Source: Haloplasma contractile
Lineage (GTDB): Bacteria; Bacillota_I; Bacilli_A; Haloplasmatales; Haloplasmataceae
DNA: 46,650 nt
Direction: 5' to 3'
Assembly: GCA_016841945.1 (NCBI GenBank)
Contig: JAENYC010000028.1
Span: forward strand, 1-46,650
Part shown: piece after piece, positions 1-46,650 of the stretch
Numbering within the stretch: position 1 is the stretch's first letter
Layout: the number at the start of each line of letters is the position of its first letter
Translations under genes and position numbers: made by a program
The notes under the pieces: model-generated
Databases searched by the model: none
What the model was told of the DNA's origin: nothing
Seen by the model: the letters and a program-made list of their open reading frames with translations, nothing else

Positions 1-26
1 TTATTAAATGTTTGATCATAACTCAT
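1..26 (-). CDS. Partial tail-region gene, only the first eight codons in view
   Basis: An ATG at 26 reading leftward off the window edge gives MSYDQTFN. It is preceded by a strong AAGGAGGG ribosome binding site and follows the tail-tip gene ending at 38 with a 11-nt gap. By position it should be a distal tail, baseplate or receptor-binding protein, but nothing in eight residues identifies it. Confidence 0.6.
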
Positions 27-37
27 GAGGCCCTCCT

Positions 38-1165
38 TTATAATTTAGAAACACTGGTAACCCTGCCAACACTATCAATTGTATAAGCGTAAGTAGCACT
101 CGTTCCATCTTCATAGGTAATATCAAAGGTATCAGTATTCACTTTAAGAGTAGATACTTCTTTTAATAAGAGTTCAGAAAATATGGTATCTAAGTCAACG
201 CTTGTAATGCGACCCTTTGTATCAACTGCATAGGTATAGTTTGCATGGTATTGTTGTGTATCACCTTTTTCAACCGTATATAATACTTCAATCGTTCCAT
301 CACCAATAGTGATATTGGATACGATGGTATAAGAAACACCTAAATCATTCACTTGTGTTTGTAAGTTATTCACCGATGTTCCTACATTTGAGATAGATGT
401 TTCCATCCGATAAAAGGTATCAGAAATACTTGGTTTATATCGTCCGACTTCAACTCGGATATCATAACGATAAAACGGATTGTATTCCAAAGAAATGATT
501 CTTGTTTTCACATTGATTCCTAATGGCCTAAATTCAATATGAACATTATCCCCAACCGATAAACTTTGAAGTTTAAAAAATGAGATATTATAAGAAGATG
601 CATTTTCTCTTGAATCATGAGAAACCGATACATTAGTCACATTCTTACTATCCATCACTGGTTTGTAATCGGTACTTCCACGATGTGCTCGTATATTTAT
701 TTGATACCCATCGTATTCTATCTCACCACCCAGTATGGCGATATATTGCATCAAAGCAGCGCGCCTTGAAACTTTCTGATTAATTTTCATGGTAACAGGT
801 CCAGTGAACTCTACAACTCCAGCAGAAAAGGGTGTTCCATCTAGAAGCAAGTTTAGTCCTTCTGTTGGATCACCCGTAAAATCAAAAGTATCGATATTAT
901 ACATCTCATCATTTAAGGTATAAGTAATGTGCTCACAGACTACTGAACAGACTGGTAAACTTCCTTGTAACGATTTTGAGATTTTTACAATGATATAATG
1001 TTGGTTATTCAGTGTGACATATTGCCTTGTTTTTAAGGCAAGTGCTGTTTTAGCCAGAACAGTAAAGGATAAGGTCAACTCACCATCAAGTGTTTCTCGT
1101 AAGGTTGAGGTCATGACTTTTTTAATTGTTTGTATTAAAGTACTTCCACCATAAACTTCTATCAT
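38..1165 (-). CDS. Phage tail-tip (Tal / prophage tail endopeptidase-like) protein
   Basis: About 375 residues beginning MIEVYGGSTLIQTIKKVMTS. The N-terminal half resembles the structural part of Tal / minor tail proteins that close the tail tube, with the typical beta-rich pattern and a later region (about 170-250) like the conserved core. It lacks the long C-terminal peptidase or fibre part of larger Tal proteins; the last 100 residues contain two related beta segments (IDSVGRVTSV and VDTKGRITSV). Three starts are possible (GTG 1174, ATG 1171, ATG 1165). I chose 1165 because AAGGGAG lies 8 nt upstream. It begins 13 nt after the tape measure stop, so no separate Dit gene lies between them. 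The function is inferred from position and fold pattern. Confidence 0.7.
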   Translation of the reverse strand: MIEVYGGSTLIQTIKKVMTSTLRETLDGELTLSFTVLAKTALALKTRQYVTLNNQHYIIVKISKSLQGSLPVCSVVCEHITYTLNDEMYNIDTFDFTGDPTEGLNLLLDGTPFSAGVVEFTGPVTMKINQKVSRRAALMQYIAILGGEIEYDGYQINIRAHRGSTDYKPVMDSKNVTNVSVSHDSRENASSYNISFFKLQSLSVGDNVHIEFRPLGINVKTRIISLEYNPFYRYDIRVEVGRYKPSISDTFYRMETSISNVGTSVNNLQTQVNDLGVSYTIVSNITIGDGTIEVLYTVEKGDTQQYHANYTYAVDTKGRITSVDLDTIFSELLLKEVSTLKVNTDTFDITYEDGTSATYAYTIDSVGRVTSVSKL

Positions 1166-1178
1166 ACACATCACTCCC

Positions 1179-3452
1179 TTACTTACTTGTTACACCAAGG
1201 TTACGAACGGTGACCGTATTTTGATTCCATTGAAGTTGTGCAATAATACGTGTTAAGACTGTCCCATCAATGGTAAGTGGTATCGTGATATCAACCGTAT
1301 TTCCTTTACTTTGACTTCCACCTTCAACAACTCCATTCATATCCAAATTAAAGTCTGTCGGAATGGCACCTTCCATATCTTTCTCCACACCTTTCATGGC
1401 ATCGGTAAATCCAACACCAATACCGGCTCCCATATTCTCGCCAATTCCAGAGAATACTTTAGAAGGAGAGTGAATACCAAGAACTCCTTTGACACCATCT
1501 ACGATGCCACCAACAAAATCACTAACTTTCTTTTTCAGCCAAGTAATCATGGATGCAATTCCATTCCAGATCCCTTTCACCATATTCATTCCGACATCAA
1601 GCATACCAGGAATTAAATCTGCAAGTCCTGTGATTATTGATACAATGATTTGTGGTAATTGCGCTAAAAGTTGTGGAAGAGCACTAATGATTCCAGTAGC
1701 AAGGTAGATCAATAATTGAATCCCCATATTTAAGAATTCTGGTAAGTTGTCCGTGATAAAGAGAATAATACTATTTATGATTTCAGGTAGGGCATCAATT
1801 AAAACAGGAAGTGCATTAATTAACCCTTCAGCAAGGCCCTTTAATAACAGAAAAGCAGCATTTAAGATTAAATCAATATTATCAATCAAGGTTTCAACAA
1901 TTAAAATAATCGCATCAACCACAGCTGGTATTAGTTCAGGTAATGCTTTACCAATACCTTCAGCTAATTTCGTTACAACTTCAATTGCTGCTTTAACTAG
2001 TTTAGGTAAATTCTTAAGGATTCCTTTTACTAAGGTTAAGACTAGTTTTAATGCACTATCCGTTAATTTCGGTAATGCTCCAATAATACCTTTCACTAAG
2101 GTAAATATGATACTTGTTGCCGCATCAATAAATGTAGGTAAGTTCGATAGAATTCCATCTATCAATGCTTGTACTAAATCAGGAGCCACTTTAGACAAAG
2201 AAGTAATTAAAACCGTAATGACATCAAGGATTTGTGGTAGAACAGTCGCAATTTGAGATACCGTTTCTTTGGCTCCCTCGATAAGCTTATCTGATGCTCC
2301 TTCTTGGCCATTAATCAGTCCAGTTAAACCATCAGCAATCATCGTAATACCTGGAAGGAGTTGTGCAGTAATATTATTTTTTATACCAGTAAAAGATCTT
2401 GATAAATTGTCCATAGCATCCGTATAGTTAACTGCTGCATTTACCGCATCATCGCTCATGACCATTCCAAGATCATGAGCTTTTTCTTTTAAGGCATCCG
2501 TTCCTTCAGCGGTTTGATTTAATAATGCTGCAAGTGAGACAGATGATCTTCCGAGCAAATCATTGGCAACTGCAGCCTTTGCTCCTTCATCCGTCATACC
2601 TTGCAGTCCTTTAACAGTCATATCAAATATTTCAGATCGACTTTTACCTTGTAAGTCCTCCATTGATATTCCCAAACGAGCAAAAGACTCCGCTGCAGTT
2701 TCATTCCCATTTAAGGCATCATCAACTGTATTATTGAGTCTCTTCATCCCATTTTCTAACGTATCAATACTAGCTCCATTTTGACTTAGGACATAATTCC
2801 ATTCTTGATAGGCTTTTCTTGATAAACCTAGACGCTGACTCGCTTTATCTATCTCATCACCAGCACCCGCTGCATCGTTTGCCATATCATATAACTTTTT
2901 ACCTGTTGCGATGGCCGCTGTTCCAACAACAGCCATTGAAGCACCAATCGCTATCGTGACTCCTTTGATAATAGAATTTAGTTTTTCGAACTTATTACCA
3001 GCATCATCTGTTGTCTTTGCTGTATCTTCTAATTCATCACCGAACTTTTTGGTTTCTTTCTTTACATCACTAAATTCATTACCAGATTCTTCTAATGACT
3101 GATTGTTTTTCTCCACTTCACGTTCCATCTTGATTAAATCCGCTTTGGCTTTATTTAATTGAACTTGCCAATTCTGTGTACGCCTGTCCGTTTCTCCAAA
3201 TGAATTTGATGCATTCTTTAAAGCGGATTCTAATGTTGTTATTTTATTTTTTTGTTCATCGATCTGTTTATTTAACACTTTATTTTTCGCGGTTACTGCT
3301 TCAATTGATTTATTATTGTCTCGAAACTCTTCTGTCACAAGACTTAGTTCAGAACCAATGACTTTAAAACTTCGATTAATATCTCGAAGCGAATTCTTAA
3401 ACTCTTTTTCACCTTCGACCCCAATTTTCAGTCCAAAATTATCATATCCCAT
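1179..3452 (-). CDS. Phage tail tape measure protein
   Basis: 757 residues. It sets tail length and occupies the tail tube lumen. The N-terminus has the widespread tape measure signature (FGLKIGVEGEKEF, then a SLRDINRSFKVIGSEL segment), followed by a charged coiled coil at about 35-150, a hydrophobic stretch at about 160-190, and a region at about 420-640 made of repeated hydrophobic helices with a recurring G-I-x-x-ALP-x-L pattern. Near the C-terminus is the GIHSPSKVF motif common in these proteins. The start codon at 3452 and its AGGAGG site lie inside the left inverted repeat of the recombinase element, so the present N-terminus MGYDN appears to be supplied by that element. An in-frame fusion to the interrupted start at 6962 can be drawn (see that entry). 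The rest of the gene looks intact. Confidence 0.93.
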   Translation of the reverse strand: MGYDNFGLKIGVEGEKEFKNSLRDINRSFKVIGSELSLVTEEFRDNNKSIEAVTAKNKVLNKQIDEQKNKITTLESALKNASNSFGETDRRTQNWQVQLNKAKADLIKMEREVEKNNQSLEESGNEFSDVKKETKKFGDELEDTAKTTDDAGNKFEKLNSIIKGVTIAIGASMAVVGTAAIATGKKLYDMANDAAGAGDEIDKASQRLGLSRKAYQEWNYVLSQNGASIDTLENGMKRLNNTVDDALNGNETAAESFARLGISMEDLQGKSRSEIFDMTVKGLQGMTDEGAKAAVANDLLGRSSVSLAALLNQTAEGTDALKEKAHDLGMVMSDDAVNAAVNYTDAMDNLSRSFTGIKNNITAQLLPGITMIADGLTGLINGQEGASDKLIEGAKETVSQIATVLPQILDVITVLITSLSKVAPDLVQALIDGILSNLPTFIDAATSIIFTLVKGIIGALPKLTDSALKLVLTLVKGILKNLPKLVKAAIEVVTKLAEGIGKALPELIPAVVDAIILIVETLIDNIDLILNAAFLLLKGLAEGLINALPVLIDALPEIINSIILFITDNLPEFLNMGIQLLIYLATGIISALPQLLAQLPQIIVSIITGLADLIPGMLDVGMNMVKGIWNGIASMITWLKKKVSDFVGGIVDGVKGVLGIHSPSKVFSGIGENMGAGIGVGFTDAMKGVEKDMEGAIPTDFNLDMNGVVEGGSQSKGNTVDITIPLTIDGTVLTRIIAQLQWNQNTVTVRNLGVTSK

Positions 3453-3530
3453 AAGTTTTATTATCCTCCTAACTCCCAGCGGGCTTAGTAAATCCGAGGA
3501 ATTAGCAATGAATTCCTCGGATAATTATTG
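3436..3530. repeat. Left terminal inverted repeat of the RIT element
   Basis: Reverse complement of 6839-6932 with mismatches; the best conserved blocks are the outer 15 bp (AAATTATCATATCCC), the AGGAGGATAA(T/C)AAAACTTATG block and the inner CAATAATTATCCGAGGA block. It holds the ribosome binding site and ATG of the tape measure gene. It also contains a perfect palindrome at 3493-3521: 11-bp arms (TCCGAGGAATT / AATTCCTCGGA) separated by 7 nt, the geometry of a tyrosine recombinase core site. Confidence 0.85.
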
Positions 3531-3535
3531 TGATA

Positions 3536-4573
3536 CTATCTGCGAAACAAGAACGGCATAACCTGTGGGAGCGGATGGTTTTGAACTCGGGAAGAAACCT
3601 CTTTCAGGGGTTTCCCACGCTCGTTAAGGTATCTGCTTGCCAATTCCGGTGTAACTCGCGCATATATCGCAGTCGATTCAATAGATGAATGTCCCAAAAA
3701 GGCTTTGATGGCAACAAGCGACTCCCCGATTTCCAACATATGGACAGCAATGGAATGCCTGAACGAGTGCGGAGTATAGTTGCTATCCTTAAACAAGCGG
3801 GGATATTCCTTCTTCGCTTGGGCCACGTATTTCTTAACGAGTTCCTCAACACACGAAATGCTCATATGCTCGTTAGTTTGGCTAGAAAACAGATGGCGAT
3901 CCTTTGTGTCCAGCGAAGTAACATCAAGGTTTCTGCTCCGCAAATATTCTTTTAAGATTGTTGTGCAAGTATCGGGGATCGTAACCATGCGAGTTTTCGG
4001 ACCTTTGCCTGTTAAGCGGATTTTCGTTGGAGATCCAAGCGTTATGCTACCCAAAGTAATATCGCAAAGTTCCTGCACCCTAGCCCCTGTAGCATATAAA
4101 ATACTTAGTATTGTTATGTCACGCTGACCGATTGTTCGGAAGGGATTCGGTAACTTCAGCAGGATAGCGATTTCTTCTTTTGTAAAATGCTTGAATTCTG
4201 GTGTTTTGGGCATTCGCTTTTTCGGCAAGTTAACAGCTTCGTTGTAAAACGGAAGCGACACAGAAAACGATCTTTTGGAGGCGAATTTAGCAAACGTGAC
4301 TATGGCGGCACGCCTAAGGTTCCTTGTTCTAATTGAGCATCCACGCTCTTGCTCGAGATAAAGTAGGAATTCTTCTATCGTTCTGCCGCCCAATTCGTCG
4401 AAGGTTACTTTTTCAGGCTTCAGCCCTTTAACCTCCTCCAAGTATCGGAACAAAAGCTGGAAGGCATATTGATATGAAGTAATGGAGTTTTCCTGAAGCC
4501 CTTTTACATGGGGAAGATACTCGGTAAAGAATTCCTCAAGCAACGGTAACACTATAGCGGATTTCTGTTTCAT
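3536..4573 (-). CDS. Tyrosine recombinase, third gene of the RIT trio
   Basis: 345 residues. It cuts and rejoins DNA through a tyrosine nucleophile. An N-terminal SAM-like core-binding domain (about 1-115) precedes the catalytic domain. Catalytic residues are visible in order: Arg in ATGARVQELCDI, Lys in LTGKGPKTR, His-x-x-Arg in TPHSFRHSIAVH, His in LGHSSIESTAIYARV and the Tyr in the same segment. The ATG overlaps the stop of the preceding recombinase (ATGA), so translation is coupled. It ends 6 nt from the left inverted repeat. The catalytic set is complete, so this protein should be active. It would be RitC by gene order. Confidence 0.9.
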   Translation of the reverse strand: MKQKSAIVLPLLEEFFTEYLPHVKGLQENSITSYQYAFQLLFRYLEEVKGLKPEKVTFDELGGRTIEEFLLYLEQERGCSIRTRNLRRAAIVTFAKFASKRSFSVSLPFYNEAVNLPKKRMPKTPEFKHFTKEEIAILLKLPNPFRTIGQRDITILSILYATGARVQELCDITLGSITLGSPTKIRLTGKGPKTRMVTIPDTCTTILKEYLRSRNLDVTSLDTKDRHLFSSQTNEHMSISCVEELVKKYVAQAKKEYPRLFKDSNYTPHSFRHSIAVHMLEIGESLVAIKAFLGHSSIESTAIYARVTPELASRYLNERGKPLKEVSSRVQNHPLPQVMPFLFRR

Positions 4574-5544
4574 TCGAAATTCACCTCCGGGAACAATGAC
4601 TGAATAGCATGGGCGACTCTTTCCTGGGAATCCGTATACATCGTATAATCCGTGGTCAAATACTTTTCCGTACCGAAGAATGACTCGTGACCCAAATAGG
4701 CAGATAAATAAGGCATGATTTCTTCGAGGGTAACACCTTGTGATTCAGCGTTTAAAAAAGATTTAAACGTAAAATAATGCCGAAGGGTGTGTGGGCTGAT
4801 GCAGCGTTCAAAATGTGCTGTTCTTTCATTGTTGATTTTGGCTTGCCTAAGAACCCTGATAAACCAATCCCTAAAAGTGTTCTGCAAATATGGTTTTCCG
4901 TCTTTGTCAGCGTTTCCAAATAAGAATTCGGAGCCGTTGCAATCAGGAAACCTTCTTTTACGATACAACTTTAATATATCCGCTAAAGAATCTTTGAAAG
5001 GAACACGGCGCTGCTTGTTGTTTTTGGCCTGCTTGATAGTGATAGTGCCTTCGTCAAGATTAATGTCTTCCCATTGCAGTGCGAGAGCTTCCCCGACTCT
5101 CAATCCGCAACCATATAGAATCCTCAGCATAACAGGGAATTTGTATGACGTTTCTGATTTTACGGCATTTGCTTTAAAATTGTCCGCAACGGTGATGATT
5201 GAAGCGAATTCCTCATCTGTAAACGTATGCGGCAAATGAGTGGAAGTCGCACGGCAGAAGTCAGGCTCAGCTGCCGGAATAGCAAGCGCATTCAGGTAAC
5301 GTGAAAATTTTCTAATCCGCCCGATGATATAATTTTTAGTTTTAGGGGAAACGGTAAGTGTTCTTAACCATGCCTGGATAATATTCTCCGATAACACCTT
5401 TTCCTTAATATCCATCGATATCAAGTACGCATCAAGGCTTTTAAATGTGCTGATATAGCTTTCAGTATCTTTTTCAGCGCCATGTAGCAACTCCAAGTAT
5501 TCGTACATCTCTGCGGAAAGACTGCTTGTTAGACTGAACGCCAT
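4570..5544 (-). CDS. Tyrosine recombinase, second gene of the RIT trio
   Basis: 324 residues from ATG 5544 (MAFSLTSSLSAEMYEYLELL). A longer reading frame runs back to 5667, but that part overlaps the first recombinase, and the 1-nt spacing to the first gene's stop favours 5544. Catalytic residues: Arg in GCGLRVGEALALQW, Lys in KQAKNNKQRRVPF, His and Arg in SPHTLRHYFTFKSF, His in LGHESFFGTEKY, with the nucleophilic Tyr following. All are present. It presumably acts with the other two proteins as a complex, as inferred for RIT elements. It would be RitB by order. Confidence 0.9.
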   Translation of the reverse strand: MAFSLTSSLSAEMYEYLELLHGAEKDTESYISTFKSLDAYLISMDIKEKVLSENIIQAWLRTLTVSPKTKNYIIGRIRKFSRYLNALAIPAAEPDFCRATSTHLPHTFTDEEFASIITVADNFKANAVKSETSYKFPVMLRILYGCGLRVGEALALQWEDINLDEGTITIKQAKNNKQRRVPFKDSLADILKLYRKRRFPDCNGSEFLFGNADKDGKPYLQNTFRDWFIRVLRQAKINNERTAHFERCISPHTLRHYFTFKSFLNAESQGVTLEEIMPYLSAYLGHESFFGTEKYLTTDYTMYTDSQERVAHAIQSLFPEVNFE

Positions 5545-5545
5545 A

Positions 5546-6784
5546 TTACATCCCACCTTCCAAATATTTTTTGAACAAACCGCTTGGTGGGGGCACTTCC
5601 AAGCAGCAGGCTCTAAGACTCTCAAGAGCGAACTGCACGTAATGTCTGGTGGCATTAGGATCAACATGACCTAAAGCATACCGAACGACATCGTATGGCA
5701 CCTTTTCAGAAATTAATTGGCTTGCGAAAGACATTCTCAGGGCGTGCATCCCGTGTCGTCTTGAACCAATATCAATGCCGGAACTTTTGAGATGTCGCGC
5801 TCCGATATTCCCAACGGTATGGTTAGCCAATGGGTGTCCATAGCCATCCAAAAAAATATACGGCTCTTCAGACTCCTCACGACCGTTAGTAATATAATCT
5901 TATATGGCATCAGCAACTTCCTTGGGTAACGGAAGTTGGTGCGGGACCGCTGTTTTGAATTGCACGAACTTAATCATTGAACGTTCGAAATCGACATTTT
6001 CAAAACAAAGATGGGCGATGTCTGAAACCCTCAATCCAAGGCGAGCCGCTATCAGTACCATTGTATAATCACGCTTACCTTGTGGTGTTATGGTTTCGAT
6101 ACTGTCTAATAATCGTTTTATTTCCGCTTCGCTGTAAACGGATGGTATGGCTTTACGTTTTGTTACCATGGGTAAAAGACCTGAGTAGTCATTTGAAACA
6201 ACCCCAGCTTTCACCAAATATCCGAAAAGACGCTTTGCGTAAGTCGCAAACTTAAGTTTGCTTGCAGAATCTGAAAAAGCCTTTGTCAGAATCCTTGCGT
6301 CGATGTCGCCCCAGTCATTTGCTCCTTGTTCCGCAAAATTACCCAGCATTTGCTTTATGCAAAATGAGCGGTACATTCCAATAGTTATTTCTTTCAATCC
6401 TTCCTGCTTAAGTGATTGCAAGAATTCTTCGAAATGTTTAACAAATTGCTTGGGGTATTCCGGCGGTATATACGAGCTTCGGTGTGTCCTTAGACTGCGT
6501 GGAGCTACTTGCCAGTAGTTTTTACCATAAAGATATACATTTAGCTGTCTAATTGTTTTTTTACGACGAGCCAATGTTGATTGCTTTTTTCCTTGAGTTT
6601 TTTCAAACTCCCAAAAGGCATATCCTATCTCCGGTGAATATTCAGCGTAGTCGTTTGTGGCGGCATACTCAAAAAGCAAGTCCATAGTTCTACTATAATC
6701 TTTAAGAGGTTTAAAATTTTCGCTTTCGAGATAAGCCATGAAATCTTTTTTAAGGTTTTGCCAATAAAGGTAAGTTGTTTTCAT
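5546..6784 (-). pseudogene. Tyrosine recombinase, first gene of the RIT trio, interrupted by an in-frame stop
   Basis: The frame runs from ATG 6784 (MKTTYLYWQNLKKDF, with GGAGG 6 nt upstream) to 5546, interrupted once by TAA at 5900-5902. Before the stop: core-binding domain and the first catalytic Arg (AARLGLRVSDIAHL). After it, in the same frame: HGMHALRMSFASQL with the His/Arg pair and LGHVDPNATRHYVQF with His and Tyr. The break falls after LPLPKEVADAI, where the family normally continues into the next helix, so it is a nonsense mutation and not a frameshift. Without readthrough the product would lack its nucleophile and be inactive as a recombinase. A sequencing error is the other explanation. 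Confidence 0.8.
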
Positions 6785-6812
6785 ACTGTTCCTCCAATAG
6801 TTTATTTGAGTT

Positions 6813-6962
6813 TCAGTATTTAGCATAATCAATAGATACAATAATTATCCGAGGAGTTTTTATTAAAGTCCCGGAACTAATATATCCACAGGAAGTTAGG
6901 AGGATAACAAAACTTATGGGATATGATAATTTATCCAAGTTCTCAGATAAGTTATCTGGCAT
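6813..6962 (-). pseudogene. Severed 5' end of the original tape measure gene
   Basis: A 49-codon frame starting at ATG 6962 with an excellent AAGGAGGG ribosome binding site, 18 nt after the stop of the frameshifted tail chaperone. Only its first ten codons (MPDNLSENLD) lie outside the recombinase element; the rest reads into the inverted repeat and stops. Joining this to the tape measure frame at the shared GATAA gives MPDNLSENLD followed by NFGLKIGVEGEKEF in frame, so I infer that this is the native start of the tape measure gene. A homologous phage without the insertion would decide it. Confidence 0.55.
6839..6932. repeat. Right terminal inverted repeat of the RIT element
   Basis: Inverted copy of 3436-3530. 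It also carries an outward AGGAGG and ATG (ATG at 6915-6917), here pointing rightward on the plus strand, antisense to the phage operon, where the frame closes within about 25 codons. The internal palindrome is less perfect than in the left copy (TCCGAGGA / TCCCGGA arms). Confidence 0.82.
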
Positions 6963-6980
6963 TTCTTTCCCTCCTTCCCA

Positions 6981-7585
6981 CTAAATTCCAACAGGTATAA
7001 TGTCATCGATATATCGCTCTTGTTTTGGTTTGGCTAATCCATGATATTGTTTATGACATTCCCATAAATCAAGTAAATATCCGATTGGAAGTAACCACAC
7101 TTCATCTTCATTTCTGTTTAAATGTGCTGTTCCATAATAAATAAGTCGGATAAACAATTCTTGATCGCTTACCCGACTTCCACGTTTTTTGTATCTTCAC
7201 TCTCAATATACCGCTTTGTTCCTTTCATCATACAAGCTGAGATTGCTTCTTTATATTCAGCTAATTCAAAAGGTGATGTTAATAACTCAACATCCTCCTC
7301 TTTTAAGAGTTCCTTTTTATTATCCTTGTTACGAAGATTATAAATTAATAAAGATTGATTGGCAAGAAGTGTGATTAACCATACCACCTCATCAATTGCC
7401 AGTTCAAAATTCTCTGCATTCATTAATTTGGAACCTAAGTTTTCTAGGCCACCATATCGTTTTGCTATTTCTTTTGTTGCTTTGGTCGTTAAAATCAACT
7501 TATACTCTTCATCACTAATGGTAATAACAGTACTTCTATCTTCATTTTCAAAACCAAGGTCCAATGCTAATTGTTCCGTACTCAT
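6981..7585 (-). CDS. Tail assembly chaperone G-T fusion made by -1 frameshifting
   Basis: The frame of the 138-aa chaperone shifts by -1 at 7184-7190 and continues as KRGSRVSDQELFIRLIYYG to a stop at 6981-6983. The extension (about 66 residues, with WLLPIGYLLDLWECHKQYHG) resembles the T part of gpG-gpGT proteins of other Gram-positive phages, which load tape measure and tail tube proteins during tail assembly. There is no good independent start for the extension, and the two frames overlap exactly at a consensus slippery site. The position immediately upstream of the tape measure gene fits. Confidence 0.8.
7169..7585 (-). CDS. Tail assembly chaperone (gpG-like)
   Basis: 138 residues, ATG 7585 with AAAGGAG upstream. 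It has the usual gpG character: short, acidic, with a conserved middle (YGGLENLGSKLMNAENFELAIDEVVWLI) found in Firmicutes phage proteins located between the major tail protein and the tape measure. It is produced when ribosomes do not shift at 7184-7190; the shorter form is normally in large excess over the fusion in this family. Cytoplasmic assembly factor, not part of the finished virion. Confidence 0.8.
   Translation of the reverse strand: MSTEQLALDLGFENEDRSTVITISDEEYKLILTTKATKEIAKRYGGLENLGSKLMNAENFELAIDEVVWLITLLANQSLLIYNLRNKDNKKELLKEEDVELLTSPFELAEYKEAISACMMKGTKRYIESEDTKNVEVG
7184..7190 (-). other. Slippery heptamer for -1 ribosomal frameshifting
   Basis: On the minus strand the sequence is A AAA AAC in the reading frame of the chaperone gene (codons ACA AAA AAC GTG), a canonical X XXY YYZ site, 13 nt before the zero-frame stop. 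The -1 frame is open from here to 6981. Confidence 0.82.
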
Positions 7586-7601
7586 TTATTATACTCCTTT
7601 C

Positions 7602-8486
7602 TTACACTGTAACATTTACTGTTGCCACATCTGTTGTTACATCAGCTGCACCGCTTAAACTTAACACACAGTAGTAATAATAATTACCGGCTGTTAAATC
7701 TGTTGGTAGATTAAAGCTTGCAGATGTTTCACCATTTATCGGTGTTCCACCTGTTGTTGTTGCCGATGTATTTTCATACCACTGATAAGTAATTGGATCA
7801 CTGGTATTGCCAGTCGCTACAACCGATAAACTTCCATTGATGCTACCTTCTACAACATCTGTAGTTGCTTGCGGCTCTGTAGTAATAGTGATTAGTGGTG
7901 TAATCTCAGTAAAGTCTGGTTCATAGACAGCAGTAAACCAACCAGTAATCGTAGATAATGTAACACCGGTATCTCCTTCTGTCACTTCAGCTTTCCAAGG
8001 ATGCTTATTTTCACCATCTAGTTTATTTCGTCTAAAGACCGTTCCTTCAATCGTTGGACTACTGAAAGTAATCGAATCACCTTTCGTTGCAAGTGACGTA
8101 GTTGGAACACTAAAGATAACCCGATACAACCAGAAATAACGATACTTTCCATTTGACTTCTTCGCTCTAAAGCCAATTGCGACAGGACTTCCTCCATCTT
8201 CACTACGTGATATCACAACATTGTTACTATCAATTTTACAACCGGTTAAATCTTGAGCAACTTTTGATCCAATGTCATCAATTCCAAGTGACAAAGATCC
8301 ACTTCCAAATTCCTTCACAACCTCTGATGCCCCGTCATCAGCATAAAGAATTGCTTCAATTAACTCAACACTTAACTCAGCCGTCATAGCTTTTGCGAGT
8401 ACTTTTGGGGTTCCATAGGTTTCTATTCCATTTTCATCTTCTGTAATTTGAGCATAATACAGACGATCCAATCCTATTGTTGCCAT
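7602..8486 (-). CDS. Major tail tube protein with C-terminal Ig-like domain
   Basis: 294 residues, ATG 8486 with GGAGG. The first about 190 residues match the phi13-type major tail protein pattern (MATIGLDRLYYAQITEDENG, then GFRAKKSNGKYRYFWLYRV), which forms the tail tube. After a linker, residues about 195-294 form an Ig-like domain recognisable by TYQWYENT and YYYYCVLSLSGAADV, with the central Trp and Cys. Such domains decorate the outside of tail tubes and may bind cell-surface carbohydrate weakly. The gene sits directly upstream of the tail chaperone, as usual. Confidence 0.85.
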   Translation of the reverse strand: MATIGLDRLYYAQITEDENGIETYGTPKVLAKAMTAELSVELIEAILYADDGASEVVKEFGSGSLSLGIDDIGSKVAQDLTGCKIDSNNVVISRSEDGGSPVAIGFRAKKSNGKYRYFWLYRVIFSVPTTSLATKGDSITFSSPTIEGTVFRRNKLDGENKHPWKAEVTEGDTGVTLSTITGWFTAVYEPDFTEITPLITITTEPQATTDVVEGSINGSLSVVATGNTSDPITYQWYENTSATTTGGTPINGETSASFNLPTDLTAGNYYYYCVLSLSGAADVTTDVATVNVTV

Positions 8487-8831
8487 TTATAATTCCTCCA
8501 TTTCGTATTCTTTCATTACATCAATTGCGTAATGATGATATTTTGTATCATTTTCATAGCCGACATATTGACGATCAGTAATCGTGATGTCGGCATCAAA
8601 TAATAATTTTGTTATTTGTTTTTTTACATTTTGATAATTATGTTTTGTAAATAATGAAAGCCTTGCTTCTTCAATAACCGTTTGTGCTTTATTATCAGCA
8701 AACAAACTTAAGTTATCAGATATGGGGGTGATGACGATGTATTCATCTGGTGGACTGTTAGAAAAAACTCCTGTTTCAATAGGAATTTCAAGTGGTGATA
8801 AAAGATTTATGATATCAGCTAATAAACTCAT
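8487..8831 (-). CDS. Tail completion / tail terminator protein
   Basis: 114 residues, ATG 8831, AAGGAG upstream. The size, place between the gp10-like protein and the major tail protein, and the pattern of a YIVITPISDNL strand followed by LFTKHNYQNVKKQITKLL agree with tail terminator proteins (lambda gpU / SPP1 gp17 type) that cap the tail tube at the head-proximal end. No catalytic motif is expected. The start overlaps the previous gene by 4 nt. Confidence 0.65.
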   Translation of the reverse strand: MSLLADIINLLSPLEIPIETGVFSNSPPDEYIVITPISDNLSLFADNKAQTVIEEARLSLFTKHNYQNVKKQITKLLFDADITITDRQYVGYENDTKYHHYAIDVMKEYEMEEL

Positions 8832-9262
8832 AGATTCTCAAGCTCCTTATCTAGTGCTTGAACCATGGTTTCAATACAAGCCTTACGTGTTTTTGATTTT
8901 GTTGGCTTTAACCAAGGTTTAGGCGGTTGTCCTGATTTCCCATATTCCATCACAGCTGCTTTTAAAGCATTTGATACACCATCACTATCTAGTGTAGCGG
9001 CAGCACCCACTCGTAAACGCCAATTATCATTTTTATCAAGTATTGGTTCTGTGATTTCTAATGACTTAAGCAATTCTCCTTTAGATTGTGAGGAATATTT
9101 AGTGTCTTCACCGATTCTAGCTGATAGATTTCTTCTTGCTTGTTCAAGTACTGGTTTGGCCCCAGCCTTAAGTACTTTAGGTGCAATTTCATCAAAACGA
9201 TTATTCAGTCGAGATAATTTTTCTAAGAAGCCATTAGGCATTTTATAAGATACTCTTGCCAC
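8828..9262 (-). CDS. HK97 gp10-like head-tail joining protein
   Basis: 144 residues, GTG start at 9262 with AAAGGGGTGA upstream. The N-terminal LSRLNNRFDEIAPKVLKAGA and the following region with VLEQARRNLS and a late AAVMEYGKSGQPPKPWLKP match the HK97-gp10 family of neck proteins. It is part of the connector between capsid and tail. It overlaps the downstream gene by 4 nt, consistent with one late operon. Confidence 0.8.
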   Translation of the reverse strand: MARVSYKMPNGFLEKLSRLNNRFDEIAPKVLKAGAKPVLEQARRNLSARIGEDTKYSSQSKGELLKSLEITEPILDKNDNWRLRVGAAATLDSDGVSNALKAAVMEYGKSGQPPKPWLKPTKSKTRKACIETMVQALDKELENL

Positions 9263-9266
9263 ATTA

Positions 9267-9602
9267 TCACCCCTTTGAACTCATTATTCGTTCAGCTAAT
9301 ATTTCTACATACATGCCACGCTCCATGATATCTTGTACACTAAGAATGTTGTATTTATCATCATTGCAGATAATCATTAAATCGGTTGTGATATCAATTT
9401 GAAATATTTTCCTAAAACGAAATAATGAAGTGGCACTAGAAAAACTGGCCCGGTTTTTCCAAGCCTCACTTCCATTCCGATCTTCTTTATAGGCGCGTGT
9501 CTTTATTAACAGCTGATTCTCTTGTGTTACAAAACCTTCACTATCTTTTGTCGTGTTGGCTGAGTAGATTTCTATTACAGTTTGCATCTTGCCAAAACTC
9601 AT
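9267..9602 (-). CDS. Head closure / head-tail adaptor protein
   Basis: 111 residues, ATG 9602. The protein is beta-rich with an SFGKMQTVIEIYS start and RAYKEDRNGSEAWKNRASFS, similar to the short head-tail joining family (SPP1 gp16-like) that plugs the portal channel. It overlaps the connector gene upstream by 4 nt. Assigned by family pattern and gene order between connector and gp10-like genes. Confidence 0.7.
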   Translation of the reverse strand: MSFGKMQTVIEIYSANTTKDSEGFVTQENQLLIKTRAYKEDRNGSEAWKNRASFSSATSLFRFRKIFQIDITTDLMIICNDDKYNILSVQDIMERGMYVEILAERIMSSKG

Positions 9603-9910
9603 ATGATCACATCTCTATTTATGCGAAGGAGTGTATTAACCACATTCCAAACTTGTTCACTAGCATCCACTTTATCATTAAAAAAGCCACCGGTACTACC
9701 ATCCCGACTTTCGTAAAAATGGGATGATAGCATGATGATGGCTTGTTCTGTTATTGGATCCATCGGATTATCTTTATAAAAACCATCAAGTTTTTTTTGA
9801 TATCCTTCCGCATAAGCAGTGGCAGCAGTGATAAAGCTCTGTATTAAACTATCATCCTCGTTATGATTGATTATTAAATTTTGTTTTACTTTTGTTAATA
9901 GTGATTCCAT
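9599..9910 (-). CDS. Head-tail connector (gp6-like adaptor)
   Basis: About 103 residues, helical, with SLIQSFITAATAYAEGYQKK and ITEQAIIMLSSHFYESRDG, hallmarks of the gp6 / phage connector family that forms a ring under the portal. Either the GTG at 9913 or the ATG at 9910 could start it; GGGAGG lies at a good distance for both, and I chose the ATG. Confidence 0.78.
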   Translation of the reverse strand: MESLLTKVKQNLIINHNEDDSLIQSFITAATAYAEGYQKKLDGFYKDNPMDPITEQAIIMLSSHFYESRDGSTGGFFNDKVDASEQVWNVVNTLLRINRDVII

Positions 9911-9928
9911 CACCGCTTACCTCCCTTT

Positions 9929-10159
9929 TTATTCAGATGACATTAATCCAGCTGCTTTTAATTTAGCTAACAATGCATTAAAATCAGCAACTAAACCTGC
10001 AACATCTGTTGCAGTACTATCCGCTTGAAAGAGGGCGGGTTTTAATTCACCCTCATTAAACGTTAACTTCCCAACACTTGTAATTTCTAACTGGCCATTA
10101 ATAACCGTTTTCTCTCCACCTTGTTCGGTGTAATTTTTAACATTACTCAATTTAATCAC
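9929..10159 (-). CDS. Small capsid-associated (head fibre-like) protein
   Basis: 76 residues, GTG start at 10159 directly abutting the capsid gene stop (10160). The C-terminal half (ALFQADSTATDVAGLVADFN, then LLAKLKAAGLM) resembles the C-terminal segment of phage head fibre proteins, which decorate capsids. The N-terminus is short and beta-like. The ribosome binding site is weak (GCGTAGG), suggesting coupling to capsid translation. Assignment is tentative. Confidence 0.6.
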   Translation of the reverse strand: MIKLSNVKNYTEQGGEKTVINGQLEITSVGKLTFNEGELKPALFQADSTATDVAGLVADFNALLAKLKAAGLMSSE

Positions 10160-11362
10160 CTACGCTTTTTGTTGATAGACTTTAATTGCTTCAGGAAGAA
10201 TTAATTTCCCATCAACACGTTGTGTTCCTTTAAATCCAACTTGACCAGTTGCAGCATACAATTCATTTAAGCGTTGGAATGAACGACCTTCTCTATCCGC
10301 TACCCAATAGTAGTTTAAATCACCAAAGGCGATTGTTTTAGCACCAGCTGCAATAGTTGGAACATAAGATGATGTTTTAACTGGTCGATTTAATATTGTA
10401 TCAGGTTGTCCAGCTTGAATGGATGGTTGCCATAAATAATGACCGTTTCCATCTTTCAATTTACGGATTGCTTTAATCGTTGCATCATTCATCACAAACA
10501 CGCCATTTTTACGATACGGAGATCTTAAACTATAGAATAAATCCATTAGTTCATCAGCTGTAATTGCAGTTGCAGATGCGGCCGTTACACCGAGTTCTGC
10601 GCCTCCTGTGGCGTTGAATATACCGGTCGGCTTACCAACGCCATCACCAACAAAGAAGGCTTCTTCTTCCTTAGCTCCGATTCTTCTGGCAAATTCTCTT
10701 GCGATATAGGCTTCTAAATTAAATACATTATCATTTAACAACTCTTCTGATACTTTTATCATTGTGGCTAACTTATAAGCACCAATAGAAACTTGAGAGA
10801 AGCCATCATCTGATTCAGGAATTTGTCCTTCTTCATCCACCCATGAAGCAGTCCCTTTAGTGGCTACAACCGGTATCTTACGATCACCACTTGATGTTGT
10901 AATGACTTTAGCTAATTTTCTAAAGATGTTTTCCTCTTGGAGTGCTTCAATCAAGGTTCTCTCAAACTCATCTGGCACAAGATATCCACCTTCAGAATCA
11001 GTCCCAATCTGTAACGCGTTTTGTACATCATAGCTATTCTTATTTCGCATCGTTTTCCAGAATGCTCTGTTGTACTCATTGGATGCTCTTCCCTTTTTAG
11101 AATCATCTAAATCTCTACTAGGATTATTTTTAATTGCGGTATTAATTGGTTTAGATAATTCTAAATCAAGGGAGGCTTGACGTTCTAGACGTTCGATTTC
11201 TTTACCCATGTTTACGACATCTGCTTCCATTCTCTCATAGGTTGCAGTATCTTCAGCTGAAAGTAATCCACTTTCATTTCTTCTACTATCTAGGAAAGCC
11301 TTTGTGCTATCCCATAATTTTGCACGTTTTTCACGTAATTCTAAAATTTTATTCATTTTCAT
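10160..11362 (-). CDS. HK97-fold major capsid protein
   Basis: 400 residues, ATG 11362 with GGAGG. Residues about 1-105 form a charged coiled-coil delta/scaffold domain (MNKILELREKRAKLWDS, ADVVNMGKEIERLERQ), normally removed by the prohead protease. The mature part starts around DSEGGYLVPDEFERTLIEAL and includes the KVSEELLNDNVFNLEAYIA and EEEAFFVGDGVGKPTGIFN segments typical of the family. The protease gene lies immediately upstream. Confidence 0.95.
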   Translation of the reverse strand: MKMNKILELREKRAKLWDSTKAFLDSRRNESGLLSAEDTATYERMEADVVNMGKEIERLERQASLDLELSKPINTAIKNNPSRDLDDSKKGRASNEYNRAFWKTMRNKNSYDVQNALQIGTDSEGGYLVPDEFERTLIEALQEENIFRKLAKVITTSSGDRKIPVVATKGTASWVDEEGQIPESDDGFSQVSIGAYKLATMIKVSEELLNDNVFNLEAYIAREFARRIGAKEEEAFFVGDGVGKPTGIFNATGGAELGVTAASATAITADELMDLFYSLRSPYRKNGVFVMNDATIKAIRKLKDGNGHYLWQPSIQAGQPDTILNRPVKTSSYVPTIAAGAKTIAFGDLNYYWVADREGRSFQRLNELYAATGQVGFKGTQRVDGKLILPEAIKVYQQKA

Positions 11363-11374
11363 TCCTCCAATTTT

Positions 11375-12067
11375 TTATTTAATTAAGTTCAGTCTTTTAT
11401 CTAATTGACTGATCGGGGTACCCGGTTCTTTTTTCTTTGAACCTTTTAATTTGTTTAAAAGTGAATTTGTGACCATCATATTACTAAAGGACACACCCTC
11501 ACTTTCTTCAAAATCGTTGTTACTATCCGAGAACAATACTTTATCCGCAAATTCAAGTTCAACAGCTTTCTTGGCATTGAACCAAGTTTCTGCATCCATA
11601 AAATGCGATAGTTTCGATCTTGAGAGACCTGTTTTTAATTCATAGGCATTTATAATGCTTTCTTTTACTTCACTAAGCATTGCCTTTGCTTTATCCATTT
11701 CTTCAGCACCACCAAATGCGATGGTCATTGGATTATGGATCATTAAAAGTCCAGTTGGAGATATAAGTACTTCTTCACCTGCCATGGCGATAACAGAAGC
11801 TGCACTAGCAGCAATTCCATCAATTTTCACTGTGACTTTTCCTTTGTAGTCCATGAGCATATTGTAAATTTGACTAGCAGCAAATACACAACCTCCTGGA
11901 GAGTTGATCCAAACGGTCACATCTCCTTTTGTTGCATTCAGTTCATTCTGAAATATCTTCGGAGTCACTTCATCTCCATACCAAGTTTCATCTGAGATTT
12001 CTCCATCAAGAAATAAAGTACGACTGTTGTCATCATCATTAACCCAGTTCCAAAACTTGCGTTTCAT
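11375..12067 (-). CDS. ClpP-like prohead maturation protease
   Basis: 230 residues from ATG 12067 (MKRKFWNWVNDD). An in-frame ATG 27 nt upstream exists, but the AAGGAGG site lies between the two. It is a ClpP/crotonase-fold serine protease that trims capsid protein and scaffold. The triad is visible: Ser88 in GIAASAAS, His111 in LLMIHNPM, Asp158 in HFMDAETW. It also has the VWINSPGGCVFAASQIYNML oxyanion-hole region. It is separated from the portal gene by an inserted HNH gene. Confidence 0.93.
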   Translation of the reverse strand: MKRKFWNWVNDDDNSRTLFLDGEISDETWYGDEVTPKIFQNELNATKGDVTVWINSPGGCVFAASQIYNMLMDYKGKVTVKIDGIAASAASVIAMAGEEVLISPTGLLMIHNPMTIAFGGAEEMDKAKAMLSEVKESIINAYELKTGLSRSKLSHFMDAETWFNAKKAVELEFADKVLFSDSNNDFEESEGVSFSNMMVTNSLLNKLKGSKKKEPGTPISQLDKRLNLIK

Positions 12068-12083
12068 ATCTTTCACCTCCTTC

Positions 12084-12749
12084 TTATACTTCATTTAAAA
12101 AAGCATACTCCCCAAATAGCTCTATAGCTTTTTGGTTGTATGCTTTTGCAGCTTCTTTTATTTGTTCTGGGGGAAATCTACCAATTGTATAACGTCTTCC
12201 ATTCAATCCAATTCTTACAACAAGTTTGTTTTTATTTTTGTCATAATGTACACCTTTAAACCCCGTTGTATTATCACTTCTTATACCTTGATTAAAGCAA
12301 TTTTCATGTGTACTACAGAGCCTTAAATTATTACGACAGTTATTCAATCGATTTCTATCAATATGATCTACATACTTTCTCTTAGGCGGTTTTAATAGTA
12401 ACCGATGTAATTTCATTGTTTTCCCTTTATAGTAAGTCGATGGATATCCACTAGAACAAATATGCCAAGTATACCTTTTTACCAGTGGTAAGTCTTCTGT
12501 ATCAAAAACAAATTGTTTACCATTAGCCACAGTACAAATAGTCACATTGCCATAGGATTTAAAAGTATTACACTTACCACAACTTTTTGTATGTCCTCCC
12601 CTTAAATGGCCCTGTTGTACAATCGTTTCTTGCCCACATTCGCATAAACACTTCCACATTTGTTGTCCATTTTTCGCAATATGTGATAGTTCTAAAACCC
12701 TTAGTTTTCCATATATTTCATTGGTTAAATCAAGTCTTATTGCTCTCAC
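12084..12749 (-). CDS. HNH endonuclease with C-terminal AP2-like domain (homing-type)
   Basis: 221 residues. The N-terminus has a Cys-rich segment (WKCLCECGQ and KSCGKC) as in phage HNH intruders; the HNH core is YVDHIDRNRLNNCRNNLRL (about 137-155); the C-terminal part (TTGFKGVHYDKNKNKLVVRI to the end) is AP2-like and probably binds DNA. It sits between portal and protease, normally adjacent, overlapping the portal gene end by 20 nt. The GTG start at 12749 has AAAGGAAG very close, so the start is uncertain. Free-standing HNH genes of this type often spread between phages by homing, which is the likely role here. Confidence 0.85.
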   Translation of the reverse strand: MRAIRLDLTNEIYGKLRVLELSHIAKNGQQMWKCLCECGQETIVQQGHLRGGHTKSCGKCNTFKSYGNVTICTVANGKQFVFDTEDLPLVKRYTWHICSSGYPSTYYKGKTMKLHRLLLKPPKRKYVDHIDRNRLNNCRNNLRLCSTHENCFNQGIRSDNTTGFKGVHYDKNKNKLVVRIGLNGRRYTIGRFPPEQIKEAAKAYNQKAIELFGEYAFLNEV

Positions 12750-13968
12750 CTTCCTTTACATATTTCTCTGTCCATGCACCAGCTTTTGACATATCCACAA
12801 AGTTACCGTTCACCAGGTATTTATTTCCACCGGATTCATCCGGTATGAGATTCATTTCTTCTAATTCTCGGATATCGTTTGCGGACATTACACCGTTTTG
12901 TCGCATGATTTGATAGAATGATGCTCTTGATGCTGAATCACCTCTCAACCTAGCATTCAAGTTAAATTTTACGAGGTATGCTTTCTTCTCACTTTCATTT
13001 AATAATACTTTTTGTATTGATTGCTCGAGCCTTGAAACCCAAGGGATAATCGTGTTATCAACAAAGCTAATTGATTGATGCTCGATATTACTAAATGTTG
13101 CCTTATCAAGGCTTGCAACAAGGTGTGGTGGTACTCTGAATATTCTACAGATTTCCTCAATTTGAAATTTACGAGTTTCTAAGAACTGTGCTTGCTCTGG
13201 TGGAATACCGATGGTTTGATATTTCATTCCTTCTTCTAAAACAGCAACACGATGAGCATTCCCGCTTCCTTGATAAACAGCATTCCAACTTTCACGAATT
13301 TTTGATGGGTCTTTTACAACACCTGGGTGTTCTAAAACTCCTCCTGGATTTGCTCCATTAGCGAAAAACTTGGCTCCATATTCTTCAGTAGCTATTGCCA
13401 TACCGATAGCATTCTTGGCCATCGCAATAGGTGAATAACCAATTAAGCCATCAAATCCAAGACCAGGAATATGTAACACTTCATCATTTCTTAAAGGATA
13501 AAACTCACCATCTTTTTGATAAAGATAATATAGTTCCCCTTTCTTAGTCCTTTCAACTGTCATTTTGTCTGGCATCAGTGGATAGAGTGCGATTATATTA
13601 CCTCTTCCATCACGAATGATTTGTGCATAAGCATTACCCCATAATAAAAGATGACTCATTAATGTTTCTCTAAACACAAAGGAAGTCATCTCAGGATTTG
13701 GTTCACTATGTAGAATACGATAAAGGTTATGATCCATCGCTTTTTCTTTTCCTTTATCTGTATATTTGTAAAGGTGAAGTGGTAAACTGGCGATTGTTTC
13801 AGATATTATTCTCACACAAGCATAAACAGCTGATGTTTGCATAGCTGTTTTTTCATTAACAGTTTTTCCACTACTAGTTGTCCCAAAGAAGAAACTGTAT
13901 GCACTACTCCAAAAGTTTTTAGGACTACCTCTTGTTTTAAACATTCTCGACAGTATTGGTATTTTCAA
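12730..13968 (-). CDS. Phage portal protein (HK97 family)
   Basis: 412 residues, TTG start at 13968 preceded by GAGGAGGTGATA. It forms the dodecameric ring at the packaging vertex. Family features: an ACVRIISETIASLPLHLYKY segment near 55, WGNAYAQIIRDGRGNI, LHIPGLGFDGLIGYSPI and a late ETRKFQIEEICRIFRVPPHL. A terminator-like hairpin lies just upstream (13994-14019), and a plus-strand gene separates it from the terminase, so it probably has a promoter of its own or depends on readthrough. Confidence 0.95.
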   Translation of the reverse strand: MKIPILSRMFKTRGSPKNFWSSAYSFFFGTTSSGKTVNEKTAMQTSAVYACVRIISETIASLPLHLYKYTDKGKEKAMDHNLYRILHSEPNPEMTSFVFRETLMSHLLLWGNAYAQIIRDGRGNIIALYPLMPDKMTVERTKKGELYYLYQKDGEFYPLRNDEVLHIPGLGFDGLIGYSPIAMAKNAIGMAIATEEYGAKFFANGANPGGVLEHPGVVKDPSKIRESWNAVYQGSGNAHRVAVLEEGMKYQTIGIPPEQAQFLETRKFQIEEICRIFRVPPHLVASLDKATFSNIEHQSISFVDNTIIPWVSRLEQSIQKVLLNESEKKAYLVKFNLNARLRGDSASRASFYQIMRQNGVMSANDIRELEEMNLIPDESGGNKYLVNGNFVDMSKAGAWTEKYVKEGESNKT

Positions 13969-13993
13969 TATATCACCTCCTCAAAACGGGGAT

Positions 13994-14019
13994 AAAAAAG
14001 CACCCTTTGTTGGATGCTT
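13994..14019 (-). terminator. Intrinsic terminator-like hairpin just upstream of the portal gene
   Basis: On the minus strand an 8-bp stem (AAGCATCC / GGGTGCTT, one G-T pair) with a 6-nt loop is followed by six T. It would stop transcripts coming from the terminase genes about 26 nt before the portal start. It overlaps a possible 19-codon frame (minus, from 14040) that ends at the portal ribosome binding site. Confidence 0.6.
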
Positions 14020-14286
14020 GAAATTTATTTTAATGCTCATATTTATTTACCTTGAATTTAAAACGATAGATTTATTTTCTTGTAAATGGTTAGTATATAC
14101 CGTAAGTACTGGTAGTCTTTGGATAGACTATTTGTTCAGTTGTTTTGATTGCATTTGTATAAAATCATATACATCTTTAATGAATTCCTATTCTTCTTAG
14201 TTAATGTTCAATCATATCAACTCCTAAAATATTGTTTTATTACATAAAAAATAGTAAAATAAAGTAAAAGAAAGGGGGTGGGTATA
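14020..14286. promoter_or_regulatory. Non-coding region between portal and the plus-strand orphan gene, with a promoter
   Basis: AT-rich. A candidate plus promoter has TTGTTT at 14232-14237, a 17-nt spacer and TAAAAT at 14255-14260, 27 nt before ATG 14287. On the minus strand only very short frames with decent ribosome sites are seen (a 4-codon frame near 14205). Nothing else recognised. Confidence 0.5.
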
Positions 14287-14574
14287 ATGAATAAATTAAA
14301 AAGGTTTCAATTTCGTTTTTTGCATAATCGTACTATGCATGATCCAAAATACGACTCCTTAATTCTTGAATTAAACGGGGGATTAATTATAGGTCGACTA
14401 GACAAAGCTTACCCATTTAACCATAATGATGATGTTATAAAATTCTCAGAAGCAATTTCTTTTGACCATAATAATCAGCCTGTTATTAAAAAACCATGCT
14501 CTATACAAGTTGATTCAATAACTAATTTTCAACAAACTAAGTGGGCCGATGAATTATCTAAATATTCATTATGA
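14287..14574 (+). CDS. Small orphan protein on the opposite strand between terminase and portal
   Basis: 95 residues, ATG 14287, with AAAGGGGG 8-15 nt upstream and its own promoter. I do not recognise it. The sequence is basic at the N-terminus (MNKLKRFQFRFLHNRTMH) and then mixed, with LILELNGGLIIGRLDKAYPF and a C-terminal NFQQTKWADELSKYSL. It has no membrane segment or Cys pair. Being alone, oppositely oriented, with its own promoter inside a late operon, and next to a minus-strand terminator, it fits a moron: a gene expressed from the prophage for the benefit of host or lysogen. The function is unknown. Confidence 0.65.
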   Translation: MNKLKRFQFRFLHNRTMHDPKYDSLILELNGGLIIGRLDKAYPFNHNDDVIKFSEAISFDHNNQPVIKKPCSIQVDSITNFQQTKWADELSKYSL

Positions 14575-14597
14575 TAGTTAGTTTTATATTTTAATTT

Positions 14598-16151
14598 TTA
14601 CAAAACCAAAATACCCCTACCGTCATAAACACTTTCTTTTTTATCTTTCCTAATCGCTCTATCTAAAGCCATAATAAGAGCAACAGCACCGTCTATTTTT
14701 TCGGTGCTTTTTTGTTTATCAGGTTTTATATTACCAGCTGGATCGTATTTTACATATATGTTATCCATCATCCATCTAAGTACCGGATTTCCACCATGAG
14801 CTATTTTCTGTTCAAGCGTTAGTTTCATTAATTCTTTGGATGGTGGCGACATATGTTTGAAATTCTGTCCAAATTCAACTACTGTAAATCCCATACCATC
14901 TAAGTTTTGAACCATTTGAACTGCTCCCCACTTATCAAATGCAATTTCTTTTATATGATAAATCTTTCCTAACTCTTCTATAAAAGCTTCTATAAAACCA
15001 TAATGCACAACATTCCCTTCAGTTGTTTTAATATAACCTTGCTTCTCCCAAATATCATATGGTACATGATCTCTTCGAACTCTTAATTTTAAGTTTTCTT
15101 CAGGGATCCAAAAGTAAGGAAGTACGATGTATTTCTCATCACTATTTCTTGGTGGGAACACGAGGACAAATGCGGTAATATCTGTTGTACTTGAAAGGTC
15201 TAATCCAGCATAACATTCTCGACCTTTTAGAAACTCGATATCAACTTTATCATCACAAAGATCCCACTTATCCATTTGCATCCAACGTGTGGATTGTTTT
15301 ACCCATTGGTTTAATCTTAGTTGTCTAAAGATATTTTCTTCTGCCGGGTTATCCTTTGCACTTAAATATGCATTTCTAACCTTTTCTATATCAATGGTAT
15401 GACCAAGTGATGGGTTAGCCTTATACCAGTTCTTTTCTTTACTCCAATCATCATTATCATCTATTCCATAAATAACTGGATAGAAGGTATGATCAATTTT
15501 TCTTCCTTCTAATATATCAGTAGCTTTCTGATGCACTTCATAACAAATAGAATTTCTATCCGTTCCGGCTGTTGTGATGAGAAAAAATAAAGGTTGTCTT
15601 CTCGCGTCCCCTGAACCTTTCGTCATTACATCATATAACTCTCTATTCGGTTGCGCATGTAGTTCATCAAAGACTACTGCATGAACGTTAAGACCATGCT
15701 TTGTATAAGCTTCAGCTGATAACACTTGATAAAAACTATTTGTAGGTTTATATACTAATCGTTTTACTGACATGATTGGTTTAAATCTTTTCTTTAACGC
15801 AGGAGACTGATCAATCATATCCACCGCAACGTCAAATACAATGGATGCTTGTTGTCTATCTGAAGCACAACCATAAACTTCAGCACCCCATTCATTATCT
15901 GCACATGTCATTAAAAGTGCTACCGCTGCTGCTAGTTCACTTTTCCCATTTTTCTTTGGGACTTCAATATAGGCGGTATTGTACTGGCGATACCCATTTT
16001 CTTTTACCGTCCCAAATATATCTCTAATGATTTGTTCCTGCCAAGGTAAAAGGTCAAAGGGAACTCCTCGCCATTGACCTTTTGTATGTTTCAAATAATT
16101 TATAAAATTAATTGCATGGGCAGCTTTCTTTTCATCAAACACTCTTACCAC
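14598..16151 (-). CDS. Terminase large subunit
   Basis: 517 residues, GTG start at 16151 overlapping the small subunit gene by 17 nt. It is the DNA-packaging ATPase and nuclease. N-terminal ATPase: Walker A-like PKKNGKSELAAAVALL (about 65-80), Walker B VVFDELHAQ, coupling segment FFLITTAGTDRNS. C-terminal RNase H-like nuclease: CYAGLDLSSTTDITAFVLVF with its first Asp, and AFDKWGAVQMVQNLDGMGF later. It matches the Terminase_1 / HK97-like family in length. Confidence 0.95.
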   Translation of the reverse strand: MVRVFDEKKAAHAINFINYLKHTKGQWRGVPFDLLPWQEQIIRDIFGTVKENGYRQYNTAYIEVPKKNGKSELAAAVALLMTCADNEWGAEVYGCASDRQQASIVFDVAVDMIDQSPALKKRFKPIMSVKRLVYKPTNSFYQVLSAEAYTKHGLNVHAVVFDELHAQPNRELYDVMTKGSGDARRQPLFFLITTAGTDRNSICYEVHQKATDILEGRKIDHTFYPVIYGIDDNDDWSKEKNWYKANPSLGHTIDIEKVRNAYLSAKDNPAEENIFRQLRLNQWVKQSTRWMQMDKWDLCDDKVDIEFLKGRECYAGLDLSSTTDITAFVLVFPPRNSDEKYIVLPYFWIPEENLKLRVRRDHVPYDIWEKQGYIKTTEGNVVHYGFIEAFIEELGKIYHIKEIAFDKWGAVQMVQNLDGMGFTVVEFGQNFKHMSPPSKELMKLTLEQKIAHGGNPVLRWMMDNIYVKYDPAGNIKPDKQKSTEKIDGAVALIMALDRAIRKDKKESVYDGRGILVL

Positions 16152-16617
16152 TACCCTTATAAAGTATAAATTCTAATGGATCTTCTGTTTCATTTGATGT
16201 ATCTGTAACAATTTTACTTCTTGCAGAAGGTGTAAGACCAAATTGCTCACAAAAGCGATTCATGATTTTAAGATAGGTTTGAGCGATTGATACCTGTGGT
16301 ACTTGTTGCCAATAACCAGATGGAGTTTTTACAATAGTTCCATGCTTGGTTATAAACTCTTCTGCTTCTTTCCATCTTGCATAGGCTTGGCAGTATCCAG
16401 CAAATGCGGCCATATCTATTTCTGATAATATTCCTAGTTTCTCAAGTTGTTTAGATAATCTCCTCCATTCTTTCTTCGCTTCTGAATCAAGCCATGAAGG
16501 ACACCTTGGTGCCTTCTTATTTGGTTTAGGTTCATTCTTGTTTAGTGATCTTTTACCAGGATTCCCTTCTAACACTTTAAGTGCTGTTGGCTTTGGCTTT
16601 CTTCCTCTATCAGCCAC
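16135..16617 (-). CDS. Terminase small subunit (P27 family)
   Basis: 160 residues from GTG 16617 (VADRGRKPKPTALKVLEGNP). The in-frame GTG at 16626 lies inside the AAAGGAGGTGATA ribosome site, so 16617 is preferred. The RGRKP...LEGNPGKR start is characteristic of P27-family small terminases, which recognise packaging sites. Helical middle with DMAAFAGYCQAYARWKEAEE. The likely cos site is about 3.4 kb away, beside the HNH gene, and not adjacent as in many cos phages. Confidence 0.92.
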   Translation of the reverse strand: MADRGRKPKPTALKVLEGNPGKRSLNKNEPKPNKKAPRCPSWLDSEAKKEWRRLSKQLEKLGILSEIDMAAFAGYCQAYARWKEAEEFITKHGTIVKTPSGYWQQVPQVSIAQTYLKIMNRFCEQFGLTPSARSKIVTDTSNETEDPLEFILYKGSGKSV

Positions 16618-16672
16618 AGGTATCACCTCCTTTATAGAAATTAAAAAAGAGCCATGTGGCTCTCTTCAAAGC

Positions 16673-16882
16673 TTATTTATTTTCGATACCTGGATAGTTG
16701 TAATTTCCTTTTTTAATCTCTTCATGGTCAGCCTTAACTGCCTTGTCATAATCAGGTCTTTTTGTTTCTTCTTCTTTACATTTCATGCAAATACAATCCG
16801 TATTATACATTGACATTGTCCGACCATCTTTTAAACTTCCATGGCATCTATCACAGTATTTTTGTGTAAAAAATTTATCCAT
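16673..16882 (-). CDS. Small zinc-ribbon protein
   Basis: 69 residues from ATG 16882 (MDKFFTQKYCDRCHGSL). Two CxxC pairs (CDRC and CICMKC, the latter with CxxC spacing) suggest one zinc-ribbon. Acidic C-terminus DYDKAVKADHEEIKKGNYNY. It overlaps the end of the preceding gene by 8 nt with AAGGGTGAAGAG upstream, so it is translationally coupled. Similar small proteins occur in Firmicutes prophages and conjugative elements; the function is unknown. Confidence 0.7.
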   Translation of the reverse strand: MDKFFTQKYCDRCHGSLKDGRTMSMYNTDCICMKCKEEETKRPDYDKAVKADHEEIKKGNYNYPGIENK

Positions 16883-17639
16883 TATGCTCTTCACCCTTTT
16901 CTTTTGTTTTTGGAATTCTAAATGCACTATTACCTTCTAAATTTGAAAGTAATATTTTTCTAGCTTCCTTAAAATCATTACCATTCATACCTAGACGTAT
17001 TAACCACGTTCTAAATGCGTATTTAGGATTATTTGTTTGAGCCGGTTTCGGTGAGGTCCTAGATAATATTTTTGCGTTTTTGTTTATAAATACTGCTAAA
17101 TCAGCAAATGCATTAATTTTATCATTGTTTAATTCATCGCCATTAATATGAAATGTTAGTAATTCAGTATCAAAATCAATCGTTAATCCACTACAATGTT
17201 CAGGACCAGCTTTTTCAAAACAATCCTTGAAATCTTTAATACTATTAATGGTCTGTTCATTTAATACTGTGGAAAACTCTTCATTAACAAGCAGTGTATT
17301 TAGTCCCAATGAAGGAATTATCAAGTTTTGTTTACTTGCTAACATATTAATAAGATTGAGTAATGTCTTTCCTGTATGATCTTTCATTGGAAAGAATATC
17401 TCAAATTCACCAACGTCATCATTTGCTGTTGTATCACTGGATATATCACTGACTTCTTGACTCGTAAGTGTTTCAAAGCTTACAATCTCTCCATTTGAAG
17501 TTGTTATTTTACCATCTTTTAAAACAGTATACACTTCATTACCGGTGACTAGTGCATAAGCAAAACTTGGTGCACCGAGGTACTTTGGTTTGATTCCAAA
17601 GTACTCACCGAGTTTTTTGACTAGAACCTTTCGTTCCAT
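16875..17639 (-). CDS. Prophage accessory protein of the 'virulence-related' type
   Basis: 254 residues from ATG 17639, with AGGAGG 7 nt upstream. The longer frame back to 17696 runs through the promoter repeat and is unlikely. It begins MERKVLVKKLGEYFGIKPKYLG and ends with a conserved-looking RTWLIRLGMNGNDFKEARKILLSNLEGNSAFR. Proteins with this start and end are found in many Firmicutes mobile elements and are often called virulence-related without known function. The middle is acidic. Upstream is a 36-bp promoter-like repeat shared with the next gene. Confidence 0.65.
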   Translation of the reverse strand: MERKVLVKKLGEYFGIKPKYLGAPSFAYALVTGNEVYTVLKDGKITTSNGEIVSFETLTSQEVSDISSDTTANDDVGEFEIFFPMKDHTGKTLLNLINMLASKQNLIIPSLGLNTLLVNEEFSTVLNEQTINSIKDFKDCFEKAGPEHCSGLTIDFDTELLTFHINGDELNNDKINAFADLAVFINKNAKILSRTSPKPAQTNNPKYAFRTWLIRLGMNGNDFKEARKILLSNLEGNSAFRIPKTKEKGEEHNG

Positions 17640-17663
17640 CAACATACCTCCTGTGTTTAGTAC

Positions 17664-17699
17664 TCTATATATCACTCTAAACACATAAAAAAGCAAGTA
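17664..17699 (-). promoter_or_regulatory. Promoter/operator repeat, copy 1
   Basis: 36 bp, 33 identical to 18059-18094. On the minus strand both read TACTTGCTTT...TGTGTTT(A/T)GAGTGATATATAGA; TTGCTT can serve as -35 and the TATATA region as -10. It ends 25 nt before the start at 17639; copy 2 ends 27 nt before its gene. Confidence 0.55.
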
Positions 17700-17732
17700 T
17701 AAATTTAAAAAAGGGTGACTTCACCCTCTTAA

Positions 17733-18032
17733 TTACTCTACTTCTAAAGCTGTGTAACGAGCATATTGGTACCCTTCAGGAAATACTATGACTTTTTCAT
17801 TTGTATCCTCATTGATAACACGAATACAATCAGCAGTTGGATCAATCCAATCATAATCATTTAGAAAATGATCTGTAAACTTTTTAAACTCATTATTGTT
17901 TAGTTTTATTTCTGAATTAACCTCATAGAAAGTACCAACAATCCCATCATTTAATGCTCCCTCAGTAAATTCTTTCAATTCCTTTAAGTTAGGAATTTTT
18001 CTCCCAACAAGAGCTTTAACTAACTCTTTCAT
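17733..18032 (-). CDS. Small phage protein of unknown function
   Basis: 99 residues, ATG 18032 with AAGGAGG 8 nt upstream. Not recognised. Soluble and acidic, with a predicted helical first half (MKELVKALVGRKIPNLKELK) and a beta-rich end (DPTADCIRVINEDTNEKVIV, then FPEGYQYARY). A separate promoter repeat precedes it and the next gene downstream has the same repeat, so the two are likely controlled together. Confidence 0.6.
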   Translation of the reverse strand: MKELVKALVGRKIPNLKELKEFTEGALNDGIVGTFYEVNSEIKLNNNEFKKFTDHFLNDYDWIDPTADCIRVINEDTNEKVIVFPEGYQYARYTALEVE

Positions 18033-18058
18033 AATCTTATCCTCCTTAATTTTGTTAT

Positions 18059-18094
18059 TCTATATATCACTCAAAACACAAAATAAAGCAAGTA
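18059..18094 (-). promoter_or_regulatory. Promoter/operator repeat, copy 2
   Basis: Second copy of the 36-bp element described at 17664-17699, placed immediately after the stop of the methyltransferase gene (18096) and 27 nt before the gene starting at 18032. Confidence 0.55.
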
Positions 18095-18095
18095 A

Positions 18096-19325
18096 TTAAG
18101 ATGGTTTTGGTACATCTTTATATGGTATTTTCTTTCCATCTCTTTCTAAAAAGACATTAGCATCTGTCCCAACACTATCGATGTATCTTTTAGTTATTAC
18201 ATCGGCATATTTTTCATCAAGTTCAATTGTATAACAGATACGATTCGTTTGTTCACAAGCGATTAACGTTGAACCACTCCCACCGAACGGATCTAATACA
18301 ATACAATTACTCATACTACTGTTTTGAATTGGATATGCACATAAACCTACTGGCTTCATTGTTGGATGTAATTCATTTTTAGATGGTCGATCAAAGTTCC
18401 ATATGGTACTTTGTTTTCGATCTGAATACCAGTTATGCTTTCCACCTTTAATCCAACCAAACAAAATTGGTTCATGTTTCCACTGGTAAGGACTGCGTCC
18501 TAGCACTAAACTTTGTTTAGCCCATATGCATACACCGGATAAATAGAATCCAGCATCTTTAAATGATCTTCTAAAATTGTACCCTTCTGTATCAGCATGA
18601 AAAACATATATTGATGCATCCTTCTCCATAACACTTAGCATATTACTAAATGCTTTTAATAGAAACTCATAGAAATCTTCATCTTTTAAATTATCATTTT
18701 GAATACTTCCAGCTTGAGAAGAGTAATTTACATTATACGGAGGGTCCGTCACGACCAGATTCGCTTTGTTTCCATTCATGAGTAATTGGTAAGTTGCCTC
18801 ATCTGTACTATCACCACATACTAATCGATGTCTACCAAGTAACCACACATCACCAGACTTTGTTATAGCCGGTTCTTTTAATTCTTTTTCAACATCAAAG
18901 TCATCTTCTTTAATATCTTTATCGTGAACTTCATTAAATAACTGATCGATTTCAGGAGGTTCAAAACCAGTAAACTCAACATTATAATCTAATGATTGTA
19001 GATCCTTTATTAAATCAGCTAATAATTCTTTGTTCCACTCACCACTAATTTTATTTAGGGCGATATTTAATGCCTTCTCCTTTGTCTTGTCAATGTCAAT
19101 GATGATACAATCAATTTCTTTGTAACCTAATGTTTTTATAACACTAATTCTTTGATGCCCACCAATGACTGTCATATCTTTATTAACAATTACTGGATCA
19201 ACATAACCAAATTCCTTTATACTATTTTTGATTTTCTCAAATTCACTATCTCCTGGTTTAAGTTTTTTCCTTGGATTATAACTTGCAGGAATTAGCTCCT
19301 CTATTTTTATTTTTTTAAATTCCAT
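18096..19325 (-). CDS. DNA adenine/cytosine-N4 methyltransferase fused to a ParB-like domain
   Basis: 409 residues, ATG 19325 with GGAGG. Residues about 1-90 are a ParB/Srx-type domain (IPASYNPRKKL, then TVIGGHQRISVIKTLGYKEI). Residues about 165-400 are an amino-methyltransferase: catalytic TDPPYNVNY near 195, and the SAM-binding DPFGGSGSTLIACEQTNR near the C-terminus, the circularly permuted (beta) order. Such ParB-MTase fusions are common in prophages and protect phage DNA or mark packaging DNA. There is no cognate restriction gene beside it. It overlaps the upstream gene by 11 nt. Confidence 0.92.
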   Translation of the reverse strand: MEFKKIKIEELIPASYNPRKKLKPGDSEFEKIKNSIKEFGYVDPVIVNKDMTVIGGHQRISVIKTLGYKEIDCIIIDIDKTKEKALNIALNKISGEWNKELLADLIKDLQSLDYNVEFTGFEPPEIDQLFNEVHDKDIKEDDFDVEKELKEPAITKSGDVWLLGRHRLVCGDSTDEATYQLLMNGNKANLVVTDPPYNVNYSSQAGSIQNDNLKDEDFYEFLLKAFSNMLSVMEKDASIYVFHADTEGYNFRRSFKDAGFYLSGVCIWAKQSLVLGRSPYQWKHEPILFGWIKGGKHNWYSDRKQSTIWNFDRPSKNELHPTMKPVGLCAYPIQNSSMSNCIVLDPFGGSGSTLIACEQTNRICYTIELDEKYADVITKRYIDSVGTDANVFLERDGKKIPYKDVPKPS

Positions 19326-19752
19326 CTTCTTCCCTCCAAAATCTATCTTTTATATAACAAGCATGACTACAATACTTTCTTTTCTTATTTCCATAAGTAC
19401 TAAATTCTTTACCACAATGAGGACATGTATAGTTGTAAATAGCTGATTCATTTTTGTTTCTTTCTTGTGGATTGTTCTTCCACCATTTTCGTCTACACTC
19501 TTCACTGCAAAACTTACGAGTTCTTCCTTTGTCTTTTTGTTTGATTGGTTTTCCACAGCAAGTACAGAGCAGATGTCGTTTCTTTTGTTCTTCAACATTT
19601 AGGGCTACAACTTCTGAATCACCATCAAGACCATTTCTTTTACAGTAGCCCCTCACACTATCACGTGATAATCCAAGAACCGCAGCTATCGCTTTATAGC
19701 CCACACCTTTTAATCTCAAGTCATATATTTGTTCCTTTTCAAACTCAGTCAT
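19315..19752 (-). CDS. HTH and zinc-ribbon DNA-binding protein
   Basis: 145 residues, ATG 19752, AAAGGAG upstream. The N-terminal helix-turn-helix (LRLKGVGYKAIAAVLGLSRD, SVRGYCKRNGL) is sigma-region-4-like and leads such proteins to be called sigma-70-like. It is followed by two zinc-binding segments: CTCCGKPI with FCSEECR, and CPHCGKEF with YCSHAC. It is coupled to the methyltransferase gene. A regulator or accessory DNA-binding protein is likely; the target is unknown. Confidence 0.7.
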   Translation of the reverse strand: MTEFEKEQIYDLRLKGVGYKAIAAVLGLSRDSVRGYCKRNGLDGDSEVVALNVEEQKKRHLLCTCCGKPIKQKDKGRTRKFCSEECRRKWWKNNPQERNKNESAIYNYTCPHCGKEFSTYGNKKRKYCSHACYIKDRFWREEDGI

Positions 19753-19793
19753 CGCTCATTCTCCTTTCTGCGTTATGATTAAACAAAAATGCA

Positions 19794-19838
19794 ATAAAAA
19801 ACCTATTAAAACTATACTTTTTGCTGTTTTCAATAGGT
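19794..19838 (-). terminator. Terminator-like hairpin between the HNH/cos region and the accessory block
   Basis: On the minus strand ACCTATTGAAAAC pairs with GTTTTAATAGGT (one bulge) and is followed by TTTTTTA. It would separate transcripts starting upstream of the HNH gene from the 19752 gene unless antitermination occurs. The rest of 19839-20000 is AT-rich with nothing recognised. Confidence 0.55.
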
Positions 19839-20000
19839 ATTTAGATATTATTAAATTCCACTAAATCATTATTTTTTATTGATATATCTAGGTATTTCTA
19901 ATTATCTTTATTTTCAGAATATAACATTTACGCAATAATCAATGTGTAGAACATCATGATATATCAATAAATTTATAACATTTTAATATTTAATTCATTA

Positions 20001-20042
20001 CCCCCCTTATTAAATAACGCGAAAATTCACGCGTGAGGGGGG
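20001..20042. other. Probable cos (packaging) site
   Basis: A GC-rich island in AT-rich DNA: CCCCCC and GGGGGG 30 nt apart, enclosing AACGCGAAAATTCACGCGTG with CGCG motifs. It lies about 30 nt downstream of the HNH gene. In HNH-encoding cos phages of Firmicutes the cohesive end site is typically next to the HNH gene and GC-rich. Inferred from composition and position only. Confidence 0.42.
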
Positions 20043-20074
20043 CACGGTCTAAATATATATCGTTTTAGAGATTT

Positions 20075-20437
20075 TTACTCCCCCTGGAGGGTCGTGTTGT
20101 AGGCGTAAGTTGGTCTATATTTTATTGTAATCTTACTATGACAACTATGGCAAAGGGCCATTAAATTACTGTCAGCATGTGACCCACCTTCTCTTAATGG
20201 TTTAATGTGATGTACTTCAGTCGCTTGTGTAATTTGTTGTTTGTCCAGACACGATTCACACAAAGGATTTCGTTTTAAAAAGGATTTTCTTATTGCTCTC
20301 CAGTTGTTATCATAACCACGTTTACTAGCGTTTGGTCTTCTTTCATATAACACCTTTGAATGAGTTTCACAATATTTATCATGAGTCAGATGGGGACAAC
20401 CAGGATGCTTACATGGTTTCATTGGTTTTCTTGGCAT
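20075..20437 (-). CDS. Phage HNH endonuclease (packaging-associated)
   Basis: 120 residues, ATG 20437. It has zinc-binding Cys/His pairs (CKHPGCPHLTHDKYCETH; CESC and CHSCH) around the HNH core TEVHHIKPLREGGSHADSNL. HNH proteins of this type act with terminase in cos cleavage and are normally beside terminase genes. Here it leads the late region, next to a likely cos site, and is separated from the terminase genes by the accessory block. Confidence 0.92.
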   Translation of the reverse strand: MPRKPMKPCKHPGCPHLTHDKYCETHSKVLYERRPNASKRGYDNNWRAIRKSFLKRNPLCESCLDKQQITQATEVHHIKPLREGGSHADSNLMALCHSCHSKITIKYRPTYAYNTTLQGE

Positions 20438-20469
20438 AACATTCCCTCAACTTTCTTATTTACAGACAT

Positions 20470-20503
20470 AAAGAAAGCCCCGGAAGATTTCTCTCCAAGG
20501 GCT
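20470..20503 (-). terminator. Terminator-like hairpin between promoter copy P2 and the HNH gene
   Basis: Minus strand: AGCCCTTGGAGA, loop GAAA, TCTTCCGGGGCT (one mismatch, two G-T pairs), followed by TTTCTTT. It is about 40 nt downstream of the expected start of P2 transcripts. Confidence 0.6.
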
Positions 20504-20544
20504 AGTATATTTTAATTAATCACATTGCATAATTCTATATCTTA

Positions 20545-20591
20545 ATAATACTACAGATTAGGACTGTCATTCAATGACATTAAGTGACAAC
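20545..20591 (-). promoter_or_regulatory. Late promoter copy P2 with tandem TGTCA boxes
   Basis: Minus strand: -35 TTGAAT (20569-20574), 18-nt spacer, -10 TATTAT (20545-20550). Immediately upstream are two direct TGTCA boxes 10 nt apart (one helical turn). About 80 percent identical over roughly 50 bp to P1 at 20750-20797. Confidence 0.6.
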
Positions 20592-20617
20592 TTCACTTTT
20601 TTAATAAATAAAGGTAT

Positions 20618-20644
20618 AAAAAAAGCTCCTGCCTTCACAAGAGC
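20618..20644 (-). terminator. Intrinsic terminator downstream of promoter copy P1
   Basis: Minus strand 7-bp stem GCTCTTG / CAGGAGC with one G-T pair, 6-nt loop and a run of seven T. Confidence 0.65.
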
Positions 20645-20743
20645 GTGCTATTAAGAGTACTGCGTTTCCTTGGAGTCGCATCGATTTAACCTCGGCATAT
20701 TCTACAGCACTTGGTATTCTTAATAAGGTTTCTATACCTTTAC
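20618..20743 (-). ncRNA. Candidate structured RNA from P1 to an intrinsic terminator
   Basis: P1 would start near 20743, and a clear terminator (GCTCTTG / CAGGAGC stem, then seven T) ends at 20618, giving an RNA of about 125 nt. Inside, 20714-20725 and 20649-20660 pair over 12 bp with one mismatch, closing a 53-nt domain. No convincing gene with a ribosome site lies in it. No known RNA family was recognised. Confidence 0.38.
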
Positions 20744-20749
20744 AAATTA

Positions 20750-20797
20750 ATGATATCACATATTCAAACTGTATTTCAATGACATTTAATGACAACT
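20750..20797 (-). promoter_or_regulatory. Late promoter copy P1 with tandem TGTCA boxes
   Basis: Minus strand: -35 TTGAAA (20774-20779), 18-nt spacer, -10 TATCAT (20750-20755). TGTCA boxes at 20780-20784 and 20790-20794 abut the -35, like an activator site. It lies directly after the late-regulator gene (stop 20804). Confidence 0.6.
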
Positions 20798-20803
20798 TTT
20801 AAA

Positions 20804-21235
20804 TCATGAACTTTTCTTATAAGATCCCCACTTGCTTTCGATTTCTTTAATAGCTTTACCATGTAGTCGAAATACAGTTCGCTTATCATATCCAAGCGTA
20901 TCTGCAATATCATCCCATGGTTTTCCAGCAATATATCTAAGCTGAAGGACAAGACGGGAGTTACCATCAGTTGTTAGATTAATGGTTTCCTCAATCTCCT
21001 TTCTCAAATCCACATAGCGGTCGATATCTTGGTTAAGTATATTTTCAAAATCAATCATTTTTACGATGATGCTTTCCATCCGACTCTTCTCTCTACCTGC
21101 AACACTGATTTTATCTGCTTTGAGATCGGATGTAACTTTCATAGAAAGACGCTTTAGCTCTTCTAACTGTTCAAGTTTTGTATTAATCATAATATTGATC
21201 CAGGTGGCTTGTGATAAAAATTCCTTTAGCTCCAT
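20804..21235 (-). CDS. Sigma-like late transcription regulator (ArpU / DUF1492-like)
   Basis: 143 residues, ATG 21235 with GGAGG 6 nt upstream (ATG 21238 is too close). The N-terminal two thirds are helical and coiled (LEQLEELKRLSMKVTSDLKA). The C-terminus is a sigma-region-4-like helix-turn-helix: LQLRYIAGKPWDDIADTLGY followed by KRTVFRLHGKAIKEI. Proteins of this family sit at the end of early regions and switch on late genes. The two TGTCA-box promoters just downstream are its likely targets, by inference from position. Confidence 0.8.
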   Translation of the reverse strand: MELKEFLSQATWINIMINTKLEQLEELKRLSMKVTSDLKADKISVAGREKSRMESIIVKMIDFENILNQDIDRYVDLRKEIEETINLTTDGNSRLVLQLRYIAGKPWDDIADTLGYDKRTVFRLHGKAIKEIESKWGSYKKSS

Positions 21236-21272
21236 CATTATCCTCCTTCCATAGAATCTTCAGTAAGAATGC

Positions 21273-21704
21273 TTATGCCTGTACAGGTCTTAACACTACC
21301 GGATACCAACGATTCTTTTTATATGATCTTGCCTTCTTTGCAATGGGTAATTGTAATCCTCCACCATCAATCAGATAAATCATTATATCAGCAGTACTCA
21401 TACCAATTGGATGCTCTTGTAAAATTTCTGTCATTATATTTATTGCTGTATCATTCCACCCACTCCAAAATACAAGATTTGAATGTTCTGGATGGCAAAT
21501 CATTCTCTTACCCTTATAATCAAAATTGTGGTCATTGAAGATTCTTTGTACTTCAATAAAGCTAACATGATCGTCAGTCATTACCTTAGCTGCGATAGCT
21601 TTCTTAATTGAAACGTAGTCGTTTGCTGAAAGTACGCTATTCATGTTCTTATTACCTCCCATATTTTCTATATTGGTTTGATTTACATCATAAATTCTGT
21701 TCAT
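21273..21704 (-). CDS. Phage early-region protein of unknown function
   Basis: 143 residues from ATG 21704, or 123 from ATG 21644; both have good ribosome sites (AGGAGG and GGGAGG), so two forms are possible. Not recognised. Contains MICHPEHSNLVFWSGWNDTA, IMTEILQEHPIGMSTADIMI and a C-terminal SYKKNRWYPVVLRPVQA. The middle resembles a winged-helix-like arrangement, which is only an impression. It lies between the iteron array and the late regulator. Confidence 0.6.
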   Translation of the reverse strand: MNRIYDVNQTNIENMGGNKNMNSVLSANDYVSIKKAIAAKVMTDDHVSFIEVQRIFNDHNFDYKGKRMICHPEHSNLVFWSGWNDTAINIMTEILQEHPIGMSTADIMIYLIDGGGLQLPIAKKARSYKKNRWYPVVLRPVQA

Positions 21705-21758
21705 CTTTATTCCTCCTAAATTTAATTACCTTACACTTTTTACCGCTTATTTTCCTCT

Positions 21759-22031
21759 GGTTGCCTAAGTCTAGAAAAAAACTGCTCAACTTTTCTCTAG
21801 AGTGTATTTTATACTCACTATAGGCCTATATCCTCTATATATACTATCGTATAACTATTCTAATAGTAGTTAGTACTTTAGTACTTATAGACGCTATATC
21901 CCTTGATATCACTGGATTTAACCCGGTTGCCTAAGAGGTTGCTTAGGCAACTTTAAGGAAACCTTGAGCAACTTTTAGGTTTTATTATGGGTTGCCTATC
22001 AGTTGCCTGAAATGCTTGTCGGTTGCCTAAG
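21759..22031. repeat. Iteron array, likely replication origin
   Basis: Copies of GGTTGCCTAAG or close variants at 21759, 21925, 21937 (with an inverted copy at 21943-21951), 21990, 22001 and 22021. The last three are spaced 10-11 nt apart, with a degenerate fourth unit in phase. This 368-nt non-coding stretch (21705-22072) immediately downstream of the primase-helicase gene has no gene. The arrangement fits an initiator-binding origin. Confidence 0.6.
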
Positions 22032-22072
22032 AAATGACATGCTACCACTAAAGGAAATCCATTTTATTAAAA

Positions 22073-24454
22073 TTAGTCTCGTACATAGGTTACCTGCACT
22101 CCATAGATGGGGTGTTTCATCTTTCCGGACTTGTTACCGTCATAACGTTTCCAACCACCAATCTTCATAAGGATTCCTTGCAGTTCAAAGGAGACTCCTC
22201 GTTTTAAATCAGATTTATCTTTACCAAAAAACTCACACCAAATTTCCTGGAAACACACTCTACTTCTCTTTTGGGTCCCTTTTTGTGGTTCAGTATCAAA
22301 GGCAGTTTCACCAGCCAGATACATGCGTCTCTCGTAAAGTCCCATGTTATCCCAATTATCCGGAAGTAGTGTTTCAAGATATTCTTTGACAAGACCTTCA
22401 CGATCATCTTCTTCCATCGCTTCTTGTTGATAACGATAAGCTAACTCTGCAGCTTCACCTTCAAGAATAAACTTCTCACCTTGCTGGTATCGAAGCAACA
22501 CCTCTGCCCAAATCTGATTGACTTCATCCTGGGTTAAATCGTCCCATAAACTCTTTTTCCCTTTTACTACTGAGACAGGCCAATATCTTCTATTTCCTGT
22601 TACATCTCTTAGAATCCCTTTTTCCGAGTTGGTCGTTCCAACAATGATGCACTGTCTTGGATGGCTTTCCACATACACACCATAGCTGTGTCTAAACTTA
22701 TCATCTCGCCTTGTAATAAAGGCTTTTACTAATTCTAAATCCATTTTTCGCAGTCCCGCTAACTCACCAAGTTCTAACACCCAGTATCCTTGAAGTTTTT
22801 CAGCAGATGCTTTATCCCGCATATCCGTTAAAGTTAAGCTATCTGAGAACCAGTCCATAGCAAGTTTTGAAAAGAAGCTAGATTTTCCAATACCCTGCTC
22901 ACCAATTAGAATGAGAACATTATCAAATTTCACCCCTGGTTCATAGACCCTTGCTACCGCTGCTACAAGGGTTTTTCTCATAACCTCCCTAATATAGCAG
23001 TTATCCTCGGCACCAAAATAATCGATAAGTAACGTATCCACCCTTTTAATTCCATCCCAAACAGGAAGTCTATCAAAGTAATCTCTTATAGGGTGAAAGG
23101 CTCTTTCTGAAGCAGTTGTAACCAAGGCGTCTTTAAACTTAGCTGGTGAATAAATCCCATACTTTTTATCAAGGAGTACTTTGGCTTGAGATAGATCCGA
23201 GTCATTCCATCCATTTTTCACTTGCTGCCAAGGTAGCGTCCCATTAACATCTAAACGATGTGATAACTCATTGTAGGCAATGGATGTGAATAACTCATCA
23301 TGACGAAGGATCTCTGTGATATTACTAAGAGTATCTTTTACACTTCCGTTTTTGTTTACTTCAAGTTTTAATTGCCAAGAATCATCATCTATCTTTTCTG
23401 AAAAATCCTCTTCAATTTGTTTTTTACGGTCCTCCGCTAGTTGCAGTCTTACCTTTTCATCTTCTGCAGCAAACTGTAACATGGCTTTATAAGATGGTAA
23501 CTGAATAGAAGTTGTGCCTTCCCTTACATATTCATCAAGATCCAAAAAGCGATGGACCCTCACAAGGTCAAAAGCATTAAGTAGCAAACCACAAGCTGGA
23601 TCGGTGGCGTGATGTGAATAAGCATATTTATCATCGTAGACAATAACACCTGCTGATGAATCAGCTGGAGTATAGTCATAACGATCTGGTACCACACTTG
23701 GTTGATATACATCAGATAAAAATGTTTCAATGGTTTCAGTAATACTATAACTCCTACAAAATGCACCCACTAATCCAGCTTTACTCAATGGATCTTTTTG
23801 TTTCTTTCTTTTGCGGTCAATAATCCCTTTCTGCCTTGATGACACTGGCCATGAAGATGTGTCTTTCCAATCCTTATATTTTAACAATATGGAATCTGGA
23901 TCTAGGAAAGATCCCTTAATCTCCTTAAACCCATACTCGCCATCACTAGATGTACTGGGCCAGTACATCAATCGATTTGGTTCGTAGGTGGTATCATCAA
24001 AAAGTTCAATACCAATTTCATAAGCAATCTGTCTGCTGATAGCCTGATATTCATCCGGAGACACTGGTCTTGATAGCGGAATTATTAATCTCAATCGTGG
24101 TTTTTCTGGCGTATGCTTATGGGTTGAATAAATACAGAATGCAAAGTCATAAAGTAAATCAATATCGCTAACAACTGCTTCCACTTCTTCAGCATAATCC
24201 ATATCAAGTGTTAACATTGAACGTGATAGGACATTTTCTTTTCTACGACGTCCATCTTTTAATGTTCCCGCTACAAAACCACCGACATCTTTTATATTAT
24301 CTTGCTGGTATTTCTTCATGTGACGATATTCATCCTGGGTTTCACTAGTAACGGTTGTATGAGATAGTCTTTCTACAAACTCATCCCAAGTGACCGTTTT
24401 TTCTTTCCAATGTGTATCTTTTCTACTATTTCCTGTGGATATGGTAAATTGCAT
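22073..24454 (-). CDS. Phage replication primase-helicase (VirE/VapE family)
   Basis: 793 residues from ATG 24454 (MQFTISTGNSRKDTHWKEKT), with AAAGGAGG upstream. N-terminal primase-polymerase-like region about 40-220 with acidic motif SMLTLDMDYAEEVEAVV and LRLIIPLSRPVSPDEYQ; middle SHHATDPACGLLLNAFDLVR, common in this family; C-terminal VirE-type superfamily 3 helicase with Walker A LIGEQGIGKSSFFSKLAMDW and arginine-rich NRRYWPVSV. It probably primes and unwinds at the adjacent iterons. It lies downstream of the Cro-like gene as the main early gene. Confidence 0.9.
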   Translation of the reverse strand: MQFTISTGNSRKDTHWKEKTVTWDEFVERLSHTTVTSETQDEYRHMKKYQQDNIKDVGGFVAGTLKDGRRRKENVLSRSMLTLDMDYAEEVEAVVSDIDLLYDFAFCIYSTHKHTPEKPRLRLIIPLSRPVSPDEYQAISRQIAYEIGIELFDDTTYEPNRLMYWPSTSSDGEYGFKEIKGSFLDPDSILLKYKDWKDTSSWPVSSRQKGIIDRKRKKQKDPLSKAGLVGAFCRSYSITETIETFLSDVYQPSVVPDRYDYTPADSSAGVIVYDDKYAYSHHATDPACGLLLNAFDLVRVHRFLDLDEYVREGTTSIQLPSYKAMLQFAAEDEKVRLQLAEDRKKQIEEDFSEKIDDDSWQLKLEVNKNGSVKDTLSNITEILRHDELFTSIAYNELSHRLDVNGTLPWQQVKNGWNDSDLSQAKVLLDKKYGIYSPAKFKDALVTTASERAFHPIRDYFDRLPVWDGIKRVDTLLIDYFGAEDNCYIREVMRKTLVAAVARVYEPGVKFDNVLILIGEQGIGKSSFFSKLAMDWFSDSLTLTDMRDKASAEKLQGYWVLELGELAGLRKMDLELVKAFITRRDDKFRHSYGVYVESHPRQCIIVGTTNSEKGILRDVTGNRRYWPVSVVKGKKSLWDDLTQDEVNQIWAEVLLRYQQGEKFILEGEAAELAYRYQQEAMEEDDREGLVKEYLETLLPDNWDNMGLYERRMYLAGETAFDTEPQKGTQKRSRVCFQEIWCEFFGKDKSDLKRGVSFELQGILMKIGGWKRYDGNKSGKMKHPIYGVQVTYVRD

Positions 24455-24489
24455 TGCGTCCTCCTTTCTGAGACTTTTATTATAATCAC

Positions 24490-24735
24490 CTAGTTTTCTG
24501 ACCATGGTTCACTTGTTACAGATACTTCTTCTGATGTATAGCTAACAAGATTGGTGTATTCACATAAGTTGTAAATATACTCCATATCACAACCTGCATC
24601 ATTAAGTGCCTCTTTCACTTTTTTCTTTACCTCTTCATCATCACTAAAAGCAAGTAACTTTAGCTGTTCTAGGATTCTTCCTATAACAACTTCTCCTCCA
24701 TATTTCTTCAATAGTGCATTTATGGTTACTTTCAT
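24490..24735 (-). CDS. Small early phage protein, unknown function
   Basis: 81 residues, ATG 24735, AAGGAGG upstream. Helical: MKVTINALLKKYGGEVVIGR, then an acidic DDEEVKKKVKEAL segment. No motif recognised. Located between the Cro-like regulator and the primase-helicase in the early operon. Confidence 0.6.
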   Translation of the reverse strand: MKVTINALLKKYGGEVVIGRILEQLKLLAFSDDEEVKKKVKEALNDAGCDMEYIYNLCEYTNLVSYTSEEVSVTSEPWSEN

Positions 24736-24771
24736 TTAAATCCTCCTTTATATCTTTCGTTTTACTGCCTA

Positions 24772-24969
24772 TTAGTCCAAATTTGATGGAAAAATATCCT
24801 CAATATCTACATTTAACGCATAAGCTATTTTTCTAGCGTTTACTAAACTGGGAACTGAGTTATTAGCTAATACACTGTAAATATAGGATTTAGATAAACC
24901 TGTTTCCCTAATTAAATCAGATATTTTTTTGTTATTACCTTCCATTACACTTCTTATTTTATTTTTCAA
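24772..24969 (-). CDS. Cro-like HTH regulator
   Basis: About 65 residues of XRE type: KISDLIRETGLSKSYIYSVL is the helix-turn-helix, followed by NARKIAYALNVDIEDIFPS. Start by TTG 24969 is preferred because AAAGGATGGTGAG lies upstream; an ATG at 24981 has its ribosome site too close. It is divergent from the CI-like repressor and controlled by the promoter at 24998-25026. As in other lambdoid switches it probably turns off the repressor promoter. Confidence 0.82.
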   Translation of the reverse strand: MKNKIRSVMEGNNKKISDLIRETGLSKSYIYSVLANNSVPSLVNARKIAYALNVDIEDIFPSNLD

Positions 24970-24997
24970 ATATCTCACCATCCTTTCATTTGAATTT

Positions 24998-25125
24998 ATT
25001 GTACCATTTTATCGGACATATGTAAATAATAAAAGTGTATTTTATCGGACAATTTCCGATTTATAAGATGTTATTCATAGATTTTATAAAATAATGGTTT
25101 ACTTTATCGGACAAGATGATATAAT
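24998..25125. promoter_or_regulatory. Lysogeny switch: divergent promoters with three TTTATCGGACA operators
   Basis: Leftward promoter: TTTACA (25021-25026 as complement), 17 nt, TACAAT (24998-25003). Rightward promoter: TTTACT (25098-25103), 16 nt, TATAAT (25120-25125). TTTATCGGACA occurs at 25008-25018, 25041-25051 and 25103-25113; the outer two copies lie inside the two promoter spacers. The middle copy forms an inverted repeat ATCGGA-caatt-TCCGAT (25044-25060). Confidence 0.78.
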
Positions 25126-25160
25126 AAAGATAAGTTAAAATGAATATTGGAGGCATTTCA

Positions 25161-25736
25161 ATGATTAGTACAAATTTAAAAAGATTACGATCTGAAAAGA
25201 AAATTAGTTTAAGAGCATTATCAGAAAAAGCTGATGTATCAAAAAGTACACTAAGTGATATTGAAAATAATAATGTGAAGAGTACCACTATAAATACTTT
25301 GGAAAAGATAGCTGATGCCTTGGAGGTTTCTGTTGGATATTTAATTGGGGAGTCTGTTGATTACATGATTGAGAAGCAACTTGAAAAATTGAATCTATCA
25401 TATGAAGAACTCGCTCAACAGACAGGATTAAATGTGAATTATTTAAAAAACTTAAATAACGTTATGCCCGACCCTCACGATTACCAAAATATTCAGATAA
25501 TTGCTAAAGCATTAAATATCAAACCTGAATCTTTAATAACGGCATTAGCCAAACAGGAACCACCTTATTATGAAACTAATCGAAGTACGCCTGAAGAGGA
25601 TTTTTCAGAAACTGATGCGCTTTCTGATGAAGAGATTTTTACTTTGGCAGCACAGGTTATTGGCTACGATACACCATTGACAGAAAAGGATATTGAAAAA
25701 ATGAAACTTGCTTTAAAGGTTGCATTAAATTCTTGA
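25161..25736 (+). CDS. CI-like phage repressor (XRE family)
   Basis: 191 residues from ATG 25161 with GGAGG 8 nt upstream. N-terminal helix-turn-helix (LRALSEKADVSKSTLSDIEN, then VKSTTINTLEKIADALEVSV) and a second HTH-like segment (YEELAQQTGLNVNYLKNLN), so two HTH units in tandem. It ends in an acidic DALSDEEIFTLAAQVIGYDT helix region. There is no S24-type autoprotease domain, so induction is not by RecA-stimulated self-cleavage. It reads away from the Cro-like gene across the shared operator region. Confidence 0.85.
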   Translation: MISTNLKRLRSEKKISLRALSEKADVSKSTLSDIENNNVKSTTINTLEKIADALEVSVGYLIGESVDYMIEKQLEKLNLSYEELAQQTGLNVNYLKNLNNVMPDPHDYQNIQIIAKALNIKPESLITALAKQEPPYYETNRSTPEEDFSETDALSDEEIFTLAAQVIGYDTPLTEKDIEKMKLALKVALNS

Positions 25737-25755
25737 CATATATTAATTTGTTGCA

Positions 25756-25809
25756 TAAAAAAAGCCCTGCTTATTAGTTTAGAAGATTTTCTAAGCAATA
25801 AGCAGGGCT
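25756..25809. terminator. Bidirectional terminator between repressor and HEPN genes
   Basis: 13-bp perfect stem (AGCCCTGCTTATT / AATAAGCAGGGCT, 25763-25809) with a second inner stem. It is followed by seven T on the minus strand and preceded by A on plus. Serves the convergent genes ending at 25736 and 25825. Confidence 0.85.
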
Positions 25810-25824
25810 ATTTACAAGTCTTAT

Positions 25825-26565
25825 TTAATTTATCTTATCACACAATTCAACAATATCCGGACTATTAGTCTTAGCCTTTATATTCTTTATCATCTCAATA
25901 AAACGGGACAACATATCTTCATCCTTATGTTCAGTAAACATTCCATGAAAAAAAGCATCTCTCATATCTTTAACTTCTTTGAATATTGTACCACCAACAT
26001 TTAAAATAGATTTAGCATCCTCAATTTTATAATAATCTAAATTTTTGGGAGAGTTTCCTCTTTGTACACACATATCATCTAGTTCCATATAAAATGATGT
26101 TACAATCTTTATATCGTTTAAAGTCTTTATATTTTCATAATTTTCAACACCTTCAAATTTATAGCGTAAACCTAAGTCATTTGCTAAACATTTGATTAAG
26201 TCATCTGATAAGTGTGATGCTATATAATTAATTAGTCCATATATTGTTAATTCATCATTATAAAAAAGAGCAATATCATTTAAAAAATGATCTTCTATGT
26301 TTGCAAACACTTTAGAATTCAACCTTTTAACAGTAATATGTGTGTGAATAATTCTATTTCTAACATAACCAAATGTACTTAATTTTTTATTAAGTTCATC
26401 TGGTAATTCAAGATTAAATGATGGGTTACAAATAAATAATAAGTAATTTAGATATTCACAATAATTTATGTAAGGTGCTAAAATTTTTCTAATTTTATTT
26501 AGTTTATCAGCTTTTTTATCAAACTTGTAATTAAATAAATTTTCTGCCTTAGTTGTAAAATCCAT
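25825..26565 (-). CDS. Protein with two HEPN-type RX4H motifs, candidate defence RNase
   Basis: 246 residues, ATG 26565 with AGGGGAAAA upstream. Two RX4H motifs: R69-NRII-H74 in FGYVRNRIIHTH and R202-DAFF-H207 in DMRDAFFHGMF, each within a helical region, as in HEPN ribonucleases. So the protein may be two HEPN halves. No membrane or NTPase part. It lies between the prophage repressor and hsdR with its own ribosome site and terminator, the usual place for exclusion or abortive-infection cargo. I do not recognise a named family. The RNase role is inferred. Confidence 0.6.
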   Translation of the reverse strand: MDFTTKAENLFNYKFDKKADKLNKIRKILAPYINYCEYLNYLLFICNPSFNLELPDELNKKLSTFGYVRNRIIHTHITVKRLNSKVFANIEDHFLNDIALFYNDELTIYGLINYIASHLSDDLIKCLANDLGLRYKFEGVENYENIKTLNDIKIVTSFYMELDDMCVQRGNSPKNLDYYKIEDAKSILNVGGTIFKEVKDMRDAFFHGMFTEHKDEDMLSRFIEMIKNIKAKTNSPDIVELCDKIN

Positions 26566-26621
26566 ACCGTTTTCCCCTGTTTCTTAATAATGCCCTTTAT
26601 ATTATTCATGCTACTATTTTA

Positions 26622-29600
26622 TTAATCAACATTATATTTTTCGCTTTCTTCAGCCACTTTTTCTGACCAAGTAGTCTCTTCATAAACATTTCCTGCCATC
26701 TTTTCTGCTTGCCGCATTACAATATTCATAGCTTTCAATGCTTGTTCTGGTGGGTAGTCATATTTCTTTAACAATCTCTTTATGACTCGTCTCATACTAG
26801 CCCTAGCACTTTTACGAACACTCCAGTCAATTGTGATATTGCTTCTAATAGCTAACGTCAGTTCATGAGCAATTTTTTTAAGTGTCTCATCTTCCATTAA
26901 CTCTTTTACAATATCATCTGCTGTAAGTGCGTCATAGAAAGCAATTTCATCTTCACTAAGACCTAAATCAGCTTCTTCATCATGCATCTTTTTAATATCA
27001 TGCGCCATGCGAATCAGTTCTTCAATGACCTCAGCATTGGTAAGCGCCTGATTTCTATACTTATTAAGTGCCTTTTGTAATCTTTCTGAGAACTTTTCTG
27101 ACTTCACAAGGTTCCGCTTTTCCATTGTTTTGATGTTTCCTTCTAACAGTTTTTTTAACATTTCTAAGGCTAGATTCTTCTGTTTCATTTCTTGAACTTC
27201 CTTTAAGAACTCCTCTGAAAGAATAGATATTTCCGGTCTCTTAATTCCCATAACATCAAACACATCAACGACATCTTCTGAGATGATGGAGCGCTCTAAC
27301 ATTTGATGAAGTCTTGCTTCTATTTTTCTTTTTGATAACGGTGTCTTATCTTTTTCTTTAAGTTTAACTAGACTTGCTTTAACCGCCTTAAAATAACTGA
27401 CTTCAAGAGCTTTGTCTTTACCCTTTTCAGTTGCTGCACATAGCGCATGAGCTTTACCAAGCTCCAAAGTTATCTTTTTAAACTCTTTTTGTTCCTCTTC
27501 TTTTTTACCAAGTATAAAGTCCATTCCACCTACAATGGTACGCATTCTTTCAACTTGGGATTTACCCATGTATTTAGAATAATCGTAACCATGCATCATG
27601 CCTCTTAAAATTTCTAGTTTTTCAAGCATAATGGCGACAGCCACATCTGTATCGATCCCAGTGTTTTGTCTATCTGTATTGGTATATTGTTTTAAGGCAC
27701 TTTTTAAACTTTCTAAAATACCGATGTAATCAACAACCACACCACCTGATTTTTCCTTGAACACACGATTGACTCTTGCGATGGCTTGCATCAGGTTATG
27801 ACCTTTCATCGGTTTATCAATGTACATGGTATGCATAGACGGTACATCAAATCCTGTGAGCCACATATCTCTTACCAGTACGATTTTTAGTTCATCGCTA
27901 TTATCTTTCATACGTTTTGCTAGTAAATCTCTACGTTGTTTCCCACCTATATGTTTTTGCAGTCTTTCATTATCTGCCGCACTACCTGTCATAACAACTT
28001 TGATTTTTCCTTTATTAATATCATCGCTATGCCAATCTGGTCTTAAGGTCACAATAGCATCATAGAGTTCTACACAGATTCTACGACTCATGCAGACCAC
28101 CATCGCTTTTCCATCAATGCTTTTAGATTTTTCTTCATAATGATTCACAATATCTTCAGCAAGTTTCTTGATCCTATTAGGAGATCCTACGACTGCTTCC
28201 ATTCTTGACCATTTAGCTCTGTTCTTATCCTTCTCAATATCTTCTTGACCTTCAGTGATTTCTTCAAACTCATCATCGATCTTATGTAGTTCTTCTTCAT
28301 TTGTTTCTAACTTAATAATTCGGTTTTCGTAATAGATACGAACTGTCGCTTCGTCCTCTACCGCCTGAGTCATGTCATAGGTATCAATGGTATGACCAAA
28401 AACAGCAACTGTTGATCGGTCTTCAAGATCAATAGGCGTTCCTGTAAATCCTATAAAGGATGCATTAGGCAGCGCATCTCTTAGATATTTAGCATAACCA
28501 TAATTAACCTCACCAGTTTTAGCATCTACCTTTGCTTCAAGACCATATTGACTTCTATGGGCTTCATCAGCAATGATAATAACATTTTTCCGATTTGTTA
28601 GTACTGGCATCTCGCCTTCTTCAGGTTTAAACTTTTGAATGGTAGTAAAAATAATTCCGCCAGACTCTCTATCATTTAGAAGGTCGTAAAGTCCATTAAC
28701 CTCTATACTGTTGCCACTAGCATAATTAGTTCTTTGATTCTCTGATAGTTTTCTAACAGTTGCCTGCTTTGGTGTCTGTCTTAGTATATCCTTTGATTTA
28801 GTGAAGGTTGTAAATAGCTGATCATCTAAATCGTTTCTATCAGTTATAACCACAATGGTTGGATTATTAAGTTCTCTAACAAGTCCACCAGTATAAAAAA
28901 CCATGGAGAAGCTCTTTCCAGAACCCTGAGTATGCCAGATAACACCAATCTTCCGGTCACCGTTTTCTTTTGTTGCTTCTTTAGTTTTCTCAATTGCTTT
29001 CTTTACTGCAAAGTATTGATGATAAGCAGCCAGAATTTTGATGATGGTTTTCTTATCGCCAATCTTCTTTCCATCCATATCTTTCTCTGATTCTTTTGAC
29101 TCTTGGAACACAATGAAGTTTTGAATAATATCAAGAAATCTACCTTTTTGAAACATACCATTTAGTAGTACTTCATACTGAGGTTGTGATAAAGGTTCAA
29201 TATTCACACCATCAACCGTTCGCCAGTTCATGAACCACTCTTCACTAGACGTGATTGTTCCAGCTTTGGCATTAATCCCATCTGATAAGATGCAGAATGT
29301 ATTATAGTTGAAAATAGATGGAATATCCCGCTTATAGGTTTGAATTTGATTGTAAGCACCTTCGATGCCTACATTCTCATCACTGGCTGATTTTAATTCG
29401 ATTACGACAAGAGGCAGACCATTCACAAAAACAATAAGGTCCGGTCTTCTTTCTTCGTTTTCAACAATGGTAAACTGATTGACGACGACAAACTCATTAT
29501 TATTAACATTCTCAAAATCAATGATATAGGCTCTCTTAGTACGTATGTGGCCGCCTTCATTAAATGATACTTCAATTCCCTCAGTCATTAACTGATGAAA

Positions 29601-29876
29601 GTATCGATTGTTCTCTTCTAACATCGGGCTGTTAAAAGTAATGAGCTGCCGATAAGCATCATCCAATGCTTCTCTTGGAAGGTCACGATTTATCTTAAAA
29701 AGTGCATCTTTGACTCTAGATGATAAAACAACTTCCCGATAATCTTTTCTTTCCTCATACTCGCCACCATAAGAAATATCCGGCCCAAAGGCATAGTTAT
29801 AACCCAGATTCACTAATATTTCTATCGCTGCCTCTTCAAGCATTGCTTCTGTAAATATGCCAGTATCATTATTCAT
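26622..29876 (-). CDS. hsdR: Type I restriction enzyme R subunit (HsdR)
   Basis: 1084 residues from ATG 29876, with GGGGAG 9 nt upstream. It is the translocase and nuclease of the type I complex. N-terminal PD-(D/E)xK nuclease: [20 protein letters not shown] (about 145-165). Helicase motifs: Walker [21 protein letters not shown]-like [23 protein letters not shown]. Late motif [20 protein letters not shown] and ARVNRVFK. Full length for the family. It has a separate promoter region downstream of hsdS (29935-29964). Confidence 0.95.
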
Positions 29877-29934
29877 AACTTTCATCTCCCCTAACTTTTA
29901 TTTTTTCACTGTATTGAGGCTGTTCGCTTTGTCT

Positions 29935-29964
29935 TGTCAAATATAAAAGTTAACATTCGTTAAC
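29935..29964 (-). promoter_or_regulatory. Candidate hsdR promoter with adjacent GTTAAC palindrome
   Basis: Minus strand TTGACA (29935-29940) is followed after 17 nt by a weak TCAATA. Directly upstream is GTTAACGAATGTTAAC (29949-29964), an imperfect palindrome of repeated GTTAAC, a possible operator. The 149-nt gap after hsdS has no gene. Confidence 0.4.
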
Positions 29965-30025
29965 ATATTATTCAACACTGTTTTATTTAAATTTGTAGAT
30001 TCTAAATTTTATGAACATCATCTGC

Positions 30026-31261
30026 TCAATCAAGAGGAACTCTTATTTCTCCTGACATGAGTTTAGGAAGAAGGGAGTCTCTTAATTTAATCAATTGACC
30101 ATTTTGGCTCTCAACGTTATCTAATAATTCACTTATGCCTCTAAATAGCTTATCAGCATTCTCCATTACATCTAGTCTTGGAACAACAATTTTATAATTC
30201 TTTAGTATATCTGTTTTTAAATTTCTAAAAACACTGCCGTTACTTAATTGTAAAATACTATCTCTTTCATGTTTTAAAAAATAATACATATAGTCTCGAT
30301 TTACCGTCTTGAATTCATCAAATATTAACCAACCATCATGTACACAAGCATTTATTTTCATAATTTTGGGAATACCGGGTGTTGCACTATTTGATAAAAT
30401 CAAAGTTCCAATTGTCACTTCTCTACTTTTACTTCTGCCTTCTTCCTTAATAAACTCTTTCGTACTTGCTAGAAAACGACTATCACTTGTAGTTGCATCT
30501 GATATTTTTACCCAAGGTATACCATCATCAACCATGAAATGCTGAATTGGGCGAGGTGATGCTCCTCTTACTATTCTAGTAACATCATTAACTCGCTTTA
30601 CTTCCCACCCCTTAGGTATCATCCCAAGCTCACTTTCAACCATTTCTCCGCCACTTGACTTATATGGTTCACCATCTTCATTGGGAAATTCGAAATCCAC
30701 AAACCACTGCTTAAAAATTGCCTGAGCCATATTCTCAAGGGTTTTGTTAACTTGATTGTTAACTTCGATTTTTTCATCCAAGGTTGAAAGGATATGCACG
30801 ATTGCTTTTTGTTCTTTGAGTGAAGGAATATCGAACTCTAGATTTTTCATAACCGTTCCAGATATTTCTTTAAACGTAGATCCATTTGCATAATTTTCTA
30901 TTGCACTTATATTATTTTTTAATAAGTAATATACAAATATATTATCATTATCATCATTTACAATAATACTCTTAAACCCTTGATTTGTAGTCACTTCATT
31001 ATCTGCTATCGCAACATAACCAATAGGTGCTCTAGAAGTAAATAGAACTGTCCCTTTTGGAAGAAGTTTTGCACTTGAATTATCTAAACCATTTTTGCTA
31101 ATATTCCTTTCACCCTTAGAAATATGCATGCTCGTATGAGAAGATAAGTCTTTAGGTGTTATCCATGGTATATCTCCATTCCAATATTCTACAGTCTTTG
31201 TTTTTGGTGTTCCACCAGCAACTATTTGACCTATCTCTGATAATTTTATTCTTCTAAACAT
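30026..31261 (-). CDS. hsdS: Type I restriction specificity subunit (HsdS)
   Basis: 411 residues from ATG 31261; the GTG at 31270 is also possible. Two target recognition domains (about 5-140 and 220-360) each followed by a conserved helix: EQKAIVHILSTLDEKIEVNN after the first, and SQNGQLIKLRDSLLPKLMSG at the end. Also GMIPKGWEVKRVNDVTRIV starting the second domain. It decides which bipartite DNA site the enzyme methylates. It overlaps the stop of the PIN gene by 8 nt, so it is translated in coupling with it. Confidence 0.93.
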   Translation of the reverse strand: MFRRIKLSEIGQIVAGGTPKTKTVEYWNGDIPWITPKDLSSHTSMHISKGERNISKNGLDNSSAKLLPKGTVLFTSRAPIGYVAIADNEVTTNQGFKSIIVNDDNDNIFVYYLLKNNISAIENYANGSTFKEISGTVMKNLEFDIPSLKEQKAIVHILSTLDEKIEVNNQVNKTLENMAQAIFKQWFVDFEFPNEDGEPYKSSGGEMVESELGMIPKGWEVKRVNDVTRIVRGASPRPIQHFMVDDGIPWVKISDATTSDSRFLASTKEFIKEEGRSKSREVTIGTLILSNSATPGIPKIMKINACVHDGWLIFDEFKTVNRDYMYYFLKHERDSILQLSNGSVFRNLKTDILKNYKIVVPRLDVMENADKLFRGISELLDNVESQNGQLIKLRDSLLPKLMSGEIRVPLD

Positions 31262-32336
31262 ATTTTCCACCGCCTAACTGTCTTTTACCAAGGTCATAGA
31301 AATTTTCTAATGCAAATACTTTTGTAATATAGAAACTCTTCTCATTAAAACTGTACTCAATATAAAATATTACTTCTTCATTTTCCAGATCAATATCATC
31401 TTCCTTTTCAAAATTCGAGAACGTAAGGTTAAGTTGTATAATGATTTCAAAATTAATGAATCCTGTAGAATTATTTTCTGTAGTTTCTATGACATTCTTA
31501 ATTTTAGCCTTGCTTATATCACTAACATCATAAATCTGTGAACCAAAATTTTTGAATAACTCGGTTTCAAAAATCACATCTTTTATAAGATCGTAATCTA
31601 CCAATGATCGTAATTCATCATAATACTTCACTACATCTCTATCTAATTTACGAAGATGATTTACAGACTTCTGAACTTCCGCTACTTGAGTTTTCACATC
31701 ATCTTCATTATTCAACAATATAAGATTGTCTGAGAAAAGATTTTTGTATTCCTCTGAAAGCACATCGTTAAACAATCCATCCCTGGAGTATAAGATTATT
31801 TTACATTTTGAATATTTTGCCTTGAACTCTAAGAGACTCTCCCATATTAAAGCATCCTTAAATCCTTTATCACTTTTTTTATCAATTCCTTCAAATGGTG
31901 GTCGTTTTGAAAAAGCACGTCTAACAATCGATTGAAATCTTGTTTCACTTGGCAAATCGATACTAATTATTTTTATTGAATAGTTACTAAGCTTTTTTTT
32001 AAATATGTTTATTTGTTCATTCAAATACACTTTATAATCAAACGTTGATATTTCATACTGAATATGGGGAAATTTAAAAGTTCCTAATAACTTCTCTAAT
32101 TCGTTATTTTTTTTGTTAAATGCTTGTATCCTTTGATGATATAATTCATTCCAAGTAACATCAGGAATTGCAATAGTAATATGCTCAATAAGATCCCTTT
32201 CTTCAATCTCATCTACAATATTTTGAAATGGTCTATTAAACTTAAATTCACAAAAATTACACCCGTTTTCCGCTTTTTCATACAAAATATTAGTATCGAA
32301 TATTATAACGTATTTATTGGGAATTCTAAAACTCAT
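31254..32336 (-). CDS. PIN-domain nuclease embedded in the type I restriction operon
   Basis: 360 residues from ATG 32336 ([20 protein letters not shown]), with GGGGGT 7 nt upstream; a TTG at 32351 is less likely. Four acidic PIN residues are visible: D14 in [10 protein letters not shown]64 in TWNELYHQ, D161 in [12 protein letters not shown], and D186 (with D191) in YSRDGLFND. Residues about 1-195 form the PIN domain and about 195-360 are an extension of unknown role. It overlaps hsdM by 11 nt and hsdS by 8 nt, so expression is locked to the RM proteins. By analogy with PrrC, it may be an RNase held inactive by the RM complex. PIN assignment is firm from motifs (the PIN_4/DUF4935 group is likely); substrate and control are inferred. 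Confidence 0.72.
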
Positions 32337-33849
32337 ACCCAATACCCCCAAGGTTCTTTCTAATTTCTTCTTCTAGGCTTCGTGATTTAGCAAAGAGTTC
32401 AGCCAGTTCACTTGTCATATTTTCCATCTTCTCATCAAATGGAATACCATCGTCTTCTACATCTTCGATTCCTACATATCTTCCCGGGGTTAATACATAC
32501 TCGTGCTCTCTGATTTCTTCAATTTTGGTTGACTTACAGAATCCTTTGATATCTTCATACTCCCCATTGATATTTCGCCATCCATGATAAGTCTCTGAAA
32601 TTTTACTGATATCTTCTTCTGTCAATTGTCTGTGTCGTCTATCAATCATTTCGCCTAATTGTCTTGCATCAATAAAAAGGACTTCATGTTCTCTTGATCT
32701 GAACTCCGGATTATCTTTTTTGTTTCTGTTCAAGATCCAAAGTGATACTGGAATTCCTGTAGAATAAAATAGTTTATCAGGGAGTGCTACAATAGCATCC
32801 ACCATATCCTCTTCTAATAAGTTCTTTCTAATCTCACCTTCATTTGATGTATTAGTACTTAATGATCCATTTGCAAGTACGATACCCGCAGCTCCATTAG
32901 GTGCCAAATGATAAACCATATGCTGTAGCCATGCATAGTTTGCATTGCCGACAGGTGGAATCCCAAACTTCCATCGCACATCATCTGTCAGTTGATTCCC
33001 ACCCCAGTCACTAATATTAAAAGGTGGATTTGCAAGTATATAATCTGATTTCAATGTTTTATGAAGATCATGATGGAAAGTGTCATCATGATGTGGTCCT
33101 AGGTTAGCATCAAGTCCTCTGATTGCTAGGTTCATTTTACAAAGCTTCCATGTTGTAGAATTCAATTCCTGACCGTAAATGGACAAGTTCTCAATCTTTC
33201 CTTGATGATCTTCTACGAACTTTTCACTTTGTACAAACATACCGCCTGAACCACAACAAGGGTCATACACTCTACCTTTATATGGTTCAATCATATCAAC
33301 TAAGGTCTTTACAACACTGGTTGGCGTATAGAACTCTCCACCACCCTTGCCCTCAGCGCTTGCAAACTGGCCAAGGAAGTATTCATACACTCTACCAAGT
33401 AAGTCCTTTTCACCATTTTGATGTAGCTTGATAGTTGAAATTAAGTCAATAAGTTCTCCTAGTCTTCTTTTGTCAATTTCTGGTCTTGCATAGCGTTTAT
33501 CCAATACACCCTTTAAAGATGTGTTTTCTTTTTCAATCAGAATCATAGCATCATCGATATACTGACCAATCTTAGTATCTTTTGCATTATCCATTATAAA
33601 AGACCATCTGGCTTCTTTCGGTACCCAGAAAATATTCTCCGCAGCATATTCATCTCTGTCTTCTTCAAAGCCTTCGCCTTCTTCAATAAGGGCGTTATAT
33701 TTTGTTTCAAATTTATCTGATATATACTTAAGGAAGATTAGTCCCAGTACCACATGTTTATATTCACTGGCATCCATACTACCTCTAAGTTTATCTGCTG
33801 CTTTCCAAAGTGTCTCTTCAAATCCAATGTTTCCTGTTTTCTCAGCCAT
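32326..33849 (-). CDS. hsdM: Type I DNA methyltransferase subunit (HsdM)
   Basis: 507 residues, ATG 33849, GGAGG upstream. N-terminal helical HsdM domain ([35 protein letters not shown]). Methyltransferase: SAM site [13 protein letters not shown] (about 195-210) and catalytic [11 protein letters not shown] (about 273-283), the order of adenine-N6 enzymes. The last residues overlap the start of the PIN gene. The upstream HTH gene ends 20 nt before its start. Confidence 0.96.
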
Positions 33850-33868
33850 TTAATTTTCCTCCAATTTT

Positions 33869-34462
33869 TTAGTAGTTATTATCATCAAAAACTTCAAAGA
33901 TCTCGCCTTCAAAGCCTTCTTGTTCTGGTTCACTGTTTACCCAAACTGGCAATACTTCATAATAATGGGCTAGTGCTTCAATCGTTTTATGTAGAATAGT
34001 TTCATGCTGTACTTTTTCCAGTAATTCTACCATGAGCTCATATGTCTCAATGTATGGATTGTTTTCCACCACATCCAATGCGGCCTTGAATCTTGACACC
34101 AGCTTGGCTTTTTTAATATCTCGCTCTATAGTATTCATCTCTTCTTTGTCATAGATGGGAACTTTAACAAGATCATTAATCTTTCCTATAGAAAATTGTT
34201 GTTCGTATTTATTAACGACAGGCTTAAGGTCTCTTTTTAGCTTCTCCTTTTGGAGTTCAAGCTTATCAATTTCTGTTAGTTCACGTCCAAAGTACTTCCG
34301 TTCAATGCCAAATATCTCTTCCAATACTGGTAGGTATTTCTTCGGAATATTTTGTCGTCCTTTTACCCACATATTAATATTTTGTTTCCTAATTCCTAAC
34401 TTTTCTGCTAACTCTATATGTTGAATAGTAAAGAGATTTAGAATATATTCTAATCCGATCAA
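33869..34462 (-). CDS. HTH regulator heading the restriction operon
   Basis: 197 residues, TTG start at 34462 with GGAGGTGAGAAC upstream. N-terminal HTH (IQHIELAEKLGIRKQNINMW, then VKGRQNIPKKYLPVLEEIFG) followed by a charged helical part. The gene is the first in the operon; the -35 of its promoter lies in a 13-bp palindrome, so it probably represses itself and the restriction genes, delaying restriction until methylation is established. Confidence 0.75.
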   Translation of the reverse strand: MIGLEYILNLFTIQHIELAEKLGIRKQNINMWVKGRQNIPKKYLPVLEEIFGIERKYFGRELTEIDKLELQKEKLKRDLKPVVNKYEQQFSIGKINDLVKVPIYDKEEMNTIERDIKKAKLVSRFKAALDVVENNPYIETYELMVELLEKVQHETILHKTIEALAHYYEVLPVWVNSEPEQEGFEGEIFEVFDDNNY

Positions 34463-34504
34463 GTTCTCACCTCCAGGTAAAGAGCCATATTCCCATATAT
34501 TTAT

Positions 34505-34533
34505 ATTCTACTTTAATTTATTGACTGGGTCAA
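34505..34533 (-). promoter_or_regulatory. Promoter of the restriction operon with palindrome over the -35
   Basis: Minus strand TTGACC (34528-34533), 17 nt, TAGAAT (34505-34510). The sequence TTGACCCAGTCAA (34521-34533) is a perfect TTGAC-(3 nt)-GTCAA palindrome covering the -35, a natural operator for the HTH protein. Confidence 0.7.
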
Positions 34534-34642
34534 TTAAAAATGTAAATATTTTCTCAATATTAGTATTTTATTGTAGAAACGTAATAAAAAGTTATCCTTG
34601 CTTAATAAAGTTCTTTCTTAAGTATAGATATTATGCAAAATG

Positions 34643-34683
34643 ATAAAAGGCAATTCAGTCAAAATATCCGAATAGCCTTTTAT
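34643..34683. terminator. Hairpin between the C-terminal HEPN-like gene and the restriction operon
   Basis: ATAAAAGGC and GCCTTTTAT pair over 9 bp with a further ATTC/GAAT inside (one A-A mismatch). Loose T-rich sequence follows on plus, only weakly on minus. A possible terminator for the minus gene ending at 34887. The rest of the 424-nt gap 34463-34886 is AT-rich; it contains a 12-codon frame on plus (34810-34848) with a strong AAGGAGG site. Confidence 0.4.
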
Positions 34684-34886
34684 ACTTATTTACTTTTTAA
34701 GGATATATAGAGTATTCGAAATTCTTCTGTGCTTAAATTAACATTCCTTTTCTCCTTCTTAAACAATCATTCTTTATGTTTAATTTTTAAGGAGGAACCC
34801 TTTATTATTATGAAGAACTATATAACTACTTACAATTCTAACAGATAACATTCTCAATGCAAGAAGCGATCCCACATATAACATTT

Positions 34887-36302
34887 TCATCTTTTTATTT
34901 CTAGTATATAGGTATTTTTATATTCGTTTTGTCCACATATTAGTAGAAGTAAGTGAAACAATTCATATGCAACATCTTTAGTAAATATTTCATCACTTAT
35001 ACGGTGCGATAAAATATTACGATAGTTTTCATATTGTTCATTATTAAGTTTCTTTTCAATATAATCTATAACGAATTTGTTAAGAATTTCCTTTTCTTTG
35101 ATTTCCTTTATTATTGTAGTTAATGATTTAATAACTTGTGTTTCAGCATTACTATTTTTATTTTCATACTCCACATCTACCATGTTTCTTAATAATTTTT
35201 CTAAATTAGGAACAATGATGTAAATAAATATATCATAATCCTTGTTAAAAAAAGATACAAGAGCCAAGTTAATGTGCTTCTTATCTTCATTTCTTATTAA
35301 CGAATATGCTAAAATCTCATTAATTAATTTATTAATATTTATATGAGGATTCATTATAATACCTTCTATTGAGGGAATTATATCTAAAACTCTATGAAAC
35401 ACTCTAGCGTTAATTTCTACAAATTGTTCATGTGACACAGTCTCCACCAGTCTGTTCTCATTAAAAGTTGATACAGATATTAAGTCGGATAAATTTATAT
35501 TTGATTTATTAACTTGAGTTGAGATGCAATAAGGTTTATAATTAATTTCTTTTTCTTCTTTGCCTTTAACGATGACTTTAGTATTAAAATTAATTCGGCA
35601 AGAAGATAAAAATTTTATTATGTCATCTTCATAGAGCAAATCAGAAAAAAAATCTCTTTTTAGTTTAATAGCTACATTAATACATTTCTGTAATTGTTCA
35701 TCAAAAACATGCTCAATTGCACACATTGAATTTAATATATTTGGCATCAGTTGTTTTTGCAATAATAAACATTTTTCATACTCTTGCTTACTATTTAATT
35801 CTTTAAATATTACAAGACTTGTCCTTAAGAAAGCAAATGATTGAGGAGTTTGCTTATATGCTAAAGCTAATTCATAACCCACTTTAGCATATTCATATTT
35901 TAAAAAGTTCTTATCTAATTTACTTGAATTAATGAAATGTTTTAATATCGAATGTAAATTTTCCTTGCTTTTTATTGTATTACATTTACAAATATGTTTT
36001 TTTATAAGATTAATTTTTTGATTCTTATCTTTATATAAAAGAACATAATTATATAATAATGATTGTTCATACGTTATGTCTGCTTCAAATAACTCATTAA
36101 GTAACTTTGTGAATGTATCTAATTTAATTGAAAATCCATCTTTAAATTTCCTATATAATATCAAAGATTTATTTAATGAATTTGTTAAACCCTTATTAAA
36201 TCCATTATCTTTCAAAATATGTTCTTTTAATAAATTGTAATTTTGATTAATAAAATCCTCTGCTTGCCTAAAATTTAATTTTTCAACTTCATCATATAGC
36301 AT
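34887..36302 (-). CDS. 471-aa protein with C-terminal RX4H (HEPN/DUF4209-like) domain
   Basis: ATG 36302, with a modest GAGTGAT site. All-helical, Lys/Asn-rich, no membrane segment. The C-terminal quarter has the pattern of HEPN domains of the DUF4209 type: EKLLRNMVDVEYE, then long helices, then R428-NILS-H433 in ENYRNILSHRIS followed by AYELFHLLLLICG. The N-terminal part looks like a helical repeat region (about 1-270). No NTPase or protease motif. Its place at the end of a defence island suggests a single-gene defence factor; I infer this from neighbourhood and the motif only. The very low GC matches the nearby phage and RM genes. Confidence 0.55.
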   Translation of the reverse strand: MLYDEVEKLNFRQAEDFINQNYNLLKEHILKDNGFNKGLTNSLNKSLILYRKFKDGFSIKLDTFTKLLNELFEADITYEQSLLYNYVLLYKDKNQKINLIKKHICKCNTIKSKENLHSILKHFINSSKLDKNFLKYEYAKVGYELALAYKQTPQSFAFLRTSLVIFKELNSKQEYEKCLLLQKQLMPNILNSMCAIEHVFDEQLQKCINVAIKLKRDFFSDLLYEDDIIKFLSSCRINFNTKVIVKGKEEKEINYKPYCISTQVNKSNINLSDLISVSTFNENRLVETVSHEQFVEINARVFHRVLDIIPSIEGIIMNPHININKLINEILAYSLIRNEDKKHINLALVSFFNKDYDIFIYIIVPNLEKLLRNMVDVEYENKNSNAETQVIKSLTTIIKEIKEKEILNKFVIDYIEKKLNNEQYENYRNILSHRISDEIFTKDVAYELFHLLLLICGQNEYKNTYILEIKR

Positions 36303-36734
36303 AAACTAATCACTCACTTTGCCTCATATATATGTATTTTGTAAAAATATGGATCCATTCTATTATATTTATACATTTTTTAATCGCCATCTTAACTTAA
36401 ATCCATTATCAGATTATTTTTTCTTGAAATTATTAAAATTACTTATATCATCATAAATAATCAGTCCCTAATTGAAAGCATAGCGATGTATATTAATTTT
36501 TTTATTATACGTATATAAGTATACCAAAAAAGCACAGATATTCCATCACTTTTCTACATATTATAGCAAAAGTATTTGATAAATTCATATAACTCATTAA
36601 GTTAGAAATTCAACATGATTAGTATTATTATATTAATTATTCTCCAAGCTACAATAGGGGGGTCGTTTTCACTAAAAACCTTATACCTTTACGCATAATG
36701 CTATACAAATACGCAAAACTGTAGTTATCGTATT
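36303..36734. other. Non-coding stretch before the IS66 element
   Basis: About 430 nt of AT-rich DNA without a supportable gene. On the minus strand TATAAT-like sequences near 36385 could promote the 36302 gene but no clear -35 is seen. At 36658 begins GGGGGTCGTTTT, one arm of the outer inverted repeat described separately. Confidence 0.5.
36658..36669. repeat. Outer inverted repeat, left arm (split by IS66)
   Basis: GGGGGTCGTTTT, matched by AAAACGACCCCC at 39222-39233 on the far side of the IS66. Without the insertion the two arms would be about 66 nt apart, bounding a sequence of about 90 bp: a possible MITE-like relic or IS end. Confidence 0.55.
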
Positions 36735-36742
36735 ACTAAAAC
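36735..36742. repeat. Target site duplication of the IS66 element, left copy
   Basis: ACTAAAAC, identical to 39219-39226; the 8-bp length is the normal one for IS66. Confidence 0.9.
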
Positions 36743-36791
36743 GTAAGCGTAAATGCTGATGCATCTTCCACTAATTAAATGTATATGAGAC

Positions 36792-36822
36792 AATCCTCTT
36801 AAAATAAAATTTTAGGAGGATT
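36792..36822 (+). other. Hairpin that hides the tnpA ribosome binding site
   Basis: AATCCTCTTAAAAT and ATTTTAGGAGGATT form a 14-bp stem (one G-T pair, 3-nt loop). The GGAGG used by tnpA (ATG 36829) is inside the second arm. Confidence 0.65.
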
Positions 36823-36828
36823 TTTAAT

Positions 36829-37152
36829 ATGACTAAAGAAGAATTGAGAAATGATTGGGAAAAGAGAATTAAGGATTATCAAGAAAGTGGTTTATCTATG
36901 TCTAAATGGTGTAAAAAAACCGGTAATAAGTTGCATCAACTTCAATATTGGTTAAAAAAGTACAAGAATAATACAATTCCTAAAAAAGAAAATACAAATT
37001 GGGTATCCGTTAATCTTAATACAAAAGATAATTCATCTATGGAAAATAATACCATAAAACTTAAAATAGGAAAATGCGAAATTGAAATTAAATCAGGTTT
37101 TGATGTAGAATCTCTTAAAAAAGTTGTAAGCGTGGTTAATGAATTATGTTAA
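36829..37152 (+). CDS. tnpA: IS66 accessory protein TnpA
   Basis: 107 residues. HTH-containing small protein of the IS66 set: TKEELRNDWEKRIKDYQESG then LSMSKWCKKTGNKLHQLQYW, a helix-turn-helix like that of other IS66 TnpA / IS3 OrfA. Needed together with TnpB for efficient transposition. The stop overlaps the tnpB start by 7 nt. Confidence 0.88.
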   Translation: MTKEELRNDWEKRIKDYQESGLSMSKWCKKTGNKLHQLQYWLKKYKNNTIPKKENTNWVSVNLNTKDNSSMENNTIKLKIGKCEIEIKSGFDVESLKKVVSVVNELC

Positions 37153-37502
37153 ACATTAAGAAGGTTAAAACAGTTTACATCGCAACAGGAGCCACCGATT
37201 TACGCAAAGGAGTAAATGGTTTATCAATACTAGTACAAGAAGAATTTGAATTAGATCCATTTTCACCATCAATCTTTATTTTCTGTAATAAAAGCAAAGA
37301 CAAAATTAAGGCGCTTCATTGGGACCATTCAGGATTTTGGTTATATGCATATCATCTCCAACGGGGTAAATTTAAATGGCCAAATGAAGGTGAAAATGAT
37401 ACCATAAAAACAAATCTCAAAGAGTTAAAATGGTTAATTGATGGTTATGAATTAAGACGTGGGAAACGACACCCTGAAGTCAAACAAAGACGTGTTATAT
37501 AA
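37146..37502 (+). CDS. tnpB: IS66 accessory protein TnpB
   Basis: 118 residues. It has the near-invariant IS66 Orf2 motifs: VYIATGATDLRKGVNGLSIL near the start, FIFCNKSKDKIKALHWDHSG in the middle and WLYAYHLQRGKFKWP after it. Role in transposition is required but not catalytic. Coupled to tnpA by overlap. Confidence 0.95.
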   Translation: MLNIKKVKTVYIATGATDLRKGVNGLSILVQEEFELDPFSPSIFIFCNKSKDKIKALHWDHSGFWLYAYHLQRGKFKWPNEGENDTIKTNLKELKWLIDGYELRRGKRHPEVKQRRVI

Positions 37503-37558
37503 GAAAAAATAAGTGTTTTTAACACCTGATTATTAGTGACTTTTTTGTCGAAATGTGG

Positions 37559-37564
37559 TATAAT
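37559..37564 (+). promoter_or_regulatory. Extended -10 promoter inside the IS66, upstream of tnpC
   Basis: TGGTATAAT (TATAAT at 37559-37564), 35 nt before tnpC, in the 96-nt gap after tnpB. A TGACTT or TTTTTT upstream could serve as -35. Suggests tnpC has its own transcription. Confidence 0.45.
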
Positions 37565-37598
37565 ATAGATAGTAAATAAAGTGAAGTAGGAATTAAAA

Positions 37599-39140
37599 AT
37601 GACAGTAAAAAATGAACTAACAAAAGAACAATTAATTGAAGAAAATGAAATTTTAAAAGCTAAAGTAGAATGGTTTGAAGGACAATTCAAAAAGATTCAA
37701 CAAGAACTTTATGGTTCTAAAAGTGAAAAAACTCGTCCTGAAGACGGTCAACTTAATTTATTTAATGAAGCAGAAGTATTGGCGGATGATACAGAAGAAG
37801 AACCTACTTTCGAAAAGATTACATATGAAAGACGTAAGAAAAGAAAGAGTAAGGAAGAAACATTAAAAGATCTTCCAGTAGAAAAAATTGAATATACATT
37901 AAGTGAAGAAGAACGTCTATGTCCACATGGTCATGGACCTCTTCAGGTTATAGGACAAGTAATAACTAAAGAAATTGCGATTAAACCAATGGAGGTTTAT
38001 GTTATCGAACATATCCAAAATAAATATGCTTGTCGTCCATGTGAAATAGAAGGGATTCAAACACCCATTATGATAGCACCTAAACCTAAACGTGCTATTC
38101 CAGGAAGCATGGTATCTTCATCAACCATTTCTTATGTAGCGAATCAAAAGTATACAAATGGAATGCCACTCTACCGGCAAGAACAAGAATTTAAAAGAAA
38201 TGGCATCGAATTATCTAGACAAACTTTAGCTAATTGGATGATAAAAGCATCTCAGTGCTTTACTCCTCTATTTAATCGTTTACATGAATTAATGATCAAA
38301 AAAGACATTCTACATGCAGATGAAAGTACTTTACAAGTTTTAAAAGAACCCGGGAAGGCCCCTACCTCAAAATCATACATGTGGTTATATCGAACAGGTA
38401 AATATGATAAACCTATTATATTGTATGATTATCAACCATCTCGTTCCGGAGATAATCCAAAGAGATTCTTAGAAGGATTTTCTGGATATCTAAATGTAGA
38501 TGGATATGCTGGGTACAATAAGGTTCCTGATGTTATTTTAGTGTCATGTCTTGCTCATGCCCGGAGAAGATTTAAAAAGACATTAGATGTTTTACCTAAA
38601 AACAGCAAAGTTATGAGAACTCGGGCCAATGCTGGTTTGAATTATTGTAACCAGTTATATAAGATAGAATCGAAAATAAGGGACTTAAGTCCTGAAGAGC
38701 GTTATAAAAAGCGATTAGAGTTAAGCCGACCCGTGTTGGATGATTTTTTAGCATGGCTAAATGAAATGAGAGAAAAAATAATACCAAAATCATTATTAGG
38801 TGACGCCATCAACTATACATTAAATCAATGGGATCATCTAACTAATTTCTTGCTGGATGGTCGATTAGAAATCGACAATAACAGAGCTGAGAGAAATTTT
38901 AAAAGCTATGTGGTGGGACGTAAAGGATGGTTATTCAGTAATACACCAAAAGGTGCTAAGACTAGTGCAATTATTTTTAGCTTAGTCGAAACAGCCAAAG
39001 AGAATAAATTAAAACCATTTAATTATCTTAAATACCTTTTAGATCAACTTCCTAATATTGATATTAACAATGAAAAAGAACTAGATAAATTATTACCATG
39101 GTCAGACTCAATTCCTGATGATTGTAAACTAAACAAATAA
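37599..39140 (+). CDS. tnpC: IS66 transposase TnpC
   Basis: 513 residues, ATG 37599. N-terminal leucine-rich coiled coil (LTKEQLIEENEILKAKVEWF), Cys pairs of a zinc-ribbon (LCPHGHGPL; YACRPCEI), then the DDE core: first Asp in HADESTLQVL, second in LNVDGYAGYNKV, and Glu in DNNRAERNFKSYVVGRKGWL. Ends with the IS66 C-terminal segment LDKLLPWSDSIPDDCKL. Full length. Confidence 0.96.
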   Translation: MTVKNELTKEQLIEENEILKAKVEWFEGQFKKIQQELYGSKSEKTRPEDGQLNLFNEAEVLADDTEEEPTFEKITYERRKKRKSKEETLKDLPVEKIEYTLSEEERLCPHGHGPLQVIGQVITKEIAIKPMEVYVIEHIQNKYACRPCEIEGIQTPIMIAPKPKRAIPGSMVSSSTISYVANQKYTNGMPLYRQEQEFKRNGIELSRQTLANWMIKASQCFTPLFNRLHELMIKKDILHADESTLQVLKEPGKAPTSKSYMWLYRTGKYDKPIILYDYQPSRSGDNPKRFLEGFSGYLNVDGYAGYNKVPDVILVSCLAHARRRFKKTLDVLPKNSKVMRTRANAGLNYCNQLYKIESKIRDLSPEERYKKRLELSRPVLDDFLAWLNEMREKIIPKSLLGDAINYTLNQWDHLTNFLLDGRLEIDNNRAERNFKSYVVGRKGWLFSNTPKGAKTSAIIFSLVETAKENKLKPFNYLKYLLDQLPNIDINNEKELDKLLPWSDSIPDDCKLNK

Positions 39141-39145
39141 AGAAT

Positions 39146-39190
39146 ATCCCCATTTCAAAGACCAATATTGAAGTGGGGATTATTATTTTT
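39146..39190 (+). terminator. Terminator of the IS66 transposase
   Basis: ATCCCCATTTCAA pairs with TTGAAGTGGGGAT (12 of 13) and is followed by a T-rich TTATTATTTTT. Confidence 0.8.
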
Positions 39191-39218
39191 GTCAAGATGC
39201 CTCAGCATTGACGCTTAC

Positions 39219-39226
39219 ACTAAAAC
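39219..39226. repeat. Target site duplication of the IS66 element, right copy
   Basis: ACTAAAAC, identical to 36735-36742. Confidence 0.9.
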
Positions 39227-39233
39227 GACCCCC
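39222..39233. repeat. Outer inverted repeat, right arm
   Basis: AAAACGACCCCC, perfect 12-bp inverse of 36658-36669. It overlaps the right target duplication, so the IS66 inserted at the very edge of the older repeat-bounded sequence. Confidence 0.55.
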
Positions 39234-39235
39234 AT

Positions 39236-39270
39236 AATAAAAAAATCCCCCATACTCTCGGTATGAGGGA
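39236..39270 (-). terminator. Terminator of the chromosomal methyltransferase gene
   Basis: Minus strand: TCCCTCATAC, loop, GTATGGGGGA (one mismatch) followed by TTTTTTTATT. It lies 55 nt after the stop at 39325. Confidence 0.8.
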
Positions 39271-39324
39271 ACATATTTAGGACTCTAAATAAGTTCCTGA
39301 TATTTAAAAAACTAAATATATAGC

Positions 39325-40671
39325 TTATTTTCTGACTAGCAAAACAACACTCTCAACGTGTGATGTCTGCGGAAACATATCTATTGGTTGAATAGATTTA
39401 ATATGATAGTATTTTCTTAGTTCATTTAAATCCTTTGAAAGTGTTGAGGGGTTACAAGAAACATAGATTACCTTCTTTATTTTTATTTTACGTAATATAC
39501 TAAGTAATTTAGTATCTATTCCTGTTCTTGGTGGGTCCATAATAAGTATATCAGGTTTAAACCCTTGATTTATCCACTTTGGTATAATCTTTTCTGATGC
39601 ACCTTTTTCAAAATGAGTATTGTTAAGGTTGTTTAATTTGGCATTATATTTTGCATCTTTTATAGCTTGTTCAGTTTGATCGACTCCACGCACTTCATCT
39701 ACTTCATCTGCAAGATATATCCCAATTGTACCCGCACCACAATATGCATCAATCATTTTATCTGTTTTATTTAAATCCGCTATTTCTTTTACTTTATCAT
39801 ACAATATTCGTGTTTGTTCGGTATTTAGTTGATAAAAAGATTGTGGAGATAATACAAATTTGCTGTTCCCTATTTTGGCATCAATTGTTTCTTTTCCTTT
39901 AATATGAATAAATTCATTCCCATATATTTGATGACTAACATCACGATTAATATTTATGTAAAATGATTTAACTTCAGGTACTTTTTTAATTAAATCTTCT
40001 GCTATTTTTTTCATATCATGTAAATCTTTATCTTTTAGAACAAGGACTACTTGACATTGTTTTGTAGTTTCAATATATCGAACAGAAATATATCTCAATA
40101 TTCCACTCTTACTTCTCCGATTATATACCATGATATGATATTTCATCATTAATTTTTTAATTTCATATACAACATGATTCACCATTTCATCTTGTATAAT
40201 ACATTTATCCACATGAATTAAACGATTGGTATTTGCTTCATATAATCCCGTTACGACCCTTTTTCCATCAAAAGCAACAGGCATTTGTGCTTTATTTCTA
40301 TAATTATATGGATTATCCATTCCAATCGTTTCTTTAATATCTATATTTAATTTTTCATAATTTGGTAAATAACGATCTAACGCTTGTATTATAATATCTT
40401 TTTTAATTTTTAACTGTTCATTATATTCTAAATGCTGAAGCTGACAACCTCCACATCGACCAAAATAAGGACAAGGTGCTTCAACCCTATCTTTTGATTG
40501 TTTAATTATTTTAACTGTTTTACCTTCAATATAATTACGATGTTCCTTAGTAAATCGACAAATTACCTCTTCATTAGGAAGTGCTCCATCTACAAATACT
40601 GCTTTTCTTTTGTAGTAACCAATCCCTTCTCCATTTATCCCCAATCGTTTTATCGTTAGTAATTTATTCAT
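39325..40671 (-). CDS. rlmCD: 23S rRNA (uracil-C5)-methyltransferase, RlmCD-like
   Basis: 448 residues, ATG 40671 with AAGGAG. N-terminal TRAM domain (about 1-58), iron-sulphur cluster cysteines in CPYFGRCGGCQLQH (about 67-80) with a fourth Cys later (HVDKCIIQ), then a SAM-dependent methyltransferase: DAYCGAGTIGIYLAD, DPPRTGID and the catalytic VSCNPSTLSKDL Cys, with a C-terminal HVESVVLLVRK. In Bacillota this family methylates two 23S rRNA uridines. The gene is chromosomal. Confidence 0.92.
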   Translation of the reverse strand: MNKLLTIKRLGINGEGIGYYKRKAVFVDGALPNEEVICRFTKEHRNYIEGKTVKIIKQSKDRVEAPCPYFGRCGGCQLQHLEYNEQLKIKKDIIIQALDRYLPNYEKLNIDIKETIGMDNPYNYRNKAQMPVAFDGKRVVTGLYEANTNRLIHVDKCIIQDEMVNHVVYEIKKLMMKYHIMVYNRRSKSGILRYISVRYIETTKQCQVVLVLKDKDLHDMKKIAEDLIKKVPEVKSFYININRDVSHQIYGNEFIHIKGKETIDAKIGNSKFVLSPQSFYQLNTEQTRILYDKVKEIADLNKTDKMIDAYCGAGTIGIYLADEVDEVRGVDQTEQAIKDAKYNAKLNNLNNTHFEKGASEKIIPKWINQGFKPDILIMDPPRTGIDTKLLSILRKIKIKKVIYVSCNPSTLSKDLNELRKYYHIKSIQPIDMFPQTSHVESVVLLVRK

Positions 40672-40686
40672 GCTTAATACTCCTTG

Positions 40687-41796
40687 TTAATACTGTTTAT
40701 TTATTTTAATTATTTCATTATAACGAATAGCTAAATCATCCACTATTTTTTCATAATGCTTAGATAAGGTTAATTGTGCCTTTATTGTGACATCTTCTTT
40801 ATTTCGATCATTTAATGCTGAAATAATACGTTGAGCATAAGATAAACCATTATTATCAGATAAATAACCATTATAATTATCTTTAATTATTTCACTGACT
40901 TCCTTTAAAACCAAAGAAGGACAGCGTAAACTCGCCGCTTCTCTGACAGCTATGCCAGATGTATTATAAGTTGATGGATATAATAATAAATTACTTCGTG
41001 TATAATACTTCTTTAATTGATCCCTATCATTTAACTCTCCCACAAATATAACATTTCGTTTTAATTTATTTTCTTCAACAAACTTCATCATATCAACACG
41101 AGCAGGTCCCTCACCTATAAAAATCATTTTAAATCTTTGACGTAGTTCTTTTAAATTAACTAAAGAATCCATGATTAATTTAATATTTTTATACCACGCT
41201 AAACCTCCAACATATAATAATACATTGGTATCTGGTTCTATACCATATAGATGATTGATATAGGATTTATTTTTTTCAATTTCTTCTTCATTGTATATGA
41301 AGTCAGTTCCATTTTCCATGATTTCAATATTACCTTCAAAGCCATAGGGTCTTAAAGCATCTACAACTGCGTGATTATCACTAAATAGATAATCTACTTG
41401 GTTATAAAATTTCACAATTTTTTTTATATAATGATTTGTAAATAATTTAAATTTAAAATGTTGATTTTCTACAATATAATTTGAATGAATGGTTGACACA
41501 ATAGGGATATTTCTTTCTCTGGCGATTTTTAATGCGATTTCTCCAGTCTGAAATGGCGAATGTGTATGAATAATATCCATGTATTGTTTTTGTATTTGTC
41601 TTATCATTTTTCCGACTGATTTATATCGAATGACATCAAATGACTTTTGGTCCACATATTCTGGATACGTTGGTGCCACGACAAATGATTGACCATATTT
41701 CTTATTTAACCAGTACGTAGAATGACTGATGATAATACTATGTTTATTCAAAATAGGTAGATAAGTATCCGTAAATTGTCCTGTATTTATATTCAT
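40687..41796 (-). CDS. GT4 glycosyltransferase, probably glycolipid-type
   Basis: 369 residues from ATG 41796, with GGAGG 6 nt upstream. Begins MNINTGQFTDTYLPILNKHS, the start of diacylglycerol glucosyltransferases, but the usual ING segment after the loop is changed. GT-B fold: HTHSPFQTGEIALKIARERN, nucleotide-sugar region LLYVGGLAWYKNIKLIMDSL, FIGEGPARVDMMKF, and the catalytic-domain NTSGIAVREAA with the conserved Glu. It probably makes a membrane glycolipid. Next to rlmCD (gap 15 nt). Confidence 0.8.
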   Translation of the reverse strand: MNINTGQFTDTYLPILNKHSIIISHSTYWLNKKYGQSFVVAPTYPEYVDQKSFDVIRYKSVGKMIRQIQKQYMDIIHTHSPFQTGEIALKIARERNIPIVSTIHSNYIVENQHFKFKLFTNHYIKKIVKFYNQVDYLFSDNHAVVDALRPYGFEGNIEIMENGTDFIYNEEEIEKNKSYINHLYGIEPDTNVLLYVGGLAWYKNIKLIMDSLVNLKELRQRFKMIFIGEGPARVDMMKFVEENKLKRNVIFVGELNDRDQLKKYYTRSNLLLYPSTYNTSGIAVREAASLRCPSLVLKEVSEIIKDNYNGYLSDNNGLSYAQRIISALNDRNKEDVTIKAQLTLSKHYEKIVDDLAIRYNEIIKINKQY

Positions 41797-41835
41797 ATCA
41801 TCGCCTCCCATCTAGATTTTAGTCTATATAAATTA

Positions 41836-41863
41836 ATTATACTATAATATTGATGTTAATCAA
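41836..41863 (-). promoter_or_regulatory. Promoter of the glycosyltransferase-rlmCD unit
   Basis: Minus strand TTGATT (41858-41863), 16 nt, TATAAT (41836-41841), about 40 nt before the start at 41796. Confidence 0.6.
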
Positions 41864-41902
41864 ATATATATTAGCGATTTTTTGTCGATATATGTCTGAA
41901 AG

Positions 41903-41926
41903 AGGTATGGACAAATGTCCATACCT
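41903..41926. terminator. Perfect 11-bp hairpin after the deacetylase gene
   Basis: AGGTATGGACA and TGTCCATACCT with a 2-nt centre. It lacks a T run (minus strand continues CTTTC), so it may be a weak terminator or an operator next to the glycosyltransferase promoter. Confidence 0.45.
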
Positions 41927-41935
41927 CCACTGGTT

Positions 41936-42742
41936 TTAAAAACCATTGACATATAATGCCTCTGGCATAAACAAAGTTGTAATCGGTTCAAATTCATAAC
42001 CTTGTTGACGTAAATCAATTATGATTTTTTCCAGAGCAAGCGCATTATCTTTTGATACATTATGTAGCAAGATAATTGCACCAGGATGAATCCTTTTCAT
42101 CACTTGATTATATGCATACTCCGAACCATGTTGTCTTTCTACTTCCCAATCTTTATATGCTAATGACCAAAAAATCGTATAATAGCCTAATTCATCAGCA
42201 ATTTTTAACGAGCGTTCGCTAAACGTTCCCGCTGGTGGACGCAATATTTTTACTAGATTTTTGCCAGTTAATTGTCTATAATATTCTTCAAACTCAGTTA
42301 ATTCTTTCGCGTATTCTTCTTTACTAAGTTTCGTTAAGTCTTTGTGCGACCAAGTATGATTACCTATAAAATGACCTTCTTTGACCATTCGTTTAACCAA
42401 ATCTTGTTCTCTTTCTAAGTAATCACCAACAAGAAAAAATGTTGCACTAACCTTATGTTTTTTCAAGACATCAAGTATTTTAGATGTATATCCATTTTCG
42501 TAGCCTGCATCAAATGTTAAATATAATCTTTTTGAAGTTGTTTTATCAATGTAAAACGCATTATGTCTTGATAGGATAGATTCATATAACTGTCCTACAT
42601 CCGGTTTTTCTCCAGTCTTTCCTGGTTTCATTCCCCATCCATATACTCTATCCTGGCTTGCACTAGCGAAAAGATTAAGAAATAGACTGATGATAAGCGA
42701 TAAGATGAATACACCGATTGTCTTTTTGATTTTTATGGTCAT
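41936..42742 (-). CDS. pdaA: Polysaccharide deacetylase, PdaA-like
   Basis: 268 residues from ATG 42742. A signal/anchor helix (IGVFILSLIISLFLNLFAS) is followed by a NodB-fold deacetylase: LTFDAGYENGYTSKIL, zinc ligands in HFIGNHTWSHKDL, LRPPAGTFSERSL, FWSLAYKDWEV, and ILLHNVSKDNALAL. These are the marks of PdaA, which deacetylates N-acetylmuramic acid on the way to spore-cortex muramic delta-lactam. The second residue of the first motif is Ala where PdaA has Asn. The start overlaps the YihY stop by 1 nt (TGATG), so the two are coupled. Confidence 0.85.
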   Translation of the reverse strand: MTIKIKKTIGVFILSLIISLFLNLFASASQDRVYGWGMKPGKTGEKPDVGQLYESILSRHNAFYIDKTTSKRLYLTFDAGYENGYTSKILDVLKKHKVSATFFLVGDYLEREQDLVKRMVKEGHFIGNHTWSHKDLTKLSKEEYAKELTEFEEYYRQLTGKNLVKILRPPAGTFSERSLKIADELGYYTIFWSLAYKDWEVERQHGSEYAYNQVMKRIHPGAIILLHNVSKDNALALEKIIIDLRQQGYEFEPITTLFMPEALYVNGF

Positions 42743-43650
42743 CAATGTTCACTCCCTTCGGTGTACTCATTATTATTTTTGTGATTAACAAGATTTTCAT
42801 GAGTGGTAATTTTAGCCCTATTAATCACAATGCCAATAATTAACACTACACTAATCAAGTAAATCCAAGTCACAAATACAATAATAGAGGCAAAAGTTTT
42901 ATAGACTGTCTGATAATCTGCAAATTTATCAACATATATTTTAAAACCATATGAGACAATTATCCAACCAAACGTTACAAATAGAGCTCCTGTCAATACA
43001 TCTCTAATCCTCTGATCTATATCAGGAATCGAATACATCATATAGGTAACGATTGAACAAATTATTGTAATGCTGACTCCTAAATTGATATAATTATATA
43101 GATAGGAAGCCATTGTATGATCCAGGTATACCTGTATGAGGTCATATATATATGTATTAAATACAGTTAGAACAGATAAAAATAATATTAGAAATATTAA
43201 TAAAATCGTATTAATTAAAGCGATAATACGGTCCTTTATATAATGGGGTCTTGCTTCAACATCATATATCAATAAATAACTTGTATAAAAAGATAAATAA
43301 ATCTGTGATGCCACAAATAATAAAATAATGTTAGTAATCGTTAAGATACTCATATGACCGGTATTATGGTCGATCAATCTTCCTAAAATTGTATAAACAT
43401 GGCTTGGTAGTACTTCTTTTAATGAATCTAATACTTCTGTATTATTATTAACTGTTAGATATAATACTTCAAATATTAACGTTACAATAGGAATAAAAGA
43501 TAAAAGAATAAAAAAAGCAATATAGGGTGCTAATAATCTCACTTCTTTCTCTCCTAAAGTATTAATTACTTCTTTAAAATAATGATATTTTCTAGGAAAT
43601 TTAGTCTTTATTCTTTGTTTTATTTTTAATTTTTTGAAGAGTTTCAACAT
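42742..43650 (-). CDS. YihY/BrkB-family inner membrane protein
   Basis: 302 residues from ATG 43650; GTG 43659 is an alternative. Basic N-terminus (LKLFKKLKIKQRIKTKFPRK) then six hydrophobic segments, e.g. IAFFILLSFIPIVTLIFEVL (about 45-65), ILTITNIILLFVASQIYLSF, IIALINTILLIFLILFLSVL, LFVTFGWIIVSYGFKIYVD, and WIYLISVVLIIGIVINRA at the end. Length and pattern match YihY. Function in the cell is not established. Operon with pdaA. Confidence 0.88.
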   Translation of the reverse strand: MLKLFKKLKIKQRIKTKFPRKYHYFKEVINTLGEKEVRLLAPYIAFFILLSFIPIVTLIFEVLYLTVNNNTEVLDSLKEVLPSHVYTILGRLIDHNTGHMSILTITNIILLFVASQIYLSFYTSYLLIYDVEARPHYIKDRIIALINTILLIFLILFLSVLTVFNTYIYDLIQVYLDHTMASYLYNYINLGVSITIICSIVTYMMYSIPDIDQRIRDVLTGALFVTFGWIIVSYGFKIYVDKFADYQTVYKTFASIIVFVTWIYLISVVLIIGIVINRAKITTHENLVNHKNNNEYTEGSEH

Positions 43651-43658
43651 ATCCTTCA

Positions 43659-43732
43659 CCTAATATTATTTTTTTTAGTTTTTCTAAATTAATACTCATA
43701 ACTTTTTTTAAACCTCTAAAAATAATATTAGG
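43659..43732. repeat. Inverted repeat between divergent YihY and DUF3243 genes
   Basis: CCTAATATTATT (43659-43670) and AATAATATTAGG (43721-43732), perfect over 12 bp, spacing 50 nt, with further partial matches inward. The second arm adjoins the DUF3243 ribosome site and the first adjoins the YihY start; it could be an operator for both. Confidence 0.45.
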
Positions 43733-43743
43733 AGGTAATAGAT

Positions 43744-44025
43744 ATGGATTTAGAACATGTTAAAACACTAGAAGATTTTGGTAAATGGAAAGAAACATTG
43801 CACAAAGCTGTTCATACATCAGAGAAAGTAGGGATGAAAGAAGATACTATCACTAATATTGCCAAAAGAGTCGGTGATTTTTTAATGAAAAATGTAGATC
43901 CCGAAAATCCTGAACAACGACTATTAAAAGAACTATGGGAAGTTGGCACACAAGAAGAAAGACATACACTAGCACATATGCTTGTAAAAATGGTTGAAAA
44001 AGAACAGCATGGTGGAATCCATTAA
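43744..44025 (+). CDS. DUF3243-family protein
   Basis: 93 residues, ATG 43744, AGGAGG upstream. Helical; the family pattern includes MDLEHVKTLEDFGKWKETLH, VGDFLMKNVDPENPEQRLLK and LWEVGTQEERHTLAHMLVKM. Widely found in Bacillota, including spore-formers (similar to B. subtilis YmfJ); the function is unknown. Confidence 0.85.
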   Translation: MDLEHVKTLEDFGKWKETLHKAVHTSEKVGMKEDTITNIAKRVGDFLMKNVDPENPEQRLLKELWEVGTQEERHTLAHMLVKMVEKEQHGGIH

Positions 44026-44066
44026 TAAAAAAATAGACTCGTCATTTTGACGAGTTTATTTTTTTA
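44026..44066. terminator. Bidirectional terminator between convergent genes
   Basis: ACTCGTCA-TTT-TGACGAGT perfect stem with A-rich left and T-rich right flanks (A-run 44028-44033, T-run from 44056), serving the genes ending at 44025 (+) and 44071 (-). Confidence 0.88.
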
Positions 44067-44070
44067 CACC

Positions 44071-44637
44071 TTAATAACCTAATTTTTCATTGACTAATAA
44101 CACAAAAATACGTTCAGGCAATGGTTTTTTTATTAACACGTATTCGCGACAAATATCTTCTGCTTTTAAATTTAATCTTTCTGCATTTAAAGGTGCTGCA
44201 ATTTCATCCACTCTTTTAATTGCCTCTTCAACATTTCTAACAATTTTATTTACACCCGCAACAACTAATACTTTATCTGGACCATAAATCATCGCAGCGC
44301 ATCGATTGCCTCTACCATCAACATTGTATAGAAAACCATCTTCTGTAATCGCATTAGAACCTGTTAAATAAACATTAGCACTAAATGATTTTCGATATAA
44401 ACTCTTTATATCATCACTTGTTAATCCTTCTTGATAACGATCTAAAAAGTTAATATTACGATTTCTTAAATAATCAATGATTCCAAGTTCTGACAAGGTT
44501 ATTGACCCACCTACAGAAACCATATCCTTATCTTGAATAAAATGATTTAAATAAGGAATAACATCTTCCTTATTTTCAACATACTGACATTTCATATTAT
44601 TTTTTTCTAAATTCTTAATCGTTTTTTTAATATCCAT
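44071..44637 (-). CDS. LUD-domain protein (LutC/YkgG-like)
   Basis: 188 residues, ATG 44637, GGAGAGG upstream. The LUD (DUF162) fold is seen in MVSVGGSITLSELGIIDYLR, NVYLTGSNAITEDGFLYNVD, GRGNRCAAMIYGPDKVLVVA and GVNKIVRNVEEAIKRVDEIA. Related proteins act in lactate utilisation, but this one is alone, without lutA or lutB nearby, so its substrate is open. Confidence 0.85.
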   Translation of the reverse strand: MDIKKTIKNLEKNNMKCQYVENKEDVIPYLNHFIQDKDMVSVGGSITLSELGIIDYLRNRNINFLDRYQEGLTSDDIKSLYRKSFSANVYLTGSNAITEDGFLYNVDGRGNRCAAMIYGPDKVLVVAGVNKIVRNVEEAIKRVDEIAAPLNAERLNLKAEDICREYVLIKKPLPERIFVLLVNEKLGY

Positions 44638-44681
44638 TTATATCCTCTCCTTTATAAAATAATTAAAATTAAACATACCAA

Positions 44682-45386
44682 TCACATATTTAACTCTATG
44701 AAATATAAAATCAATAAATGGACTGGATAAAATATATAAAATAAATATTTCATTTGATAACCTTTTTTATGATTATAAAAATATATGAAGAATAATGAAA
44801 GGACCGCAAATAATTGTATTATCTGAATAAACTCAAAGCTATTACCTGTATTAAGACTTAATATGACTAATAAAGTATTGATTAGGATTATATTAATACT
44901 TATTTTTAAAAAATGTCCTCGGAAATAATAAAATATAAAAATCATCAATATTGCCGCAAAATTATAATCAGTTCTTAAAAGCATTGATAAAAAGACAAAC
45001 AAGATTAAGCTGATATAAGACAAATAAATATCTTGATTTCTATATTTATCAAATATCCTAATGGCGATTAAACCAAGCAATAAAGTAAGAAAAACATTTT
45101 GACTTCTAATTTCAAACCAGGTTTGATTAAATACTAAATCATAAGGTATTTCAGACAACAACGCGAAAATTGATAATCGTGTAATATACTTTTTCACATT
45201 CTTTGTATAAAAGAATCCTTCAGCGATTAAAAATGCAAATATTGGAAATGAAAGCCTACCAATTAAACGCATCATTAAATACAGTTTATCAGTATTAGAT
45301 AATAAAACAAAAGCGATATGATCAATAACCATAAATAGTATTGCCATTATTTTTAAATGAGCATTGCTGAAATATTTTAAAGACAT
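44682..45386 (-). CDS. TraX-family integral membrane protein
   Basis: 234 residues, ATG 45386. Starts LKIMAILFMVIDHIAFVLL, then LIGRLSFPIFAFLIAEGFFY and TRLSIFALLSEIPYDLVFN, the conserved TraX core, followed by several more membrane helices. TraX of F plasmids acetylates pilin; chromosomal Bacillota copies are probably membrane acyltransferases of unknown target. No conjugation genes are near. Confidence 0.88.
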   Translation of the reverse strand: MSLKYFSNAHLKIMAILFMVIDHIAFVLLSNTDKLYLMMRLIGRLSFPIFAFLIAEGFFYTKNVKKYITRLSIFALLSEIPYDLVFNQTWFEIRSQNVFLTLLLGLIAIRIFDKYRNQDIYLSYISLILFVFLSMLLRTDYNFAAILMIFIFYYFRGHFLKISINIILINTLLVILSLNTGNSFEFIQIIQLFAVLSLFFIYFYNHKKGYQMKYLFYIFYPVHLLILYFIELNM

Positions 45387-45505
45387 AATATCACCTATTT
45401 ACTATATTATAACCTAAATTAGTAAATATTTGTTAGAAACAGGAAAAAATAATTATATAAACTATAGACTATTTCATAATATTTTTTAATTAGAAAGTTA
45501 TTTGT

Positions 45506-45511
45506 TATAAT
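45506..45511 (+). promoter_or_regulatory. Extended -10 promoter of the CNNM-family gene
   Basis: TGTTATAAT with TATAAT at 45506-45511, 35 nt before the start at 45546. A TTTTTT-rich -35 region lies about 17 nt upstream. Confidence 0.45.
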
Positions 45512-45545
45512 AAGGATATAAAAAATAAAAATTCTAGGAGGAAAT

Positions 45546-46586
45546 ATGCCTGAAAGTAGCATCATACCACAACTCATTCTAATTGTAATCCTAACATCTT
45601 TAAATGCTTTTTTTGCATCAGCAGAAATTGCCCTTGTATCACTTAATAAAAATCGTATTAATATTTTAGCCAGTAAAGGCAATAAAAAAGCAAAGCTATT
45701 AGAAAATTTACTAATTAATCCAAGTAAATTTTTATCAACCATACAAGTTGGTATTACGCTAGGTGGCTTTTTTTCCAGTGCATCAGCTGCAACTGGAATT
45801 GCAGATAACTTAAGTGTATACCTGAATAAAATTAACATTCCATATAGTACTCAAATATCAGTGGTACTTATTACAATTATCCTCGCTTATTTTACTTTAG
45901 TGTTTGGAGAATTAGTTCCAAAACAACTCGCTTTAAAAAAGACAGAAAAAATCGCTTTTTTTTCTGTTCGTCCTATTAATTTCATATCTAAAATCGCATT
46001 ACCTTTCGTTAAATTATTGTCACTTTCAACAAATACAGTAGTGAAATTATTAGGTATCCATAAAGATCAATCTGAAGATCAAATTTCAGAAGAAGAGATA
46101 AGATCTATATTAGAATCAAGTCATAGACAAGGTAATATTAATCAGAATGAAAGAGATATGATTCATAGTGTGTTTGAATTTAATGATAAAACAGCAAAAG
46201 AAATACAAACAGTAAAATCAAAGGTTTTCATGATAGATATAAATGAACCGTTTGAAAATTATATTGATGAGTTAATCTCAAGGAATTTTTCTCGTATACC
46301 AGTGTATGAGAAAAATATGGATAAAATAATGGGTATTTTGTATCTTAAAGAGTTTTTGTCTGAAGCATATAAACATGGATTTAAAAACGTTGATATTAAA
46401 AAAATATTACATCCTCCTATTTATGTCAATCAAAATACAAAGATTGACGTCATATTTAAAAAATTGCAACCGAAAAAAAATTATATGGCCATAATATTGA
46501 ATGATTATGAAAGATTTACTGGAATCATAACTATCGAGGATTTAGTTGAAGAAATAGTAGGAAATATATATGATGAATTTAATTAA
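45546..46586 (+). CDS. CNNM / HlyC-CorC-type membrane protein with CBS domains
   Basis: 346 residues, ATG 45546, AGGAGG upstream. DUF21 (CNNM) transmembrane domain at about 5-190, with FFASAEIALVSLNKNRINIL, FLSTIQVGITLGGFFSSASA and LVFGELVPKQLALKKTEKIA. A CBS pair follows (about 205-340): MIDINEPFENYIDELISRNF, RIPVYEKNMDKIMGILYLKE, and YERFTGIITIEDLVEEIVGN. It ends 5 residues past the second CBS motif and so lacks the C-terminal CorC/HlyC domain found in most 420-440 aa members. Such proteins are linked to magnesium efflux. The stop is natural in the read sequence. Confidence 0.9.
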   Translation: MPESSIIPQLILIVILTSLNAFFASAEIALVSLNKNRINILASKGNKKAKLLENLLINPSKFLSTIQVGITLGGFFSSASAATGIADNLSVYLNKINIPYSTQISVVLITIILAYFTLVFGELVPKQLALKKTEKIAFFSVRPINFISKIALPFVKLLSLSTNTVVKLLGIHKDQSEDQISEEEIRSILESSHRQGNINQNERDMIHSVFEFNDKTAKEIQTVKSKVFMIDINEPFENYIDELISRNFSRIPVYEKNMDKIMGILYLKEFLSEAYKHGFKNVDIKKILHPPIYVNQNTKIDVIFKKLQPKKNYMAIILNDYERFTGIITIEDLVEEIVGNIYDEFN

Positions 46587-46650
46587 TCGTATGGTAAAAA
46601 GGGGCTGTCGGTTAATTAAAAATTGACTAACCCCCGAATAAACAAAAAAG

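Follow-up and report, generated by a model that had tools for sequence, protein, structure and literature searches.

The ends of a mobile element that interrupts the tape measure gene (TMP) of a prophage appear to double as translation starts, which would keep the interrupted gene expressed. The element was studied in a 46,650-nucleotide stretch of Haloplasma contractile DNA, called here the window, which is a single contig (G000:C29) of a draft genome. In our view it is a recombinase-in-trio (RIT) element whose lineage has adapted to phages and uses a 6-bp core within the opening codons of TMP as its target, and we give this identification, together with the double role of the ends, a probability of about 0.85. 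The compared sequences contain the insertion site, the empty site, a direct repeat of the 6-bp core, insertions in both orientations, in-frame starts and their conservation. They also contain recombinase-less versions of the element and scars, and the start cassette is absent from other RITs.

The prophage occupies the left part of the window on the minus strand, with terminase, portal, major head, major tail and tape measure genes. The recombinase trio is placed between the upstream tail genes and TMP, and the position of the element corresponds to codons 3-4 of TMP. The features are as follows.

1179..3452, minus strand: tape measure gene (TMP), a 757-aa ORF; PHROG phrog_58 tail length tape measure protein, E=5e-51
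3438..3443, minus strand: target core GATAAT at the TMP-side joint, placed by comparison with empty sites and other joints
3444..3531, minus strand: TMP-side element end (outer inverted repeat), with AGGAGG at 3465-3470, ATG at 3450-3452 and ATGGGATAT at 3444-3452
3536..4573, minus strand: ritC tyrosine recombinase, 345 aa; PF00589 5.8e-28
4570..5544, minus strand: ritB tyrosine recombinase, 324 aa; PF00589 5.3e-24
5546..6784, minus strand: ritA tyrosine recombinase of about 412 codons, interrupted in frame by a TAA at 5900-5902
6838..6924, plus strand: severed-side element end (outer inverted repeat), with AGGAGG at 6898-6903, ATG at 6916-6918 and ATGGGATAT at 6916-6924
6925..6950, minus strand: spacer palindrome TTATC-TGAGAACTTG-GATAA and inverted core copy ATTATC, which belong to the recombination site of the element
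6951..6956, minus strand: target core copy on the upstream side; it is the first GATAAC following ATGCCA
6957..6976, minus strand: severed original TMP start (ATG CCA), with its own Shine-Dalgarno (SD) sequence AAGGAGGG at 6969-6976 and ATG at 6960-6962

RIT elements were reportedly described by Van Houdt et al. (2009, 2012) and Ricker et al. (2013). The inverted repeats in the window enclose three adjacent tyrosine recombinase genes, all with PF00589; ritB and ritC share an ATGA overlap, and ritA and ritB are 1 nt apart. The intA, tfp, intB, srap set of strand-biased circularizing elements is absent from between the repeats, which hold only the three recombinases. RitB groups with known RitB proteins, both through tblastn matches to the trio of Cupriavidus pHG1 and in a joint tree, and the window ritB was aligned with those of two related elements, L029 and L100, at 65/62%. 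The catalytic HSFRH / LGH / Y of ritC are all in place. Two successive core-binding domains are expected of RitA in RIT elements (PMC8138268), and the domain matches of the window RitA are a SAM-like one at residues 14-86 and a XerD-like one from residue 120. The in-frame TAA ends RitA ahead of the C-terminal catalytic residues, so the window copy is probably not autonomous.

The terminal repeats (3436-3531 and 6838-6932) are imperfect and about 95 bp long: 61 nt are complementary at 84% and a further 21 nt at 95%. The first-pass annotation had noticed in both of them AGGAGG followed by an outward-pointing ATG, and this is indeed the case. Read outward, both ends finish AGGAGG-N12-ATGGGATAT, that is TTAGGAGGATAAN(8)ATGGGATAT, with the ATG 12 nt past AGGAGG. 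As also claimed there, the left repeat begins TMP: the element-derived ATG 3450-3452 (-) opens the 757-aa frame with MGYDNFGLKIG. The severed-side cassette points out of the element, antisense to the phage genes. The pattern GGAGG-N5..13-[AG]TG has 26 matches in the window, both strands counted, a background of 0.03 per 110-nt end; the chance of finding it at both ends is about 1 in 1000 with the frame not yet demanded. Since the SD-ATG block is kept in relatives, the chance explanation is removed.

We searched the ends for other signals. No promoter was found in them above shuffle expectation, and folding of the RNA near the window SD (z = -1.5) gives no clear sequestration. There is a stem-loop upstream of the SD, accompanied by a U-tract in some copies; it may insulate or stabilise, or it could stop late transcription, which would speak against the restart. 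The SD-ATG might instead have served the element's own genes in a circular form; we rejected this, as joining the ends yields nothing but short frames such as MGYDNLS-stop.

Within the host's family, relatives have neither the element nor a close TMP, and therefore the comparisons were drawn from viral contigs and other Firmicutes. An uninterrupted TMP start is visible in 49 viral contigs, where it reads MADNFGLKI, MSDFGLKI, LSDSFGFKL and similar, behind its own SD. The MGYDNF start, which in uninterrupted relatives would have refuted the idea of a restart, is not found in them. The contigs L031, L033, L036 and L037 do show it but start inside an element end, and a native MGYDNF start was rejected. 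Empty sites of relatives read ATGGCAGATAATTTTGGACTG, and the window flanks rejoin as MPDNFGLKIGVEGEKEFKNSLRD. Fused at the 6-bp core GATAAY, the flanks give MPDNFGLKIGVEGEKEFKNSLRDINRSFKVIGSELSLV, co-linear with relatives; the reconstructed empty site MPDNFGLKIGVEGEKEFKN encodes MPDNFGLKIG, and uninterrupted relatives have MADNFGLKIG. The severed ATG CCA of the window, which was correctly described as a start with its own ribosome site, corresponds to GAGGAGGTGAGGCACT ATGGCA in these relatives.

The corrected joint changes two points of the first-pass annotation, whose interpretation is otherwise largely borne out. It had bounded the element at 3436-6932; the repeats do lie there, and the insert reaches slightly beyond, being 3444-6950 plus one 6-bp core copy. 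It had also fused the flanks at the second GATAA (MPDNLSENLDKFGLKIG), whereas relatives and all other joints place the joint about 20 bp upstream, at the first GATAAC (6951-6956). The expectation that fusion restores a plausible N-terminus holds at the corrected joint, where the product resembles relatives. TTATC-N10-GATAA with the inverted core copy is present at one joint in the copies examined, unrelated RITs included.

A search of viral contigs with an end-plus-core pattern returned 13 stretches, every one at a TMP start or at a severed side. With the window included, at least seven full elements are known, all at TMP starts: two co-oriented with the phage (the window and L100) and five in the opposite orientation (L029, L102/L120, L108, L109, L110). 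Both orientations had been predicted to work, and the SD-ATG block asked of other copies is carried at their ends. The inverted repeats of L029, L108, L109 and L120 are 88-106 bp long at 94-100% (in L029, 106 bp at 99%). The 9 nt preceding the start vary freely in sequence and are constant in length, and L108 has GTG in place of ATG. Without the core, the pattern found further TMP targets with cores TCAGAT, AGCGAT, GATTCA and GACACA; the target in L215 is a different TMP type. Matches to an SD-GGGATAT pattern at other spacing were discarded as unrelated chance matches. In L029, L190, L238 and L244 the inverted core copy is unlike the current target. Such a difference looks like a trace of the site occupied before, which supports movement from phage to phage. 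Comparison suggests mobility, in the same site occupied or empty in relatives, in both orientations and in the differing inverted core copies.

The ends might be conserved for another reason. The AGGAGG-ATG block could be only the recognition sequence of the recombinases (GGATAA/GGATAT repeats 17 bp apart), with its likeness to a translation start a by-product and TMP expression incidental. AGGAGG overlaps the outer recombinase repeat (GGATAA) and the ATG the inner one, and the repeats of control RITs have the same 17-bp spacing; part of the conservation of SD and ATG could thus serve recombination. As controls we took 26 ends of other RITs, from Lachnospiraceae genomes, Ruminococcus pRUMAL02, Cupriavidus pHG1 and the host's second RIT (G000:C25), which interrupts an apparent istB-type gene. 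Many of these ends have the same two repeats and a similar spacer palindrome on one side. Their repeats, however, read CTCGGATAA/CTCGAATAA, TTTACATTA etc. and never show AGGAGG or an in-frame start, and an SD plus start was found at 0 of the 26 ends. The GTG of L108 also speaks against recognition as the sole function, as do the sister family, the recombinase-less copies and the scars described below. We consider it unlikely that recognition is the whole explanation.

At about 50% identity RitB leads to a sister family, Clostridia elements (L111-L119) inside genes that we take to be ardC-like from the ArdC-type N-terminal motif of the target protein. The upstream part of the target ends ...MQRPDATLVAGFLSD and a stop, and the downstream part has a new start, MNKAYGYQAWQ..., at AAGGAGGATAACT ATG AAC AAA GCA TAT|GGNTAY. 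In this family the ATG lies 6 nt after the SD, in frame and between the two recombinase repeats, so that it belongs to neither, contrary to what recognition alone would predict. The lineage of L112, L114, L117 and L118 has a ritA-side end without SD and ATG; in L112 and L117 both are lost from that end although an ardC fragment adjoins it. In the RitB tree the tape-measure family and the ardC family each form one clade, and their joint clade has support of 100/100. Given this single clade and the absence of the cassette from the controls, the cassette is derived within it.

A pure survivorship effect is another possibility: insertion would be wide, phages with a dead TMP would vanish, and the copies that we see would necessarily be those permitting TMP expression, so that the cassette works without ever having been selected for as a property of the element. 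Nearly every full copy, however, has the cassette at both ends, even at the end that faces nothing useful. An analogous cassette is present in the sister family, whose target is an accessory gene under weaker survivorship, and unrelated RITs simply break their targets. We find this explanation very unlikely.

Seven copies of about 300 bp (L101, L105, L190, L206, L209, L238, L244) have two ends and no recombinase genes, and all of them retain the cassette on the TMP side. The SD block or the ATG is altered at the severed-side ends of L101, L206, L238 and L244; the reverse case was not found. Among copies with both ends readable the TMP-facing ends are intact, i.e., there are 4 changes on the severed side versus 0 on the TMP side. 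This asymmetry, small in number, points to selection on translation over recombination; drift of the severed side next to a conserved TMP side is not what recognition alone would leave.

We also searched for joints with a pattern demanding neither SD nor ATG, namely GGATAT-N6-TTYGG..., which combines the joint with conserved TMP residues (a test without ASCERTAINMENT). It matched 18 stretches, 17 true joints and one chance match (L257). An in-frame ATG precedes GGATAT in 17/17 true joints. AGGAGG stands 12 nt before the ATG in 14 of the 16 joints with visible upstream sequence, the SD being weaker in L254 and L256.

In three scar lineages (L192, L197, L216/L222) only one end of the element survives, at TMP starts. 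The layout is a severed start, ATGTCAGATTTATCTTAG (GTG in L192), about 50 bp, one SD-ATG end and an intact TMP of 789-793 aa. Retention of the cassette after loss of the element again disagrees with a role in recognition only. The upstream flanks of the scar lineages are alignable, which suggests that the scar is common by descent, but some of the scars may be independent. The TMPs of these lineages have a pairwise dN/dS of 0.10-0.11 at dS 0.75-1.0. If the scar is shared by descent, TMP would have been under purifying selection while read from the element-derived start.

The latter observation bears on a third alternative, that insertion kills TMP, leaving defective prophages in which the restart goes unused. 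RitA is broken in the window, which is a single contig of a draft genome, and the TMP of L101 is only 449 aa from the restart. Against this, the TMP frame after the restart is full length in the window, L105, L190, L209, L238, L244 and the scars, purifying selection is seen on the scar TMPs, and insertions recur in viral contigs. Such a loss of function seems to us extremely improbable.

The explanation that we prefer is that the recombination ends acquired a second job as a portable translation start. The late phage transcript would run through the element, and ribosomes would initiate at the SD-ATG of whichever end faces the gene, since that end supplies a new ribosome site and an ATG (or GTG) in frame with the core. 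The resulting TMP would differ in a few N-terminal residues, starting MGYDNF where the uninterrupted one starts MPDNF. With a cassette at both ends either orientation, or inversion between the repeats, would be tolerated, and selection for harmlessness may have shaped the cassette. From sequence comparison we infer that ribosomes use the restart, that virions contain the restarted protein and that the phage stays viable. More generally, it is probable that the recombinase-binding ends of this clade are portable initiation cassettes, with which the elements colonise the coding starts of essential tape measure genes or useful ardC genes in either orientation without silencing them, and that the cassette can outlast the element as the gene's permanent start.

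The element resembles described RITs in its A-B-C trio of tyrosine recombinases, the ATGA overlap (here between B and C), the terminal inverted repeats and, putatively, a RitA with two core-binding segments. The RIT literature reports gene inactivation (targets such as radC and IS66 tnpA; PMC2864759, PMC10214605) and repeats of about 34 bp, and lists target specificity and empty sites as untested (PMC3414803, PMC2864759, PMC8138268, PMC10214605, PMC5385486). In contrast, the ends described here are about 95 bp long with an outward SD and an in-frame start that would keep the target translated, and target specificity and empty sites are visible by comparison. SE, GInts and Tn554 also use tyrosine recombinases, are target-specific and carry a 6-bp footprint from the site they occupied before (PMC10214605). 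The six-base footprint is shared with SE and Tn554, but gene content differs (IntA-Tfp-IntB-Srap; TnpABC), and in the literature on these elements that we examined their ends are not reported to contain a translation start.

Prophages and islands in tRNA genes cut the gene and supply the missing part, so that the target keeps working; their attachment end and orientation are fixed, and what they rebuild is usually the 3' end. Here either end gives a ribosome site and a start codon, and the protein would get new first residues. Inteins, self-splicing introns and comparable low-cost parasites are selfish DNA at conserved sites in essential phage genes, which they do not destroy, but harmlessness here would come from a translation restart and not from RNA or protein splicing. 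By description, the element is also similar to the Start Associated Sequences of Cluster K mycobacteriophages, AGGAG repeats at gene starts, partly with 17-bp inverted repeats (PMC3203893); those are many dispersed copies upstream of intact genes, have no recombinases, and their mobility is not shown. In the openly readable literature we found no mobile element reported to provide start codons from its ends in such a manner.

Insertion into a gene normally means loss of the gene, and here the ends of the element would repair the damage at the level of translation, independently of orientation. Such a restart design would explain how a transposon lives in an essential structural gene of a phage. 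RIT elements, for which movement and choice of target had been listed as untested, gain a visible target site, an empty site, a footprint and recombinase-less derivatives, with which the "do no harm" strategy, like the recombination reaction itself, can be put to a direct test. The scars would represent a route for mobile DNA to replace the start of a gene permanently.

At four loci of relatives, the tape measure gene starts with the ribosome site and ATG left over from the RIT element, the rest of which has been lost. These solo-end scars at the gene start are as follows:

L192:200-310, solo-end scar
L197:2960-3060, solo-end scar
L216:1860-1960, solo-end scar
L222:2790-2890, solo-end scar

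The deletion that formed them seems to have joined the CTCGGAT of the spacer to the inner CTCGGAT of the element end. Two other tape measure genes start with MGYSDFGLKIG behind a weak ribosome site:

L254:647-675 (-), MGYSDFGLKIG start
L256:3684-3712 (-), MGYSDFGLKIG start

No recognisable element end was found before these two starts, which are possibly very old scars.

MITE-like relatives of the element, about 300 bp long and devoid of recombinases, are also situated at tape measure starts:

L105:4681-4977, MITE-like copy
L190:3434-3714, MITE-like copy
L209:8691-8971, MITE-like copy

Further such copies occur in L101, L206, L238, and L244. The spacing of the end motifs is identical (exactly 255 bp) in three of the MITE-like copies.

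At the joints of L029, L190, L206, L238, and L244, the 6-bp core in its inverted copy does not match the present target, as if this copy were a record of the previous insertion site. The N10 spacer has opposite orientations beside the same element end in L100:841-4371 and L104:1-130, which suggests that the element may have been inverted in place.

The host genome has a second, distant RIT element on another contig:

G000:C25:574-4032 (locus L163, G000:C25:1-7000), RIT with 35-bp repeats

This element seems to split an istB-like ATPase gene close to the Walker A motif, and the ribosome site is absent from its ends on both sides.

The contig with the tape measure insertion also carries the following genes:

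26622-33849 (-), type I restriction-modification operon that looks complete, with HsdR, HsdS, and HsdM
37599-39140 (+), IS66-family transposase gene with small genes upstream, close to the border of prophage and chromosomal genes

In Clostridia, the sister RIT family divides ardC-like genes into two cistrons (L111-L119); in L112, a single element is flanked by ardC-like fragments on both ends.
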